From Leeuwenhoekiella sp. (lineage in GTDB: Bacteria > Bacteroidota > Bacteroidia > Flavobacteriales > Flavobacteriaceae), in assembly GCA_002708845.1 (NCBI GenBank), contig PAPI01000032.1, forward strand, positions 1-64,000: a DNA stretch of 64,000 bases. Reading direction: 5' to 3'. Made by a program: the position numbers and the translations under genes. Within the stretch, counting starts at the first letter, position 1, and each line of letters opens with the position of its first letter. The notes below the pieces were generated by a model. It saw only the letters and a list, made by a program, of their open reading frames with translations. It ran no database searches and was not told the origin of the DNA. Below, piece after piece: positions 1 through 64,000 of the stretch.

Positions 1-160
1 ATAGCGACGCGGAGCTGACAAAGCGGTTTTCGCCCAAATGGCGAAAAATTCCCAAGCGAGGGTGTCTTTTCTTTTGGTTCGTTTTCTTTGGACAAGCAAA
101 GAAAATGAACAGAATAATCTATAGAACCTTAAAATATACAAACCGACAAAGAAGGTTCAA
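1..160 (+). repeat. Dispersed mosaic repeat, left copy (hairpin module plus partial 53-nt module)
   Basis: This stretch matches the repeat mosaic at 53.2, 55.8 and 56.2 kb. It starts with the GCGACGCGGAGCTGAC motif and then a perfect 8-bp hairpin, TTTTCGCC (27-34) and GGCGAAAA (40-47). A second perfect hairpin has 9-bp arms TTTTCTTTG (82-90) and CAAAGAAAA (97-105). Bases 62-110 recur exactly, inverted, at 11511-11559. Bases 140-158 resemble the first part of the 53-nt repeat (AAACCGAC...GGTTC). No coding function is evident. Confidence 0.8.
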
Positions 161-272
161 AATTCCCATAAATAGAAAAAAACAGTTCTTTCATCTTACC
201 CTTCAGGTAAGAACAGGACAGGCAACTATCTAAAATTCCCTAGTTTGTACGCAATTCCAGATACCTGAAACA

Positions 273-1763
273 ATGACCTTAAACCGGTACTTTATTCATG
301 CAGGCCTCGCGTTACTGACCAGCCTTTTTTCCTGCGACCAAAAAAAACAATCAGACACTCCTGAAACCGATACGCTGAAAGCACCCAAGTGGATCAATAA
401 AGTTGGCGTGGAGCAAAACGAATTTAAAGAAGAGGTATTTTATGTGAATGACTACGACGCCATTGCAGACGGCAGCGCGCTGACCACAACCGCCATTCAA
501 AAAGCCATTGATGCCGCAGCAGCAACCGGAGGCGGTACCGTATCCTTTAAACCCGGAAATTACCTGAGCGGTTCTATTTTTATCAAAGAAAACGTTCATT
601 TTACTATTCCGGAAGGGGTTGAATTACTGGGAAGCGAAGACATCGCCGATTATACCGAGATCGATACCCGCATCGCCGGTGTAGAGATGCCGTGGCCTGC
701 GGCACTCATCAATGTACTCGATCAAAAAAACGTAACCATCGATGGCGATGGCCTTGTTGACGGACAGGGCAAAGTCTTCTGGGATTACTACTGGAACCTG
801 CGTAAGGAATACGAACCCAAGGGCCTGCGCTGGATTGTAGATTACGACGCCAAGCGGCCCCGTACCCTGCTCATTCAAAATTCAGAAAATATCATCCTTG
901 AAGACCTCAACATTCAGCGTGCCGGTTTCTGGACCGTGCAGGTACTCTACTCCAACCACGTCACCGTAGACGGTCTCACCATACGTAACAACATTGGCGG
1001 TCACGGCCCCAGCACCGATGGGATTGACATTGATTCTTCTAAATACATTTTGGTTCAAAACTGCAATATCGATTGCAACGACGATAATTTCTGCTTAAAA
1101 GCTGGGCGCGACTGGGACGGCCTGCGCGTAAACCGCTCTACGGAATACGTCGTGATTCGGGATTGTGTGGCGCTGGCAGGATCGGGTTTGTTTACCATAG
1201 GCAGTGAAACAAGCGGCAGCATTCGCCATGTTTATGTTTCAAACATTAAAGGTTTGGGAACCAAAAACGGACTCAACATCAAATCGGCTACCAACCGCGG
1301 CGGCACCGTTGAAGACGTATATATGCAAAACATTCAGATGGACAGCGTACGTACCTTTATGGAGGTTTCGATGAACTGGAATCCGTCATACAGCTATTCC
1401 AAACTGCCGGAAGGCTACGATTACGATAGTATTCCGCAACGCTGGAAAACTATGCTGATGGAAGTAGATCCTCCTGAAAAAGGAATCCCCACGTTTAAAG
1501 ACATCACGCTGTATAACATTGACGTCAAAGGGGCTCAACGCGCCATCAATGTAAACGGTATGGAACAATCACTGGTTGAAAACATCACCTTAAAAGATGT
1601 GCACATTCAGGCTGCAGAAGCCGGCCAGATCACCCACAGCACCAATTGGAATATCGAAAATGTAAGCCTGGATATCAACAACGGATCTACCCTAAAAATT
1701 GAAAATTCGCCCGGAGTCACCTTTTCCGATTCGCTCTATGTAACTTATCCAAAAAGCAATTAA
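273..1763 (+). CDS. GH28-family glycosidase (polygalacturonase-like), lipoprotein
   Basis: Probable glycoside hydrolase of family 28, the right-handed beta-helix family that cleaves galacturonic-acid linkages in pectin. A lipoprotein signal ends at Cys21 (LTSLFSC), so the enzyme is probably anchored to a membrane. GH28 signature positions appear as variants: STDG at 247-250, a DD pair at 270-271, GSE at 310-312 (where many members have GHG) and NIKS at 335-338. The helix repeat pattern of V/I-rich strands is clear. The length of 496 aa fits the family. It abuts the GH115 gene with no gap, suggesting translational coupling as first gene of a plus-strand operon. The exact substrate (homogalacturonan or rhamnogalacturonan) cannot be read from sequence; the PL11/GH105/GH106 context favours rhamnogalacturonan. 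Confidence 0.85.
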   Translation: MTLNRYFIHAGLALLTSLFSCDQKKQSDTPETDTLKAPKWINKVGVEQNEFKEEVFYVNDYDAIADGSALTTTAIQKAIDAAAATGGGTVSFKPGNYLSGSIFIKENVHFTIPEGVELLGSEDIADYTEIDTRIAGVEMPWPAALINVLDQKNVTIDGDGLVDGQGKVFWDYYWNLRKEYEPKGLRWIVDYDAKRPRTLLIQNSENIILEDLNIQRAGFWTVQVLYSNHVTVDGLTIRNNIGGHGPSTDGIDIDSSKYILVQNCNIDCNDDNFCLKAGRDWDGLRVNRSTEYVVIRDCVALAGSGLFTIGSETSGSIRHVYVSNIKGLGTKNGLNIKSATNRGGTVEDVYMQNIQMDSVRTFMEVSMNWNPSYSYSKLPEGYDYDSIPQRWKTMLMEVDPPEKGIPTFKDITLYNIDVKGAQRAINVNGMEQSLVENITLKDVHIQAAEAGQITHSTNWNIENVSLDINNGSTLKIENSPGVTFSDSLYVTYPKSN

Positions 1764-4289
1764 ATGAGCGTTCGCTTTATATTTCTAGGGTTTGTTACTG
1801 CTTTAATGCTCAGCTGTAGTAGCACAAACAATGGAAATAATAATAACAATAGCTCAGCTTTCGAACTGGTAACCCCCCAACAAAAAGCCACGATTATTTA
1901 CGATAAGAACGGGCCGGCACTCGATTCCATTGTCGCTCATCTCCTTGCTCAGGATATCGAATTGGTTTCGGGATATAAGCCTAAAGTGACTACCGACCTG
2001 AATTCGGTTTCGGGTAACGCAATCCTTATTGGTAATCAAAGTTCAGAATTATTACAATCCGTTCTTCCTTCCGATATGTATCGAAATACAGATTGGGAAA
2101 CCTATACCATTCAGCTTCGCGAAAACCCCTTTCCTAAGCTGAAGAAAGCTCTTATCATTGCCGGTGCAGATCCCCGCGGCACCGCTTACGGCGTATTTTC
2201 GATCTCTGAAAAAATAGGCGTTTCACCCTGGTACTGGTGGGCTGACGCCATTCCACAAAAGCAGGAAAATCTGGTCTTGAACCTAGATCCCATTCAGTCT
2301 AAAACACCTGCAGTAAAATTCCGCGGTATTTTTATCAACGATGAAGACTGGGGCTTACAACCCTGGGCCGAAAAAACCTTTGAACCGGAAACAGGAGATA
2401 TAGGCCCTAAAACCTATGCTAAAATTTTCGAACTGCTATTGCGCTTGCGCGCCAATACCATTTGGCCCGCGATGCATCCCGGCACCCGGGCTTTTTTTCA
2501 CTATCCCGGCAATGTAAAAATGGTAGAGAATTACGAGATTGTTTTAGGTTCTTCCCACGCTGAACCTATGTTGCGTAATAATGTAGATGAATGGGATCAC
2601 GATGTCATGGGTGATTTTAATTATTTCACTAACAGACAAAACGTACTGGATTATTGGGAACAACGGGTTGCGGAAGCTAAAAAGATAAACGGCATCTACA
2701 CGCTTGGAATGCGCGGTATTCATGACAGTGGAATGGAAGGCGCAAAAACAACTGCTGATGCTGCACAGATTTTAAACCAGGTAATCGGGGATCAACGTAA
2801 GCTTTTAGAAAAAAATATAGGAAATGTTGAAGAAATACCACAGGTTTTTACCGTTTACAAAGAAGTGCTTGACGTTTATGAATACGGCCTGGAACTGCCG
2901 GAAGACATCACCCTGATGTGGACCGATGACAATAACGGCTACATTCGCCGGTTGAGCAATGCTGAAGAACGCAAACGCGACGGCGGTAGCGGGGTCTATT
3001 ATCACGCTTCCTACTGGGGCAGGCCGCATGATTATTTGTGGCTGAGCACCACCCATCCGGCACTAATACGGGAAGAACTGCTCAAAGCTTACGATACCGG
3101 TGCCGATAAAATCTGGATTCTAAATGTGGGCGACATCAAGCCTGCGGAATACAATACGACCCTGTTTATGGATCTGGCTTTTGATCCGGAAAGATTCAGA
3201 CAGCCGGATGCCTATCAGAATCATATGCAGGACTTTTACCGAAGTATTTTTGGTGCCGAAAATTCCCAACAAATCACCGGGCTTCGCCACGCATACTACG
3301 ACCTGGCCTGGGTGCGTAAACCCGAATTTATGGGCTGGAGTCAGACCGAACCTACCCGGCCTACACATCTGACCGAATTTGAAATCGATCATTTTGGCAA
3401 TGAAAATCAACACCGCTTAGATGCCTATCAACAATTGACCGAGGGCGTTGATGCCATAAAAAAAGAGCTTTCTCCGGCGATGCAGGCTTCGTTCTTTCAG
3501 CTGGTGGAATACCCCATAAAAGGAGCCGCAGCGATGAACGCTAAATTTTTAAACCGGGATCAGGCCGTGTATTATGCGGAAACAAATCCTAAAAAAGCTA
3601 CAGATGCCGCTACACAGGTACAGGCTGCTTACGATACCATCGTTGCACTTACCGAAAAATACAACCGCCTGGAAAACGACAAATGGAATGGAATTATGGA
3701 TTTTAAACCCCGAGGGCTTCCGGTGTTTGAATTGCCCGACCTTAAAATTTCCAAAGAAAAAGATACCCGGGCTGTGCGAGAAGCCGCACCGCTACTCATT
3801 CAAAATGCAGCTTCCTTTGTAGAAGCATTTGGCTTTGAACAAGACTTTCCACAGCAATTAACCGGACTGGGATACAGCGGTAAAGCTGTTCAGTTAGCAC
3901 CTGCTACTGCATTAAGGAAAAACGATACCAGTTTAAAAAACAATCCCTATCTGAGTTATACTCTGGAGTTGAAAAACGCTCTTGACAAAGCAGCGCTTAC
4001 ACTTATGACAATCCCCAATCATCCAATTACAGGACAGCAGCATCTGCAGGTTGGCGTTCAAATAGATAAAGGTCCGGTTCAAATTATGGACTTTGAAACC
4101 TATGGCCGAAGTGAAGAATGGAAAACAAACGTGTTGCGCAACCAAAGCCGAAAATCAGTTAACCTGGGATCGCTCAAATCCGGAATACACAACCTCAAAA
4201 TTTACAGCATCGATCCGGGAGTACTGCTGGATTATTTTATACTTACGGAAATGGGCACTACACTTCCATACACCTTACCTAAAAATTAA
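1764..4289 (+). CDS. GH115-family alpha-glucuronidase, lipoprotein
   Basis: Likely family GH115 enzyme, a group known for removing glucuronic or 4-O-methyl-glucuronic acid from polysaccharide branches. The N-terminus is a lipoprotein signal with Cys18 followed by an Asn-rich linker. The family core is recognisable: GVSPWYWWADA, then FRGIFINDEDWGLQPWA, then RLRANTIWPAMHPGT and GSSHAEPM. The C-terminal part has the GYSGKAVQL element typical of the GH115 C-terminal domain. The length of 841 aa is normal. The start codon follows directly on the GH28 stop. GH115 is best known from glucuronoxylan, so its presence beside rhamnogalacturonan enzymes suggests a glucuronidated side chain; that substrate is inference. 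Confidence 0.87.
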   Translation: MSVRFIFLGFVTALMLSCSSTNNGNNNNNSSAFELVTPQQKATIIYDKNGPALDSIVAHLLAQDIELVSGYKPKVTTDLNSVSGNAILIGNQSSELLQSVLPSDMYRNTDWETYTIQLRENPFPKLKKALIIAGADPRGTAYGVFSISEKIGVSPWYWWADAIPQKQENLVLNLDPIQSKTPAVKFRGIFINDEDWGLQPWAEKTFEPETGDIGPKTYAKIFELLLRLRANTIWPAMHPGTRAFFHYPGNVKMVENYEIVLGSSHAEPMLRNNVDEWDHDVMGDFNYFTNRQNVLDYWEQRVAEAKKINGIYTLGMRGIHDSGMEGAKTTADAAQILNQVIGDQRKLLEKNIGNVEEIPQVFTVYKEVLDVYEYGLELPEDITLMWTDDNNGYIRRLSNAEERKRDGGSGVYYHASYWGRPHDYLWLSTTHPALIREELLKAYDTGADKIWILNVGDIKPAEYNTTLFMDLAFDPERFRQPDAYQNHMQDFYRSIFGAENSQQITGLRHAYYDLAWVRKPEFMGWSQTEPTRPTHLTEFEIDHFGNENQHRLDAYQQLTEGVDAIKKELSPAMQASFFQLVEYPIKGAAAMNAKFLNRDQAVYYAETNPKKATDAATQVQAAYDTIVALTEKYNRLENDKWNGIMDFKPRGLPVFELPDLKISKEKDTRAVREAAPLLIQNAASFVEAFGFEQDFPQQLTGLGYSGKAVQLAPATALRKNDTSLKNNPYLSYTLELKNALDKAALTLMTIPNHPITGQQHLQVGVQIDKGPVQIMDFETYGRSEEWKTNVLRNQSRKSVNLGSLKSGIHNLKIYSIDPGVLLDYFILTEMGTTLPYTLPKN

Positions 4290-4296
4290 AATTCTT

Positions 4297-6180
4297 ATGA
4301 AAAAGTTGTTCCCTACACCCCTGGTTTTACTACTCCTTTGCTTTATATGCTTTTCAGCCTGCGCCCAGCAACGCCTGATGGAAAATCTGGACCGCGGCCT
4401 GATCGCCATTCCGCAGCAGGACGGTTCGGTGGCTGTGAGTTGGCGGGTGTTAGGCACAGACCCCGATGCCTTGACCTTTAACCTCTACCGAAAAACTGCA
4501 GCTCAGGAACCGGTAAAAATCTATACGGCCCAACCGGGGGATCCCAGCTTTTTTACAGACACGCAGGTTGATCTTTCCAAAGAGAATACCTGGTACGTCA
4601 CCACCACTACAAACGGTAAAGAAGAAAACCAACCCGGCAGCTACACTTTAAACGCGGATGCAGCCCAACTCCCCTACCATTCCGTTGCCCTGCAAACGCC
4701 GGAAGGCTACTTTCCCGGAGATGCCAGTGTGGGTGATCTGGATGGCGACGGAGAATACGAAATCATTTTACACCAGATGGGCAAAGGCCACGACAATTCG
4801 CACCGCGGCTTAACCGATGCGCCCATTCTGCAGGCCTACAAACTGGACGGCACCTTGTTATGGGAAATCAATTTAGGTAAAAACATACGCGAAGGTGCGC
4901 ATTACACCCAGTTTCTTGTGTACGACTTTGACAGCGATGGCAAAGGCGAACTGGTCTGTAAAACTGCAGACGGCACTACCGATGCCGCAGGAATCGTCAT
5001 CGGAGACCCAGAAGCCGACTGGCGTGATACCGATGAGCGTTCGCGCACTTTTGGTAAAATCCTAAAAGGACCGGAATACCTGACGGTTTTTGATGGTGAA
5101 ACGGGAAAAGCCGTAGCAACTACAGATTACATTCCGCCACGGGGTGATATTGGCGCCTGGGGCGGCCACGGAGGAAACGGCAAAAACGACCGCACCGGCA
5201 ATCGCGTAGATCGCTTTACGGCCTGTGTGGCCTACCTCGACGGAATTCATCCCAGCATCGTAATGGGACGCGGGTATTACGGCCGTAGCGTTCTGGCAGC
5301 TTTCGATTTTAAAAACAAAAAACTACAGTCCCGTTGGGTATTTGATTCAGAAAATGGGGACAATCCGTATTCCGGGCAGGGAAACCACAACCTGTCAGTT
5401 GCCGATGTGGATGACGACGGTAAAGACGAAATCATTTTTGGGGCGATGACTGTTGACGACGACGGCAGCGGCTTGTACACCACCGGCTTCCGGCACGGGG
5501 ATGCGATTCACGTAAGCGATCTGGACCCCGAGGTTCCGGGTCTCGAGCGTTTTGGCATTCACGAGATTGAAGAAGGTACAAAAGGTCCGGGAGTGGTGTT
5601 GTTTTCGGCTAAGGACGGAAAGGTGCTCTTTACTGCGATGCCCAATCAGGATGTGGGACGCGGAGTCGCTGCCAATATTGATACGACGCGCGTGGGGGCA
5701 CAAATGTGGTGGCTGGGTTCGCGCCAACTGCACGACATCAAAGGAAACCCCATTGGGGAAGCGCCGCGATCAGCCAACTTCCTCATATGGTGGGACGGCG
5801 ATTACAGTCGCGAACTTTTAGACCGCACCTACATTGCCAAGTATGGCAAAGGCATCCTTTTTAATGCCGAAGGAGCCACCTGGGCCAAAGGCAGCAAAGC
5901 CACGCCGTCGCTAAGTGCGGACATTCTTGGCGACTGGCGTGAAGAAGTAATTTTTCCTTCAAAAGAAGGCGATGAATTGCGCATCTATGCCACGCCCATC
6001 CCCACCAAACACCGCATGTACACCCTGATGCACGATCCGCAATACCGTCTGAGTATCGCCTGGCAGAATGTAGGCTACAACCAGCCACCGCATTTAGGTT
6101 TTTATTTTGGTCAGGGTCTAAAAAGCATTCCAAAACCGAATATCAGACTCATTCCTAAAAATCTGAATCCCCCGAAATGA
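4297..6180 (+). CDS. PL11 rhamnogalacturonan endolyase
   Basis: Polysaccharide lyase family 11, which cleaves the rhamnose-galacturonate backbone of rhamnogalacturonan I by beta-elimination. The first residues form a signal peptide (MKKLFPTPLVLLLL...FSACAQQ; the Cys could also be a lipobox). Family hallmarks follow: RLMENLDRGLIAI, an Ig/FN3-like strand region, and a beta-propeller with acidic Ca-binding loops such as VGDLDGDGEYEI and VADVDDDGKDEI. I start at 4297 rather than 4093 because the upstream extension overlaps the GH115 coding region and would hide the signal peptide. The resulting 627 aa is the usual family size. The stop overlaps the next start in ATGA, so coupling to the GH2 gene is likely. 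Confidence 0.9.
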   Translation: MKKLFPTPLVLLLLCFICFSACAQQRLMENLDRGLIAIPQQDGSVAVSWRVLGTDPDALTFNLYRKTAAQEPVKIYTAQPGDPSFFTDTQVDLSKENTWYVTTTTNGKEENQPGSYTLNADAAQLPYHSVALQTPEGYFPGDASVGDLDGDGEYEIILHQMGKGHDNSHRGLTDAPILQAYKLDGTLLWEINLGKNIREGAHYTQFLVYDFDSDGKGELVCKTADGTTDAAGIVIGDPEADWRDTDERSRTFGKILKGPEYLTVFDGETGKAVATTDYIPPRGDIGAWGGHGGNGKNDRTGNRVDRFTACVAYLDGIHPSIVMGRGYYGRSVLAAFDFKNKKLQSRWVFDSENGDNPYSGQGNHNLSVADVDDDGKDEIIFGAMTVDDDGSGLYTTGFRHGDAIHVSDLDPEVPGLERFGIHEIEEGTKGPGVVLFSAKDGKVLFTAMPNQDVGRGVAANIDTTRVGAQMWWLGSRQLHDIKGNPIGEAPRSANFLIWWDGDYSRELLDRTYIAKYGKGILFNAEGATWAKGSKATPSLSADILGDWREEVIFPSKEGDELRIYATPIPTKHRMYTLMHDPQYRLSIAWQNVGYNQPPHLGFYFGQGLKSIPKPNIRLIPKNLNPPK

Positions 6181-9071
6181 TCCCTCTAAAACTGAAAATG
6201 CCCGCAGTTGCAATCGTCTTGCTCGTTCTGGGCTTTTCAGCGCTTGCTCAAACCCGCGACACCTTGGATCTGGAAGGAAGATGGGCATTTCAGATAGACC
6301 GTAACGACCGCGGTACAGTCGAAAAATGGTTTACCCAAAAATTAAAAGACAACATCATCCTTCCCGGGTCGATGTTAACCAACAATAAGGGCAACGACAT
6401 CAGCATCGCAACCCAATGGACCGGAAGTATTTACGACAGCTCTTTTTACTTCAATCCGCGCTATAAAAAATACCAGCAACCCGGGGATGTGAAATTTCCG
6501 TTTTGGCTCACGCCGAAAAAAGAATACGTGGGAGCCGCCTGGTATCAAAAGGAAGTCAATATCCCTAAAGACTGGAAAAACCAGCGGATTTTTCTGTTTC
6601 TCGAACGGGCACATACCGAAACCGTAGTCTGGCTTGATGATACCCAACTGGGGATGCAAAACTCCATGGTAGCTCCGCATCAGTACGAACTCCAGGCCGG
6701 CATCAAACCCGGCAAGCACACGCTTACAATTCGGGTAGACAACCGCATCAAAGAGATCAACGTAGGACCGGACTCCCACAGCCTCACCGATCATACCCAG
6801 GGCAACTGGAACGGCATCATCGGCAAACTCAAACTCATCGCTACGCCTTCGGTGTATATGGGAACTATTCAGGCCTATCCCAATCGGGAGCAAAAAGAAG
6901 TGCTTTTTAAAATACCTGTGAATCAAACGGAAAACAAAAAGACTACAATCACCCTAAATCTTGATCTTACCACCTTCAATACTCCTGAAACGACCGATTT
7001 TAACTTCCGCAAAAAAGAGGTTCGCCTCACTGAAAAAACAGACACGCTAGAAGTCACTTACAGTCTGAGCGAAAACCTTCAGCTATGGGACGAATTCCAT
7101 CCTGCCTTGTACCGTGCGCATTTCAGCCTAAAATCAAAAGCAGGCATAGACGAAAAGAAACTAAGCTTTGGAATCCGCGATTTTAAAACCCAGGGCCGAA
7201 GCTTTACGATAAACGACCGGCCCACCTTTTTACGAGGAACGTTGGACAATGCCATTTTCCCGCTAACCGGCTATCCGCCTATGGATGTACCCTCCTGGAA
7301 ACGTATTTTTCGCATCATCAAAAACCACGGACTCAACCATGTGCGCTACCATTCCTGGTGTCCGCCCGAAGCTGCTTTTAAAGCCGCAGACTGTGTGGGT
7401 ATCTATTTGCAGCCCGAAGGTCCCAGCTGGGCCAATCACGGGACTGCGCTGGGTGTGGGCCGCAACATAGACCGGTATATCTATGAGGAAACCAACCGGA
7501 TGATGCAGCAGTATGGCAATTATGCATCCTATGTGATGATGGCCTACGGCAACGAGCCCCGCGGCAAGCAGGTGGAATACCTTACTGCTTTTAACGACTA
7601 CTGGAAACAAAAAGACGAGCGCCGCCTGTACACCGGGGCTTCGGTGGGCGGCAGCTGGCCGGTGATCCCAAACAACGAATTTATGGTACGCGGCGGTGCC
7701 CGCGATCTTGACTGGAAAAATCGTGCTCCGCAATCGGTAAACGATTTTAGCGAAAATATCAAAGGCTTTAGCGTGCCTTTTGTTTCCCACGAAACCGGGC
7801 AGTATTGCGTATTTCCCAATTTTGACGAAATAAAAAAATACACCGGGGCTTACGAAGCCCGAAATTTCGAGCTCTTTCAGGAAGATCTGGCCGATCATCA
7901 TATGCGCGATCAGGCAGATGCCTTTTTTAAAGCTTCCGGAAAATTGCAGGTGCTGGCGTACAAATACAGTATTGAAAAAGCGATGCGCACACCCGGCTAT
8001 TCGGGTTATCAATTGCTTTCCCTGAGTGATTATAGCGGACAGGGAACCGCACTGGTTGGGATTTTAAATGCCTTTTGGGACCCTAAACCCTATGTGAATG
8101 CAGAAGAATGGCGGGAGTTTAGCAGCGAAACCGTACCCCTGGCAGAGCTTCCAAAATTTGTATTTACCAATGTGGAAGAATTCACCGCTGAAATTCAAAT
8201 CGCACATTTTGGAAGTGCAAAAATTATTAATAATCAAAGTTGGTCCATCACAGATGAAAAGGGTGAGGAACTGACTTCAGGAACCTTTAACCAGTCCGAA
8301 ATCAACTACGGACTTTCAAATTTGGGCGTTGTTCAATTTCCGCTTCGCGAAATGGATACCGCTCAAAAATTAACTCTGGAGGTAAGCATCGAAGGTCCCG
8401 AATTTAAAAATCATTGGGACTTCTGGGTATTCCCGGAAACACTTCCAAAGCTGGCAAGCAGCGTTTACGAATGTACCGAGTTAGATGAGAAAGCCCTGGA
8501 GGTATTGGAAAAGGGTGGTACCGTTTTACTCAATGCTGCCGGCAAAATCGTCAAAGGTGCGGAAGTGGCGCAGACCTTTCTCCCTGTGTTCTGGAACACT
8601 TCCTGGTTTCAGATGCGACCGCCGCACACCCTGGGCATTGTTGTAGACCCGAAGCATCCACTCTTTCAGGATTTTCCAACCGATTTTCACAGCGATTTGC
8701 AATGGTGGAGCATCCTAAACAAACAGCAGGTGATGCATCTGGAGGACTTCCCTCCTGCTTTTAAACCCCTCATTCAGCCTATTGACACCTGGTTTATGAA
8801 CCGACGTCTCGCGATGGCTTTTGAAGCACAAGTAAGTAATGGAAAGCTATTGGTCATCAGCGTAGACCTCAACGATCCCAAAAAAGATGCTGCCGCCCAC
8901 CAACTCTACTACAGCCTGCAACAGTATTTGAATTCAGATGATTTTGATCCTAAGACTAAACTGGAACCCCAATTGATTCAAGACTTATTTACCACCCCGT
9001 CCCGGCAACAGTTTGATAAATACACCAAAGACAGCCCCGATGAGTTGAAACCGGAGCATAAAGGAAACTAA
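6177..9071 (+). CDS. GH2-family glycoside hydrolase (beta-galactosidase/glucuronidase-like)
   Basis: Secreted enzyme of the GH2 type. A signal peptide ends near residue 25 (FSALAQ). A jelly-roll sugar-binding domain follows (LEGRWAFQID, WYQKEV, HTETVVWLDD), then an Ig-like domain and a TIM barrel. The putative acid/base is Glu460 in MMAYGNEP and the nucleophile Glu539 in FVSHETGQY. The C-terminal 300 residues form extra beta-rich domains, giving 964 aa. It overlaps PL11 by four bases and is last in the plus-strand operon. Enzymes of this kind occur in rhamnogalacturonan loci of Bacteroidota, but the sugar removed (galactose, glucuronic acid or other) is not determinable here. Confidence 0.82.
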   Translation: MIPLKLKMPAVAIVLLVLGFSALAQTRDTLDLEGRWAFQIDRNDRGTVEKWFTQKLKDNIILPGSMLTNNKGNDISIATQWTGSIYDSSFYFNPRYKKYQQPGDVKFPFWLTPKKEYVGAAWYQKEVNIPKDWKNQRIFLFLERAHTETVVWLDDTQLGMQNSMVAPHQYELQAGIKPGKHTLTIRVDNRIKEINVGPDSHSLTDHTQGNWNGIIGKLKLIATPSVYMGTIQAYPNREQKEVLFKIPVNQTENKKTTITLNLDLTTFNTPETTDFNFRKKEVRLTEKTDTLEVTYSLSENLQLWDEFHPALYRAHFSLKSKAGIDEKKLSFGIRDFKTQGRSFTINDRPTFLRGTLDNAIFPLTGYPPMDVPSWKRIFRIIKNHGLNHVRYHSWCPPEAAFKAADCVGIYLQPEGPSWANHGTALGVGRNIDRYIYEETNRMMQQYGNYASYVMMAYGNEPRGKQVEYLTAFNDYWKQKDERRLYTGASVGGSWPVIPNNEFMVRGGARDLDWKNRAPQSVNDFSENIKGFSVPFVSHETGQYCVFPNFDEIKKYTGAYEARNFELFQEDLADHHMRDQADAFFKASGKLQVLAYKYSIEKAMRTPGYSGYQLLSLSDYSGQGTALVGILNAFWDPKPYVNAEEWREFSSETVPLAELPKFVFTNVEEFTAEIQIAHFGSAKIINNQSWSITDEKGEELTSGTFNQSEINYGLSNLGVVQFPLREMDTAQKLTLEVSIEGPEFKNHWDFWVFPETLPKLASSVYECTELDEKALEVLEKGGTVLLNAAGKIVKGAEVAQTFLPVFWNTSWFQMRPPHTLGIVVDPKHPLFQDFPTDFHSDLQWWSILNKQQVMHLEDFPPAFKPLIQPIDTWFMNRRLAMAFEAQVSNGKLLVISVDLNDPKKDAAAHQLYYSLQQYLNSDDFDPKTKLEPQLIQDLFTTPSRQQFDKYTKDSPDELKPEHKGN

Positions 9072-9114
9072 GCTTAGCCTAACTCAAAACATCTCCTCAT
9101 ACCAAACTCTTCTC

Positions 9115-9132
9115 CTCCCGAAGCTTCGGGAG
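9115..9132. terminator. Palindromic hairpin between convergent genes
   Basis: A perfect 18-bp palindrome, CTCCCGAA plus GC plus TTCGGGAG, lies 44 bases after the GH2 stop and ahead of the convergent GH43-like gene. It can form a stable stem on either strand. It lacks a clear T-tract, so bidirectional terminator activity is only likely; short palindromes of this type are also common dispersed repeats in Flavobacteriia. Confidence 0.5.
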
Positions 9133-9169
9133 ATTAGGTAGTTTGATTCTTGAAAGCATTTCTAGTGAG

Positions 9170-9190
9170 ATGCTGAAACACGTTCAGCAT
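9170..9190. repeat. Hairpin repeat (ATGCTGAA/TTCAGCAT)
   Basis: Perfect 8-bp arms ATGCTGAA and TTCAGCAT surround a 5-base loop in the convergent intergenic region. Together with the palindrome at 9115 it may end transcription from both sides. The wording GAGATGCTGAAAC...GTTCAGCATGACG is of the dispersed-repeat kind. Confidence 0.5.
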
Positions 9191-9247
9191 GACGATTCAA
9201 AAAACTTACGTGTTAGCACGATTATATCGCGTGCAAATAAACCTCAA

Positions 9248-10183
9248 TTATCGAGTAAACGCCTTTTGAATCGATTTTAACTCCTTTGGGGAAACACGTA
9301 TCGCGGTGCCGTGCCGAATACCATCAGGAAAGGAAACCTGATCAGAAATATCAATCCAGTTTTTTAAGTCGGTAGATTTTACCGCGCCGTATTGATGGTC
9401 AGTATATTTATCAAAATAGACCAGCCACTCCCCGTCTTTCTGAATCAGCGTGGGACCTTCGGCCCAGTAGTTTCCGGTAATGGGTTCGCTCGCTTCCGAA
9501 TACGGTCCGGTTAAGTTTTGTGCGGTGGCTACTTTGAGATTTTTGCGCGCCGGTTCACGGGTTTCGTCTTTTAAAACCATCACAAACTGTTTCCCGTCCC
9601 ATTGAATCGTGGCGTCTATGGAATTGAAACCGGGTTCGTAAAGCACCTGGGCTTTGCTAAATTCTTTAAAATCTTTGGTAAGCGTATAATACATACGGTG
9701 GTTGTAGCCCGCATCCATTTCCGATTGGGTCTCCGGATACAAACCGGGAATGGTGGTTGCCCAGTAGATCATATATTCCTCGTTTTGGGCATCATAGGTG
9801 ATCTCCGGTGCCCAGCAGTTACGCGCCGTTTCTTCGTATTCCATGACCGGTATTAATTGCTGTTCAGACCAATTGATCAAATCTTCGGAAGATGCATAAC
9901 CGATGCCCCGCTCGGTCCAGCCTGTGGTCCACACCATATGATACCTGCCATCCCCGCCTTTGATGACTGCCGGATCCCGCATCAGTTTTTGCTCCCCCAC
10001 TTCGGGGGTAAGAATAGACTGATCGTTGTTTAAAGACTTCCAGTGTAGCGCGTCGGTGCTGTAAGCCAGATGTAACCCGTCTTCACCGTTACCTTTAAAA
10101 TAGGTAAAGATATAGGCCGGGTCCTGTGCACTACAGGTAAAGGAATTGAATACTAGTGTAAGAACGGTAATAAGTCGAATCAT
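9248..10183 (-). CDS. GH43-like five-bladed beta-propeller glycosidase
   Basis: Secreted protein resembling family GH43, whose members cleave arabinose, xylose or galactose residues. A signal peptide ends near residue 19 (FTCSAQ). Propeller-blade motifs are visible: RDPAV at 69-73, WAPEI at 124-128, SIDAT around 190 and the likely acid EGPT at 242-245. Length 311 aa fits a single-domain member. It stands alone on the minus strand, with a 237-base gap to the esterase upstream that carries a decayed dispersed repeat. The natural substrate could be an arabinan or galactan side chain of rhamnogalacturonan I; a GH117-like or GH32/68-clan relative is the main alternative. Confidence 0.75.
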   Translation of the reverse strand: MIRLITVLTLVFNSFTCSAQDPAYIFTYFKGNGEDGLHLAYSTDALHWKSLNNDQSILTPEVGEQKLMRDPAVIKGGDGRYHMVWTTGWTERGIGYASSEDLINWSEQQLIPVMEYEETARNCWAPEITYDAQNEEYMIYWATTIPGLYPETQSEMDAGYNHRMYYTLTKDFKEFSKAQVLYEPGFNSIDATIQWDGKQFVMVLKDETREPARKNLKVATAQNLTGPYSEASEPITGNYWAEGPTLIQKDGEWLVYFDKYTDHQYGAVKSTDLKNWIDISDQVSFPDGIRHGTAIRVSPKELKSIQKAFTR

Positions 10184-10199
10184 TGGTTTGAATATTAAT

Positions 10200-10400
10200 G
10201 TTCATTTTTTCCATCGATGAAAAAACGAACCAAAAAAATCTAGGCTTATGAATCTCTATCTAAATTAATTGCTTGAGGTCTAAATTTTAGAAACTCGCTT
10301 TAAGGATTCTAGAAAGCTCAAAAATTCGTTTTGCTCAAACAGTCTAAAATTTTACGACCTCTTCACTTCAAATTTTACGCTAGATTTTCAATAGGCCGGT
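10200..10400. repeat. Degenerate dispersed repeat, inverted relative to 53.85-54.0 kb
   Basis: The segment reading GAACCAAAAAAATCTAGGCT, then TCTAAATTTA-like and AAAATTTTACGACCTC, then TTCAAATTTTACG can be aligned with the reverse complement of about 53850-54000. Spacing between blocks is similar, giving a diverged repeat of roughly 190 bases. No gene is visible in the gap. Confidence 0.55.
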
Positions 10401-10420
10401 TAAAATTTGCACGAGTGATT

Positions 10421-11341
10421 TTAATTTGAAATCAATCCATGCTTTTTCATCCATAAACTTAATGCTTCGGGCCAGGAGTTTGCCGTGGCAGTACGCCCCA
10501 TCCCAAAACCATGACCACCATCTTCATAAAGGTGCATTTCTGCATCCACTCCCGCATCCTTTAGTGCCAAGTAATACCGAATACTGTTTTCAACAGGCAC
10601 GGCACCATCATCAGTTGAGTGTACCAAAAAGGTCATAGGAGTTTCAGGCGTGACCTGATATTCCCCGCTAAATTTATAGACTTCAGCCTGAGTCGGTTTT
10701 TTACCCAAGAGGTTATCGCGCGAGCCCTGATGCGTCACACCGCTTTGCATACTGATCACAGGATAGATCAACACCGAAAAATCGGGTTTGGCCGAAACAC
10801 CTTCCTGACTGGCATACACCACATCCTTAAAATGCGTGGAAGCGGTGGAAGCCAAATGTCCACCGGCAGAAAAGCCCATGATTCCCACTCTTGAAGTATC
10901 AATACCGAATTGGCTGGCGTGTTCCCGCACATACCGGATGGCACGCTGTGCATCCTGCAGGGGGCCAATGCTTTTATCTTCCATAATGACATCACTGGGC
11001 AGTCGGTTTTTCAACACAAAACCGGTTACCCCCTGCTCCGCAAACCAGGTTCCCAATTTATAGCCTTCCTTGTTAATCGCCAGATGACTATAGCCGCCAC
11101 CCGGGCAAATCACCACGGCTGTTCCATTTGCTGTTCCGGATTCCGGGGTGAAAATGGTCAATGTGGGATTTGTTACTTTCCCATAACCACGGATTTCTTC
11201 ACCGTCAAACTGTTTTTCTTCGGTATAGTTCTCATCGGTAATACTTCCGGGTACTTCATCCCAAAGTTCAACCTCCTGCTGTTGCGCGATAAGGGCGTTG
11301 CTTACAAATAAGCTCATTAAGATTAGATATTTTAGTTTCAT
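10421..11341 (-). CDS. Secreted alpha/beta-hydrolase, putative carbohydrate esterase
   Basis: Serine hydrolase of the alpha/beta fold, likely deacetylating or otherwise de-esterifying a pectin fragment. The signal peptide ends near residue 20 (NALIAQ). The oxyanion-hole motif CPGGGYSHLA is at 79-88, the nucleophile Ser158 lies in MGFSAGGH, and Asp244/245 (STDDGAVP) and His277 (GGHGFG) complete the triad. Length 306 aa matches the acetyl-xylan-esterase-like/BD-FAE group. It is flanked by GH43-like and GH105/GH106 genes on the same strand. The leaving group (acetyl, methyl or feruloyl) cannot be judged from the sequence. Confidence 0.82.
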   Translation of the reverse strand: MKLKYLILMSLFVSNALIAQQQEVELWDEVPGSITDENYTEEKQFDGEEIRGYGKVTNPTLTIFTPESGTANGTAVVICPGGGYSHLAINKEGYKLGTWFAEQGVTGFVLKNRLPSDVIMEDKSIGPLQDAQRAIRYVREHASQFGIDTSRVGIMGFSAGGHLASTASTHFKDVVYASQEGVSAKPDFSVLIYPVISMQSGVTHQGSRDNLLGKKPTQAEVYKFSGEYQVTPETPMTFLVHSTDDGAVPVENSIRYYLALKDAGVDAEMHLYEDGGHGFGMGRTATANSWPEALSLWMKKHGLISN

Positions 11342-11755
11342 ATAGCAATTTAGTCAATGTTCTTAAACCAATCCGGCTCTCAATAGACCTTGTATAGTCA
11401 GGCAACTCTTTTCACTTTTAAGCTACACATTTTAGTTTTAGATTTATACGTTTTTAGTTGTGTATCCCAACCAACCCTACGGGTTTAAATAAGCATAGCT
11501 TCTATGTTATGTTCATTTTCTTTGCTTGTCCAAAGAAAACGAACCAAAAGAAAAGACACTTTTTCTTAGGCATTTTTGCCCTACGGGACAAAACCGCCAG
11601 AAGCCCCCTAAATTTTCTCCAAGGCTTCAAAAATTTTTAACGGGTTCTTCTGGCTATGCTGAATAAAAAGAATACTTAAGAACAAATTACAAATTAGCCC
11701 ACTTAAATTCAAAATAGAACAAAAATAAGCGTGGTTGTTTATTGAACTCAAAAAA
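11342..11755. other. Intergenic region carrying an inverted dispersed repeat
   Basis: No gene is visible in these 414 bases; the short open frames are repeat-derived. Bases 11511-11559 are the exact reverse complement of 62-110. Bases 11574-11593 form the module-A type hairpin (on the minus strand TTTTGTCC, CGTA, GGGCAAAA). The rest is AT-rich and probably contains the promoter of the esterase gene. Confidence 0.6.
11511..11559 (-). repeat. 49-nt perfect inverted copy of 62-110
   Basis: Every base of 11511-11559 is the reverse complement of 62-110, including the internal TTTTCTTTG/CAAAGAAAA hairpin. Similarity continues past the exact block into the neighbouring hairpin module, so both belong to one dispersed repeat family in opposite orientation around the GH28-to-esterase genes. 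Confidence 0.9.
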
Positions 11756-12880
11756 TTAATACTTGATGCGATACATTTCGGCACCTGCCAAAAGAAAACA
11801 ACCCAAACCATAATCCTCAAAATCCGGTTGCTTGGTATACGAAAGCGGCTGCCCGTCTTTAGGTTCCTTTCCGGTAGATTGCAACCAGCCCAAAAATCCG
11901 TTTTCGTGTAAGCTTTCCGTAGTCACGGCGTTCCACGCTTTGGTAACTACGGGTAAATAGGTTTCACGGTCTAACAAATCGTTATTAATCCCGTAAGCGA
12001 TACCGTAGACAAACAAGGCGGTTCCTGAAGCTTCTTTCCCTCCGAAATGCGTGGGATCATGCAAACTCACATTCCAAAAGCCGTCCTTGCGCTGTACTTT
12101 AGCCAAAGCCTCAGCCATCGCCTGTAAGTCTGCTACATACTGCTCCCGGTGTGGCGCATCTTCGGGAATGATCGAAAGCGTTTTGGCCAGAGCGCCAATA
12201 ACCCAACCGTTACCGCGACTCCAATACGAATCTTCCCCATTCGGCTCGGTATACGGCGGATCGAAATCGGCATCCCGCCACCAGAGTCCGTCTTCCGGAT
12301 TAAAAAGTCCGTTTCCGCCGATCACGTTTCGGCTTTCCATATACATCTGGTACATTTTTTCAAAGTAGCGTGGTTCGTTCTCGAGCACTCCCATTTTCGC
12401 AAACACCGGCATCCCCATTTGTATGGCATCGATCCAATCCCAATCGTCATTTTGGGGGGTATGTAAAAACTTCTGCATGCAGGCACGCGTATTCTTCAGC
12501 TTTTCGGGATCGGGTTGCAGCAGGTACAAATCGATATAGGTCTGAGCCGCATCATAATCATCGGCGTTGCGGGTCTCGTTCCCACTGCGGAAACCCCACT
12601 TATGAAAATTGGCCCAGTCTAAAGCATAATTGTAGTATTCCGCTTTGGGATAAATTTCGTGAAGCGCCATCAACCCTTCATAATACACCCCGCGCGTCCA
12701 GATATTGCTGGGTCGTTCTTTATTGGTGATAATGGTTTTACCTACATCCGGCCATTTTTGCATAAAATAAGCATTGGCGAGCTGCATCTTCTCGAGAATC
12801 ACGTCCCGTTCTATCGGTTTTTGTGCAGCACAATTAAAACTAAAAATTGCAGCGAGCAGGAGTATAAATAGTTTATTCAT
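11756..12880 (-). CDS. GH105 unsaturated rhamnogalacturonyl hydrolase
   Basis: Family GH105 enzyme (YteR type) that hydrates and removes the unsaturated galacturonic acid left at the non-reducing end by lyases such as PL11. A signal peptide ends near residue 19 (FNCAAQ; Cys17 could be a lipobox). The alpha/alpha-barrel motifs are present: NADDYDAAQ at 105-112, WDWIDAIQMGMP with the probable catalytic Asp151, LWWRDADF and YWSRGNGWV, and a C-terminal DYGLGCFLLAG. Length 374 aa is typical. It lies 19 bases downstream of GH106, so the two are co-transcribed and act one after the other on lyase products. Confidence 0.92.
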   Translation of the reverse strand: MNKLFILLLAAIFSFNCAAQKPIERDVILEKMQLANAYFMQKWPDVGKTIITNKERPSNIWTRGVYYEGLMALHEIYPKAEYYNYALDWANFHKWGFRSGNETRNADDYDAAQTYIDLYLLQPDPEKLKNTRACMQKFLHTPQNDDWDWIDAIQMGMPVFAKMGVLENEPRYFEKMYQMYMESRNVIGGNGLFNPEDGLWWRDADFDPPYTEPNGEDSYWSRGNGWVIGALAKTLSIIPEDAPHREQYVADLQAMAEALAKVQRKDGFWNVSLHDPTHFGGKEASGTALFVYGIAYGINNDLLDRETYLPVVTKAWNAVTTESLHENGFLGWLQSTGKEPKDGQPLSYTKQPDFEDYGLGCFLLAGAEMYRIKY

Positions 12881-12899
12881 CAGGATTGATTTAAATGCA

Positions 12900-15641
12900 T
12901 TAATGGGTTTTGGTTGTAAGCGGAATCAAACGTACGGGTCCTAACAATCCCGAAGGAGTAGGCTCCCAGACGGAAGCATCAAAGGCTTCATAATCTTTAT
13001 TCACCATATTGATCTCGTAGAAATTCTTCCATTCTTCCCCGCGTAGTTCTTTGGCGCGGATTCGATTTGCGGCCAGATTGGTGACTTTAATTTTCAGGGT
13101 ATTTGTACCGGATTTAAGTGGACCCAAATCCAGTTGATAGGGCACAGACCAGGCCGTACCTATATATTGATCGTTCAGCCAGACTTCAGCACTTTCCCGC
13201 ACATCGCCCAGACTTAACCTCCAGGAATCAGCCTTGATTTTAGGTTTCTCAAAGCTGGTGATATACACCGCAGTACCCGAAAAATGCTCGGCATCTTCCC
13301 CCAGGGTCGTCCAGGATTTTAAGGTATTCAACGCTGCAGCTTTAGGCAGAACGGGTCCGCCTTTTTCAAAAGTGAGTTGCCAGTCTTGATCTAAAACAAG
13401 GCCTTCATTAAGAGCCTCGGTGTAGGTCCAGGGTTTAATTCCTTCAGGAACCTGAGTTTTTAAAATCAGTGCATCCCCGGAAGCTATCTGTACCTTCACT
13501 TCGGTTTTCCCGTTTACGATACGGGTGATGGCCCGCCCGGTTTTACGATCAAGCGGATCTAAGATCGCCACATTATCGACCGCAACCGCAAGTGGAATAA
13601 ACTGATCAACCGCTTTTGAAGTATGATTGACGAGGTAATAAATTTTGGATACTCCATCCCTACGGCGGATGAATTTGAGTCCGCTCTCCACAAGCCGTTC
13701 CGGATAGACACCCGCAGCATTTAAGCCGGAATCCAAGTCGACACCGCTCAGCTTGTTTTGAGCGATCAGGTTTTGCAAGGCTTCCGTTTGCTGCTCGTAT
13801 TCATAAAATCCCGGAACGCTTTCCGGCAAACCGGTAAAAATAATGGAAGCTCCGGCATCTTTTAAGGCTACCAGTTTTTGCAGGGTGGCCAAAGGCATAA
13901 ACTCACAGTCCGGTACAACCAGCGATTTGTAGCTGCCGCCCGATAATACAATTTTTCCATTTTCAACTTTGGCTTTTGCCAAAAAATCATCCGAAAGGAA
14001 ATCAACGCCATAGCCTTTATGCATCAGCTCATTCGTGGTCTTGTAAAACGGAGTATCCAGCAGCCACTCGTTAAGCGAATGAATTTTAAACTGAAAAAAC
14101 AATTGTCCGTTTTTAAAACTGTTATACTGATCGTAAATGGGCCAGTACAGTAAGGTCTCATTATCGGGTTGGCCTTCCTGCAAAACACTTTGCACATTGG
14201 CCAAATACGAAAACAGTGCCGGTGCATCTTTCCAAATGCTGTTCTTCGGACTAAAATTTACCGAAGCGTAAAACTTCCAGCCCGGCCAGCCCGCGCGCTC
14301 CGGCGAATAGGTAGACCCGTGTAGAAAAATATGGTTTATGCCGTTAAGCAAAAGTTCTTCGGCCTCCGGTTTGGTTTGTGAAAGTGCAGTTTTAAAATGC
14401 TCCCGCAACCAGGTAAAGGTCTCAGAAGAAATCAGGGGTTTCCCCGCAATATGCCCTGCGCTGGAAGAGAACTTCAACATCACCGGATCGGCATCTCCGG
14501 TACGGATGTTTTCGGTCTCGCGTCTAAATCCGTCAATGTCATAAGGCATCGAACCAAAAGTCTCACACTCGGGAATATCTGCAGATGCGTACAGATCGAT
14601 CAGGTTTCCCGGCGAACCATGGGCCTGCAGTTTGGTCTTAAAACCGTGTTTGTTTGCCCAGGCTGTCCAGGCTTCATCAAAACGATGCAGCAACAAATCG
14701 GACAAGGTTTCCCGAAAATCGCTTTTAACCCGGTTGCCCAGAGCGTTGTCGGTGTCACTTAATAATAAATTGATATGAGGCTTTAAGTCATAACCCCGGT
14801 ATTTTTCAAAGAACTCCAGAAACCGCGGGGTAAAATCCGTCCCATACACCTCGTAACTATCATTAAATATAGCACGGAGATTTCCGCTTAGTGTTGCGAA
14901 TGCACTGTCGTAGGGTTGTACATAATCTTCAAAAGCTTCGGTAGAATAGTGATCAAGTGTATAACCCGCACCTCCCGGCGCGGAACGTTTTACCTGCTGC
15001 CCGGTTTTACCGGTAAATAGGGCATAAAGCTTATAGTCGGAATCTTTTGGCGTCCACGTAAGCCTTCCCTCGGTTACCTCATCGGTTAAGTCAGTAAGCT
15101 TTTTATTGGAATCATAAGCCAACAAAGCCGTGAGTGTGGCGGGTTGCTTTTCTTTTGGATCCGGAAGGATTTCCTGATTAAAAGGCTCTCCGCGTTTGAG
15201 CTGGTACTGCTGCACGACCAGTTTGGTTGCGGCGTATTCCCGTTCTACCTGTGGTCCGCCATAGGGCCAGCCCGTTCCCAAAACCAGATCGACACCCAGA
15301 CCCAGACTGTCTGCCGTGCGTAGTGTATAGTCCAGCATCTCCAGCCATTTGGGAGAAAGATGATCCATAAAATGGGCCTCCTCCCCTTTTGCACCATAAA
15401 TAGGAGTGATCTCTACCCCGCCCAAACCGGCTTCCTGAAAGGCGACAAGGTGGGCTTTCAGGTTGGGTTTATCAACCGCACTACCCATCCACCACCAGCG
15501 CGTCCAGGGTTTTGAAGTCTGTTTAATTTCAGGCCACAGATTTGTTGAAGTGAGTTCGGCCTCTGCCTGTTTTTGAGGTTTACACGATTGTGCGCTCCAA
15601 AAAAGTACTACAATAAATAGGGATCTGAACAGGAGCGACAT
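12900..15641 (-). CDS. GH106-family alpha-L-rhamnosidase, lipoprotein
   Basis: Family GH106 alpha-L-rhamnosidase that removes terminal rhamnose from rhamnogalacturonan oligomers. The N-terminal signal ends in a lipobox-like WSAQSC. The family block PWTRWWWMGSAVDK is at about 45-58, followed by GGVEITPIYGAKG and GTGWPYGGPQV. A C-terminal beta-sandwich (WRLSLGDVRESAEVWLND) resembles the carbohydrate-binding module seen in this family. Length 913 aa is usual. It begins the minus-strand operon GH106-GH105, divergent from SusC across a 228-base gap. Confidence 0.9.
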   Translation of the reverse strand: MSLLFRSLFIVVLFWSAQSCKPQKQAEAELTSTNLWPEIKQTSKPWTRWWWMGSAVDKPNLKAHLVAFQEAGLGGVEITPIYGAKGEEAHFMDHLSPKWLEMLDYTLRTADSLGLGVDLVLGTGWPYGGPQVEREYAATKLVVQQYQLKRGEPFNQEILPDPKEKQPATLTALLAYDSNKKLTDLTDEVTEGRLTWTPKDSDYKLYALFTGKTGQQVKRSAPGGAGYTLDHYSTEAFEDYVQPYDSAFATLSGNLRAIFNDSYEVYGTDFTPRFLEFFEKYRGYDLKPHINLLLSDTDNALGNRVKSDFRETLSDLLLHRFDEAWTAWANKHGFKTKLQAHGSPGNLIDLYASADIPECETFGSMPYDIDGFRRETENIRTGDADPVMLKFSSSAGHIAGKPLISSETFTWLREHFKTALSQTKPEAEELLLNGINHIFLHGSTYSPERAGWPGWKFYASVNFSPKNSIWKDAPALFSYLANVQSVLQEGQPDNETLLYWPIYDQYNSFKNGQLFFQFKIHSLNEWLLDTPFYKTTNELMHKGYGVDFLSDDFLAKAKVENGKIVLSGGSYKSLVVPDCEFMPLATLQKLVALKDAGASIIFTGLPESVPGFYEYEQQTEALQNLIAQNKLSGVDLDSGLNAAGVYPERLVESGLKFIRRRDGVSKIYYLVNHTSKAVDQFIPLAVAVDNVAILDPLDRKTGRAITRIVNGKTEVKVQIASGDALILKTQVPEGIKPWTYTEALNEGLVLDQDWQLTFEKGGPVLPKAAALNTLKSWTTLGEDAEHFSGTAVYITSFEKPKIKADSWRLSLGDVRESAEVWLNDQYIGTAWSVPYQLDLGPLKSGTNTLKIKVTNLAANRIRAKELRGEEWKNFYEINMVNKDYEAFDASVWEPTPSGLLGPVRLIPLTTKTH

Positions 15642-15716
15642 GGAGTTAATTATGTGGAGTTATAACAAAAACGGTTACGAAGTTCGGTTAAAAATAGGCT
15701 GAAGCCGCAAAAAAGC

Positions 15717-15794
15717 TATCCTGTGCCGTCCTGTGAACTACCAGGTAACCTTTTATATTAAAGCAGGACAGTACAGCACGGTAAGTACAGGATA
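15717..15794. promoter_or_regulatory. Inverted-repeat region between GH106 and SusC genes
   Basis: The divergent intergenic region has outer arms TATCCTGT (15717-15724) and ACAGGATA (15787-15794), and inner arms GTCCTG (15728-15733) and CAGGAC (15764-15769). The nested arms could form a cruciform or RNA hairpin, or bind a regulator that serves both operons. Function is inference; no known operator was recognised. Confidence 0.4.
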
Positions 15795-15869
15795 CGCTTA
15801 GAAGAGATTTTATATAATTTTCAAAAATAAATGGCGTTTCCCTACGCGCTCTCAATCTAAAAACCAATT

Positions 15870-18800
15870 ATGATACAACTAAACAAAAAATGGCTGATGA
15901 TTCTGGGCTGCTTTCTCGTGAGCACTGGGATTTGGGCGCAACAAAAGACCATTACCGGCACGGTTACAGACCCTCAGGGCATGCCACTTCCGGGAGTAAA
16001 TGTATTGGTTCAGGGTACGCAACGCGGTACTCAAACCGATTTTGACGGACAATATAGTCTGGAGGCCAGCGAAGGCGATGTACTGCTTTTTTCATTTCTG
16101 GGAATGAAATCGATTTCGCAGACGGTTGGAGCTGCTAGCAGCTACCCAATCACCATGCAGGAAGACAGCGCCGAACTGGATGCGGTAGTCGTGGTGGGTT
16201 ATGGTACCCAGAAAAAATCAGATATCACCGGGGCCATTTCTCAGGTTACCGCAGAAGAGTTAAACGACTTCCCGGTACAAAACACCCTCCAGGGGATACA
16301 GGGTAAAGCCGCAGGTGTAAATATTTCCTCAAACGCCAGACCAGGCGAAGTGGGTAGCATTCGCATTAGAGGTAATCGCTCTATTAGTGGCGGCAACAGC
16401 CCCCTTTATGTGGTTGACGGAGTTCCGCTACAATCAGGAGGATTGGAAGCTTTCAACCCCAACGATATCGAATCCGTAGAAATACTTAAAGACGCTTCAG
16501 CTACTGCAATATATGGTTCCCGTGGCGCCAATGGGGTGGTTTTGGTTACTACTAAAAGCGGTAAGAACGGGAGGTTTCAGCTCAATTACGATACCAATGT
16601 ATCTCTGGAACGTATACGCAACCTGGCCGATTACTGGAATGGAGCAGAGTATGCTGAATACCGAAGAGATGCTTTGCGCGGTGCCGGTCGTTACGGCGGT
16701 CTGGGTTATGCCGACCCCAATCTGGATGAAGACTTTTTTGGTGGGGATCAAACGGCTTTAAACAACATTCTCTCGGCGTATAATATTATTGAGCGCGATG
16801 ACGATAACAATCTCGTTGTAGAAATGCGGCCCACAACACCGGAAGAACAGGAACTTTATGGTGTAAGTCAAATCCCGGTTTACAATCCCTCAAATATTCA
16901 AACGACAGACTGGGGCAGTTATTTTGAGCAAACCGGTATTCAACAGCAACACAACCTGAGTGCCAATATGGGTACCGAAAAAATGAAAGCCTACCTCTCT
17001 GCAGGTTATCTCGATCAAAAAGGAACTGTCGTTGGTCAGGAATACAAGCGTTACAGCGCCCTGATGAATTTACAGCTCACCCCGGTCAACTGGCTTACTC
17101 TGGGTGGTACGATCAATGCGAGTTATGCCATTCAGGACTATGGGTATTCAGCTGGCGGCTCCCGCGGTTCGCGTACAATCTACGAAGCCGCTTTGGGTCA
17201 GCTTCCTTATGCGCAACCCTATGACGAGAATGGCGAGTACATTTTTAACCCCGGTGGTAACCCGAATATCATCAACCCCATTCGTGATATTGGCGAGGTA
17301 ATCAATGAGCGTAAAACCGCTCGTATGTTCGGTAGTTTTTTCGCAGAGGTTGAATTAGCCGAAGGTCTGAGAGTAAAGACTATTTTCGGGCCGGACATTC
17401 AGAATTTTAGAAACGGGCAGTTTCAAAGTGCCGAATCAAGCCTGAGGGGTGGTGGTACTTCCGAATCTACAAACTACGCCCGATATTCAACCAGCGAGAA
17501 TGTATCATGGACCTGGGAAAATCTGGTTCTGTATAATAAAAATTTCAATGAGGTTCACGATCTGGGAGTTACTTTGCTTCAGAGTTCGTCAAGCTCTATG
17601 AGTGAAAGCAATGATATGACCGCTTCAGATTTACCCTATGACAGTCAGTTGTGGTATAATCTCGGCTCTACGAATCGGGGTGCCCTTGACGGTTGGGGAT
17701 CCGGTTATGTAAAACGTACCCTTACCTCTTATATGGCGCGTATCAATTATGGCTTGCTTGACAAATATTTACTCACTGTAACGGGTAGAGCTGATGCCGC
17801 TTCGGTATTGAGCGAAGGCAACAAATGGGACTTTTTCCCTTCTCTGGCAGTAGGCTGGAATATGCATCAGGAAGACTTTTTAAATGATTCCGAATTTGTA
17901 AACCGCCTCAAACTGCGTGTGGGTTATGGGGAGGTTGGCAACCAGGCAATTGATCCGTATGTGACTTCTGGTGCCCTGATCAGGTTGCCCTATGTTTTTG
18001 GAGGAGAACCGGCACCGGGTTATGTGGTGGGCGATCCCAAAGGAACCGATCGGGGTTTTATTCCCAATCAGGATTTGGGTTGGGAGCGTACCAAACAATT
18101 AAACATTGGTGTTGATTTTGGCTTTTTCAATAATCGAATTAGCGGTTCTGCAGAATACTACGTTGCCAATACAGACGGAATTCTTCTGGCAAAATCCCCA
18201 AACTCGGTAACAGGTTATGGTTCTATTCAGGTAAACGCGGGAGCTACACGCAATCAGGGTATTGAACTTTCACTTTCAACCGTAAATATCGAGAGTCCCG
18301 ATTTTAGGTGGACTTCCGATATTACCTTTACTTCAAACAATTCTGAGATTGTTTCGCTTGTCGACGGAAGCAAAGAAGATGACATCAGTAATGGTTATTT
18401 TATTGGCGAACCTCTGGGTGCTATTTACGATTTCAAAAAAATTGGTATCTGGCAGCTTGATGATCAGGACGAAATAGATCGTTTTAATGAAAATGGAAAC
18501 AATTTTCAACCGGGTGATATTCGCGTTGCAGACGTAAATGGTGATGGAGTAATAGACCCAACCAATGACCGGCAAATTATAGGAAGTCCGGTACCAGACT
18601 GGATAGGTGGTTTCATCAACACATTCAGCTATAAAAACTGGGATCTCTCTGCATTCCTGTATTCGGAATGGGGTGCAACCGTGCGGGGTGGTGCAGTAGA
18701 CGTTCAGGGACAATATGTACACCGTGCAGTAGATTACTGGACCCCTGATAATCCTACAAATGCCTATCCGCGACCCAACTATAATAATGGGGGTCAGCCC

Positions 18801-19064
18801 CTGTATTACAGTTCTATGAACTATCAGGATGGGTCATTTGTAAAACTGCGCTATGTTTCGCTGGGCTATAATTTCAATAGTTCAGACATCGAACGTTTCG
18901 GGCTTTCCAGATTAAAAGTTTATGCTCAGGCGCTAAATCCCTGGTTATATTCAAAAACCGATTTTCTGGATCCGGATAGCAGCTTCCAGAACGGAGGAGC
19001 CAACCCCAGTGCCTCATCAATTACCACAAGTAGCCTGGTATTTGGTCTCAATGTTTCATTCTAA
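15870..19064 (+). CDS. SusC/RagA-family TonB-dependent outer-membrane transporter
   Basis: TonB-dependent importer that works with SusD to carry oligosaccharides across the outer membrane. A signal peptide ends near residue 24 (GIWAQQ). Next comes the carboxypeptidase-regulatory-like domain (ITGTVTDPQGMPLPGVNVLV), then the SusC signature VVVGYGTQKKSDITGA leading into the plug (LYVVDGVPL, DASATAIYGSRGANGV) and a 22-strand-type barrel ending in a terminal aromatic, NVSF. No signal-transduction STN domain precedes the plug, so it probably does not signal to an anti-sigma factor. Length 1064 aa is typical. The SusD gene starts 11 bases downstream. Confidence 0.95.
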   Translation: MIQLNKKWLMILGCFLVSTGIWAQQKTITGTVTDPQGMPLPGVNVLVQGTQRGTQTDFDGQYSLEASEGDVLLFSFLGMKSISQTVGAASSYPITMQEDSAELDAVVVVGYGTQKKSDITGAISQVTAEELNDFPVQNTLQGIQGKAAGVNISSNARPGEVGSIRIRGNRSISGGNSPLYVVDGVPLQSGGLEAFNPNDIESVEILKDASATAIYGSRGANGVVLVTTKSGKNGRFQLNYDTNVSLERIRNLADYWNGAEYAEYRRDALRGAGRYGGLGYADPNLDEDFFGGDQTALNNILSAYNIIERDDDNNLVVEMRPTTPEEQELYGVSQIPVYNPSNIQTTDWGSYFEQTGIQQQHNLSANMGTEKMKAYLSAGYLDQKGTVVGQEYKRYSALMNLQLTPVNWLTLGGTINASYAIQDYGYSAGGSRGSRTIYEAALGQLPYAQPYDENGEYIFNPGGNPNIINPIRDIGEVINERKTARMFGSFFAEVELAEGLRVKTIFGPDIQNFRNGQFQSAESSLRGGGTSESTNYARYSTSENVSWTWENLVLYNKNFNEVHDLGVTLLQSSSSSMSESNDMTASDLPYDSQLWYNLGSTNRGALDGWGSGYVKRTLTSYMARINYGLLDKYLLTVTGRADAASVLSEGNKWDFFPSLAVGWNMHQEDFLNDSEFVNRLKLRVGYGEVGNQAIDPYVTSGALIRLPYVFGGEPAPGYVVGDPKGTDRGFIPNQDLGWERTKQLNIGVDFGFFNNRISGSAEYYVANTDGILLAKSPNSVTGYGSIQVNAGATRNQGIELSLSTVNIESPDFRWTSDITFTSNNSEIVSLVDGSKEDDISNGYFIGEPLGAIYDFKKIGIWQLDDQDEIDRFNENGNNFQPGDIRVADVNGDGVIDPTNDRQIIGSPVPDWIGGFINTFSYKNWDLSAFLYSEWGATVRGGAVDVQGQYVHRAVDYWTPDNPTNAYPRPNYNNGGQPLYYSSMNYQDGSFVKLRYVSLGYNFNSSDIERFGLSRLKVYAQALNPWLYSKTDFLDPDSSFQNGGANPSASSITTSSLVFGLNVSF

Positions 19065-19075
19065 AAAAACGCATA

Positions 19076-20965
19076 ATGAAAAATATAATCAAAAAAATAA
19101 GTATTCTCGCACTGGCAGCGCTACCACTCACGTATGGCTCCTGTGGCGATGATTTTTTAGAGGAAGAGCTGGTCTCAGTACTCACACAGGGAAGATACAA
19201 CGAACCTGAAGGCATAGACGAACTCGTAAATGGTGCTTACGAAGGTTTGCGTTTTCACTTCAATTATGAGTGGTCTTATGCACTTACCAATTATGGAACG
19301 GACACGTTCACAAACGGAGGAGGTGCTAATCACATCAAGTGGAATCAATATACCAATGATCTGGATGCAACCGAAGGTGCAAATCTGGCTCCCTATTGGG
19401 ACAATATGTATGCACAAATAAATCTGGCAAACATAGGCCTTACCAAGACGCCTGAAGTACTGGCTTCAAATGAGAGTCTGCGCAACACCCGTATGGGAGA
19501 ACTCTACTTTTTTAGAGGCTTTAATTATCTCAATCTGGTAACCCAATTTGGGGATGTGCCTATTTCTACAGAGCCCATAACCTCAGATCGGGCCGATTTT
19601 CCACGTCAGCCCAAAGCAGAGGTATTCAATCTGATTATTGACGATTTAACCAAAGCTACTGAAATGCTTCCGGTAGAAGAAACTCAGGAAGGGCGTTTGA
19701 CAAAGGCTGCCGCCCGTCATTTTCTGGCTAAAGCCTACCTCATACGGGCCAGCGAGATGAATTCAGATATCACGGAGGCTGATGATCTTCAAATGGCTGC
19801 CAGCCTTGCAGATCAGGTGATTGCAGAGCGCACCCTGGCTCCAGATTATATGGACATATTCAACTACACCGCAGTAAACGGCCCTAACGAGCGCCTTTCT
19901 GAAATCCTGCTGGCCGCCCAGTTTGACGACAATCAGGCTTTGCTGGGGCGGTACGGAAATCAAACACACCTCTATTTTCTTTCAGTGTATCGCTTTTTTC
20001 CCGGTATGACCCGTAATATTTACGACGGTCGAGAGTTTCAGCGCTTAAAGCCTACCGATTTTGGTCTGGATAATTTTGACCGGGTTAACGACTCGCGTTT
20101 TTATAAGAGTTTCCAGACCTCGTATCTGGCTCAAAATACCAACTCTGTACCCACCTGGACTGCCGCAAATGCACCCAGTCCTGATTTGGTAGGAGAATTG
20201 AAATTTAATGTTGGTGACACCGCAGCTATATATGTGGTTAATGAGATGGATGATATGCGTTTTACTCCAGATTTTAAAGCTTCCATAGCTCCGCTGGTAC
20301 TGGCGCGTTATGCAGTTAATAGTGAAGGTGATCAGGTTACAGACTGGAACATCAGCACCTACCCCTCGCTATCTAAATACCGGGCACCATTTAGAACCAG
20401 TCCTAATGACGCCAAAGGTACTCGTGATGGGATCTTGGCCCGACTGGGAGAGACTTACCTCATCGCTGCCGAGGCTTATGGCCGTATGGGGCAATATGGC
20501 CAGGCTCTGGACTACATTAATGAATTACGTGAACGCGCCGCTTATAAAGAGGGGGAAGATCGTGGTTATGTATATTACCTCACCGAACCTGAAGTTGATT
20601 TTGGGGAAACCAACGCTACAAACACGGCGATGCTGGCTACTGAAAACTTTTTCACCCCGGGGACGGCAGAGGCTAATGCTCAAATTTATCCTCCCGGAGT
20701 TGGCTCCAAGGCCGATATGTTTATTGAGTTTATTCTGAATGAACGCGCGCGTGAACTAATGGGTGAGTTTTACCGTTGGGTAGACTTAACACGTACCGAA
20801 AGATTGATATCACGGGCAAAAGCTTTCAACCCCGAAGCAGCAGCAAATGTGAGTGAAAAGTTTACATTGCGTCCCGTACCACAATCGTATCTCGATGCAT
20901 TGATCATAGATGGTAAACGACTTAGCAATAGCGAGAAAGAGGCTATGCAAAACCCCGGTTACTAG
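19076..20965 (+). CDS. SusD/RagB-family outer-membrane glycan-binding lipoprotein
   Basis: Surface glycan-binding partner of the SusC channel. The signal ends in a lipoprotein-type Cys near residue 23 (YGSCGDDFLEEE). TPR-like helices typical of SusD are visible (RMGELYFFRGFNYLNLVTQFGDVP, split here only by my reading, then RLTKAAARHFLAKAYL). The C-terminal region has the hallmark ILNERARELMGEFYRWVDL followed by a tail of P-Q-S-Y-L and a final NPGY. Length 629 aa is on the long side for SusD. It is preceded by susC and followed by an intrinsic terminator, so susCD is a two-gene unit. Confidence 0.93.
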   Translation: MKNIIKKISILALAALPLTYGSCGDDFLEEELVSVLTQGRYNEPEGIDELVNGAYEGLRFHFNYEWSYALTNYGTDTFTNGGGANHIKWNQYTNDLDATEGANLAPYWDNMYAQINLANIGLTKTPEVLASNESLRNTRMGELYFFRGFNYLNLVTQFGDVPISTEPITSDRADFPRQPKAEVFNLIIDDLTKATEMLPVEETQEGRLTKAAARHFLAKAYLIRASEMNSDITEADDLQMAASLADQVIAERTLAPDYMDIFNYTAVNGPNERLSEILLAAQFDDNQALLGRYGNQTHLYFLSVYRFFPGMTRNIYDGREFQRLKPTDFGLDNFDRVNDSRFYKSFQTSYLAQNTNSVPTWTAANAPSPDLVGELKFNVGDTAAIYVVNEMDDMRFTPDFKASIAPLVLARYAVNSEGDQVTDWNISTYPSLSKYRAPFRTSPNDAKGTRDGILARLGETYLIAAEAYGRMGQYGQALDYINELRERAAYKEGEDRGYVYYLTEPEVDFGETNATNTAMLATENFFTPGTAEANAQIYPPGVGSKADMFIEFILNERARELMGEFYRWVDLTRTERLISRAKAFNPEAAANVSEKFTLRPVPQSYLDALIIDGKRLSNSEKEAMQNPGY

Positions 20966-21006
20966 ACTCAAAATCATGCTATAAACGAGTTACCTTTAAT
21001 AAGAAT

Positions 21007-21047
21007 CCGGTCAGACCTTTTTTTGGGGTCTGATCGGTTCTGTTTTA
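21007..21047 (+). terminator. Intrinsic terminator after susCD
   Basis: Arms CCGGTCAGACC (21007-21017) and GGTCTGATCGG (21027-21037) form 11 pairs with one G-U and a 9-base loop, followed by a T-rich run. It separates susD from GH31, so GH31 needs read-through or its own promoter in the short gap before 21061. Confidence 0.75.
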
Positions 21048-21060
21048 ATCAAAACCCAAT

Positions 21061-23490
21061 ATGATACGCATTTTACTCGGTTTAATTATTGTACTCACCG
21101 GTATCAAAACAACTGCCCAGACCGGTCTTGGTGATTTTCAGAATATAGAAATCCAAAACGAAAACTATCTTCAGATCAGGACAGACCACGCCCGGTTGCG
21201 TATAGAAATCTGCTCTGAAAAAATACTTCGTATACGAAGTGCTTGGGAGGGCTCTTTTGAAGCTGATGAACCCTATATGGTTGTAAAATACGATTGGCCA
21301 GCAACCGCCTATGAGCTGACCGACTCAAATGAGAATCTCACCCTGGAAACCGGAAAATTGACCGTTCGCATATCTAAGAATCCGGTTCAAATAAGCATTT
21401 TAGATTCAGAGGGCAACTTGTTAAACACAGATGCTTCTGCCGGAAACTACAGAAACAACGAAAAAGTAGGAGCCCATAAACAACTCTTTTCTGACGAGCA
21501 TTTCTTCGGCCTGGGAGAGCGTATGGACTTTTTAGACCGAAGGGGTAAAAAAACAGAGCTTACCGTTGGCCGGGGCCAGGGCTTACCGCATATCGTAGGG
21601 GCCTATGATGTGCTCAAAGCCAATTACAGTCCGGTTCCCTTTATGATGAGCACGCGGGGTTACGGTATATTTTTTCACACCCCCTTTACCTCCACCTGGG
21701 ATTTGGGGCATGAGAGTACCAATACCTACAGCTTCGAGGCCGAAGGCGGCGAATTGGATTACTACTTCATTTACGGTCCCGACTTCCCTGCTATTCTGGA
21801 TGGCTATACCGATCTTACGGGCAAAGCTCCGCTTTTGCCTAAAGCTGCTTTAGGCCTGCACGTAGGCACGTATAGTGGTGGCACCTGGGGACATGAGGAG
21901 AAAACCTCAGACCACTATCCGGTTGACCTGGTCCGCAAATTCAGGGAATTGAATATTCCCATAGACATCCTGCATCTGGATTCTACCTGGCGCATCTTTG
22001 GTAAAAATGGCGGGAGTGGCGCTACCACTTTTGAGTGGCGGGAAACTTTTGAAAACCCGGAAGCCATGTTTGACAGCCTGTATGCCGAAGGATTGAGTAT
22101 GGTGGGGGTACACGTAAGACCCCGCTTTGACAATGGAAACAAATTAGATCTTTTGGATCAGGCACGTAAAGCCGGATTCGTATATCCGGAACCCAATAAC
22201 ACCGGGGAGTTTGTAAACTTTTTTGATGACGAAGCAGTAGACTGGTGGTGGAATAACGGTGCCAAACGCCTGGCTGATAGCGGCGCGATGTTTTTTAAAA
22301 CCGACGAAGGCAGCGCCTTTGGGCGTAAAGCAAACGAAAGCAACAAAACCGGCCCTCAGGGACCTGAGATTAAAAGATTACACAACCTGTTTCCCCTGGC
22401 CTATGCCAAAGCACCTTATGAAAAATTTCAGGAATACAACGGCCAGCGCGGAATGAATCATACCCGAGAGGGTTATGCCGGTATACAACGCTATCCCTTT
22501 ATATTCGCAGGCGACTGGCCCAGTGAATGGCAGTATTTTGAACCGGTGATCAAAGCGGGTTTAAACATAGGGCTTTCGGGGGTTAGCAACTGGGCGCATT
22601 GTATGGGCGGCTTTGAACACGTGGCAGACCCCGAACTGTACATCCGCTGGACGCAGTTTGGTCTTCTCAGTCCCATTGCCCACCTTTTTGGCATGGAGCA
22701 TCCCAATTATAAAGAACCCTGGGCTTATGGCGAGGAGGCTTTAGCCAATTTTAAAAAATACGATGAGATGCGCTACCGCCTTGCACCCTATCTCTACAGC
22801 GCGATGTATGAAAACCACCTGACCGGTAAACCTATGATGCGGGCATTGGTTTTAGACTACCAAAACGATCCCAATGTATATGACATTACAGATCAATATT
22901 TGTTAGGTAATGATCTCATGGTATGCCCGGTAACGACCAAAGGAGCAAAAACCAGAACGGTATACCTTCCTGAAGGCAACTGGGTCAATTACTGGACCGG
23001 CGAAAAACATTCGGGAAAACAATACCTCAACGTGTTGTGTCCGCTTGATCAAATCCCGATTTTCATAAAATCAGGCGCAATTATCGCAACACAGGAGTTG
23101 GTACAAACCTTAGATTCAAAAACTCCCAAAGAGGTAATACTAAACATTTACCCTGGAGCAGATAATGCCTTTACACTCTACGATGATGACGGAAAAAGCC
23201 TGAAATACCAAAATGGAAATTTTACTGCTACACAGTTTGAACTGAAGACTGAAAAAAACTTTATGAGTTTTATAAGGCGGGAATCAAGCAACGGCTTCGA
23301 CCTGAATACTAGAAGTTATGCATATCAGGTACATGTTGACCAAAAACCCGATAGATTATGGGTAAACGGAGAAGAAGTTGACCTGAATACGATATCTCAA
23401 AGAGGAATTAGTTACAATCAAAAAGACAAAGTATTACAACTAAGTATCGGCCCTAGAGTAAACATTCAGAATTTTAAGATAAAGCTTTAA
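21061..23490 (+). CDS. GH31-family alpha-glycosidase, secreted
   Basis: Family GH31 enzyme, a group containing alpha-glucosidases, alpha-xylosidases and alpha-galactosidases. A signal peptide ends near residue 20 (IKTTAQ). The N-terminal beta-sandwich is followed by the barrel: the IDILHLDSTW strand near 301-310, the nucleophile Asp415 in FFKTDEGSAFG and the probable acid/base Asp485 in FAGDWPSEW. C-terminal beta domains include GNWVNYWTGE and DNAFTLYDDDG. Length 809 aa is normal. Position just after susCD suggests it trims an alpha-linked side residue of the imported glycan; which one is unknown. Confidence 0.9.
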   Translation: MIRILLGLIIVLTGIKTTAQTGLGDFQNIEIQNENYLQIRTDHARLRIEICSEKILRIRSAWEGSFEADEPYMVVKYDWPATAYELTDSNENLTLETGKLTVRISKNPVQISILDSEGNLLNTDASAGNYRNNEKVGAHKQLFSDEHFFGLGERMDFLDRRGKKTELTVGRGQGLPHIVGAYDVLKANYSPVPFMMSTRGYGIFFHTPFTSTWDLGHESTNTYSFEAEGGELDYYFIYGPDFPAILDGYTDLTGKAPLLPKAALGLHVGTYSGGTWGHEEKTSDHYPVDLVRKFRELNIPIDILHLDSTWRIFGKNGGSGATTFEWRETFENPEAMFDSLYAEGLSMVGVHVRPRFDNGNKLDLLDQARKAGFVYPEPNNTGEFVNFFDDEAVDWWWNNGAKRLADSGAMFFKTDEGSAFGRKANESNKTGPQGPEIKRLHNLFPLAYAKAPYEKFQEYNGQRGMNHTREGYAGIQRYPFIFAGDWPSEWQYFEPVIKAGLNIGLSGVSNWAHCMGGFEHVADPELYIRWTQFGLLSPIAHLFGMEHPNYKEPWAYGEEALANFKKYDEMRYRLAPYLYSAMYENHLTGKPMMRALVLDYQNDPNVYDITDQYLLGNDLMVCPVTTKGAKTRTVYLPEGNWVNYWTGEKHSGKQYLNVLCPLDQIPIFIKSGAIIATQELVQTLDSKTPKEVILNIYPGADNAFTLYDDDGKSLKYQNGNFTATQFELKTEKNFMSFIRRESSNGFDLNTRSYAYQVHVDQKPDRLWVNGEEVDLNTISQRGISYNQKDKVLQLSIGPRVNIQNFKIKL

Positions 23491-23591
23491 AAAATTAAGA
23501 GAATAACGCGCTCGCAGACATTATTTTAAAGGCTTTTTAAGAGTAAAAACGCCCGGGGCTTTCGTATTTTTACGCTCCCTAAATAAACGAT

Positions 23592-24761
23592 TTGAACTCT
23601 AAAGATTTCCGCCGCGTAAAAAAACTTGCCGATCTTGATTTAGACTATCAGGAACTCAAAGAAGACTTCAGTATTCTAAGTTCACTGGCAGCAAATATTG
23701 CAGGTACCGAGCTCTCTGAAGTAAACTTTATTGACAATTTCACGCAATGGACGGTTGCCAGTACCCTCGGAGGCTTTAGTCAAAAACCTCGGGAAGAAGC
23801 CATCTGTAATTACACCATTGAAGAAGATCACCATCTGGAAATTGATCTAGCTCAGGATGAACGCTTTAAAAACAGCAGGTACGTTACTCAGGAGGGCTAC
23901 AAATATTATTATGGTATTCCCCTCAAAATTGGGGATGATATCGCCATAGGTACCCTTTGTGTGGGTGGTAAAAATTCTGAGAAACTGAATGACACGCAGA
24001 TTGAACAACTGCAATTGATAGCAAATCAAATCGTTAAGCGCATTCAGCTCAAATTTGAACTTAAACTGGCTAAAGAACATATACTTCGTGAACGTAAGCT
24101 CAAACGCCAATTGGCACACGATGTCCGCAGTCCGCTTAGTGGAATTTCTCAACTCGTCGAACTTACAGATTTTAACGATTCGTCAAAAGAAGAACTTGGG
24201 CAAATAATCAAACTCATTGCCTCGAGTGCCGAGTCGGTCTTAGAGCTCACCGATGAAATTCTAAACGATATTCTCATTGAAGATGAATTAAAGAAAAGCA
24301 AATCGGTTTTTACCTTTGAAGGCCTGGGTCATAAACTGCTTAATTTATACAGGCCTCAGGCCGAAGCAAAAAAAATAAGCTTTACCGTAGACTACGATTC
24401 CATAAAACGGGAATTTACCGGTAAGAATTTACTGCCATTGATTGGAAACCTCATCTCCAATGCAATCAAATTTACTGCGGAAGGGGGAAGCGTAAGAGTT
24501 GATCTGAATTTAACAGGCTTAAAACCCAAAGATGAAAAAATCAGCGTACGGGTTGAAGATACGGGTATCGGTATGACTTCAGAGCAAATTGAAACCATTA
24601 CCCAAACTGATACTCGCTACCGACTTAAAAGCTCGGGTGCTAACGGTTTTGGAATGGGATTGCTGTTTGTACGCGAATTGACGGAAGATCTGGGGGGTAC
24701 TTTGAATATTCAATCTGAGCCCGGTAAGGGAACGGAAGTTACGATCCGGATTCCGCTTTAA
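23592..24761 (+). CDS. GAF-domain sensor histidine kinase
   Basis: Soluble two-component sensor kinase. Residues about 20-155 form a GAF domain (PLKIGDDIAIGTLCVGG), a coiled linker follows, and the HisKA helix carries the phosphoacceptor His176 in LAHDVRSPLSG. The ATPase domain has an N box (NLISNAIKF, 286-294), G1 box VEDTGIGM (321-328) and G2 box GFGMGLLFV. No transmembrane segment is seen. The only start in frame before the GAF domain is TTG at 23592; an in-frame stop lies 12 bases upstream. Its likely partner, a receiver gene on the opposite strand just downstream, is a pseudogene, so this kinase may be orphaned. Confidence 0.85.
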   Translation: MNSKDFRRVKKLADLDLDYQELKEDFSILSSLAANIAGTELSEVNFIDNFTQWTVASTLGGFSQKPREEAICNYTIEEDHHLEIDLAQDERFKNSRYVTQEGYKYYYGIPLKIGDDIAIGTLCVGGKNSEKLNDTQIEQLQLIANQIVKRIQLKFELKLAKEHILRERKLKRQLAHDVRSPLSGISQLVELTDFNDSSKEELGQIIKLIASSAESVLELTDEILNDILIEDELKKSKSVFTFEGLGHKLLNLYRPQAEAKKISFTVDYDSIKREFTGKNLLPLIGNLISNAIKFTAEGGSVRVDLNLTGLKPKDEKISVRVEDTGIGMTSEQIETITQTDTRYRLKSSGANGFGMGLLFVRELTEDLGGTLNIQSEPGKGTEVTIRIPL

Positions 24762-24787
24762 CCCGAAAACTTAAGATTCCGGAAAAT

Positions 24788-25099
24788 CTAGAATGCGTTC
24801 AGGTATTCTTCACAGATAGGCAGATGCTCTTTTTTAAAAGGTTTGGAAACGAATTGACATACTTTAGGGTACACAACCACCCGGATATAATCTTCTTTAT
24901 TAACAGAAGAGGTTACAACTATTACATGAACTGGAGCACTAGCATGTTTTTCGTGAAGGGAGTCCAGAAACAGTCAGCCGTTCATTATGGGCATATTAAT
25001 ATCCAAAAGCACTAAAAATGGAATTTCAGGATGAGTTGCAATGTCTTGTCCTGAAATAGCTATACACAATTCTACAATCAAGCATACATAACCCCGGGA
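24788..25099 (-). pseudogene. Response-regulator receiver domain remnant
   Basis: Read on the minus strand this frame gives ATHPEIPFLVLLDINMPIMNG, broken up by a TGA at 24974-24976 where a Trp codon is expected, then LFLDSLHEKHASAPVHVIV, VTSSVNKEDYIR and QFVSKPFKKEHL. The phosphoacceptor Asp strand (LLDINMP), the Thr/Ser strand (VTSS) and the Lys strand (SKPF) of a CheY-like receiver are all there. The N-terminal acidic pair is missing and the frame is closed upstream by TAA at 25100-25102. It faces the histidine kinase tail to tail. I infer a single-domain response regulator that has decayed. Confidence 0.75.
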
Positions 25100-25113
25100 T
25101 TAAGCTAGGATAA

Positions 25114-25398
25114 AGGCAAGGTGATCCCTTCATTATCTATAGGGCTTGCACGCCATTTGAAATTTCACTCAATAACTTTGTATTATACGGGAAACGCATC
25201 AGCAGTTATGCTATAGACCATGAAATTCTGTTTTCCGTCTCGAAAAATAACGACCTCTAAAATGGGTTACGGCAGCAACTCGCTTCCAATGTAAAGAAAC
25301 GTGATAAAATCCCTACCCCTGAGCTTATAGAGCGCCAGCAAGGCGCTATTCTGGAATAGCGGGAACTATTGTACGCACATGAACAGCAACAATTTTAA
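25114..25398 (+). pseudogene. Decayed reading frame with two internal stops, unrecognised
   Basis: A coding-like plus-strand frame reads FEISLNNFVLYGKRISSYAI, then a TAA at 25258-25260, then NGLRQQLASNVKKRDKIPTP, ELIERQQGAILE, a TAG at 25357-25359 and RELLYAHEQQQF. Composition looks like real protein on both sides of each stop. I do not recognise the family. It overlaps the end of the receiver remnant on the other strand and precedes an intact small membrane protein. Confidence 0.4.
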
Positions 25399-25434
25399 AA
25401 AAATCAGATCTTTACAAAAAGGGATTGTAATCAA

Positions 25435-25743
25435 ATGAAAAATTTAATTATAGGATTTTTACTTGCTGTTTTCCCGATATATAATTTTTTTTCCTGGATA
25501 TATATTTTTACCAAATACCCCGAGAATCAATCATTTAGACAGGAAAATCATGAGGATTTGTTTTTTGGTATTCCCACTTCAAATAGTTGGTTTCTGGTCA
25601 TCAACATGGCTTTTTTAATAAGTGCAATTGTATTTTTACTTAGGTTTAAACATACTGAAGCCTTATCGATCAAGATCTTAGGCAGTATCACTGCATTTAT
25701 TTTAGTGCTTATGTTACTCTACAATTTTTGGGCATTACTTTAA
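25435..25743 (+). CDS. Small integral membrane protein, hypothetical
   Basis: A 102-aa protein with three predicted membrane segments: about 4-24 (LIIGFLLAVFPIYNFFSWIY), 51-70 (NSWFLVINMAFLISAIVFLL) and 80-101 (ILGSITAFILVLMLLYNFWA). The loop between the first two is polar. An ATG start and a regular open frame support a real gene, though no family was recognised. It lies alone among decayed genes. Confidence 0.6.
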   Translation: MKNLIIGFLLAVFPIYNFFSWIYIFTKYPENQSFRQENHEDLFFGIPTSNSWFLVINMAFLISAIVFLLRFKHTEALSIKILGSITAFILVLMLLYNFWALL

Positions 25744-26049
25744 CTAGAATCTTTAAGTTCAAGTCCCCAATTAACATACGTATTGCAGCTCGAATGAACA
25801 ATTTTCAATAGATCATATTGAAACTTTTGATCTACTAATTTTCAGCTCTATAAAGCCTATTGTTGGGTATTTCCTCATCAAGCAACAAAACAGACCGCTA
25901 AAAACGGGACAATAAAAGTACTTTAGAAAATACACCCTCTCTAAAACCGCATAAACACAAAAAAGAGAGTAACCTGTTTTGGATTACTTCCCTTTAAGTT
26001 CGTGCTTTCTGTAATACAGCTGCTAGGATAAACATTATACTTTCAAGCT
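25744..26049. other. Intergenic region with one possible terminator
   Basis: No gene is recognised in these 306 bases. A hairpin-like stretch at about 25959-25995 (AAAAAAGAGAGTAACC, then GGATTACTTCCCTTT with a bulge) could end transcription of the small membrane gene. The remainder is AT-rich and unstructured as far as I can see. Confidence 0.4.
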
Positions 26050-26223
26050 ATGCTGACGAATTTTAATTTAATAGTACTTCAATTACCTCCGGGCACGCAA
26101 AACCCAGACGATAATTTCCCTTTAGATTTTAATGATCCCTTTGATCTGGTTGTTTTTGTAATCCCTCCCGTAATCCTTATCGTGCTGTATATGATTTGGA
26201 GAAAGAAACGCAGAAAACTTTAA
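26050..26223 (+). CDS. 57-aa single-pass membrane protein, hypothetical
   Basis: The frame begins MLTNFNLIVLQLPPGTQNPD, continues with an acidic stretch (DNFPLDFNDPFD), a single hydrophobic helix at about 32-50 (LVVFVIPPVILIVLYMIW) and ends in a basic tail RKKRRKL. A Pro-Gly-rich, Asp-rich front, one helix and a basic cytoplasmic end is a layout seen in many very small Flavobacteriia proteins. The gene is short but complete with ATG and stop. Function is unknown. Confidence 0.6.
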   Translation: MLTNFNLIVLQLPPGTQNPDDNFPLDFNDPFDLVVFVIPPVILIVLYMIWRKKRRKL

Positions 26224-26683
26224 GCTTTCAAGCCTATTCTCATTTGAAAATATTCGGTAGTACTATTTCAGGATAGGGCAACTCCCAATCAAAGCCCAAT
26301 ATAGAGCATCAGATTATAAGAAACACAGACTTGAAAACGGAATTTTTAAGATTTTAGTAAGACCTCAAAAAAATGTAACTTGGTAAATTAAGTCATTGAT
26401 TTATATAATTTTATCGAACTTAAAATTCTATTTATTAAAGATCTGCAATCATTTACCTTACTCTCGGTAAGCTAGATGCTTAACAATCCTATATAAATAG
26501 TTTTAATATTGAATTATTGTATTTTATTGCTATAAATCATAATTTACCTTAAAGTCTGTTGTAATGGATTTCTTCCTAATAAATCGTACTGCATCAATAT
26601 ATAATCCTAATTGGATAGCGAGCTATGAGAAGTACGCCTGCATGTGTAATGAGGAATAAAACAGTATCGTTTTAATAGATTAA
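26224..26683. other. AT-rich intergenic region, no feature seen
   Basis: Across 460 bases I see no protein frame with recognisable content. A 31-codon ATG frame at 26564 has no support. The 3' part is presumably the former promoter of the BLUF gene. Confidence 0.5.
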
Positions 26684-27097
26684 GTCAAAAAGCCGCCAAT
26701 AATCTACGCTATCTGTTATGTAAGCGATGCAAGTAAGGAATTAAAAAAAGATGATCTCATACTGCTCTATGAACAAACAGTTCAAAACAATTACAGATCA
26801 GATGTAACCGGAGTTTTAATCTATAAGGATGGAAGTTTCTTTCAAATTCTTGAAGGAGAGAAACAAACCCTGATTTCTTTATTTGAAAAAATAAAAAAGG
26901 ATACAAGACATAGCCACATACTTACACTTTTCAGTAAGGAAAGTGTTCGTGTTTTTGAGGATTATCAAACCGGCTTTAGCATTGTAGATAATTATGAAGG
27001 ACTCGAAAGTCTCAGATCCTTTTTAGACGATAAAAGAGATATCTCTACAACCTCGGCCTGTGTTGAAGGCATTATAAAATCGGTTTTAAAAGTTTAA
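26684..27097 (+). pseudogene. BLUF blue-light photoreceptor gene lacking a start codon
   Basis: The frame encodes a nearly full BLUF domain, which binds FAD and senses blue light: IYAICYVSDASKEL, NNYRSDVTGVLIY, SFFQILEGEKQTL and RHSHILTLFSKESVR. The flavin-contacting Tyr (CYVS), Asn (QNN) and Gln (FFQILEG) are kept, and there are no internal stops to the TAA at 27095. A C-terminal tail of about 40 residues follows. However, after the upstream TAA at 26681-26683 no ATG, GTG or TTG exists before or inside the domain. ATA at 26699 sits where the initiator Met would be expected (ATA-ATC-TAC-GCT). Either the start was lost by a G-to-A change or a rare AUA start is used. Confidence 0.75.
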
Positions 27098-27247
27098 TTG
27101 AAAATTACAAGGCATTTACACCCGGTTGGGCTGCGATTGTATCACCACTCAATAAAGGTAACTTAATGTAGATCATAAAATTCTAGGGTTTGTGTGCAAT
27201 GGTATCGCGGGCTCTTGATTTTAGTCTTAATCGTTTCAATAAAGATT

Positions 27248-27463
27248 CTAATCTAGATATTCATACAAATCCTCCGCATCCAGTCCACAATAGGTGGCAA
27301 ATTCATATACCGTTACAAACTGATGCGGTTCCTTACGTAAAAACACTTTAATGTCAGACAAGAGTTGTCGTCCATAACGCTCACTTTTTCCGGTGATACA
27401 CTGTACATCTTTGGGAAATACACACAGGCGTCTGTTTTCATAACGATCTAATCTGTGATAACA
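27248..27463 (-). pseudogene. Small conserved-looking protein frame without a start codon
   Basis: The minus-strand frame reads YHRLDRYENRRLCVFPKDVQ, then CITGKSERYGRQLLSDIKVF, LRKEPHQFVTVYEFATYCGL and DAEDLYEYLD. The helical, basic ITGKS-RYGRQLL segment looks like a small DNA-binding or phage-type regulatory protein common in Flavobacteriia, but I cannot name a family. The frame is closed upstream by TAG at 27464-27466 and has no ATG, GTG or TTG before residue 30. It is probably a truncated or frameshifted gene. Confidence 0.45.
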
Positions 27464-27983
27464 CTACAAACCTCCGCAGAAAAAAACACAATCCTTACCT
27501 CACCCTTTCGTAGTACCAAAAAAATTTTACAGTATAATTGATTATTTAAAGTGGTCCTGTCAAATTGAGCGCAGTCGAAATGCAGGCGAGAATTCTAAAC
27601 AGCTAGAAAAAACCCAACTAAGAAGTCTAATAAGACATCCCTCCAACCTCCCTTCTAAGGGAGGCCTTTAATATAGGTAAATTTAACTCCCTTCCTTCGA
27701 AGGAAGGGCCGGGGATGGATGTGATGTAATAATGAATCTGGTATGCCGAGTTAAGGCTTAGCAGAAAGCACCCTAAATAAGAAGTCCTCTCGATACCATG
27801 AAGCTCCGCTCCCGCTACACACCATCTACTCCAGGTGACAATTGGTATTTTGTATTTCGTATTTCTAATTTTCAAAACCGTAATAAACAATCTCTATTTT
27901 AATCATTAAGTATAAAAAAAAAAGGATGCCTCAGCAACATCCTTTCTCTAAAATCTCGTGTCTTAAATCTAAAATCTAACGGA
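27464..27983. other. Intergenic region with palindromic dispersed repeats
   Basis: No gene seen. Two perfect hairpins lie here: arms CCTCCCTT and AAGGGAGG (27647-27664) and a 20-bp palindrome at 27689-27708 centred on TTCGAA. The flanking wording (GGGCCGGGGATGGATGTGATG, AATTGAGCGCAGTCGAAATG) is that of dispersed repeats, and a related block sits at 48930-48967. The exopolysaccharide terminator is at the right end. Confidence 0.6.
27914..27945 (-). terminator. Strong intrinsic terminator of the exopolysaccharide operon
   Basis: On the minus strand an 8-bp stem AAAGGATG/CATCCTTT with a 9-base loop is followed by ten consecutive T. It lies 39 bases past the wzc stop and closes the long minus-strand cluster. 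Confidence 0.88.
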
Positions 27984-30353
27984 CTAGAAACTCTTCTTAA
28001 ACCGCTCCCAAAGAGAAGGTTTATCCTGCCCGTAGGCATAACCGTATTTATTCCCGTAACCAAAGTTTGCGGTCTTTACATCATTGATTACAAAACTCAC
28101 GTCATGCAGTTTCCCGTCATTAACCGCATCTACCGCAAAGTTGAGCAACTTCTTCTCCGTATATCCTGCACGCGTAACATACAAGATTAGATCGGCATAA
28201 CGGCTGATCAGGAAGGTATCGGCTACCAGCATAGAAGGCGCCGTATCTACAATAACATAATCAAATCGCTCCCGCAACTCAGTAATCATCTGTCCAAATT
28301 TCTTTTGTCGAAGAAGTTCCGATGGATTAGGCGGGATACTGCCTGAAAGAAACAACTTCAAGTTAGGGTGAAATTTTGAATCATGTACCAGTGTTTCTAG
28401 ACTGAGATCATTACTTACGAGATAATCACTAACACCTAGTAAGCTCTTTGCTTCAGTATCATAGCGTTGTAACTGCGGATTTCTTAAATCGGCTCCGATA
28501 AGCACTACTCGCTTCCCCGTATTGGCCAAAGTCATCGCCAGGTTGATCGAAGTAAAGGTTTTGCCCTCCCCCTTTACGGTAGAGGTGGTATACAGGCAAT
28601 AGCCTTTACCATCAGTTTCAGCGTTTACCAATAAATATTGAAGGTTTGTAGTTAAAATCCTAAAAGATTCTGCTAATACTGAACGGTCATTCTCTACAAT
28701 CAGGTCAGATTCTCCTCTCACAATACGTGGCAACTCACCCACAATAGGAATTTGGCGGGTTGCTTTTTCAATATCCTCTCGGCGTTCAATTTTATCATTA
28801 AATAAACGACGTACGTAAATTACGCCAAAAGGAATAAAGAGACCTAAAAGCACTGCTCCCAAGAGTACAATACGCTTTTTAGGTGATACTATTTCCGAAC
28901 CATAAGCCTCATCTACCACCTTAGCTTTGGGGACATTAATAGCTTGTTGCAAAGCATTCTCTTCCCTTTTTTGAAGCAAAAACAGGTACAACTCTTCTTT
29001 AATTTCTCTATTACGCGCTTTAACTCGATATTGCCTTTCTGTTGAAGGTACTTGACGAATTTGTCCATCTATTCGAGATGCTTCTCTGTTAAGATCATTT
29101 TCAGCAACACTTAAATTCTTACGGAGTGTTATCAAACTTTGACTAATATTTGATCGAAGAACCTCAATTTGATCTTTTAAGCTCAAGACAACCGGGTTCT
29201 GAGAAGTACTCCCTTTTAAAAGTTTATTACGTCTTAACACAAGACTGTTATATTCTTCAATAAGTCCATTGACTCCAGAATCTTCATCTTCAATACCTAA
29301 ATTTGCAGGAAGCAAGCTTGAATTGTCTGATTCTTGCACATAGTCAATCATAAGCTCAGCAAGTTGAAGTTGTGTATTTAGAGCCCGCTGACGAGATTCA
29401 AACTCCTGTACACTTGTTAAAAACAATTCTGCCTCACTTTCAATATTTGTAAGTCGTCGATCTTCTTTAAAGGTTTCAATATCACCTTCTACGTCATTTA
29501 GATCATTCAAAATGATTTCTAAACGTTCTTGAATAAATTCGCCAGTACTCAAGGCTACTAGATTCTCATCGGCTATAGCATCATTATTGTATTCTACTAT
29601 TAGTTGATTAAGTACATCATGTGCTTTTTCAGCGACGTTATCCTGCATCGATAATTCTAATAGCGAGGCGGTCTTATCTGTTTGTACTACTCCAAGTCTA
29701 GACTGAAAACTGTTTGCTACAGTTTCGACAGGTAGGAACTCAATAGTAAGATCAAAATTTTCAGGAACTTCATTGATATTCCTTGAAGTTATCACAACAT
29801 TAGTAAATCCGAGATCGATAGGACTATTTAATATCCCTTTTATAAGTTTACCAGTACTTTTGGATTCAAATACAACTTCATCATCATTTCCACGATATAA
29901 TTTGAAGGAACGAGAAAGTAAAGGTAGCTTTTGGACTTTTTTCTCATTCAATGAAATTATATTTACTTTGATAGGACTTTTAGTATACAGCTCAACGTCC
30001 TTAACGCTACCTTCAACACTATATCTTACATTTAGATTTAACGCATCAACTACATTAGCCATTAAACGCCTGGATTTTAGCAGACCTATTTCGTTTGCAA
30101 TTGTATTGCCTCCTCCACCCATCACTCCTAATTCTTCAAGGGCAGCAAGCTCAGATGAGCCGCTCTTGTCGTCCTTAATTAAAATGGTTGAAGAGGAACT
30201 GTATATTGGGGTAGCATAGCGCAAGTAAACAAGGGCGATAATTACTATTACAATTACGGAAATTATAAACCAAGGCCAATGTCGAAGATATTTATTAATT
30301 TCTTCTCGCAAATCGAAGGTTTCTTCCGTTTGATTTGAAGTCAATTTACTCAT
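27984..30353 (-). CDS. wzc: Wzc-type polysaccharide co-polymerase and BY-kinase
   Basis: Inner-membrane polysaccharide co-polymerase fused to a bacterial tyrosine kinase, controlling chain length and export. The Wzz domain has a first membrane helix near 30-48 (WFIISVIVIVIIALVYL), a long periplasmic coiled-coil region (250-470) and a second helix near 500-520. The kinase carries Walker A GEGKT (595-599), Walker A' VVLIGADLRNPQ and Walker B VIVDTAPS (700-707). A C-terminal tyrosine cluster (Tyr766, 770, 772, 774) is the likely autophosphorylation site. Length 789 aa is typical for Bacteroidota. It starts three bases after wza and is last in the operon. No cognate phosphatase gene is visible in the cluster. 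Confidence 0.93.
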   Translation of the reverse strand: MSKLTSNQTEETFDLREEINKYLRHWPWFIISVIVIVIIALVYLRYATPIYSSSSTILIKDDKSGSSELAALEELGVMGGGGNTIANEIGLLKSRRLMANVVDALNLNVRYSVEGSVKDVELYTKSPIKVNIISLNEKKVQKLPLLSRSFKLYRGNDDEVVFESKSTGKLIKGILNSPIDLGFTNVVITSRNINEVPENFDLTIEFLPVETVANSFQSRLGVVQTDKTASLLELSMQDNVAEKAHDVLNQLIVEYNNDAIADENLVALSTGEFIQERLEIILNDLNDVEGDIETFKEDRRLTNIESEAELFLTSVQEFESRQRALNTQLQLAELMIDYVQESDNSSLLPANLGIEDEDSGVNGLIEEYNSLVLRRNKLLKGSTSQNPVVLSLKDQIEVLRSNISQSLITLRKNLSVAENDLNREASRIDGQIRQVPSTERQYRVKARNREIKEELYLFLLQKREENALQQAINVPKAKVVDEAYGSEIVSPKKRIVLLGAVLLGLFIPFGVIYVRRLFNDKIERREDIEKATRQIPIVGELPRIVRGESDLIVENDRSVLAESFRILTTNLQYLLVNAETDGKGYCLYTTSTVKGEGKTFTSINLAMTLANTGKRVVLIGADLRNPQLQRYDTEAKSLLGVSDYLVSNDLSLETLVHDSKFHPNLKLFLSGSIPPNPSELLRQKKFGQMITELRERFDYVIVDTAPSMLVADTFLISRYADLILYVTRAGYTEKKLLNFAVDAVNDGKLHDVSFVINDVKTANFGYGNKYGYAYGQDKPSLWERFKKSF

Positions 30354-30356
30354 AAA

Positions 30357-31151
30357 TTATCGGGTAAAAATTAAAGCTAAGGAAACGATGACAGAGGCTA
30401 CTCCCAAGTAGGTAGATATTGTACCTAATAGTCCCGCACGCTGTATTTGCCCAGCATTAGGCTCTACATATATAACATCATTTTGCTGTAAATAATAATA
30501 AGGAGATTGTGTTACAGTAGCATCAGTAATATCTATATAATTATAGGTCATTTTCCCATCCTCTTTTCGCATAATCAAAATATTCTCCCGCTTACCTGTA
30601 ATCATCAAATCACCACCAAGACTTAAAGCTTGGGGTAAACTAAGTTGGTTGTTGGTGACGGTATAAGTTCCAGGGCGCTGAACTTCACCAAGTACAGTTA
30701 CCTGAAAATTTAATATTCGTATAGTCACCAGTGGTTCTTTTAAATAAGGTCGTATTTTTTCTTCAAGCAAGTCGGCTAATTCAATACTAGTATATCCACT
30801 TACCTGAATTTTACCTAATTCTGGAAATTGAATATATCCATTATCATCCACAATATAGGATTCAAGTGGTACATTTACCGCCTGTGCTGCTTGAGGGCCA
30901 TCTAATCCAATTACAGATTTTGTTAGATTATAGGGGATTGCTGCCTCCTGTTCAGGAGCTGAAACTCTTATTGTAAGTTCGTCATTAGGCTGAATACGTA
31001 TAGTAGTATCATCAGTTAAGCCAGTAGGTTGTACCTCTGAGGCATTATTAAAATAAATCACATCTTTGCTAGAAACACAAGATAAAATAAATGGTGTTGT
31101 ACATAAAATCAGTGAAAAAGATTTGAAAAATTTTGAAAATCTCATAGGCAT
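30357..31151 (-). CDS. wza: Wza-type polysaccharide export lipoprotein
   Basis: Outer-membrane polysaccharide export protein (OPX). A lipoprotein signal ends in FILSC at about residue 25. The export domain (IRIQPNDELTIRVSAPE, YIVDDNGYIQFPELGKI) and a SLBB domain (VTVLGEVQRPGTYTV) follow, and the protein ends in a hydrophobic helix, VASVIVSLALIFTR. Length 264 aa, with a single SLBB domain and C-terminal inner-membrane-like helix, is the short Bacteroidota form. A Met two residues further on is an equally good start. The adjacent wzc completes the export machine. Confidence 0.92.
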   Translation of the reverse strand: MPMRFSKFFKSFSLILCTTPFILSCVSSKDVIYFNNASEVQPTGLTDDTTIRIQPNDELTIRVSAPEQEAAIPYNLTKSVIGLDGPQAAQAVNVPLESYIVDDNGYIQFPELGKIQVSGYTSIELADLLEEKIRPYLKEPLVTIRILNFQVTVLGEVQRPGTYTVTNNQLSLPQALSLGGDLMITGKRENILIMRKEDGKMTYNYIDITDATVTQSPYYYLQQNDVIYVEPNAGQIQRAGLLGTISTYLGVASVIVSLALIFTR

Positions 31152-31193
31152 AAAATTTTTGGCAAATATAGAACTAATTTGAACAGTGTTGGG

Positions 31194-32540
31194 TCAATAG
31201 GCCTTTTCCTCGCCTTCAACAGCATTAAGAACCGTTTTAGCGATAATCTTTACATCTAACCATAACGACCACTTTTCTACGTAAAAAATATCGAGCCGGG
31301 TACGGTTTACAATATCGCTTTGCTCTGTAATCTCCCCACGATACCCTCGGATCTGCGCCAACCCGGTGATTCCCGGTTTTACGAAATGCCGCACGAGGTA
31401 TTTGTCAACCGAACTTTGATACTGTTCGGTATGCAATTCCATATGGGGACGGGGGCCTACGACACTCATATCCCCCAAAAACACGTTAAAAAACTGCGGT
31501 AATTCATCTATACTGGTCCGTCTTAAGATACGTCCCAAACGGGTTACACGATTATCATTTTTGGTCATCATCTTCTTGTCGGCATCTTCGGTGGTGATCA
31601 TTGAACGAAATTTATAGCACCAGAACACACGCTTATTAACCCCATGCCGTCTTTGTTTAAAAAATAAAGGACCCGGCGATTCTTTTTGCATCAGTATAAA
31701 AATAAGAGGGCTCAGCCAGCTTAATATAAAAATGATCACAAGGCTCGAAAATACAACATCGAAACTTCGCTTGACAATTTTAGCATAATGGGTTTCCAGT
31801 GGTAATTCGCGTAAGTTAAGTACTGGAATGTTTTCAAAAAGTTCAATACTCATAGCCCTGGTAAAAATTTCTTTATTATCAGGTATTATCTTCAGCTTCT
31901 TCAAGTTGTTATCTGCAAAAGCCATCAAATTAAACAACTGGGGCTGTGAGAGTCGGGAAGCCATACAAAATACTTCATGCACGTCCTGCTTCCTCATATA
32001 AGAAAAAGCTTCCTCCACCTTCCCCAAATAGGTAGGACTTGGAGAATGAGCATTATCAAAATAGCCCAAGTAGCGGTAGCCTAAATCGGGCTCATCAAAT
32101 ACCTTACGGATTTTTTTTAGATTGCGATCTCGGCCTATAACTACTACATTCACTGCGTTCCCCCCTTCCTCACGATACCGAGCCCTCGCATAATAAAAAA
32201 GTATTCGGTATACTAAGAGACTGCCAAACATCCCTAGCAAAAACCCGGTATGATACCCCAAATCAGCTATAGGCGTATGGCTCAGGCTAAACCAGGCAAA
32301 ATAGGCCAGGCTAAACAACACATATAATTGCAGTGGTTTATGGATATTGGTAAAAAACCGTTCCTTTCTCGAGGTGGGATAATAGTCGATAGCATAGGCA
32401 CTTAATAGCCAGGCCGTATTGTAAAACAGGATTGAATTCAGATTGAGATACAAACCGGGTATAAACCACAACAAAAATCCATTAACTATAAGTAAATGGA
32501 TCAGGATGCTAATGGGTATGATAAGAGCCGAACGTTTCAT
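31194..32540 (-). CDS. Undecaprenyl-phosphate sugar phosphotransferase (WcaJ/WbaP type)
   Basis: Initiating polyprenyl-phosphate hexose-1-phosphate transferase that loads the first sugar on the lipid carrier. The N-terminal half has four to five membrane helices and a CoA-binding-like Rossmann segment (NVVVIGRDRNLKKI). The catalytic half starts at KRSFDVVFSSL, has the membrane re-entrant helix, then PGPLFFKQRRHGVN, YKFRSM, RRTSIDELPQF and SVVGPRP. Length 448 aa fits WcaJ. I start at the Met of MKRSALII; a Met three codons upstream is possible. The specific sugar (usually glucose or galactose) cannot be told. It lies 42 bases upstream of wza. Confidence 0.9.
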   Translation of the reverse strand: MKRSALIIPISILIHLLIVNGFLLWFIPGLYLNLNSILFYNTAWLLSAYAIDYYPTSRKERFFTNIHKPLQLYVLFSLAYFAWFSLSHTPIADLGYHTGFLLGMFGSLLVYRILFYYARARYREEGGNAVNVVVIGRDRNLKKIRKVFDEPDLGYRYLGYFDNAHSPSPTYLGKVEEAFSYMRKQDVHEVFCMASRLSQPQLFNLMAFADNNLKKLKIIPDNKEIFTRAMSIELFENIPVLNLRELPLETHYAKIVKRSFDVVFSSLVIIFILSWLSPLIFILMQKESPGPLFFKQRRHGVNKRVFWCYKFRSMITTEDADKKMMTKNDNRVTRLGRILRRTSIDELPQFFNVFLGDMSVVGPRPHMELHTEQYQSSVDKYLVRHFVKPGITGLAQIRGYRGEITEQSDIVNRTRLDIFYVEKWSLWLDVKIIAKTVLNAVEGEEKAY

Positions 32541-32572
32541 AAAGTGCAATGCCGCAGCAAAGCTAAATGCTT

Positions 32573-33334
32573 TTAACTAAACTTTTTGAATTTAGGAAGT
32601 AGATATTGTGGGATTTTTCGGCCTATTTTAGAAAACAGGGTGAAATAGCTCGCTAACTTAAATTTACGTATGATCTGTAAATCCTCAGCAGACTTCCGCT
32701 GTTGCAGACTGGCCGTGGTACTCTTTCCGCCCAAACGCATCTTGACTACCCATGTATTTAAAAAATAGGTTTTTAAATCAGAGGCTTTAAACCAGCGCAA
32801 CGAAATCTCATAATCACTGGCAATCCGATAGCTTTCATCATAAAGCCCATAACGCTCAAAGACCTCCTTTTTCACGTAAATCGTGGTATGTAAGGGGATC
32901 CAGCCCCAGTTTAAATACCGCTTTTTATAAGGCTTACTCCGGTACACCCGTTTTACCCGGCTAATATCATCCCGTTCTACATACATACCATTGGCATACA
33001 CCAGGTCCGCCTGCGATTGTTTAAAAGCCGCTGCAATCTGAGCCAGGGTATCCTCAGCGTAAAACAGATCATCCGAATGCAGGATCCCGATCACGTCTCC
33101 CGTAGCTTGTTTTATGCCTTTATTAAGTGCATTGTAAAGCCCTTTGTCCGGTTCAGATTTATAATAGCCCAGTTGATCGGCATACCCTTCGATGACAGCT
33201 TGTGTTCCATCGGTAGAGCCCCCGTCAATAACTAAATGCTCCACATCAGGATAGCTCTGCCCCAGCACACTTTCAATACATGAGGCGATATGCTCCCGGT
33301 TATTATAGACTATGGTTATAATGGATATTTTCAA
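32573..33334 (-). CDS. Family 2 glycosyltransferase
   Basis: GT-A-fold glycosyltransferase of family 2, likely adding one residue to the lipid-linked repeat unit on the cytoplasmic face. The N-terminal strand ISIITIVYNN, the acidic IDGGSTDGT (35-43), SEPDKGLYNALNKGI and the metal-binding HSDD (about 86-89) are present, and a later SDYEISLRW is the usual WcaA-like acceptor region. It has no membrane helix. Length 253 aa is typical. The gene sits 23 bases upstream of the wcaJ-like gene. Confidence 0.88.
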   Translation of the reverse strand: MKISIITIVYNNREHIASCIESVLGQSYPDVEHLVIDGGSTDGTQAVIEGYADQLGYYKSEPDKGLYNALNKGIKQATGDVIGILHSDDLFYAEDTLAQIAAAFKQSQADLVYANGMYVERDDISRVKRVYRSKPYKKRYLNWGWIPLHTTIYVKKEVFERYGLYDESYRIASDYEISLRWFKASDLKTYFLNTWVVKMRLGGKSTTASLQQRKSAEDLQIIRKFKLASYFTLFSKIGRKIPQYLLPKFKKFS

Positions 33335-33500
33335 AAATCAGGGTGTTGAGTAATGTATTAAATCTTAATTGTTAATCGTTTACAGAAATTGTAGACATTT
33401 TAAAAATAGAAGTTATTGAATTTAGGATTCGGAATACCGAGTACAGCGTTTTTATCTTCTTACTTCTCACCTCATACTTATTACAATTAACTTTTAACAA

Positions 33501-34442
33501 TTAACTACGAAGAACCTTATCAAAATACGCTATGGTCTGCTCCAACCCATCCCGCAACTTCACTTTCGATTCCCAGCCATTCAATTTCTCATACGCCAAA
33601 GAAGAATCCGGCTTCCGTTGCTTCGGATCATCCTGAGGCAAAGGCATAAATTTCAGTTGGGATTTTGAGCCAACCAGATCCAGAACATTTTCCGCCAGTT
33701 CGAGCATGGTGAATTCTCCTGAATTCCCCAGATTTACCGGCCCGGTAAATCCCTTTTCTGAGGCCATCATCCTGCAAAAACCCTCGATTAAATCATCAAC
33801 ATACTGAAAAGATCGGGTTTGAGTTCCGTCTCCAAAAATAGTAATATCCTCTCCTTTTAAAGCCTGGACAATAAAGTTGGAAACTACGCGCCCATCTTCG
33901 GGGTTCATTTTGGGGCCATAGGTATTGAAAATACGTACGATTTTAATATCTACTCCATTTTGATTATGATAGTCCATAAAAAGGGTTTCCGCACAGCGTT
34001 TTCCTTCATCATAGCAGGAGCGAAGACCGATGGGGTTGACATTTCCCCAATAGCTTTCAGGTTGCGGATGTACTGCTGGATCCCCATAAACTTCAGAAGT
34101 ACTGGCCTGTAAAATACGGGCTTTTACGCGCTTGGCAAGACCAAGCATATTGATAGCACCCATAACCGAAGTCTTGATGGTTTTAATAGGGTTATATTGA
34201 TAATGTACCGGGCTGGCAGGACAGGCTAAATTGTAAATCTCATCTACCTCAGCATAATAAGGCTCCGTGACATCGTGACGAACCATTTCAAAATAAGGAT
34301 TATCGAGAAACTCGATAATATTTTGCTTGCTTCCTGTAAAATAATTATCAAGGCAAATGACCTCATTTCCTTCATTTAGCAAACGTTCACATAGGTGAGA
34401 ACCGAGAAAGCCGGCACCACCTGTAACTAATACTTTTTTCAT
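33501..34442 (-). CDS. uxs: UDP-glucuronate decarboxylase (UDP-xylose synthase)
   Basis: Short-chain dehydrogenase that converts UDP-glucuronic acid to UDP-xylose. The NAD-binding motif [10 protein letters not shown] is at 7-16, [15 protein letters not shown] is a signature of this enzyme, and the catalytic YxxxK is in [22 protein letters not shown] and RIFNTYGP are further family marks. Length 313 aa is the usual soluble form. It abuts the upstream GT2 gene exactly, so coupling is likely. With the UDP-glucose dehydrogenase gene at 50.1 kb it makes a two-step route from UDP-glucose to UDP-xylose, implying xylose and possibly glucuronate in the polymer. Confidence 0.92.
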
Positions 34443-35258
34443 TTAAACATTTTTTGATTGGTTCAGTTCCCTAATTTTTATTTGTATTAAAAATTCATAA
34501 TAGGCCATATTGGCACAATAAATAAATCCCGGCTTACCCTCGAGAAAGCCAAGATTGAAAATATATGACTGTAAAAATCTAAGTAGAGGCCAACCTGGTA
34601 ATCTAATCAACCAGGATTTTAAAGCAGGGTTTCGAATACTTTTATTACTCGAAAAAACATTAGCAAATGGGGGTCGTTTTTCCAATCTTGCCTTTGCTTC
34701 TTGAGAAGAATATTTATTATGTCGACTAATCCATTCTGCCCAGCCTTTCGAGAAACTGTAATGCAGATAAGGTTCTTCAATATATTCAATTTTCCCATCG
34801 ACCACACCTTCTTTCTGCCCATGTCCAAAATCTGTAAATCGCGCTCTTCCTGCCCTAAGAAGTCGAAACTGCCATTTCGGAAAATTATCGCAATGCTTTA
34901 ACCAGGTATCTTCAAGCATCATTTTCCAACAGCAGTAATAACCAGCAACTGTAGAATCTGCTGTTTTCACAGTTTGTAGTACAGCCTGCTTAAACTCTTT
35001 TGTAACCACTTCATCTGCGTCCAAAAATAAAATCCATTCATTTTTGACTTTTATATTATCCAAAGCATAATTACGCTGTTTCCCAAAACTTTGAAAAGTA
35101 TTATGATGAAGTGTCAAGCCATATGACCTTGCAATCTCGAGTGTACCATCGGTACTTCCTGAATCCAACAAATGAACATCATCGCACCAACCCAATGCAT
35201 TAAGACACATAGGTAGGTCTTTTTCTTCATTCAATGTGAGTATAATTATGGACACCAT
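34443..35258 (-). CDS. Family 2 glycosyltransferase (WaaE/KdtX-like)
   Basis: GT2 enzyme with motifs VSIIILTLNEEKDLPMCL, LLDSGSTDGT (about 30-39) and FLDADEVV (about 78-85, metal-binding DAD). The overall layout, including the PKWQFRLLR and HYSFSKGWAEWISRHNKYS segments, matches the WaaE/KdtX-like group known for adding glucose to lipopolysaccharide core in other bacteria. Length 271 aa. Here the position within an exopolysaccharide cluster suggests it acts on the repeat unit. Acceptor and donor are unknown. Confidence 0.85.
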   Translation of the reverse strand: MVSIIILTLNEEKDLPMCLNALGWCDDVHLLDSGSTDGTLEIARSYGLTLHHNTFQSFGKQRNYALDNIKVKNEWILFLDADEVVTKEFKQAVLQTVKTADSTVAGYYCCWKMMLEDTWLKHCDNFPKWQFRLLRAGRARFTDFGHGQKEGVVDGKIEYIEEPYLHYSFSKGWAEWISRHNKYSSQEAKARLEKRPPFANVFSSNKSIRNPALKSWLIRLPGWPLLRFLQSYIFNLGFLEGKPGFIYCANMAYYEFLIQIKIRELNQSKNV

Positions 35259-35278
35259 TTTAAAAAAACTTTCATAGA

Positions 35279-35833
35279 TTATTCCAAAATTCGTTGTTTA
35301 ATAATCCTTGCGGGATTGCCTCCAACCACTGTCCAGGGATCAACATTCTTAAAAATTGCCGATCGTGCTCCAGCCACAGCTCCATCTCCAATTATAACTC
35401 CCGGACCAACAAAACTATCTGCGGCTATCCATACCGAATTACCAATTTGAATAGGCTTACAGGTTAGAGGAAAGTCAATTTTTGTAAAGTCATGTGTTGA
35501 AGCGCACAGGTAACTTTTCTGAGAAATTGTAGTTTGATCACCAATATATATATTACCTTGATTATAACAATCTACTGCGGGTCCCAGAGTACTATAAGAG
35601 CCCATAGTCAAATTCCAAGGTGCCCATATTCTTACGCTAGCATAAATATGAGAAGTATACTCCAGTTTTGCACCAAAACATTTAAGAATAAAAACTCGAT
35701 ATTTTTTAAAAAAGCGGGTACCAAATGGGCGAAAGAGTAACAAATATGTCGAATTCCACAATACGCGAGCTAATTTATTTTTTAACCCGAAATCAGAGCG
35801 ATACTGAGATAGATCAGCCTGGTTATTTTCCAT
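35279..35833 (-). CDS. WcaF-like hexapeptide acetyltransferase
   Basis: Left-handed beta-helix O-acetyltransferase, probably acetylating the exopolysaccharide repeat. The N-terminal helix region (LARVLWNSTYLLLFRPFGT) and then hexapeptide turns (IGDQTTISQKSYLC, IGNSVWIAADSFVGPGVIIG, GARSAIFKNV) match the colanic-acid WcaF type. The catalytic His is in STHDFT. Length 184 aa is typical. It lies 10 bases downstream of a GT4 gene and 20 bases upstream of the GT2 gene. Confidence 0.87.
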   Translation of the reverse strand: MENNQADLSQYRSDFGLKNKLARVLWNSTYLLLFRPFGTRFFKKYRVFILKCFGAKLEYTSHIYASVRIWAPWNLTMGSYSTLGPAVDCYNQGNIYIGDQTTISQKSYLCASTHDFTKIDFPLTCKPIQIGNSVWIAADSFVGPGVIIGDGAVAGARSAIFKNVDPWTVVGGNPARIIKQRILE

Positions 35834-35843
35834 CTCTTTTAAG

Positions 35844-37022
35844 TTATTTTTTTAATGCCGAATTTAATTGATTATGCATTTTTTTAGCAGCCTTATCTAT
35901 AGAAAAATGCTCCAAATAAACATTACGCGCACAGTGCCCCATATTAGCTCTTTCTAAATTACTCAGGGCATTAAATCGGGCCAAAGTTTCATAGGTACTA
36001 CTTTCTAAGTCTTGACAAATTAATCCCCCACCCCCTTTTGCTATTTCTCGCCAAATATTTACCTGATCGGAGATCAATACTGGTTTTTCACAAGCCATAG
36101 CTTCCGCTACTGCAATTCCAAAATTTTCTTGGTGGCTCGGAAGTACAAACGCATCGCAACCATAAAAAGCACCCCACTTGGAGTCCCCTACCAACATTCC
36201 GGGAAAATGAATCTTTTGATGTTTACCAAGCTGGAGCATACGTTTTCCAAACTCGGTTTCTAAACCTGGTCCTGCAATAATTAAATCTGGAATATCTTGA
36301 TGCTTGTTTAACAATTTCAAATACGACTTTACAAGTAGGTCAACCCCTTTTTTCTTGTGTACTCGACTCAAAAAAAGCCAATAAGACTGGTCTTTTAAAT
36401 CAGGCACAGCAATTCGTAGAGCTTTATCAAAACTTTGTTTGAAGGATGGGGGCGATTGTATACCATAGCCCACATTTATTTCGAGATTTGGACGATAAGA
36501 ATTGAAGGTAGTACGCGCTAGTTCTAATTCCTGCTGACACGTAAATAATACACCACTACTTTGGTTAATAACCCTTGATTCAAATAAATTCCAAAACATA
36601 CGATTTCGAATAGCCTTTAGTCTTCTTTCTGGTGCTTTTTGAAAATAGGGGTCTAACATACCATGCGGCATAACAAATAAAGCTGGAAAATTTTTATAGG
36701 TTCGCTTGGCATTATTCCAGATACGATAAGTTCCATAACTATTGTAGAGCCATAATCCGTGAATGATGAGTATATCAAAATCCCTGATATGCTTTCGTAA
36801 CCAATCAGAATACTTCTTGGCATAGGAATATGGGCCACGAGCTGGTCCTAAAGCATGTATCGTAAATCCATCTTTCTTAAGAAAATCAGCATCCGGACTA
36901 TCAAAAGACACAACTTCTGTATGTACGCCAAGACGATCTAAAGCTGGAATACTGTTTCGAATCCCTTGACATGGTCCACCAGAAACCGGGTCCATGGTCG
37001 CTATTATACGTAATACTCTCAA
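35844..37022 (-). CDS. Family 4 glycosyltransferase
   Basis: GT-B-fold retaining glycosyltransferase. The N-terminal half begins VLRIIATMDPVSGGPCQGI with an acceptor-site GGP loop. The C-terminal donor domain carries LFLSRVHKKKGVDLLV and the nucleotide-sugar signature HQENFGIAVAEAMACEKPVL (E-x7-E type). Length 392 aa. It overlaps the upstream GT4 gene by four bases. The linkage formed is unknown. Confidence 0.87.
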   Translation of the reverse strand: MRVLRIIATMDPVSGGPCQGIRNSIPALDRLGVHTEVVSFDSPDADFLKKDGFTIHALGPARGPYSYAKKYSDWLRKHIRDFDILIIHGLWLYNSYGTYRIWNNAKRTYKNFPALFVMPHGMLDPYFQKAPERRLKAIRNRMFWNLFESRVINQSSGVLFTCQQELELARTTFNSYRPNLEINVGYGIQSPPSFKQSFDKALRIAVPDLKDQSYWLFLSRVHKKKGVDLLVKSYLKLLNKHQDIPDLIIAGPGLETEFGKRMLQLGKHQKIHFPGMLVGDSKWGAFYGCDAFVLPSHQENFGIAVAEAMACEKPVLISDQVNIWREIAKGGGGLICQDLESSTYETLARFNALSNLERANMGHCARNVYLEHFSIDKAAKKMHNQLNSALKK

Positions 37023-38182
37023 ACTATTATGCTTTTATAAGCTGCTTCTATTTTATCTAATGCCAGGTCTGAATCAAATTTTTTTGCTTGCTCCAAGCCT
37101 TTCTCTGAAAATAGCTTCAAGTCCTCTGCAGATTTATTGAGTAGGGCTTGAATCATCTTAACACCTTGATTAATAAATTCACCGTCATTGTCAACAGTTT
37201 CCCTAGGTATATAAAAAGCTGCAGTACCACCAACTTCTGTCATTGGTTTTTCATCTGTTGTGATTACAATTGTCCCACTAGCCATTGCTTCGGCGATAGG
37301 CCAACCAAAACCCTCTGCTAATGACGGAAAAAGAAAAATAACTGCACCAACGTAGGCCTTTTTGAGTGATTCATCATCAACTTGAGAAAAAAAATGTATA
37401 TCCGAATCATAGCCCGATTTTTCAGAAAAAATTTTCATTGCTCTTGTGGGCTCCTTCCCAATCATTATCAAAGGATATACAATATTAGGACGCGAATTGC
37501 GCCAGGCAACATATAATTTCAAAACGCCTAAGCGATTTTTGTACCACTGGTTACCTCCTACATGCAAAATATAACCATTGGTAAAATCCTTCTGAAAAAC
37601 GTCAGATAAATATCTCCGGCAAATTACTTTGTCTAAAGGAAAAAAATCTTGGTTTAGTCCGTTATAAATAACTTCACAGAATTCGGGAAAATTAGGCTCG
37701 AGAAAGTGCAAAAGATCTGATTCTGTCTTTTGGGAAATACATATAAAATTTTTCCCTTTTCTATAACCTGTACGAATAAATTTTTGATACAAACGCCCAG
37801 TAAATCCAGTTGCGTTTTCTGGAATTTCACCTAAAGCCGAACGCTGTGCCAAAAAATCGTGGCAATGTATTATGTGTGGATATTTTTTTACATACGGTAC
37901 CCAAGGCCCCAGCGCATGATCTGTAAAAACGAAAAGAACATTTTCAGAAGCTTTGTCCTTTAGTCGTTTTTTTAGCGTTTGAGGAAAAATAATGTACTGA
38001 TCAACATAGGCCAGCCATTTTTTTATCAATGTATTATTACTAGCATTAATTAATTTAGGAGGTGCTGTCCACGTTTTCACCTGATGTCCTCGTAGTTCCA
38101 TACCATTTTTAAGCCAGCTGGCATAGCGAGGCATACTTGAAGAATTAAGAAAAGACGGATGCGTTATTAGGACTATATTCAA
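37019..38182 (-). CDS. Family 4 glycosyltransferase
   Basis: GT-B-fold enzyme with a recognisable C-terminal domain: GYILHVGGNQWYKNRLGVL followed by FPSLAEGFGWPIAEAMASG, the E-x7-E donor motif. The N-terminal half has HCHDFLAQRSALGE. Length 387 aa. The last four bases overlap the next gene in the operon (ATGA-type junction). Composition is AT-rich like its neighbours. No more specific function can be assigned. Confidence 0.86.
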   Translation of the reverse strand: MNIVLITHPSFLNSSSMPRYASWLKNGMELRGHQVKTWTAPPKLINASNNTLIKKWLAYVDQYIIFPQTLKKRLKDKASENVLFVFTDHALGPWVPYVKKYPHIIHCHDFLAQRSALGEIPENATGFTGRLYQKFIRTGYRKGKNFICISQKTESDLLHFLEPNFPEFCEVIYNGLNQDFFPLDKVICRRYLSDVFQKDFTNGYILHVGGNQWYKNRLGVLKLYVAWRNSRPNIVYPLIMIGKEPTRAMKIFSEKSGYDSDIHFFSQVDDESLKKAYVGAVIFLFPSLAEGFGWPIAEAMASGTIVITTDEKPMTEVGGTAAFYIPRETVDNDGEFINQGVKMIQALLNKSAEDLKLFSEKGLEQAKKFDSDLALDKIEAAYKSIIV

Positions 38183-38201
38183 AAGATTAATTTTTGCCTA
38201 T

Positions 38202-39377
38202 TTAATTAGACACGTTAAGTAACTTCTTGAGATTTGTTGATATTGTCGAAAAGCTATAATTTTTAATTATTTCTCGTGATGATATTTGATAGGTCAAATT
38301 ATCTTTTTCAATAACAAGCTTAAGCTTGTTTGTCAACTCCTGAATATTACCTAACTGAAAACTATAACCATTCACCCCTTCCATTACCAAGTCTGCTACA
38401 CATCCGGTTCTATCAGAAACAATTATTGGAAGATCAAAATTCATTGCTTCGTTTGTTGACAGTCCCCAAGTTTCACCGTTTCCTGAACACATCACAAAAA
38501 CATCTGCGAGACTATAATATTCTGTAATTTTAGATTGATTGATAAATCCAGTGAGAAGAACGTTTTTAATATGCTTTTCTAATATTGTTTTTTCAAGTTT
38601 TTCTCTATATTCCCCCTCACCAACCATTACGAGCCATACTTCAGGGTTATTTAAAGCGTGAAAAGCTTCTAATAAATCTAAAGGTCTTTTCTTTTGTATA
38701 TACTTACCAGAGTAAAGTATTACTTTTTGATTTGGCTCTATACCATTACGCTCTTTTAAGCAATCTCTCTGATCTTTAAACTCTAAAAAGCTCTTAGAAA
38801 ATCGCTCATTATCAACTGCATATGGACAAAAAACTAATTGATGCTCTTGTACTCCAAGTCTTTGATAAAATTCTTTATTTTGATTACCTATGTACAAAAA
38901 TGTATCAACCCCTGAAAAAATGATTCTACGTAGAAAAAAACTCTTTAAAGCTCTCTTTAGGTTGCTATTTTTACTTTCTTGAGATTGAGGGGTTTCCAAC
39001 CTAAGGCAAATCTTATTTTTACTAAACCGACCCAATAAAAGAACCAAAAAATGAGTTAAATAATGATAGCCGTGCACTACAATAGCCGCATCTTTTTCTT
39101 TAAATAACTCCCTAATAACCCCAAAATTCATCAAACCTAAAAATCCATTAAAAATAGAAGGTTTGAAAGAGTAATTTTTAAAGAACTTATATCTGTATCC
39201 GTCTAATAAAGGTATATCCCATTTTATTTTGACACCAAATTGTTGATCTCTTTTTAAATTTAAGGTCTCACTTGAACAATACCAAACACTACAGTTTATA
39301 CCATCACCATTTAAAAATTTATAAAGTGGTGCAAAATATTGTATAGGATGTGAATTTAGGAAAATAAGCTTTTTCAA
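38202..39377 (-). CDS. Family 4 glycosyltransferase (paralogue of the next gene)
   Basis: GT4 enzyme with the donor-domain motifs ILYSGKYIQKKRPLDLLEAF and ETWGLSTNEAMNFDLPIIVS. It is clearly related along its entire length to the protein encoded at 39641-40807: both begin MKKLIF-NSHPIQYF-PLYK, share QFGVK-KWDIPLLDGY, and share VILTGFINQS or a near match. The pair probably arose by tandem duplication and then diverged in the acceptor half. Length 391 aa. Confidence 0.87.
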   Translation of the reverse strand: MKKLIFLNSHPIQYFAPLYKFLNGDGINCSVWYCSSETLNLKRDQQFGVKIKWDIPLLDGYRYKFFKNYSFKPSIFNGFLGLMNFGVIRELFKEKDAAIVVHGYHYLTHFLVLLLGRFSKNKICLRLETPQSQESKNSNLKRALKSFFLRRIIFSGVDTFLYIGNQNKEFYQRLGVQEHQLVFCPYAVDNERFSKSFLEFKDQRDCLKERNGIEPNQKVILYSGKYIQKKRPLDLLEAFHALNNPEVWLVMVGEGEYREKLEKTILEKHIKNVLLTGFINQSKITEYYSLADVFVMCSGNGETWGLSTNEAMNFDLPIIVSDRTGCVADLVMEGVNGYSFQLGNIQELTNKLKLVIEKDNLTYQISSREIIKNYSFSTISTNLKKLLNVSN

Positions 39378-39640
39378 CTATAGTCTGCAATTAATTAAAC
39401 GAACTTTATATTCTAGTTAGGGGATAGATTATCAATTACTTATGAAGTATAAGAAATACTCATTTAAGAATTAAAAGGGTAATTTATGCTTTTTAATACA
39501 AGAATTCTAATATTTAAAATTAATATGTGATATTTTTAAATATTAGAATTGGCATATTAAATTCAGATTTATCTAACTGATAGCCGTCCTTTTTAAAATC
39601 GCGCACTTAATAGTTAAATGTTTGTAGTATTTTCCTCTGG

Positions 39641-40807
39641 TTAAGCCTGTTCCTCTAGAATTTTGAGCAGACCTTTTTTTACCGCATTGAAATCATATTG
39701 AGAAATGAGATCTTTAGAATTAATACTATTTTGATCTAAAGAGTTCTCGTATAATATGGACTGGATTGCTGAGGCTAATTGTGAAGTATCACCTGTTTTA
39801 TAAGTGTACCCATTTTGTCCCGAACGAACTAAATCCTTTGCACATCCAGTAAGATCTGATAGCACAAGATTAAGGTTAAAATTCATTGCTTCATTTACAG
39901 ACAAGCCCCAATTCTCTCCCTGACCCGAACACATAACAAATAAATCTCCAATTGCATACCATTTCGGAATCTCAGATTGATTTATAAATCCGGTCAATAT
40001 GACCTTATTTAAATTATGCTCCTTGATATAAAGCTCCATCTGGGACCTTAAATGACCATCTCCAATAAAAATCAGCCAGCAGTCATCTCTATCAAGTTCT
40101 TTATAGGCAACTAATAAATCGAGAGGCTTTTTTTTATTAATATATTTTCCAGAAAAAAGTATTACTTTGTCTTTTGGTGCTATCCCATATTTAGATCTCA
40201 TTTCTGATGCATTGACATCAATACTTCTAAATCGATCATTATCTATCACGTATGGAACATCTATAATTTTTCTCTCACTGATTTCGTATGAACGGTAGAA
40301 TAATCTATTTTCTACACCAATGGCGCAAAAATAATCTATACGTGGAAATACTATATATTTCAGAATTATCCTTTTAAATTTTTGCTTCAGCCCATTTTTT
40401 AAAAACTCGTGAGTTAAGGGCATGTCATTTCGCAAACAAATTGTATGACCTGCTAACTTGCCAAGTAACAAAATACCAAGATGAGTAAAGAAGTTCCAAC
40501 CGTGTACTACAATAACAGATGGTTCTGTACGAAATAATTGTTTAATCATACCAGGATTAACGAGACTAAAAAATTTACCGCTATCCTCCTCGTTTCTGCC
40601 ATAATTTTTGAAAAATCTAGAATTATATCCATCAAGTAATGGTATATCCCATTTTACCTTTACGCCAAATTGTTTATCTAATTTACCTTTGATGGATTTA
40701 TCTGAAGCGTACCAAACTGAACATTCTACACCATTAGCATTTAAATATTTATAAAGAGGAGAAAAATATTGAATAGGGTGAGAATTAATAAAAATTAGCT
40801 TTTTCAT
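39641..40807 (-). CDS. Family 4 glycosyltransferase (paralogue of the previous gene)
   Basis: GT4 enzyme, 388 aa, with ILFSGKYINKKKPLDLLVAY and ENWGLSVNEAMNFNLNLVLS as donor-site motifs. It is the sister of the gene at 38202-39377. The 263-base gap between the two is unusually wide for this cluster and AT-rich, with no gene seen; it may mark the duplication junction or an internal promoter. Each of the pair probably adds a different residue or the same sugar at a different place. Confidence 0.87.
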   Translation of the reverse strand: MKKLIFINSHPIQYFSPLYKYLNANGVECSVWYASDKSIKGKLDKQFGVKVKWDIPLLDGYNSRFFKNYGRNEEDSGKFFSLVNPGMIKQLFRTEPSVIVVHGWNFFTHLGILLLGKLAGHTICLRNDMPLTHEFLKNGLKQKFKRIILKYIVFPRIDYFCAIGVENRLFYRSYEISERKIIDVPYVIDNDRFRSIDVNASEMRSKYGIAPKDKVILFSGKYINKKKPLDLLVAYKELDRDDCWLIFIGDGHLRSQMELYIKEHNLNKVILTGFINQSEIPKWYAIGDLFVMCSGQGENWGLSVNEAMNFNLNLVLSDLTGCAKDLVRSGQNGYTYKTGDTSQLASAIQSILYENSLDQNSINSKDLISQYDFNAVKKGLLKILEEQA

Positions 40808-40997
40808 AAGTAGGGGTCTTATTAATCAATTCTACATTAAGGCTTATTTGCCTTTTTGCAAAACGCCATTTATTGGTACTACATTAAAATTTCTCAAGAC
40901 AATTTAACTTTCTTAAAATAAGTTTAAACACTAGAGGTATACATTTTAAATTCATTTAAAAACATCAATAATTCAACTAGATTAGGTAATTCAATAT

Positions 40998-42542
40998 CTA
41001 ACTCCTTTTTCTCAGCATTATTGCGGAAACCGCTCTGCTCAGTGTCACAAAGATTAAATATGTTATAATACCCTGCCAAAAACCTCTAAATATAAAAGAA
41101 ATATCAGAGCTTATGCCATTAGCATTTCTGAACATACCCAAAAAAACAAAAACACTCATCAGTGCATATGGAGCATAAATATTTTGATCTATCGACGTAT
41201 ATACAAAATAATTTAAGAGCTTAAAAACTATTAAAAAAGCAAGAAGTTGAATCAGGAAATACAAATAACCAAAAGTCGCTAGCCCATCTGCTATGTGACT
41301 TGTCACTTTAAAACTACTTAGGTTGCTACCAAATAATAGATCCCCCCTAGAAAAAGATAATTGCGCTTTGTCTAAGTTAATTTTTAAAGCTTTCAAAACA
41401 GGGGAAGGCAATAAGGAAAGCCATCTATCGTAAAAAGAATTTCTCATCTTAGTATTTCCGAATCCGATTCTTTCAGCATAATATAAAGTTTGATCGCTTA
41501 TACGCATATTTGCATAGCGATTTAACATAAAGTTGTCGAGATAATCCTCTGTCCAACCCGATGAGTAGGACTCTAAAACTTTAGTTTTTCGATCCATTTT
41601 GTTTCGTAAAGAATTTAATAATTCTTTATCCCTGTAGGTATCGATAGTCTGAGTTAATAATTGCATTTTGCCTACATCCCCACGAACAGCTCGGGTATAT
41701 AGCATTGCTAGAGATAAATCAGAAATAATACTAATACCGAAAAAAATTAATATCGTAACCCCTGCGACTTTTGGAATAGAAATTATGTCAGACAGTTTAA
41801 CATTAGATATAATTGCATTTAAAAAAAATAATATGAGTGCAGTGGCAACTGGGGCAATTATTGATTCTCGACTATTAGAGGCTATATTTATTAAAAAAAT
41901 GACAGATATGTATAGCCAAATTGGTTTTTTACTATAGTTATCTTTGAGGTTAATTAATTTTGGAAATAATAAAATAATAGGAGCATTGTATAGATATCCC
42001 AATCCACTCACAAATTTCCCCGTCACATCCCCATACTCTATGCTACCGAGAGAAAATGTGAATATGCGTATCACGAGCCCCATAAATCCAAGAATCCAAA
42101 GTTCACTTTTAGATATTTTAAAGAAGCCACATTGATAGAGTGACTTTGTCAGCAAATTATTACTGCTCTTCTTACCGAGTCGACCACAAGCCAAATAGAA
42201 TGCCAATGAAGATATTAAGAAAAGTAGTATTTCATAAAAAAAGGTGACTATTGGTCTCTCGAAACCATAGGTAATAGGTTTTCCTTCAAGGATAGTTGCA
42301 ACCAAAGGCAAGTACCTATAGAGAAACATTGATAAGTACATTAAGAAAGCAAAAGGAAAATTAACAATATAATGTCGTTTCAGGAAATATCTAAACACTC
42401 CGTAACTAGTCAATGCCATAATACATCCTAATGCATTAGCCAACGAAGGGAAGAAAGTAATTTCTAAAACTATTGCAATAAGCAAAACAATTCCTAACCA
42501 ATAGCTAATACTGCGAAGTAGAGAAGATGGTTCTTCTATCAT
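40998..42542 (-). CDS. Wzy-type polysaccharide polymerase candidate
   Basis: Integral membrane protein of 514 aa with about 11-12 hydrophobic helices, for example 12-35, 60-80, 105-125, 175-195 and 240-262. A large loop between about 270 and 400 is polar and rich in Arg and Tyr (LYTRAVRGDVGKMQ, GNTKMRNSFYDRW), and near the N-terminal half IASNSRESIIAP is a motif often seen in O-antigen polymerases. This topology is that of Wzy, which links repeat units in the periplasm. Low sequence conservation is normal for Wzy. It is the only candidate in a cluster that also has Wzx, Wza and Wzc. Confidence 0.72.
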   Translation of the reverse strand: MIEEPSSLLRSISYWLGIVLLIAIVLEITFFPSLANALGCIMALTSYGVFRYFLKRHYIVNFPFAFLMYLSMFLYRYLPLVATILEGKPITYGFERPIVTFFYEILLFLISSLAFYLACGRLGKKSSNNLLTKSLYQCGFFKISKSELWILGFMGLVIRIFTFSLGSIEYGDVTGKFVSGLGYLYNAPIILLFPKLINLKDNYSKKPIWLYISVIFLINIASNSRESIIAPVATALILFFLNAIISNVKLSDIISIPKVAGVTILIFFGISIISDLSLAMLYTRAVRGDVGKMQLLTQTIDTYRDKELLNSLRNKMDRKTKVLESYSSGWTEDYLDNFMLNRYANMRISDQTLYYAERIGFGNTKMRNSFYDRWLSLLPSPVLKALKINLDKAQLSFSRGDLLFGSNLSSFKVTSHIADGLATFGYLYFLIQLLAFLIVFKLLNYFVYTSIDQNIYAPYALMSVFVFLGMFRNANGISSDISFIFRGFWQGIITYLIFVTLSRAVSAIMLRKRS

Positions 42543-42719
42543 AAATTAAAAAATGGATAAGAAATGAACTTTAAGCTTTGCTATTTAGATGAAATATTCT
42601 CAAATTAATCTGTAGATGATATATGAACGTAAATAATTTTAAAGCGCAAAATTACAAAGGCACAGTTGAATTTATTTGGAATTTACGAGCATCAATTATT
42701 TGATACAACTAAAATAATT

Positions 42720-43760
42720 CTAAGAGTTTTTAAGAGCTATTTCTATCATTCTTTTGATAGTCATATTATTTGAATAACCCGAAGCGATGCAACGTTCAGT
42801 TCCTGCCCTTGCAATCTCTACTCTTAACTCATCATTAATTAAATAATATCTACACTTTTTTAGTAATTCTTCGTTTGTTTCGAAAAAATCGGCCTCATTT
42901 CCTTCTTTAAACAATTTACAATGCTCCTCAGTCCTTTCCGCAAGCATAAAGCCTCCACAGGCAGGAATTTCAACTGACCTTGTCGTTTGCTGGTCTAAGT
43001 TCATCTTTCTAAGGAAACATAAAGATATCTTGAATCCCTTGAGTGCCTTACAATATTCTTCTGAATAGAGAGGGGGCTTAATATTTAAATTAAAATGATG
43101 ATTTTTAAAGGAATTCCACTTACCGTCTCCGAATACTGTAACATTAATTCCGTTTTCGGCTAAATACAAAATACTCTGAAACCTCTCTTTTTCCCAAGTA
43201 CCAATAAATCCAACATCCACGTCATACTTTTTGACATCCTCAGGACTGAGAACTCTAGGATAATGAAACTGGGATTCGTAACTGTTGTTTACAAACTGCA
43301 CATTCTTCGCTCCCAGTTTATGAAGAGTATCAATTATGTAACTTTTATTTGTAAATACATAATCGTAATAAGGTAGTGAATGAAGATAATTTTGACTTTG
43401 ATTATGTCTAAGAGCCATATTATCCGGTGAGTAACTTATGATTTTTGTTTTAGGAGAGGTTTTTTTAATAAATTCAAGGGTTCTATAATTTACAAGTGTT
43501 CCTTTATCTATCCACACAACATCATATTTGTGAGACTTGACTTTTGCCATTATATCATTATTCACACCAGCTATGTCAGGAAGAGAAACTGATAAGCCCC
43601 GTTGAAATAGCCAATTCCTAACCTTATAATTAAGGGAAACATTATCTATAGCTGTATCTACAGAATCAACTTCTCCTATCGATTCTAGAGACCAATGTCT
43701 ATGAAGACAAGTGTTACTTTGACCGTAATTGGTTAAGTTTCCTACCGATAATATTCTCAT
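42720..43760 (-). CDS. CgeB-like glycosyltransferase
   Basis: Protein of 346 aa related to the CgeB/GT1-2-type family, in which the N-terminal half resembles a Rossmann acceptor domain (YDVVWIDKGTLVNYRTLEFI, IISYSPDNM) and the C-terminal half has DVGFIGTWEKERF, ISLCFLRKMN and TRSVEIPACGGFMLAERTEE. The latter block is a hallmark of this family. It lies five bases from the upstream GT32 gene. It may add a residue to the repeat unit; the sugar is unknown. Confidence 0.78.
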   Translation of the reverse strand: MRILSVGNLTNYGQSNTCLHRHWSLESIGEVDSVDTAIDNVSLNYKVRNWLFQRGLSVSLPDIAGVNNDIMAKVKSHKYDVVWIDKGTLVNYRTLEFIKKTSPKTKIISYSPDNMALRHNQSQNYLHSLPYYDYVFTNKSYIIDTLHKLGAKNVQFVNNSYESQFHYPRVLSPEDVKKYDVDVGFIGTWEKERFQSILYLAENGINVTVFGDGKWNSFKNHHFNLNIKPPLYSEEYCKALKGFKISLCFLRKMNLDQQTTRSVEIPACGGFMLAERTEEHCKLFKEGNEADFFETNEELLKKCRYYLINDELRVEIARAGTERCIASGYSNNMTIKRMIEIALKNS

Positions 43761-43765
43761 AAATA

Positions 43766-44557
43766 TTACCTTACGCGAATTAATGCCATGTTAAACTTTA
43801 ACATGAGTTTTTGAAAGAGTATTTTAAACTCATGAAGAAGTCGGCCTTTCTTTGGGTTAGTACCCTTGTAGTTCAAAAGTTGATTATTATTTGGCCTCCA
43901 CCCCCCTGCTTCTCGGTGAATACTATAAACATTTTTCATAGATCTATATTGGGGTGAATCAAAAAAATAGGAGGGATATATATGAATTCCTTCTTCAATC
44001 AACTCATCACGATCAATAAAGCCGTTATCATCATATCCATATTTTTTCGCCATTAAAGCCATTACCTGAGGGGCGAGAATCATTTCATAACGAAAATTTA
44101 TTGGTATCTCTGTATTCGCGCTTCTAATAAAATGTCGATCTGTGTAAAAACTTAGGCAATCTTCTATTAAAGGATGTCCTTTTTCAGCTCCAAAACAGTG
44201 AGCTGTCAACCATCGCTCCTTCTTTCCATAACCGTGAGTTCCAGCCTCTCTTGCAACAAACAGACGGTTATTTAGGAATTGATCAAATGATTTGAATACT
44301 TCAATATCAGAATCGAACCAAATACCGCCATAGTGATAAACTACATAAAACCTCAAAAAATCTGATGCAAATGCCCATTTTTTCTGACTAACCGCTTCAT
44401 TAGCAAATGTATTATCAATTTCTTTCAGCTTTGGTCCATCCCATAAAACTATTTCGTAATCAGGTAAAACTACCCTCCACTTTTCAATAAATTTTTGAAT
44501 ATGTTCGGGGATGGGATCATTACTAAACCAGGAATAGTGGATGATTTTTGGTATCAT
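43766..44557 (-). CDS. GT32-family (OCH1-like) glycosyltransferase
   Basis: Enzyme of the DXD-containing sugar-transfer family. It starts IPKIIHYSWFSNDPIPEHI, then has FASDFLRFYVVYHYGGIWFD (residues about 63-82) with the metal-binding DSD of DSDIEVF. These match family GT32 capsular mannosyl-, galactosyl- or similar transferases. Length 263 aa. Late in the protein SIHREAGGW contains the conserved His. It is followed after 76 bases by the pyruvyltransferase gene upstream in transcription order. Confidence 0.85.
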   Translation of the reverse strand: MIPKIIHYSWFSNDPIPEHIQKFIEKWRVVLPDYEIVLWDGPKLKEIDNTFANEAVSQKKWAFASDFLRFYVVYHYGGIWFDSDIEVFKSFDQFLNNRLFVAREAGTHGYGKKERWLTAHCFGAEKGHPLIEDCLSFYTDRHFIRSANTEIPINFRYEMILAPQVMALMAKKYGYDDNGFIDRDELIEEGIHIYPSYFFDSPQYRSMKNVYSIHREAGGWRPNNNQLLNYKGTNPKKGRLLHEFKILFQKLMLKFNMALIRVR

Positions 44558-44633
44558 AAATAAAGGAATTATTCAGTATTACATTTTATTTAAAAGCAAT
44601 ACAACCGATTTATTTTGAGACATTTGAACAATA

Positions 44634-45812
44634 TCAAACACCTTCAATTGCGTCAAGTAAAAATTTAATGGATTTATCTTTTAATGCCTTATATTTTTTT
44701 TCGACGTTGTCCCAATCTATAGGTGCTTCCAGCTGCTCTTTAAAGCTTTTACTACTATTTCTGTCATACAGTCTAGTTTCTAGACCTAATTCGCCTAAAA
44801 TGTATTTCGCTCTGTTTTCACCATATTTATGTTTTGAATTCTGAACGAAAAAGAATAGAAAAGGTTTTTTGTTGAAAATAGAAAAAAGTAACCCGTGATA
44901 ACTAGAGGTGACAACATATGTTGCATTCTGGTAAGCAGATATCCATTCGGCAATCGTAAAGTGCTGATTTTCATACTTACCTAGCTGATGAATCGGGTCA
45001 TAATATCCCTCTGAAGAAACGTACTTAAAAGTAATATCTTCAGATTCAAGATAGTTTTCAATATTACCCCAGTTAATGGATTCTGGTGATTCAAAATTTA
45101 TAAAGTAGCCTAATACATATTTTTCTTTTATAGGCTCAACTGAATTTGTGAGAGCGTCGTAATCCTCATTATCTAAGAGCAGAGAAGGATCTAAAACCAC
45201 TTGAGGGTCTTTACAACCAGCTTCTTTTAGAATCGGTATACCAGTAGGCTCCCTTAAAGCTACGTGGTCTAGATTCTTCATATATTCTTTCAATTCGTTT
45301 TTAGCTGCAACACTCGAGCTAATTTTTGACATTCCTGCAGCGTAGACAATTCGTTTAATATCCTTTGATCCAAATTGCAGAAAATAAGCAGGATCATATC
45401 CATATCTCCCCCCCCAATTCCATATTTGATCACTCCCTGCTATGTATACATCAGCTTGGGGAGGATTTTCTCTCAACTCTTTTATTCCGTGATAAAATAA
45501 ATCAGTCTGATTGAATAAATTATTATAAAAATCCTGAAAGTCTTTTTGCTTAAGTGAAAGATGCTCTTCTATTTCAGCATCAGGATTTTTAATTTTTCTA
45601 TCAGTATTATCGCCTTTGAGTAAAAGATAAATTCTTTTAGCAAACTTTCTAAGTCCCTTTTCATCTTCCAAAGTAATTTTACGTCTATATCTAATTAGAA
45701 ACGGGTCATAACCATTCTTTCTTAGAAATGCCTGAAGAGCATATGCCTGAAGAATTTGCCCGTAATTTTCCTTAGCATTTCCTAATGTTGCAACGCCTAT
45801 TTTTTTCTTCAT
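44634..45812 (-). CDS. Polysaccharide pyruvyltransferase
   Basis: Transfers a pyruvate ketal from phosphoenolpyruvate to a sugar, adding negative charge to the polymer. The family features GNAKENYGQILQAYALQAFL, VYIAGSDQIWNWG (about 122-134), AAGMSK, LREPTGIPIL, VVLDPSLLL and VTSSYHGLLFSI are present. Length 392 aa is typical. It is ten bases downstream of wzx. The sugar that receives pyruvate cannot be predicted. Confidence 0.9.
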   Translation of the reverse strand: MKKKIGVATLGNAKENYGQILQAYALQAFLRKNGYDPFLIRYRRKITLEDEKGLRKFAKRIYLLLKGDNTDRKIKNPDAEIEEHLSLKQKDFQDFYNNLFNQTDLFYHGIKELRENPPQADVYIAGSDQIWNWGGRYGYDPAYFLQFGSKDIKRIVYAAGMSKISSSVAAKNELKEYMKNLDHVALREPTGIPILKEAGCKDPQVVLDPSLLLDNEDYDALTNSVEPIKEKYVLGYFINFESPESINWGNIENYLESEDITFKYVSSEGYYDPIHQLGKYENQHFTIAEWISAYQNATYVVTSSYHGLLFSIFNKKPFLFFFVQNSKHKYGENRAKYILGELGLETRLYDRNSSKSFKEQLEAPIDWDNVEKKYKALKDKSIKFLLDAIEGV

Positions 45813-45822
45813 TTTTAAATAT

Positions 45823-47181
45823 TTAATTTGATTTTATTTTTTTCGTTATAATTGAAATTTCGGTTCTTAATGCCTCTGGTATTTCTTTAAAATTAAAATT
45901 GAAAACCGACTTGAAAGAGTGAAAAGTTAATACTAATAATATAATTTCTGTAAAAAACATAACTACAGGAACCACGTTAATAGAACTATAAACTTTGAGA
46001 ACTATATAGACCAGAATCACTTCCAGTAGCTGTTTGAGAAAGAAATATCGTGTAAATGAGTAGTGATTATTCGTTGCCAATAAGAAAACGCTGATAATAT
46101 TCCACAGATTAGCTATAATAAAAACCGACAGCATACCCATAAAAAGAATGCCATTAAATTGTACTTCGTGATTTGTCCATCGCAAATAAATTTCTTTGCC
46201 AAAGAACAAAATAATTATTACCGACAAAACTGAAGTTAATAATGTGACAGCAAATGATCTGTAAAATAATTTAAAAATATCACTAGCTTTCTTAGCACCG
46301 TAAGCCAGCGAAATTTCAGGATATACAGAATTACCAAATAGGTTAGTTACAGTTCTTAAAAAATTTATCAATGTACGAGTTGTTGTGAATATTACTAGAA
46401 CCACTGGACCTAGTATACCACTTACAACAAAAATTATTCCCTGGTTTGAAAATGCATATCCTAGTGGCATTAACATAAAACTTAGTGAGGGCTTTACGAT
46501 TCTTTTAAAGGTGGTCCATTTGAAATCAAATATTGAAAACTTAACATTAAACCACTTGCTAGTATGAATAGAACGATAAATTATGGAAGCTAATGATGGT
46601 AAATTGTAAAAAAGCAAAATAGAAATAATATTAAAATCCCAATATATTCCAACAAACAATATTATAATCTCTAATAATCTTACAACATTTTCTATCATGG
46701 AATTTGTATGAGCTTTGGATTTAACTCTATAAATTCCCTTATAGGCTCCACCATACATTTTCACGAATACATTTAATAGGAGTAGGATAAAACTAATATT
46801 GGTTTCTAAGCCAGAAAAAATATGAACTCCAAGTATAGTTTTGAAGCCAACTATAAATCCCACTAAACCAGCACTAGTTAAAAAAATTAATCCCAAAATT
46901 CCTATGAAAAGGAACGAATTTATTAGAAGCGTCTTACATTCGTCATACTCTTTACTTTGATATTTTAGCACAAACATATTTGCGGTTGCATCATTTAGCC
47001 CTAAATTGGTCATTGCAAATACTGTAGATATTGAAGTTATAAGAATCCAATCAGCATATTTTTCAACACTCCATAATGTTATAAACAGAGGAACCATCGC
47101 AATTTGGTTTAGGAAAGTAATTCCCATACCAAAAGAACTTGCAAAATAATTCTTTGCAATGGATTTATAAATTAAGGACAT
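45823..47181 (-). CDS. wzx: Wzx-type polysaccharide flippase
   Basis: Integral membrane protein of 452 aa with about 12 hydrophobic helices, beginning IAKNYFASSFGMGITFLNQI and including MVPLFITLWSVEKYADWILI, a typical opening for the Wzx/RfbX flippase family. It moves the lipid-linked repeat across the inner membrane. The start and tandem position with pyruvyltransferase (ten bases apart) suggest the repeat is modified before it is flipped. Upstream lies a 563-base non-coding gap to the fcl gene. Confidence 0.87.
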   Translation of the reverse strand: MSLIYKSIAKNYFASSFGMGITFLNQIAMVPLFITLWSVEKYADWILITSISTVFAMTNLGLNDATANMFVLKYQSKEYDECKTLLINSFLFIGILGLIFLTSAGLVGFIVGFKTILGVHIFSGLETNISFILLLLNVFVKMYGGAYKGIYRVKSKAHTNSMIENVVRLLEIIILFVGIYWDFNIISILLFYNLPSLASIIYRSIHTSKWFNVKFSIFDFKWTTFKRIVKPSLSFMLMPLGYAFSNQGIIFVVSGILGPVVLVIFTTTRTLINFLRTVTNLFGNSVYPEISLAYGAKKASDIFKLFYRSFAVTLLTSVLSVIIILFFGKEIYLRWTNHEVQFNGILFMGMLSVFIIANLWNIISVFLLATNNHYSFTRYFFLKQLLEVILVYIVLKVYSSINVVPVVMFFTEIILLVLTFHSFKSVFNFNFKEIPEALRTEISIITKKIKSN

Positions 47182-47744
47182 ATAGATGATTTAAGCATTT
47201 AAAATATGCTTTAATAAATTAAAAATCAATTGTTTACCGAAATTGAATTATTTTAATAACTTGGTCTTTCTCTATTATAAACTATCTCTTCAGAAGTCGT
47301 TGCTAGTCGCTTTTTTTGTCAGAGCGTATAAAATTTTCGAAAAGTATTAACCACACTGAAAACTTGGTTTTCACTTACTGAGCAATGATAAAACATAGCT
47401 CAATCGAAATGAAGAGTACAGTAACTAAGATTGAAATCAATCCTAATTAAAGATTAAGTCTGCACAAATTGCATCCAAGACTAGTAATATCTCAGTCACT
47501 TTTATTAATGAAATGTGCTAATTGGTTATATCCAAAAACAAAATTCTTATTTCAAATTTTCCTTTATTGCCGAATGCAGTAAAGTATTCTGAATAAAATT
47601 AAGACCAAGTCTTAGGAAAACAAACTACGATATTTGACCGAAATACTTGTTTTACCATCTTGTTGTATATAACCCGTTGATATTTAGACACTACCTCTAA
47701 GAATTTCGATATTAGATACAAAGTAGGTCAAATACACGGTATAC
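47182..47744. other. AT-rich gap within the exopolysaccharide cluster, no gene seen
   Basis: No protein frame is supportable here on either strand. One small inverted repeat, AAGCAT (47193-47198) and ATGCTT (47206-47211), lies just upstream of wzx. The region marks the change from GC-balanced sugar-nucleotide genes (48-51.5 kb) to the AT-rich transferase block, so it may be a recombination boundary or hold an internal promoter. Confidence 0.5.
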
Positions 47745-48863
47745 CTAAAACAGATACCAGTGATACGCCTGCTTCAATCCTTCAGTCAGGTCTACTTGAT
47801 GCTTCCAGCCTAACGCATTCAGTTTGGAAACATCTGTAAGCTTTTTCATAGTGCCGTCGGGTTTGTCAGCATTGAAATACAATTCCCCTCCAAAGCCAAT
47901 AGTCTGTTTTATTAAAGAGGCGAGATCCTTAATAGAGAGATCTTCACCGGTACCGATATTGATATGGGTATTGCGAATCTCTGGCTGCTCTCCCTCGGCT
48001 GCGATCGGTGTAACATCTTTAAAGTCTCGGTTTTCCATTATAAAGACACAGGCGTCAGCCATATCTTCACTCCAGAGAAACTCCCGCATAGGTTTACCAC
48101 TGCCCCAGATTTCAACCTTTACCTGGGGTAAAGAGTCGGCAGTTTCAGCAGGCAGTGCGCATTGTATTCCATATTTAGATAAGATGCTAAGAATCTCACG
48201 TTCTGAAGCACTACCGTCAACCCCCTCAATAGGAAGTTTATTAAGATCAGCCCTCAGGGCTTCCCAATTGTTTTGCTCCAAATTTTTCCCCAGGTGCATC
48301 TTTCGAATCAATGCCGGTAATACATGGGATTTTTCGAGATCAAAATTATCATTGGGTCCATACAGATTGGTAGGCATCACCGAGATAAAATTGGTCCCGT
48401 ATTGCAGATTATAGCTTTCACACATCTTGATCCCGGCAATCTTGGCGATGGCATAGGGCTCATTGGTATATTCAAGCACATCTGTAAGCAGGTATTCCTC
48501 TTTCATCGGCTGTGGGCAGTTTTTGGGGTAAATACAGGTACTGCCCAAAAACAACAGCTTCTCCACGCCGTGTAAATAAGCCTGATGAATCACATTATTT
48601 TGAATCATCAGGTTCTCGTAGATAAAATCAGCCCGATAAGTATTGTTGGCGACTATCCCGCCCACTTTTGCCGCCGCCAGAAATACATACTCTGGCTTTT
48701 CGGCTTCAAAAAACGCAGCCACCTGAACTGCTTCCCGCAAATCCAACTCACTACTCGTACGATACACCAGATTGGTATAGCCCTGCTCCTGCAGATTTTT
48801 TACAATAGCTGAACCCACCAACCCGCGATGTCCCGCTACATATATTTTTGAATCTTTATTCAT
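47745..48863 (-). CDS. fcl: GDP-L-fucose synthase
   Basis: Bifunctional epimerase-reductase that makes GDP-L-fucose from GDP-4-keto-6-deoxy-mannose. The NADP motif GHRGLVGSAI is near the N-terminus, GSTCIYPKNCPQPMKEE is a strong signature, and the catalytic YxxxK is in YAIAKIAG. I start at 48863 (MNKDSKIYVAG), because the longer frame begins in non-conserved sequence; that gives 372 aa. An insert of about 45 residues (around ADLNKLPIEGVDGS) is longer than in Enterobacteria. A dispersed repeat separates it from gmd upstream. Confidence 0.92.
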   Translation of the reverse strand: MNKDSKIYVAGHRGLVGSAIVKNLQEQGYTNLVYRTSSELDLREAVQVAAFFEAEKPEYVFLAAAKVGGIVANNTYRADFIYENLMIQNNVIHQAYLHGVEKLLFLGSTCIYPKNCPQPMKEEYLLTDVLEYTNEPYAIAKIAGIKMCESYNLQYGTNFISVMPTNLYGPNDNFDLEKSHVLPALIRKMHLGKNLEQNNWEALRADLNKLPIEGVDGSASEREILSILSKYGIQCALPAETADSLPQVKVEIWGSGKPMREFLWSEDMADACVFIMENRDFKDVTPIAAEGEQPEIRNTHINIGTGEDLSIKDLASLIKQTIGFGGELYFNADKPDGTMKKLTDVSKLNALGWKHQVDLTEGLKQAYHWYLF

Positions 48864-48924
48864 AGTTTTTGAAATATCCCCAACCTCATATATTCTATAA
48901 TTCCAAGACAATTTGTTACTCAAG

Positions 48925-48967
48925 TTAACACCCTTCCCACCCCCAAGAGAAGGGCCGGGGGATGAGG
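48925..48967. repeat. Short dispersed repeat between gmd and fcl
   Basis: The wording CACCCTTCCCACCCC, then AGAGAAGGGCCGGGGGATGA matches in style the palindromic repeat at 27687-27716 (GGAAGGGCCGGGGATGGATG). It fills the gap between two otherwise linked genes and has no coding content. Confidence 0.55.
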
Positions 48968-50080
48968 TTACTCGAAGTAATTCAAAATACGATACCCGCC
49001 ATCCTTCAGATACTGATCTTTCTTCATCAGTTTTAGATCGCTTTGCATCATATCGTTGACCAGGTCTTTCAGATCATATTCGGGTACCCATCCCAGTTTT
49101 TCTTTGGCTTTTGTCGCATCTCCTATCAACAGGTCAACTTCAGTAGGCCTAAAGTATTTAGGATCAACCGCTAATACTTCTTTCCCGATTTCCAGTTGAT
49201 ATTCAGGATTCGTACAGGCTTTTACATAGCCTTTTTCATCAACCCCCTCTCCCTTAAACTCCAGCTCAATCCCGGCGTGACCAAAGGCCATACGTACAAA
49301 CTCGCGTACCGGTGTGGTTTTATTGGTAGCAATCACCCAGTCTTCAGCCTCTTCGGCCTGCAAGATCATCCACATCATCCGCACATAATCCTTGGCATGC
49401 CCCCAATCGCGTTTAGCGTCCAGATTCCCCAGATACAATTTATCCTGCAATCCCAAAGCGATTCGCGAAGCGGCACGGGTAATCTTACGGGTTACAAAAG
49501 TCTCCCCGCGTATGGGTGATTCATGATTAAACAAAATCCCGTTGCAGGCATACATTCCATAAGCTTCGCGGTAATTAACCGTAATCCAATAGGCATACAT
49601 CTTGGCCACCGCATAAGGTGAACGCGGGTAAAAGGGAGTGGTCTCCGTTTGAGGCACTTCCTGCACCTTCCCGTACAATTCGGAAGTAGATGCCTGATAG
49701 ATACGGGTTTTATTTCCCAAACCCAGCAAACGTACGGCATCGAGTATACGTAAAGTACCCAGACCATCCGCATTCCCGGTATATTCGGGCACTTCAAAAG
49801 ACACCTGCACATGACTCATCGCGGCCAGATTGTAGATCTCATCGGGTTGAATTTCCTGAATCAGGCGAATCAGGTTTGTACTGTCCGTCATATCCCCGTA
49901 ATGCAAAATAAAATTACGATGCTCTACATGAGGATCCTGGTACAAATGATCAATACGATCAGTATTAAACAGGCTTGAGCGGCGCTTCAGCCCGTGTACT
50001 TCATAGCCTTTCTTCAATAAAAACTCACTTAGGTAAGCCCCGTCCTGCCCGGTAACCCCGGTGATTAATGCTACTTTCAT
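48968..50080 (-). CDS. gmd: GDP-mannose 4,6-dehydratase
   Basis: First step from GDP-mannose to GDP-fucose. The NADP motif [15 protein letters not shown] is at about 7-21, followed by [57 protein letters not shown] and the YxxxK of [30 protein letters not shown] is diagnostic. Length 370 aa is typical. It lies upstream of fcl in the same direction, so GDP-fucose supply is encoded as a pair. Confidence 0.95.
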
Positions 50081-50108
50081 AATGTGGTATTAGTATTCCG
50101 TATAAAAA

Positions 50109-51506
50109 TTAAGAGCCTATGGCGTAAAATTCAAAACCTTTAGCCTTCAGCGTTTCTTTATCCAAGAGACGACGCCCGTCAAATAAAAAGGCCGGCTTCA
50201 GCATGTCCTTGTAGATTTGATCCCAGTCCAGGCTTACAAATTCATCCCATTCGGTCATAATCGCGACCGCGTGGGCTTCATCAGTAGCTTCATAGGCGGT
50301 ATTCACTACAGTAATAAGCTCCCGGTTTTCGGCTTCAGAGCGCGTACCCAGATAATCCAGGTCGGCCAGGATCTGTTCTTTGCTCACCTTGGGATCATAT
50401 ACCACCACCTCAGCCCGCTCATTCAGCAGATAGTCGGCTACATAAATAGCAGCCGATTCCCGGGTATCATTGGTATCCTTTTTAAAGGCCCAGCCCAGCA
50501 TCGCGATTTTTTTCCCGCTTACCGTATTATATAAGGTACGTACGATGTTTTCGGCAAAACGCCTCTTTTGATGATCATTCATAATAATCACCTGCTCCCA
50601 GTAATCTGCCACTTCTTTTAAACCAAAGGACTGCGCGATATAAACCAGGTTTAAAATATCCTTTTGAAAGCAGGAACCCCCAAAACCTACCGAGGCCTTT
50701 AAAAATTTAGGCCCTATTCGACTATCCTGTCCTATAGCTTTCGATACCTCATTCACATCAGCTCCGGTCTTTTCACACAATTCAGAAAGCGCGTTGATCG
50801 ATGACACCCGCTGTGCCAAAAACGCATTTGCGGTCAATTTAGAAAGCTCTGAGGACCACACATTGGTGGTAAGTATATGCTCCTGAGGCACCCAGTGTGC
50901 ATACACATCAACCAAAGCCTGCATCGCCGCTTTTCCTTCTTCGGTATCCGGGTCTCCCCCAATTAATACCCGGTCTGGCGCGTGTAGATCTTCCACCGCG
51001 GTACCTTCTGCCAGGAACTCCGGATTGGAAAGTATTTGAAACTTCACCCCATTTCCGGTATTTTCAAGTATGCTTTTTAAGGCTTCAGCCGTACGTACCG
51101 GCAGGGTCGATTTCTCCACCACAATTTTATCAGTGGTAGATACCCGCGCGATTTGCCGTGCACAAAGCTCAATCCATTTCAAATCGGCCGCCATGCCTTT
51201 CCCAATCCCGTAGGTCTTGGTAGGCGTGTTTACCGAAATAAAAACCATATCCGCTTCGGCGATCGCCTCATCCACTTCCGTAGAAAAAAACAGGTTACGC
51301 CCCCGGGCTTCACCCACCACGGCATCAAGCCCCGGTTCATAAACCGGCAGCTTCGAAAGGTCTGCATCATTCCACGCAGCAATTCGCTTTTCATTAATAT
51401 CTACTACCGTTACTTTAATTCCGGGTGCCTTTTGGGCGATTACCGCCATAGTAGGCCCACCTACATAACCTGCCCCGATACAACAGATGTTTTTTACTTG
51501 TGTCAT
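50109..51506 (-). CDS. ugd: UDP-glucose 6-dehydrogenase
   Basis: Oxidises UDP-glucose to UDP-glucuronic acid with NAD. The Rossmann motif [16 protein letters not shown] resembles the animal and plant type enzyme. Catalytic Cys is in [16 protein letters not shown], and [12 protein letters not shown] and [13 protein letters not shown] are further marks. I start at 51506 ([13 protein letters not shown]), giving 465 aa, the usual length; the longer frame adds 22 residues without family character. It follows the upxY-like gene after a 133-base gap with a hairpin. Product feeds both glucuronate addition and the Uxs reaction. Confidence 0.93.
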
Positions 51507-51599
51507 GAGTTTAAAAATTAAATCCTTTAAAAATAGCCAATTTTTACCATGGCTTCGCCTCGTGAGTCCCATTTAGAGTCCCACCGGGGTAAAATAAAT

Positions 51600-51623
51600 A
51601 CCGGAGCCTGTACAGGTTCCGGT
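51600..51623. terminator. Hairpin between upxY-like gene and ugd
   Basis: Arms ACCGGA-G-CCTG and CAGG-T-TCCGGT pair almost perfectly (one G-U; short loop), 17 bases after the upxY-like stop. In minus-strand sense it is followed by a T-rich ATTTATTTT run. It looks like an intrinsic terminator that must be read through to reach the sugar genes. Confidence 0.6.
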
Positions 51624-51639
51624 TATATAGAAACAGCCT

Positions 51640-52116
51640 TTAAGACACCAGGTCCCGGTAGCTGGCCTCGACGATAACGCCAAGATTTTTTAAAAGCAAA
51701 CGCACCTTACGTGTGCCCGTCTGATCAATAATACCGCTTTGCCCCTTAAACACTCCGCTTTTAATCTCCACCCGATCTCCGGGATTAAATTGCTGCACCT
51801 GCACCTCTGCTACCCGCTCATCAGCCAGCCAGTTTTTAACGGTCTCCAGCTCCTCGTCCCGTACGATTGCCGGCTTACCCAGCCAAAATAAATACCGCAC
51901 CACACTATGCACCGCAAACACCTGTTGCCGCTGGCTTTCCTCAAGACGTACAAACACATAGGATTTAAATAACGGCACTTTAACTTTCTTCTTGCGATCG
52001 CTCCACTGCCTTACTTCGGTCTTTGTGGGACAAAACACTTCAAGCCCCATCCGCTCCAAAGCCGAAGCGGTTTTTTTTTCAGTTTGCGACTTCACGTAGA
52101 GTACGTACCAGTTCAT
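51640..52116 (-). CDS. NusG-like transcription antiterminator (UpxY/RfaH type)
   Basis: NusG paralogue of 158 aa, expected to travel with RNA polymerase and allow full-length transcription of the exopolysaccharide operon. The NGN domain spans about 1-100 (NWYVLYVKSQTEKK, LFKSYVFVRLEES), and the KOW motif PGDRVEIKSGVFKGQSGII is near 110-128. It is first in the minus-strand cluster, the position held by UpxY genes in Bacteroides capsule loci. Downstream of its stop is a terminator-like hairpin, an obvious target for such a factor. Confidence 0.88.
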   Translation of the reverse strand: MNWYVLYVKSQTEKKTASALERMGLEVFCPTKTEVRQWSDRKKKVKVPLFKSYVFVRLEESQRQQVFAVHSVVRYLFWLGKPAIVRDEELETVKNWLADERVAEVQVQQFNPGDRVEIKSGVFKGQSGIIDQTGTRKVRLLLKNLGVIVEASYRDLVS

Positions 52117-52534
52117 TGAAATTCGGCGCTTTACAACCAGGCTTTACTGCTTAGTCTTTAACATTTCGGAAAGGCGAAAATAAGTAAAAACAGGCTCTAA
52201 ACAAGGGTAAAATAACATTAAATTTCCTGATGAAGTCAAATAAACGCAAACGACAAAACCGCGAAAACGTTTGAATATCAGCGCCTAAACCTCAAATAAT
52301 AGTTTAGCGCATTGAACCCTAGTCAACTACATTGCTATAACCTATAGCTTTATAAGTTTAACAAATAACGACTTTCCAAATTCTTAAATTTTAAGATAAA
52401 AAAAAACGGAACCATATGCCTCTGTTTAGCGCGCGAGGGTAGTAGTGGCACCTGAATTTCAAAAGCGCTGTTAACGATAAAGAATTACGCCTAAATTAAA
52501 CCCTCGATTCTCGCTGTGTTAGGGTGCGATTAAA
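52117..52534. other. Upstream region of the exopolysaccharide cluster
   Basis: No gene seen in 418 bases. This must hold the promoter for the upxY-like gene, but no convincing TTTG/TAnnTTTG pair was found. The left part is AT-rich and the right part passes into the repeat mosaic. Confidence 0.5.
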
Positions 52535-53100
52535 GCGCACGCATAAAAAGCACAGAACCCCCGAAGAAAATCTGGGGACTTATTGCGGTTTTGCCCGATA
52601 AGGCAAAAAACCTCCTAAATGTGCCTGAGTCAATAGTGGCTACAGAACCGCAATAGCGATAGGCACATGCAAGTTGACCAATTAAAAACCATAAAAACGA
52701 CAGAATCAAAAGCGTCTTTTCTTTTCGGCATCTGACGACCCCAGGGAAAGGAATGTACTGTTCCGAGAGAACTTTTAAGCATTCAAACGACGAAAGAGTC
52801 TCCTGGTAAACCGACGCCAGGAGATTCACGAGCTCCAAAACAAATAAACAACAGCGAGATAAACCGACGCCAGGAGATTCACGAGCTCCAAAACCAATAA
52901 GCAATAGCGAGCTAAAGAAAAGGAAAGAAGATGCTATAGAACCCTTAATTTCTATTCTCCTTCCCTTTCTTTTGTAAAGTAAGCCGTTTCTTAGACAAGA
53001 ACTAAAAATACTATTCTTATGTACTCCCTCGGTTCAGAATAGCCGCTAGGACAGAGCGTTAAGAAAAGGTCTGGTAGACCTTTTTAGCGAATGAGCCAGG
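52535..53100. repeat. Repeat mosaic block 1
   Basis: This block contains, in order: a module-A type hairpin TTTTGCC/GGCAAAA (52589-52608); two exact-length tandem 53-nt module-B copies (52808-52860 and 52861-52913); an 85-base segment (CTTTCTTTTGTAAAGTAAGC to GGTTCAGAATAGCCGCT) also found at 56118-56203; and a covarying hairpin AAAAGGTCT/AGACCTTTT (53064-53084). Long open frames here are accidental. Confidence 0.75.
53053..53099 (+). repeat. Covarying hairpin repeat, copy 1
   Basis: Conserved flanks AGAGCGTTAA and TAGCGAATGAGCCAG enclose a 9-bp hairpin AAAAGGTCT-GGT-AGACCTTTT. An inverted copy with different stem bases but the same flanks and loop lies at 53640-53686. Confidence 0.75.
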
Positions 53101-53168
53101 TGGCGCATAGGCTTCAAGATCGCATCATTTTCTGGCATTCTCTTATTTACTTTTAAAATAGCAAATGC

Positions 53169-53463
53169 AGCGACGCGGAGCTGACAAGGCGGTTTTCACC
53201 CGTAAAATGGCTGTTGAGTCAAGCACTCTCCTCGCTAAAGGACTAAATTAGTATCCAGGACCAGTTTAAGAAGTTTTGATCTCGACCATCGAGCGAAAAA
53301 TTCCGAAGCGAGGGGCTCTTTTCTTTTCTGCATCCGACGACCGCAGGGAGAGGAATACACTGATCCGAGAGAACCTTTAAGCATTCAAACGACGTAGGTT
53401 TCTCCTGAGCAAACCGACGCCAGGAAATTCACGAGCTCCAAAACCAATAAGCAACAGCGAGAT
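53169..53463 (+). repeat. Repeat mosaic block 2 (long module A plus module B)
   Basis: Module A begins at 53169 with AGCGACGCGGAGCTGAC. Its hairpin loop contains a 92-base insert (53201-53292), and it continues into GCGAAAAATTCC and the CTCTTTTCTTTT tail. Module B follows at 53411-53463. The same arrangement, with the same 92-base insert length, occurs at 55773-56067. Confidence 0.8.
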
Positions 53464-53504
53464 ATATAAGAATAATTAAAACTATAACTCCCAACCTTAG
53501 TCCC

Positions 53505-53530
53505 TTTCTTTTGTCTTGATACAAAAGAAA
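53505..53530. repeat. Perfect 10-bp hairpin TTTCTTTTGT/ACAAAAGAAA
   Basis: Arms TTTCTTTTGT (53505-53514) and ACAAAAGAAA (53521-53530) surround CTTGAT. It is similar in design to the TTTTCTTTG/CAAAGAAAA hairpin at 82-105 and may be another member of the same dispersed family or an orphan terminator. Confidence 0.6.
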
Positions 53531-53639
53531 CAACACGTCTGGTCAGCCGGGCAGGAAAATCAAGGCTCACAAGACGGTATCTAAATTTATTGTTCGCTGC
53601 ACTGCATTGTTTCTAGCTAAAATAGCCCAACGCGGCAAG

Positions 53640-53686
53640 CTGGCTCATTCGCTAGAATAGTCCACCGGACTATTCTTTAACGCTCT
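53640..53686 (-). repeat. Covarying hairpin repeat, copy 2 (inverted)
   Basis: In minus-strand sense the flanks AGAGCGTTAA and TAGCGAATGAGCCAG match copy 1, but the stem is GAATAGTCC-GGT-GGACTATTC. Pairing is perfect (9 bp) although most stem positions differ from copy 1. Confidence 0.75.
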
Positions 53687-53849
53687 GCCCTACGATACCT
53701 TCTTGTAGGCCGTCTTCTGCATTAGAACTAAGAACTTTATCCTTTAGCCTTCTTATTCTTCAGTATAGCAAATTACTTCCCCTGAAATCATTTAACCTAA
53801 AAGATCAAACGAATTGGTGTTATTTGGAGAATGTAAAAACCGGCATATA

Positions 53850-54052
53850 GAAAAGATCTCGTAAAATTTGAGGTGAAGGCTTCGTAAAATTTTCTGCTGT
53901 CTGACCCGCAGGGGAGTTCAGAAAATTTAGAAGCCGAACGATAAATTTAGAGATCGTTTCTTAAGCCTAGACTTTTTTGGTTCTTTTTTGGGCGATGCAA
54001 ACCGACGATAGGAGGTTCACAAGCTCCAAAACCAATAAGTGACAGCGAGCTA
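53850..54052. repeat. Repeat mosaic block 3 (diverged 190-nt repeat plus module B)
   Basis: The first 150 bases are a diverged inverted relative of 10200-10400. A module-B copy (AAACCGACGATAGGAGGTTC onward) follows at 53999-54051 and ends 85 bases from the peptidase gene. Confidence 0.6.
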
Positions 54053-54136
54053 AAAAAGAACAGGACAAACTTTAGAACCTATAACCTCCGTCTCACCCCT
54101 TCTTCTCCTGTAAAGCAACGCCTTTAAAAAATGGAA

Positions 54137-55582
54137 TTAAAAATAAGCTTTTAAAAACGCCAGTGCATTGAGTCCCATAATACGATCTACAATAGCCCCG
54201 GCATCTAATTTGTTGAAGTCATGTTTAATTCGATCTTTTAGGAGATAGTTGTAAGCATGACGTTCCAAAAAATCACTCAGATAAGGGAGTTCTTCCGCAG
54301 TCCAGAACGCGTTTAACGGATCTATAATCCCATCGTAGTCTGAACCTATCGCCATACAATCCCAGGCAAATAGTCCTTCAGCGTCTAAGACTTCCAGAAT
54401 ATGTTGAATCTGGTTCCAAAGCAGTTCAGAGCGATAATGCATAATTTTATGACGGCGCGTGGCGTGACGGGTGGTTTTCAGGGTTTGTTCACTCGCAACC
54501 CTGCGCTCATCAAGTTGTAAACCAAGTATACCTCCGCTGCGTGCGATCATAACGAGCTCTTCATCATAAAAATTAATAGAAGTAGCCTGTAGTTTTTGGG
54601 CAGTCTCCGGATGCTGCATAACAGGCTCCTTTGGAGATTTAAGTCCGTTTGCAGCTCCATGACTTACGATAATCGGCAACTCGCCGTGGTTGTATTCAGA
54701 ATCGAGGTAGGTATAATATTCATAACGCGCCTTTACACTCATATGCTTGACGTCAATTAAAATGGACCTGCCCGCTTGTGGATCAAGCAGCAACTTCATC
54801 ACTTCCCGGCCTAAGGGGGTAAACCCCAAACCCAAACCAAAGCTTTGATCCGCCTGTTTTTTAATAAGTCCGCTAAAGCTTTCTTCGTGTCCGCAGAGGT
54901 GATTCCAGAAGTGATGCGCCATCGTTACAAAAAGGGGAGGGTGTTCCCAGTTTTTGAGGGTTTTCAGATTTTGAAGCACCTCCTGCCTGTCGGGATCGGA
55001 AGACAAACCGGTATTCAGCACGTGCATACCTTCAATCGTGAGAATCACACAAATACTAATGATACCATCCTGTTCCTCTTCGGCTTTGATAATCTCAATC
55101 TCGTTATACGAATTAACGATGCGATACCTAAACTTACCCTCCTTCAGTTTGATAACTTTTCCGTCCAGTTGTTTATAAAACGCATATTCAGCCTCGAGAT
55201 CCTTAAAATATTCGGTAAAGCCCTGTATATGATCTATACGCTTCTTACCCAGACCCGTTGCGAAGTTGGCTGCAAGATCAAGCAGCAGCTCGTTGTTGAC
55301 TTTATTGCGTACAAACCACTTTTCCATGGGGTAAAGCGAAACACAGACCACACCTACTCCACCGTACGACATAGCAGTAAAGTTAGCCTGTGAAAACTTC
55401 GTAAGGCCGGTTAAGTAATTGAGTACTTTATCAAATACCGAAGGCGGATCGTAATGCCAGATTGAATGTTTAGAACTCCGTCGGGCTGTATTTTTACCTG
55501 CCGGTTTAGTATTAAAACTTTTACCAAAAGGTTTCAGTGCCGGATGACAATGCAAATCGACGTAAAAATGAGAAGTATTCAT
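54137..55582 (-). CDS. Peptidase M19-like (membrane dipeptidase family) amidohydrolase
   Basis: Zinc-dependent hydrolase of the amidohydrolase fold. The N-terminal metal motif DLHCHPALKPFG (Asp9, His11, His13) and later DVKHMS, VSHGAANG and AIGSDYDG match family M19, whose best-known members cleave dipeptides. At 481 aa it is longer than usual (about 350-420) and it lacks a signal peptide, so the substrate may be cytoplasmic and different. The gene stands alone between two blocks of direct repeats, with no operon partner. Confidence 0.75.
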   Translation of the reverse strand: MNTSHFYVDLHCHPALKPFGKSFNTKPAGKNTARRSSKHSIWHYDPPSVFDKVLNYLTGLTKFSQANFTAMSYGGVGVVCVSLYPMEKWFVRNKVNNELLLDLAANFATGLGKKRIDHIQGFTEYFKDLEAEYAFYKQLDGKVIKLKEGKFRYRIVNSYNEIEIIKAEEEQDGIISICVILTIEGMHVLNTGLSSDPDRQEVLQNLKTLKNWEHPPLFVTMAHHFWNHLCGHEESFSGLIKKQADQSFGLGLGFTPLGREVMKLLLDPQAGRSILIDVKHMSVKARYEYYTYLDSEYNHGELPIIVSHGAANGLKSPKEPVMQHPETAQKLQATSINFYDEELVMIARSGGILGLQLDERRVASEQTLKTTRHATRRHKIMHYRSELLWNQIQHILEVLDAEGLFAWDCMAIGSDYDGIIDPLNAFWTAEELPYLSDFLERHAYNYLLKDRIKHDFNKLDAGAIVDRIMGLNALAFLKAYF

Positions 55583-55749
55583 AACTTGAGTTTAGATGTA
55601 CTCAGGGGTCATAAATGATAAAGGGATGGTAAGATAAGTATTTATACTGAAAGTCAGTTACTTAAAATAGCCTCGAAATAGCAAACCAGCCCAAAATACG
55701 CAACCAAAAGCTTAACAAAGCTCAATCCCTTGCTTCAGAATGGCCGAAG

Positions 55750-56205
55750 AAGCTCCGAGATTCAGGAGCGACAGCGACGCCGAGCTGACAAGGCGGTTTT
55801 CGCCTGTAAAATGGGTGTTGAGTCAAGCACTCTCCTCGCTAAAGGACTAAATTATAATTCAGGACCAGTTTAAGAAGTTTTGATCTTGATCATCGAGCGA
55901 AAAATTCCGAAGCGAGGGGCTCTTTTCTTTTCTGCATCCTACGACCGTAGGGAGCCAAATGCACTGTCACGAAACATTCTTTAATGATTTAAACGACCTA
56001 AGAGTCTCTTAAGCAAACCGACGAAAGGAGGTTCACGAGCTCCAAAACCAATAAGCAACAGCGAGTTAAAGAAAAAGGAAAGAAGATCTTATAGAAACCT
56101 TAATTTCTATTCTCTTTCCCTTCTTTTGTAAAGTAAGCCGTTTCTGAAACCAGAACTAAAAATACCATTCTTTAGTACTCCCTCGGTTCAGAATAGCCGC
56201 TGGAA
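55750..56205 (+). repeat. Repeat mosaic block 4 (long module A, module B, 85-nt tail)
   Basis: A GCTCC...GGAGC hairpin precedes module A with arms TTTTCGC (55797-55803) and GCGAAAA (55897-55903), a 92-base insert between them, the CTCTTTTCTTTTCTGCATCC tail, module B at 56015-56067, and the 85-base segment ending TTCAGAATAGCCGCTGG. It is a direct repeat of blocks 1 and 2 on the other side of the peptidase gene. Confidence 0.8.
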
Positions 56206-56570
56206 GCTCCGAGATTCAGGAGCGATAGCGACGCGGAGCTGACGAGGCGGTTTTCGCCATAAGGCGAAAAATTCCTAAGCGAGGGGCTCTTTTCTTTTCT
56301 GCATCCGACGACCGCAGGGAGCCAAATGCACTGTCACGAAACAATCTTTAATGATTTAAACGACCTAAGAGTCTCTTAAGCAAACCGACGAAAGGAGGTT
56401 CACGAGCTCCAAAACCAATAAGCAACAGCGAGCTAAAGAAAATGAACAGAACATGCTGAAGCAACTTAAAATATATAAATCGAGGTACGAGGTTGACGAA
56501 CTCAAAAAAGCAATAAGCGACAGCGAGCTAAACCGACGACAGGAGGTTCACGAGCTCCAAAATAGTAAAC
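56206..56570 (+). repeat. Repeat mosaic block 5 (short module A and three module B copies)
   Basis: Module A here lacks the 92-base insert: TTTTCGCC (56251-56258), loop ATAA, GGCGAAAA (56263-56270). Module B copies begin at 56382, 56477 (degenerate) and 56530 (truncated). The linker AAAGAAAATGAACAGAA is shared with the copy at the left end of the window. Confidence 0.8.
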
Positions 56571-56595
56571 AAAAAAAAGAGCCCTTAAGGCTCTT
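56571..56595 (-). terminator. Intrinsic terminator of the rhodanese gene
   Basis: In minus-strand sense AAGAGCC, TTAAG, GGCTCTT forms a 7-bp stem directly followed by eight T. It lies 24 bases after the rhodanese stop and before the repeat mosaic. Confidence 0.82.
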
Positions 56596-56618
56596 CTATA
56601 CTATTTAAAACAAAAATC

Positions 56619-56939
56619 TTAATCCTCAGGATAAGCAACATCACCATCCCACTCCATAAAACCACCCATCAGATTATAGGTTGTTTCAAAGCCCAGCTGA
56701 TCCATCAATTGAGCAGCCTGCCCGCTTCGGTTACCTGAACGGCAGTAGACGTAATAGTTTTTAGACTTATCCAGTTTATTGACCTTATCAATAAAGCCCT
56801 GACCTTCATAAATATCAATATTATGCGAATCGGGGATGATTCCCTCGTCTACTTCATTTTGAGTGCGTACGTCCAATACAAAGGCATTATCGTCTGCGGC
56901 CAGTTTTCGGCGCCATTCTTCCTGGGTTAGATTTTTCAT
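56619..56939 (-). CDS. Rhodanese-like domain protein
   Basis: Single-domain rhodanese of 106 aa, a sulfur- or persulfide-transfer protein. The active-site loop YCRSGNRSGQAA carries the catalytic Cys. The N-terminal NAFVLDVRTQNEVDEGIIPD and the C-terminal LMGGFMEW are typical. I start at 56939 (MKNLTQEEW); nine extra residues upstream lack family character. No signal peptide. It is followed by a terminator and lies 63 bases downstream of a thioredoxin-fold gene. Confidence 0.9.
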   Translation of the reverse strand: MKNLTQEEWRRKLAADDNAFVLDVRTQNEVDEGIIPDSHNIDIYEGQGFIDKVNKLDKSKNYYVYCRSGNRSGQAAQLMDQLGFETTYNLMGGFMEWDGDVAYPED

Positions 56940-57002
56940 AAATTTCTTTTTGAGGTTGAATACCAAAGTTAAGGCATTGGCTATTTTCTTCCTAAATTTT
57001 AT

Positions 57003-57623
57003 TTAGGCTTTGATGGAGCAACCTATGGCTTTGGTGTTGCTGGGCTCAACCGGTTTACCGGCAAGAAGAGCCTCAACTGCATCTACTACAAAGCGCTTGG
57101 TTACTGTAGCCTCATCGCGGGCACTATCGTCTATAGCTCCTATATATCGTACCATCAGGGATGCACCTTCTTTTTGCAAGATGTATACATGCGGGGTTTT
57201 GGTTGCTCCGTATTGCGGGTATATCTCCTGATTTTCGTCAAAAAGATAGGGAAAAGTGAAACCCTTTTCGCGGGCACGCTCCTGCATAGCCTCATAACTG
57301 TCACCGGGCTGGACTTCAGGATTATTAGGATTGATCGCAATCACCGGATAGCCTTTAGACTTAAATTGTTTATCTAGTGCAATGATGCGGTCTTCGTTAG
57401 CGATAGCAAACGGGCAGGTGTTGCAGGTAAAAACCAAAATAAATCCTTTGGCTTCTTCAAAATCGGCGAGTGAAACCAGCGTTCCGTTTACATTCTTCAG
57501 GCTAAAGTCTGTAGCGACATCTCCCACTTCATAGCCGCTCTCAAACGTATCAATTTGGGTAATAGCAAATGCTGAAACAACCAATAGTAAGGTTAAAACA
57601 ACAAGAATTTTTAGGGATTTCAT
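57003..57623 (-). CDS. Exported thioredoxin-fold (peroxiredoxin-like) protein
   Basis: AhpC/TSA-redoxin type protein with an N-terminal membrane or signal segment (ILVVLTLLLVVSAFAI). The active-site region FTCNTCPFAIANEDRI has a CNTC pair in the position of the peroxiredoxin Cys, then AINPNNPEVQPGDS and KTPHVYILQKEG. This is the PRX-like-1 pattern often annotated as thioredoxin family protein. Length 206 aa. It lies 12 bases after the next redoxin gene, so they form an operon. Confidence 0.85.
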   Translation of the reverse strand: MKSLKILVVLTLLLVVSAFAITQIDTFESGYEVGDVATDFSLKNVNGTLVSLADFEEAKGFILVFTCNTCPFAIANEDRIIALDKQFKSKGYPVIAINPNNPEVQPGDSYEAMQERAREKGFTFPYLFDENQEIYPQYGATKTPHVYILQKEGASLMVRYIGAIDDSARDEATVTKRFVVDAVEALLAGKPVEPSNTKAIGCSIKA

Positions 57624-57635
57624 CGCATTACTAGT

Positions 57636-58178
57636 TTAATCATTAAAGTCGCTTTTAAAAGAAAGTAATTCATGTTCCAGCGCCGGATATTCAAATGTAC
57701 GCTCGTAAAAGCGGTATTCTTCTGAACTAATGAGTACCGTTGCCGGTATAGCTCCACTCCAGTCTTCTGATACCTTTGGGATCCAGACATCTCCGTGCGG
57801 GTCATCAAGTAGAATCACATCAGACTTAAGCTGGTTTTTAAGAATAAAAGGAATCAATTTCTCCTGAACCTGATCGGGAAAATCAAGACTGACCAGTATA
57901 ACCTCAACCTTTTTATCTTTATATTTTTCGTGTAAGGTTTCAAAAGCAGGCAACTCGGCCAAACACGGCTTACACCAGGTAGCCCAAAAGTTTACAACCC
58001 GCACCACATCCTTATCATTTACAGTTAAAAAAGGCTCGAAGTGGTCAAAATCATAAACAGCCAATTCGTACCTCTGCTCTTCCAGCACTTTTAAAGGTTT
58101 TGGCAACTCCCTCCCCTTGGTAGCATTGGTGCAACCCAGAGACAAAAAAGCAACCAATAAAATTAAATATGATCTCAA
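57636..58178 (-). CDS. TlpA-like thiol-disulfide oxidoreductase, lipoprotein
   Basis: Membrane-anchored periplasmic thioredoxin-fold protein. A lipobox LSLGC is at 13-17. The redox motif NFWATWCKPCLAELP (CKPC) is near 90-100, and cis-Pro is in GAIPATVLIS. Length 180 aa fits TlpA/ResA-like proteins, which reduce disulfides in the periplasm. It is first in the minus-strand group with the PRX-like protein, divergent from marR. Confidence 0.88.
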   Translation of the reverse strand: MRSYLILLVAFLSLGCTNATKGRELPKPLKVLEEQRYELAVYDFDHFEPFLTVNDKDVVRVVNFWATWCKPCLAELPAFETLHEKYKDKKVEVILVSLDFPDQVQEKLIPFILKNQLKSDVILLDDPHGDVWIPKVSEDWSGAIPATVLISSEEYRFYERTFEYPALEHELLSFKSDFND

Positions 58179-58327
58179 AAAATCAGTTTAAACCGGTTCA
58201 AAGCGGCTAAAACTAGTGTAAATCAACTGTTTTTGCACAGCCTTTAAGATTTGTATAACAGTTTATACGTCCCAGCTGACAAAAATTCGATGAGCTTCTT
58301 AATAAGGAGTTAAACTCAATCGCTTTA

Positions 58328-58369
58328 CTTGCCAGAAAAGAACTTTAGTATACATTTGTATATACAAAT
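58328..58369 (+). promoter_or_regulatory. marR promoter and palindromic MarR-type operator
   Basis: A perfect 16-bp palindrome ATTTGTATATACAAAT (58354-58369) lies just before marR. It overlaps a Bacteroidota -7 element TACATTTG (58351-58358), with CTTG at -33 (58328-58331) at the ideal 19-base spacing. A MarR dimer there would block its own transcription. The same operator with one change lies before yceI. Confidence 0.75.
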
Positions 58370-58384
58370 ATTGTATAGACGATA

Positions 58385-58843
58385 ATGACGATTGAAGAAG
58401 CTTTACATATTAGTGCGAAACTGGATTTAGAATCCAAGACGGCAATAAACCTGCAATACACTTCCCGCCTGCTGGAAGAAAAGTTTGCTGGCTTATTAAA
58501 AGAATACGATTTGACTACACCCCAGTTTAACGTACTTCGCATCCTAAGGGGACAAAAAGGAAACCCTGCTAGTTTAGCCTGTATTCAGGAACGTATGGTA
58601 GATCGCAACAGCAACACCACCCGTCTGGTAGATAAACTCATTAAAAAAGAATGGGTCAAGCGCAGGGTTTGTCCAGATAACCGAAGAATGGTTGAAATTG
58701 AAATAACCGCTGAAGGTCTTGCTGTTCTCAAACAACTGGATCCGCTTACCCGGGAGCTTAACGCTAAAAATGTAGAAGCACTAACAGAAGAAGAATTAGT
58801 AACCCTAAATACCCTTTTAGATAAATTAAAAACCAATGAGTAA
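58385..58843 (+). CDS. MarR-family transcriptional regulator
   Basis: Winged-helix dimeric repressor of 152 aa. The DNA-binding part runs QFNVLRILRGQKGNPASLAC, IQERMVDRNSNTTRLVDKLI and wing VCPDNRRMVEIEIT. No conserved peroxide-sensing Cys was noted near the N-terminus, so the signal is unknown. It overlaps the nitroreductase gene by eight bases and has a palindromic operator immediately upstream, implying autoregulation. Confidence 0.9.
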   Translation: MTIEEALHISAKLDLESKTAINLQYTSRLLEEKFAGLLKEYDLTTPQFNVLRILRGQKGNPASLACIQERMVDRNSNTTRLVDKLIKKEWVKRRVCPDNRRMVEIEITAEGLAVLKQLDPLTRELNAKNVEALTEEELVTLNTLLDKLKTNE

Positions 58844-59468
58844 TTATTTAGATCATTTAAACTGGCGCTATGCCACCAAAAAATTTGATGCCGACAAAAA
58901 AATCAAGGCTGAAGATTTAGAAACCCTGAAAAAAGCCGTTCAACTTTCTGCATCTTCCTACGGACTTCAACCTTATAAAATTTTGGTTGTGCAGGACGAA
59001 AAAATCAAAGCAAAGCTGAAAGAGGCCGGGTACGATCAAACGCAGTTTACCGATGCTTCAGAAATTTTTGTATTTGCACATCAAACCGATTTTGGCGCAG
59101 AACTGGTAGACTCTTACATCCAGTTGGCTGCAGATGCCAATGGCGTTAAGCCGGAAGATATGGAGCAATATGCCAATTTGATGAAGAACTCATTGCTCAA
59201 CCTGCCGCAGGAAGCAAAAGCAGGCTGGACAGCCCGTCAGGCTTATCTGGCACTGGGCAACCTTTTAAGCGCTGCCGCAGCTCATAAAATTGACGCCTGC
59301 CCAATGGAAGGCTTTAACGCCGATGCATTTGATGAAATTCTAAATCTTAAGGACACCAACTTACACGCTGTTGCTGTTGTTGCTGTAGGATACCGCAGCG
59401 AAGAAGACAAACATCAGCACGATCCTAAAGTAAGAAGACCTCAGGAGGAATTATTCAAAACCATTTAA
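58836..59468 (+). CDS. Nitroreductase-family NAD(P)H-dependent oxidoreductase
   Basis: FMN-containing oxidoreductase of the NfsB type. The FMN-phosphate contact RYATKKFDADKKI is at 11-23, SASSYGLQPYKILVV follows at about 39-53, and QAYLALGNLLSAAAAHKIDACPMEGFN (read in two pieces) is the dimer region. Length 210 aa is typical. It is translationally coupled to marR and likely induced with it, so the substrate is probably a quinone, nitro compound or other electrophile sensed by the regulator. Confidence 0.9.
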   Translation: MSNYLDHLNWRYATKKFDADKKIKAEDLETLKKAVQLSASSYGLQPYKILVVQDEKIKAKLKEAGYDQTQFTDASEIFVFAHQTDFGAELVDSYIQLAADANGVKPEDMEQYANLMKNSLLNLPQEAKAGWTARQAYLALGNLLSAAAAHKIDACPMEGFNADAFDEILNLKDTNLHAVAVVAVGYRSEEDKHQHDPKVRRPQEELFKTI

Positions 59469-59485
59469 TTTTTTTTTAGTCAAAC

Positions 59486-59501
59486 ATTTGTACATACAAA
59501 T
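59486..59501 (+). promoter_or_regulatory. Second MarR-type operator upstream of yceI
   Basis: ATTTGTACATACAAAT differs from the marR operator in one base and lies 14 bases before the yceI start. It overlaps a possible -7 box (AACATTTG). This suggests that yceI belongs to the same regulon. Confidence 0.7.
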
Positions 59502-59515
59502 AAAATCCTAAACCT

Positions 59516-60082
59516 ATGAAAACAGTAAAATCAATTTTAATTCTTGCAGTAGCAGTAGGCACTGCATCATTCACAACAAAAGCAATTATGGAAAAAGTAA
59601 GCGTAAAAACAAGTTCAATCACCTGGACCGGTAAAAAAGTAACCGGTAAGCACGTAGGAACCATTGACCTGAAAGACGGGTTCTTTACAATGGAAAGCGA
59701 CAACATCACCGGTGGTGAGTTTCATATCGATATGACCAGTATTGCATGCACCGATCTTTCCGGAGACAGCAAAGGCCAATTAGAAGGACACTTAAAAAGT
59801 GATGATTTCTTTGGTGTTGAAAACTACCCTACTGCAAAACTGGTTATCACCAATGCAGTTAAAGAAGGTAATACCTATACTGTAACCGGAGATCTCACGA
59901 TCAAAAAAACCACAGAGCCGGTAACTTTTGAACTGGAGCGCGCCGGTAACAACTTCAGTACGGTGTTAACCATAGACCGCAGTAAATACGATGTGCGTTA
60001 CGGTTCGGGAAGTTTCTTTGATAATTTAGGGGATAAGACCATCTACGATGACTTTACCTTAGACATCAATCTGTCTATCTAA
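59516..60082 (+). CDS. YceI-family periplasmic lipid-binding-like protein
   Basis: Secreted lipocalin-like protein of 188 aa. A signal peptide ends near residue 20 (AVGTASFTTKA). The beta-barrel signature runs SSITWTGKKVTGKHVGTIDL, GGEFHIDMTSIACTD, LEGHLKSDDFFGVENYP and FSTVLTIDRSKYDVRYGSGS. Members bind isoprenoid-like molecules and are often stress-induced. An operator matching that of marR precedes it, linking it to the nitroreductase. Confidence 0.92.
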   Translation: MKTVKSILILAVAVGTASFTTKAIMEKVSVKTSSITWTGKKVTGKHVGTIDLKDGFFTMESDNITGGEFHIDMTSIACTDLSGDSKGQLEGHLKSDDFFGVENYPTAKLVITNAVKEGNTYTVTGDLTIKKTTEPVTFELERAGNNFSTVLTIDRSKYDVRYGSGSFFDNLGDKTIYDDFTLDINLSI

Positions 60083-60110
60083 AATTTTTCAGAACTTAAT
60101 TCCGATTTTG

Positions 60111-60141
60111 TTTGTTAACTAAGTAGCTATTTTTATCTTTG
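60111..60141 (+). promoter_or_regulatory. trp operon promoter (TTTG-N19-TAnnTTTG)
   Basis: TTTG at 60111-60114, a 19-base spacer, and TATCTTTG at 60134-60141 match the Bacteroidota primary-sigma consensus exactly. Transcription would start at about 60146-60148, only a few bases before the leader-peptide ATG at 60150. Confidence 0.75.
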
Positions 60142-60149
60142 ATGCACTT

Positions 60150-60197
60150 ATGAAAAACAGAATCACAAATACCTGGTGGTGGATCTCGCAACTTTAA
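60150..60197 (+). CDS. trpL: trp leader peptide with three consecutive Trp codons
   Basis: A 15-residue frame, MKNRITNTWWWISQL then TAA. Trp codons are at 60174-60182. It lies 128 bases ahead of trpE, followed by an intrinsic terminator. In enterobacterial attenuation the ribosome stalls at Trp codons when charged tRNA-Trp is scarce; this peptide has the right form. It is below usual gene-finder size limits. No Shine-Dalgarno site is seen and the promoter places the transcript start almost at the ATG, so translation may be leaderless. Confidence 0.82.
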   Translation: MKNRITNTWWWISQL

Positions 60198-60198
60198 A

Positions 60199-60266
60199 GT
60201 CGTGATGCAACCTCGTATTTGATAAATACAATACTATAAAGGCCTGTCTCACGACAGGCTTTTTTT
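60199..60266 (+). promoter_or_regulatory. trp attenuator: antiterminator strand and intrinsic terminator
   Basis: The terminator is GCCTGTC (60242-60248), loop TCAC, GACAGGC (60253-60259), then seven T. The stem extends on the A/T side. GTCGTGA at 60199-60205, two bases after the leader stop, is exactly complementary to TCACGAC at 60249-60255, which covers the loop and part of the terminator's 3' arm. A ribosome at the stop codon would mask this strand and permit termination; a ribosome stalled at the Trp codons would leave it free to pair and prevent termination. Confidence 0.8.
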
Positions 60267-60267
60267 G

Positions 60268-60286
60268 TTTTCCGCAAAGCGGAAAA
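60268..60286 (+). other. Second hairpin in the trp leader
   Basis: Perfect 8-bp stem TTTTCCGC, loop AAA, GCGGAAAA, one base after the terminator's T-run. It could be a dispersed-repeat hairpin, as its style resembles module A elsewhere, or take part in leader folding or mRNA stability. Confidence 0.55.
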
Positions 60287-60324
60287 AACATGAAACAACT
60301 TAAGGTCGTTAAAACAATAGAAAG

Positions 60325-61722
60325 ATGAAATTCACCCTGAAGACCCACAGTAAAAAAATACTGGCAGATACCATTACTCCGGTTTCGGTTTACCTGCGCT
60401 TGCGCGATAAATTCCCTAATAGCTTACTGCTCGAGAGTAGCGATTACCGGGCCAATGACAATACCTTCAGCTACATTTGCTGCAATCCCATCGCTTCCAT
60501 CTCGGTACAAAAGGAGCAGATCAAAGAAGTTTTTCCTGACGAAAGCATGCAGCATACCCCTATCGATTCAGATACCGATGTGGTGGGGATCATAGAAGGC
60601 TTTGCCCAAAAGTTTGAAACCCAAAACAACGATCGTAAGTTCATTCAAAACGGACTCTTTGGCTATATGAGTTACGATGCGGTGCGCTATTTTGAAGATA
60701 TCGAAATAACTAAAAAGGAAGGCGCACTTGAGATTCCCGACATCTACTATGCGGTGTATCAAAACATCATCGCCATCAACCACTTCAACAACGAAGCCTA
60801 CATTTTTTCGCACACCTATGAGGGTGAAAACAACCTTGATCAAATCGCACAACTGCTTACCGTAAAGAGTTTCGCTGAATATTCGTTTAAGCTGGAAGGC
60901 GAGCGCGAGTCGATAATGACTGATGAAGCCTTTGTTGACCTGGTGCAAACATGTAAAAAGCATTGCCAGCGTGGGGATGTGTTTCAAATTGTACCTTCCA
61001 AGCGTTTTTCACAAAGCTTTAGTGGTGATGAGTTTAACGTATACCGAAGCCTGCGCAGCGTAAACCCGTCTCCCTATCTGTTTTATTTCGACTACGGAAA
61101 CTTTAAAATATTTGGCAGTTCACCTGAAGCACAACTTATCGTTCAGGATGGCAAAGCCGAAATTCATCCCATCGCCGGAACCTTCAAACGTACCGGTAAT
61201 GACGAGCAGGATGCGGCATTAGCCAAAAAATTATCTGAAGACGCCAAAGAAAACAGCGAGCACGTCATGCTGGTTGATCTCGCCCGAAACGACCTAAGCC
61301 GAAACGGAAGTGATGTCAAAGTAGAGACCTACCGTGAAGTACAGTTTTTCTCACATGTGATTCATTTGGTAAGTAAAGTTACCGGAACCAAACATCCCGA
61401 AACCTCAACCATGCGTGTGGTGGCAGACACCTTTCCCGCTGGTACACTAAGCGGAGCGCCTAAACACAATGCGATGAAATTGCTGGAGAACTACGAACCC
61501 ATAAACCGTGATTTTTACGGAGGTGCCATTGGCTTTATGGATTTTAACGGCAATTTTAATCACGCGATTATCATCCGTTCCTTTTTAAGCAAAAATCACA
61601 AATTACACTATCAGGCAGGTGCCGGTGTGGTAAGCGATAGTGTTCCAGAAAAAGAGCTGGAAGAAGTGTATAATAAACTGGGCGCACTCACCAAAGCCCT
61701 CAAACTGGCAGAAGAGATTTAG
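60325..61722 (+). CDS. trpE: Anthranilate synthase component I
   Basis: Converts chorismate to anthranilate with ammonia from TrpG. LLLESSD at 34-40 is the Trp feedback-binding motif, suggesting allosteric inhibition. The chorismate-binding domain has QIVPSKRFSQSF, NPSPYLFYFDYG, IAGTFKRTG, DLARNDLSRNG and FPAGTLSGAPK. Length 465 aa is typical. It is first in the trp operon behind the attenuator. Confidence 0.96.
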   Translation: MKFTLKTHSKKILADTITPVSVYLRLRDKFPNSLLLESSDYRANDNTFSYICCNPIASISVQKEQIKEVFPDESMQHTPIDSDTDVVGIIEGFAQKFETQNNDRKFIQNGLFGYMSYDAVRYFEDIEITKKEGALEIPDIYYAVYQNIIAINHFNNEAYIFSHTYEGENNLDQIAQLLTVKSFAEYSFKLEGERESIMTDEAFVDLVQTCKKHCQRGDVFQIVPSKRFSQSFSGDEFNVYRSLRSVNPSPYLFYFDYGNFKIFGSSPEAQLIVQDGKAEIHPIAGTFKRTGNDEQDAALAKKLSEDAKENSEHVMLVDLARNDLSRNGSDVKVETYREVQFFSHVIHLVSKVTGTKHPETSTMRVVADTFPAGTLSGAPKHNAMKLLENYEPINRDFYGGAIGFMDFNGNFNHAIIIRSFLSKNHKLHYQAGAGVVSDSVPEKELEEVYNKLGALTKALKLAEEI

Positions 61723-61763
61723 ACCCAATTCAAAAAAATAAAGAATACTAAATAAAAGTACTA

Positions 61764-62342
61764 ATGGCGCAGCCAATTAAAATATTAGTCATCGATAATT
61801 ACGACAGTTTTGTGTACAATCTGGTGCATTATCTGGAAGAGTTAGATTGTGTAGTGACGGTAAAACGAAACGACCAACTCAAACTTGAGGAAGTTGCAGA
61901 CTATGACAAGGTGTTGCTTTCACCGGGTCCCGGTATTCCTGATGAAGCCGGACTTTTAAAAGCGATTATAAAAGAATACGCTCCGTCAAAAAGTATGTTT
62001 GGTGTCTGTCTGGGACAGCAGGCTATCGGCGAAGTTTTTGGCGGAAGCCTAATCAATTTGGATAAAGTTTTTCACGGAGTAGCCACTTCGGCAAAACAGG
62101 TGGTCGATGACGAGCCGCTATTTAGAGACGTTCCGAAGGAATTTGAAATAGGCCGCTATCACTCCTGGGTTGTTGCTCCGGAAGATTTTCCGGAAGAATT
62201 AGAAATCACTTCGGTAGATGATAACGGACAAATCATGTCGCTGAGACATCGTAACTACGATGTGCGCGGCGTGCAATTCCATCCCGAATCGGTACTCACA
62301 CCAGAAGGAAAAAAAATGATCAAAAATTGGGTAAATAGCTAA
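61764..62342 (+). CDS. trpG: Anthranilate synthase component II (glutamine amidotransferase)
   Basis: Class I amidotransferase that supplies ammonia to TrpE. ILVIDNYDSFVYNLVHYL opens the protein, the nucleophile Cys82 is in FGVCLGQQAIGE, and His173/Glu175 are in VQFHPES. Length 192 aa is the usual separate subunit. The gene is 41 bases downstream of trpE. The same protein may serve para-aminobenzoate synthase. Confidence 0.95.
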   Translation: MAQPIKILVIDNYDSFVYNLVHYLEELDCVVTVKRNDQLKLEEVADYDKVLLSPGPGIPDEAGLLKAIIKEYAPSKSMFGVCLGQQAIGEVFGGSLINLDKVFHGVATSAKQVVDDEPLFRDVPKEFEIGRYHSWVVAPEDFPEELEITSVDDNGQIMSLRHRNYDVRGVQFHPESVLTPEGKKMIKNWVNS

Positions 62343-62353
62343 TCGTTTTTCTA

Positions 62354-62470
62354 TTTCCGCCCTTCGACTGTCGCTCAGGCTAGACTTCGGCGGAAATCTT
62401 ATAAAACACAATTACAAACATCAAAAATAATTCTCTCCCCTGGAGAGAGATGCCCAACGGGCAGAGAGGG
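62354..62470. repeat. Palindromic dispersed repeats between trpG and trpD
   Basis: An outer stem TTTCCGCC (62354-62361) and GGCGGAAA (62389-62396) is followed by hairpins CTCTCC/GGAGAG (62433-62447) and GCCC/GGGC (62452-62462). They sit inside the operon and end four bases before the trpD ATG. They are dispersed-repeat in style and create the false upstream Met at 62450. Confidence 0.65.
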
Positions 62471-62473
62471 CTT

Positions 62474-63472
62474 ATGAAAACAATATTAAACAGACTCATC
62501 AATCACGATCAGCTTACCAAAACGGAAGCATGTGAAGTATTGGTCAATATTTCAGAAGGAAAATACAACACCAGTCAGATTGCGGCTTTTATGACCGTAT
62601 ATATGATGCGTAGCATTACGGTTGAGGAACTTGCGGGTTTTAGAGATGCCTTACTTGATTTATGCATCGCTGTTCCCTTTGAGGGATATAATGCGATTGA
62701 TTTATGCGGTACGGGTGGTGACGGCAAAGACACCTTTAACATCTCGACGTTGTCTTCATTTGTTGCGGCAGGCGCCGGAATCCATGTAACCAAACACGGA
62801 AACTACGGAGTCTCCTCAGTAAGTGGTAGTAGTAATGTGATGGAGCATTTGGGTATTAAATTCAGTAATGAAAAGGATTTCCTGAAGCGATGCCTGGATG
62901 AAGCCGGTATTTGCGTATTGCATGCTCCCCTCTTTCACCCGGCGATGAAAAACGTAGGTCCCATTCGCCGCGAACTCGGTGTAAAAACCTTTTTCAACAT
63001 GTTGGGCCCGATGGTAAATCCGGCATTTCCAGACAACCAATTGGTTGGGGTATTTAACCTGGAACTGGCCCGTATGTACGGGTATCTTTATCAAAAAACC
63101 GATAAGAATTTTACCATTTTACACAGTATTGATGGCTATGATGAAATCTCGCTTACCGGAGAGACCAAAGCCATTCGAAACAGTAGCGAACGTATGTTGA
63201 CTGCGGAAGATTTTGGAGTTGAAACCATAAAACAGGAACAGATTTATGGCGGAGACAGTATCGAGTCTTCAGCAGCCATCTTTAAAAAAGTAATCAGTGG
63301 CAAAGGCACCGAAGCGCAAAACAATGTGGTAGCTGCAAATGCAGGAATGGCCATCGCAACGGTAAAAAACCTCGACCCTAAAGCAGGTTTTAACATCGCC
63401 AAAGAATCCCTGCTCAGCGGTAAAGCCTTAGATCGCTTAGAGAAACTAATTCAACTTAGCTCGCGCGTCTAA
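62474..63472 (+). CDS. trpD: Anthranilate phosphoribosyltransferase
   Basis: Adds phosphoribosyl to anthranilate. The PRPP-binding motif CGTGGDGKDTFNIST and KHGNYGVSSVSGSSNVMEHL (where many enzymes have KHGNRA) are present, with GVKTFFNMLGPMVNP and GYDEISLTG later. I start at 62474 (MKTILNRL), 332 aa, because the longer start at 62450 lies in a repeat. It is separated from trpG by 131 bases of repeats. Confidence 0.95.
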   Translation: MKTILNRLINHDQLTKTEACEVLVNISEGKYNTSQIAAFMTVYMMRSITVEELAGFRDALLDLCIAVPFEGYNAIDLCGTGGDGKDTFNISTLSSFVAAGAGIHVTKHGNYGVSSVSGSSNVMEHLGIKFSNEKDFLKRCLDEAGICVLHAPLFHPAMKNVGPIRRELGVKTFFNMLGPMVNPAFPDNQLVGVFNLELARMYGYLYQKTDKNFTILHSIDGYDEISLTGETKAIRNSSERMLTAEDFGVETIKQEQIYGGDSIESSAAIFKKVISGKGTEAQNNVVAANAGMAIATVKNLDPKAGFNIAKESLLSGKALDRLEKLIQLSSRV

Positions 63473-63508
63473 TAGGTAATAGCAATAAAAATAATAATAG
63501 TAGTCGTT

Positions 63509-64000
63509 TTGAACATTCTAGATAAAATAATAGCAGACAAACGCAACGAAGTAGCCTTGCGCAAACAGCTGATTCCGGTGAGTCAGTTGGAACAATCGGT
63601 GCTTTTTGAGCGTACGAGTCCATCGCTTGCAGAAGCCTTAAAAGCCAGCAATTCGGGAATTATAGCCGAGCACAAACGCCGATCGCCCAGCAAACAGGTG
63701 ATTAATCACAACCTCAACGTGCAGGATGTCGCGCAAGGTTATGAAAACGCCGGAGCCTGTGGGATGAGCGTGCTTACAGATGGCAAATACTTTGGAGGTT
63801 CGCTGGATGATTTACTTTTGGCCCGGGCCTCAAGCAGCTTTCCTTTATTGCGTAAAGAATTTATGATTGATGAATACCAAATTCTGGAAGCCAAAGCATA
63901 CGGGGCAGACGTTATTTTGCTTATCGCTGCGGTACTTTCGCGAAGCGAAATAAAATCCCTTTCAGAGTCTGCGAAGTTCTTAGGAATGGATGTCCTGCTC
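63509..64000 (+). CDS. trpC: Indole-3-glycerol phosphate synthase, N-terminal part (cut by window end)
   Basis: The first 164 codons of TrpC are present and the gene runs off the window. The start TTG gives MNILDKIIADKRNEVALRK. GIIAEHKRRSPSKQ is the substrate-binding motif (usually EFKR or EVKR; His here is uncommon), and MSVLTDGKYFGGSLDDL, LRKEFMIDEYQILEA and GADVILLIAAVL follow. No ATG in frame lies upstream. It begins 36 bases after trpD and completes the visible trp operon. Confidence 0.92.
   Translation, partial: MNILDKIIADKRNEVALRKQLIPVSQLEQSVLFERTSPSLAEALKASNSGIIAEHKRRSPSKQVINHNLNVQDVAQGYENAGACGMSVLTDGKYFGGSLDDLLLARASSSFPLLRKEFMIDEYQILEAKAYGADVILLIAAVLSRSEIKSLSESAKFLGMDVLL

Follow-up and report, generated by a model that had tools for sequence, protein, structure and literature searches.

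A Bacteroid-trp leader upstream of trpE in Leeuwenhoekiella sp.: a very probable ribosome-mediated attenuator

The trp attenuator of Escherichia coli combines Trp codons, a 1:2 hairpin and the competition of an antiterminator with a terminator. In the textbook geometry, the 2:3 pairing, it is the terminator's 5' arm to which the antiterminator binds. For Bacteroidetes, an RNA designated Bacteroid-trp was listed in Table 1 of Weinberg et al. 2010, with 'y' entered for RNA as well as for cis-regulation (PMC2864571), and in a 2019 paper on F. psychrophilum, Bacteroid-trp is referred to as structurally similar to the E. coli leader (PMC6414381).

This paper deals with the trp operon leader of Leeuwenhoekiella sp., contained in a window of 64 kb, the whole stretch of DNA that was analysed. 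We consider it very probable that this leader is a ribosome-mediated transcription attenuator and a member of the Bacteroid-trp family. The assignment rests on comparison and computation, namely on the parts present, their conservation and spacing, a pairing that is better than with swapped partners, and the folding of the nascent RNA; the ribosome footprint, the time order of the events and the response to tryptophan are what we infer.

The trp leader and its RNA family

All features described here are located on the forward (+) strand unless stated otherwise. Reading of the sequence revealed a leader ORF of 15 codons, MKNRITNTWWWISQL, at 60150-60197, with the stop codon TAA at 60195-60197 and three tandem Trp codons (TGG) at 60174-60182, as the earlier note had claimed. 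The antiterminator strand GTCGTGA, identified from the sequence and by comparison with relatives, is present after the leader stop at 60199-60205, separated from it by one base and not by the two bases claimed before. An intrinsic terminator at 60238-60266 is formed by a stem of 11 pairs (60238-60248 with 60253-60263) and the loop TCAC, and its T run consists of seven T at 60260-60266. The target of the antiterminator strand, TCACGAC at 60249-60255, was found where it had been proposed, spanning the loop (60249-60252) and the first three bases of the 3' arm; it is supported by the sequence, by nascent folding and by the relatives. Positions 60253-60255 are used by both pairings, so that the antiterminator and the terminator are mutually exclusive. 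A 1:2 hairpin at 60166-60221, based on folding and on swap and shuffle tests, sequesters the antiterminator strand in the absence of a ribosome.

The terminator is followed by the regulated gene, trpE (60325-61722), confirmed by the Pfam domains Anth_synt_I_N and Chorismate_bind. Downstream of trpE, trpG (61764-62342), trpD (62450-63472) and trpC (63509-64000) were identified, the last of which extends past the end of the window. The TrpE protein is 95% identical to TrpE of two Leeuwenhoekiella species (Flavobacteriaceae, phylum Bacteroidota). Between the terminator and trpE, a short GC-rich inverted repeat, TTCCGCAAAGCGGAA, is located at 60270-60284; four of the six Leeuwenhoekiella relatives lack it, and the remaining two have it in altered form. 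The 5' end of the leader in Leeuwenhoekiella aestuarii and L. marinoflava (L254 and L256, locus positions 475-700) is unlike that of the other four relatives. By eye, the Trp frame in these two is the continuation of a longer ORF, and Trp codons, strand and terminator are all kept.

The Rfam model RF01692 (Bacteroid-trp) matches at 60130-60248 with 53.3 bits (gathering score 49), covering model positions 1-131 of 131 with E = 0.0014 for 64 kb, and it matches only once in the genome. With a score above gathering, a location upstream of trp biosynthesis genes in a member of the Bacteroidota and a short ORF with tandem Trp codons, the trpE leader is an additional member of a known RNA family. Since the match exceeds the gathering score and the family was published in 2010, this attenuator form, for which it had been left undecided whether it was described in the clade, is already described there as RF01692 Bacteroid-trp. 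The Rfam model stops short of the terminator loop, at the last bases of the 5' arm, and therefore it contains no antiterminator. The E. coli-type model Trp_leader (RF00513) reached 22.6 bits, below its gathering score of 41, and the antiterminator was found on the loop and the 3' arm rather than on the 5' arm of the terminator. Besides Bacteroid-trp, neither a T-box nor any other Rfam match at gathering score was identified in the 64-kb window. A weak match to the Bacteroides sRNA BTnc231 is located at 60235-60359 on the minus strand (23.6 bits, gathering score 80.4); it aligns best over the terminator hairpin on the opposite strand and is probably due to chance.

The earlier note had also predicted a consensus promoter upstream of the leader peptide. 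A promoter of the Bacteroidota type was identified, with the -7 box TATCTTTG (TAnnTTTG) at 60134-60141, which is present as an exact box in relatives. A canonical sigma-70 promoter was rejected, since a sigma-70 scan was empty and the Bacteroidota box fits instead. The motif TTTG at 60111-60114, 19 nt upstream of the -7 box, is a candidate -33 box by its motif and spacing. Across 157 leaders, 150 have an exact TAnnTTTG that starts 30-75 nt upstream of the first Trp codon, and in the control stretch 76-110 nt before this codon it occurs in 7 of 157. These box counts, like the first list of matched changes (L104 and L141, see below), derive from a first peptide-picking pass with 157 rows each, in which L048, L070 and L124 were given wrong starts or a wrong peptide, L068 and L148 lacked a peptide and L091 lacked a terminator.

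In F. psychrophilum, the -7 box is positioned at -12 to -5 (PMC9723704), and with the box of the window placed accordingly, transcription would start at about 60146, 4 nt upstream of the leader ATG. The gap between box and ATG in the 157 leaders falls into two groups of 4-12 and 14-22 nt, with a tail of 14 leaders at 28-46 nt; because of these groups, some Bacteroid-trp leaders would be leaderless or nearly so. Flavobacteria are described as being without Shine-Dalgarno sequences, and leaderless mRNAs account for only 5.5% in F. psychrophilum (PMC9723704). Leaders starting a few bases before the ATG of the peptide would thus bear on how the coupling of transcription and translation begins in flavobacteria.

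Spacing and geometry of the strand among relatives

Of 199 genomes sampled from the same family, 141 have an RF01692 match at E <= 0.001, 123 of them above the cut-off. A phylum-wide draw gave matches in 30 of 296 genomes: 28 from the same family (the window genome counted), one from another family of the order and one from elsewhere in the class. Among 14 control genomes, only Bacteroides ihuae had a match. A trpE match was found in 166 of 167 RF01692 stretches (the window and six duplicates counted), the lone exception, L038, being cut by a contig end. After removal of L038 and the six duplicate loci, the comparison consisted of 160 rows, one for the window and 159 for relatives. Of these rows, 159 remained after a second pass; L091 was lost, as no stem passed the filter.

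For the 159 leaders, extraction required an in-frame ORF with tandem Trp codons and a terminator, and within this selection three tandem Trp codons were identified in 154 leaders and two in 5. Conservation of the tandem Trp codons in relatives, which had been proposed as a check, was thus obtained for the extracted leaders. This regular order, with a terminator downstream of an in-frame tandem-Trp ORF in 159 of 160 rows, also speaks against control by a protein or by uncharged tRNA, in a TRAP-like or T-box-like manner with an incidental peptide, even though both features were required by the extraction and the position of the stop varies. Binding sites for proteins may well be conserved unpaired loop sequences, but with no T-box or further Rfam family matched at gathering score in the window, such control is highly improbable.

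The GTGA core of the strand was placed in 158 of the 159 leaders, and it is located 20.2 nt (SD 0.73) downstream of the last Trp codon; here, the main relatives had been selected with an Rfam model that itself contains the strand. L167 was left out of the placement, as no core was found; by eye, its sequence UCAAAGUCUU fits the 5' arm of the terminator in the textbook way. In the same 158 leaders, the distance from the core to the stop codon has an SD of 4.57 and that from the core to the terminator an SD of 4.34. The leader stop occupies three main positions: after the strand, overlapping with it as TCG TGA, or, like the stop of the window, upstream of it. With the general value for the size of the ribosome footprint, a ribosome with the stop codon in its A site would cover the GTGA core in 156 of 158 leaders, and one stalled on the last Trp codon would leave 6-12 nt free before the strand in the 158 leaders. 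The claim that the strand is placed where a terminating ribosome would cover it was therefore borne out for 156 of 158 leaders, but its place tracks the Trp codons more closely than the stop.

The variable stop position also bears on a third kind of control, a TnaC-like arrest peptide, with free tryptophan being sensed by the peptide as it is made. The leader peptide is short and contains Trp, as such a peptide would. However, the residues past the Trp run vary among relatives, as does the stop position, and the operon is biosynthetic with a terminator of the attenuator kind; we give this explanation a very small chance.

To go beyond the Rfam hits, 27 genomes without an RF01692 match were followed among those listed, belonging to the same family or to the neighbouring family f2 (20 of the 58 unmatched genomes of the family draw and 7 of the 266 of the phylum draw). 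A trpE gene was present in 21 of the 27 (TrpE match at E 1e-140 or better), and a leader with tandem Trp codons and a terminator in 18 of these 21. In the other three, L229 has no sequence upstream of trpE on its contig, L240 has a leader visible by eye with a hairpin loop exceeding the length allowed by the filter, and in L242 no tandem-Trp leader with a terminator was found upstream of trpE. Because 18 of 21 unmatched trpE-containing genomes keep these features, RF01692 misses what are, judged by their sequences, real members. In 12 of the 14 same-family leaders of this Rfam-missed set, the best pair begins at +15 to +22 downstream of the Trp run, the exceptions being L227 and L232.

With respect to geometry, the best pair of the strand in the 158 leaders comprises the loop and the 3' arm in 150, the loop and the 5' arm in 7 and the loop only in 1. 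One of the seven 5'-arm leaders, L137, pairs poorly, and the other six have in common the terminator stem CTTATC/GATAAG and a strand GTGAGA or similar; L130, L131 and L141 have this stem too, yet retain the 3' arm. Among the 12 well-placed same-family leaders missed by Rfam, 8 pair toward the 3' arm and 4 toward the 5' arm (L230, L233, L237 and L239), and in the order-level relatives L235, L236, L238 and L241 the textbook pairing with the 5' arm was identified. This lean toward one arm or the other among relatives offers a natural series on how an attenuator functions while its pairing is rewired. It is an even call whether the trp attenuator of Flavobacteriaceae is best understood as a toehold switch with a ribosome ruler, in which the strand would be fixed 20 nt past the last Trp codon while the stop drifts, and the terminator would be recognised via its loop, usually with invasion of the 3' arm and in some lineages with a 5'-arm or re-written pair.

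Folding of the nascent RNA and matched changes in the pair

Folding was calculated at equilibrium for growing lengths of the nascent RNA, pseudoknot-free and with no polymerase speed. With a ribosome on the Trp codons, the antiterminator reached 0.83-1.00 for RNA ends 60252-60257 and 0.91-0.985 at 60258, and it fell to 0.06-0.27 at 60259, where the terminator wins. With the ribosome on the stop codon, the terminator was at 0.96 from RNA end 60256. In the absence of a ribosome, the strand was held by upstream RNA at 0.74-0.82 until 60254, followed by a brief antiterminator phase of 0.77-0.85 at ends 60255-60256 and by the terminator at 0.89 at 60257. Folding of the nascent RNA thus gave the expected states: the antiterminator for the stalled ribosome, the terminator for the ribosome at the stop, and mostly the sequestering hairpin with no ribosome. 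In the full-length RNA, the terminator is preferred in every ribosome state, and for this reason the switch would have to be kinetic.

The sequestering 1:2 hairpin is supported by swap and shuffle tests. The energy of the 1:2 helix was -10.89 for own partners, compared to -9.19 for swapped partners (0 of 200 as good) and -6.68 for shuffled letters, and the strand was held at a mean of 0.81, compared to 0.47 with shuffled upstream RNA, being higher in 154 of 158 leaders. RNAalifold on the relatives gave no long consensus 1:2 hairpin and only a local helix of four pairs, perhaps because the spacer aligns badly.

On this basis, the following course of events is proposed. When charged tRNA-Trp is scarce, the ribosome would stall at the Trp codons and open the 1:2 hairpin, leaving GUCGUGA bare about 7-8 nt past its leading edge. 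GUCGUGA would then pair first with UCAC of the loop and next with GAC of the 3' arm, as each emerges from RNA polymerase; this would block nucleation of the terminator stem, and trpE would be transcribed. When Trp is plentiful, the ribosome would reach the stop codon and cover GUCGUGA, and the terminator would form. Without translation, the 1:2 hairpin would hold the strand, and the terminator would win as well.

The control could be ribosome-mediated with the strand serving solely as the 3' half of the 1:2 hairpin, read-through then being achieved via the stalled ribosome or another pairing. The Rfam structure places the strand inside the 1:2 hairpin, which is itself supported, and the antiterminator loses at equilibrium; these points are compatible with such a role. 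The terminator loop, however, has no role in the 1:2 hairpin, and still 145 of 159 leaders have TCAC as its tetramer. For the same reason of near-constancy, most Rfam-hit rows are little informative on the pairing. Their own pairs had a mean of -9.34 kcal/mol, compared to -9.03 (SD 0.04) with swapped terminators, and 0 of 2000 shuffles matched the own-pair mean, a count that, like those given below, is not a probability, as the rows are mutually related. In 26 Rfam-hit leaders, the loop or an arm is atypical. The own target is a better partner than the consensus target in 5 of these (L104, L118, L139, L141 and L148), an equal one in 3 and a worse one in 18, the target used here excluding the 5' arm; the 18 worse-matching leaders are in line with a strand that serves the hairpin alone. 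Compensating changes were identified in L104 (TTGTCGCAAT/ATTGCGACAA) and L141 (TCGTAAA/TTTACGA).

The Rfam-missed set is a better test of matched pairing than the Rfam hits. In these 18 leaders, own pairs had a mean of -8.96, compared to -6.22 (SD 0.48) for swapped ones (0 of 5000), and for the 14 same-family leaders alone the values were -9.17 and -6.35 (0 of 5000). The own pair is better than the average over the other terminators in 16 of 18, and another genome's terminator pairs still better in 15 of 18, because the loops of some terminators bind more strongly in general. L233 (GGATTCAG/CTGAATCC), L234 (TTTGGAA/TTCCAAG), L231 (TCGCGA/TCGCGA) and L239 (GCGAG/CTCGC) have a re-written pair, located at +18 or +19, and the pairing is poor in L080, L137, L227 and L232. 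On average, own pairs thus exceed swapped ones in both sets, as expected for compensatory changes, but 18 of the 26 atypical Rfam-hit leaders go against this expectation. Where the loop is strongly changed (L104, L141, L230, L231, L233, L234 and L239), the strand has changed to match, which argues for the antiterminator and makes a role of the strand restricted to the 1:2 hairpin unlikely.

As stand-alone evidence, the inverted repeat TCGTGA-N25-55-TCACGA was rejected: it occurs at 4 places in the genome (this one counted), compared to 3 for the reversed pattern. As far as the sequences indicate, the significance of the match between strand and terminator comes from the relatives and not from the repeat alone.

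Comparison with other attenuators

Three further amino-acid leaders were identified as candidates in the same genome. Upstream of hisG (L174, contig C24), a candidate His attenuator consists of the peptide MKAKQLHHHHFYSRTQAR, the strand ACTCAAGCG and the terminator AACCCGTTTGAG(TCA)TTCAAACGGGTT; a scan carried out with no shuffled control gave a His-run leader with a hairpin at 18 of 21 hisG loci (L174 counted). A candidate Phe attenuator, MINFGYFFNRYYFFFFWKETGPL, is located upstream of the prephenate dehydratase gene (L177, contig C22), with a strand CGGGAC complementary to the terminator's 5' arm; here, a scan likewise with no shuffled control gave a Phe/Tyr-run leader with a hairpin at 21 of 24 loci (L177 counted). 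A candidate branched-chain leader upstream of ilvD (L178, contig C1), known from one locus, comprises MKKQVVIIRSIRVIKQA and a GCGGAA strand facing the 5' arm of the terminator. Rfam matches up to E 0.1 were absent for these three loci. The His, Phe and Ilv leaders appear to keep the textbook 2:3 pairing. Conserved hisG and pheA elements are mentioned for F. psychrophilum (PMC9723704).

For Bacteroid-trp, no experiment on the RNA was found among the literature matches listed, and none of these, by title or abstract, deals with its antiterminator, the fixed distance to the Trp codons or the loop-centred geometry; these points may be in print already, and the pairing of strand and loop may be drawn in the supplements of PMC2864571. 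What is added here is comparative evidence for the antiterminator, the near-fixed distance to the Trp codons and the loop-centred geometry. With these, a computationally named RNA family gains a concrete mechanism that can be tested, and the missing half of its switch is proposed.

The structured 5' elements of F. psychrophilum, including those of hisG and pheA, come from the same bacterial family, and leader-peptide attenuation was proposed for amino-acid operons there (PMC9723704); the words "trp" and "tryptophan" are absent from the main text of that paper. The actinobacterial trp attenuators described in PMC1262725 share with the present leader two or three Trp codons, competing hairpins and a GC-rich terminator, but they form a different sequence family, with the complementary triples gGCC-rGCy-GGCC (PMC1262725). 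Compared to RF01692, the leader is alike in score, clade, position at trp genes, Trp peptide and sequestering hairpin (PMC2864571), whereas the loop and the 3' arm paired by the strand fall outside the Rfam model. With the E. coli type, RF00513, it likewise shares the Trp codons, the 1:2 hairpin and the competition between antiterminator and terminator; but where the E. coli antiterminator uses the 5' arm of the terminator, the strand identified here uses the loop and the 3' arm.
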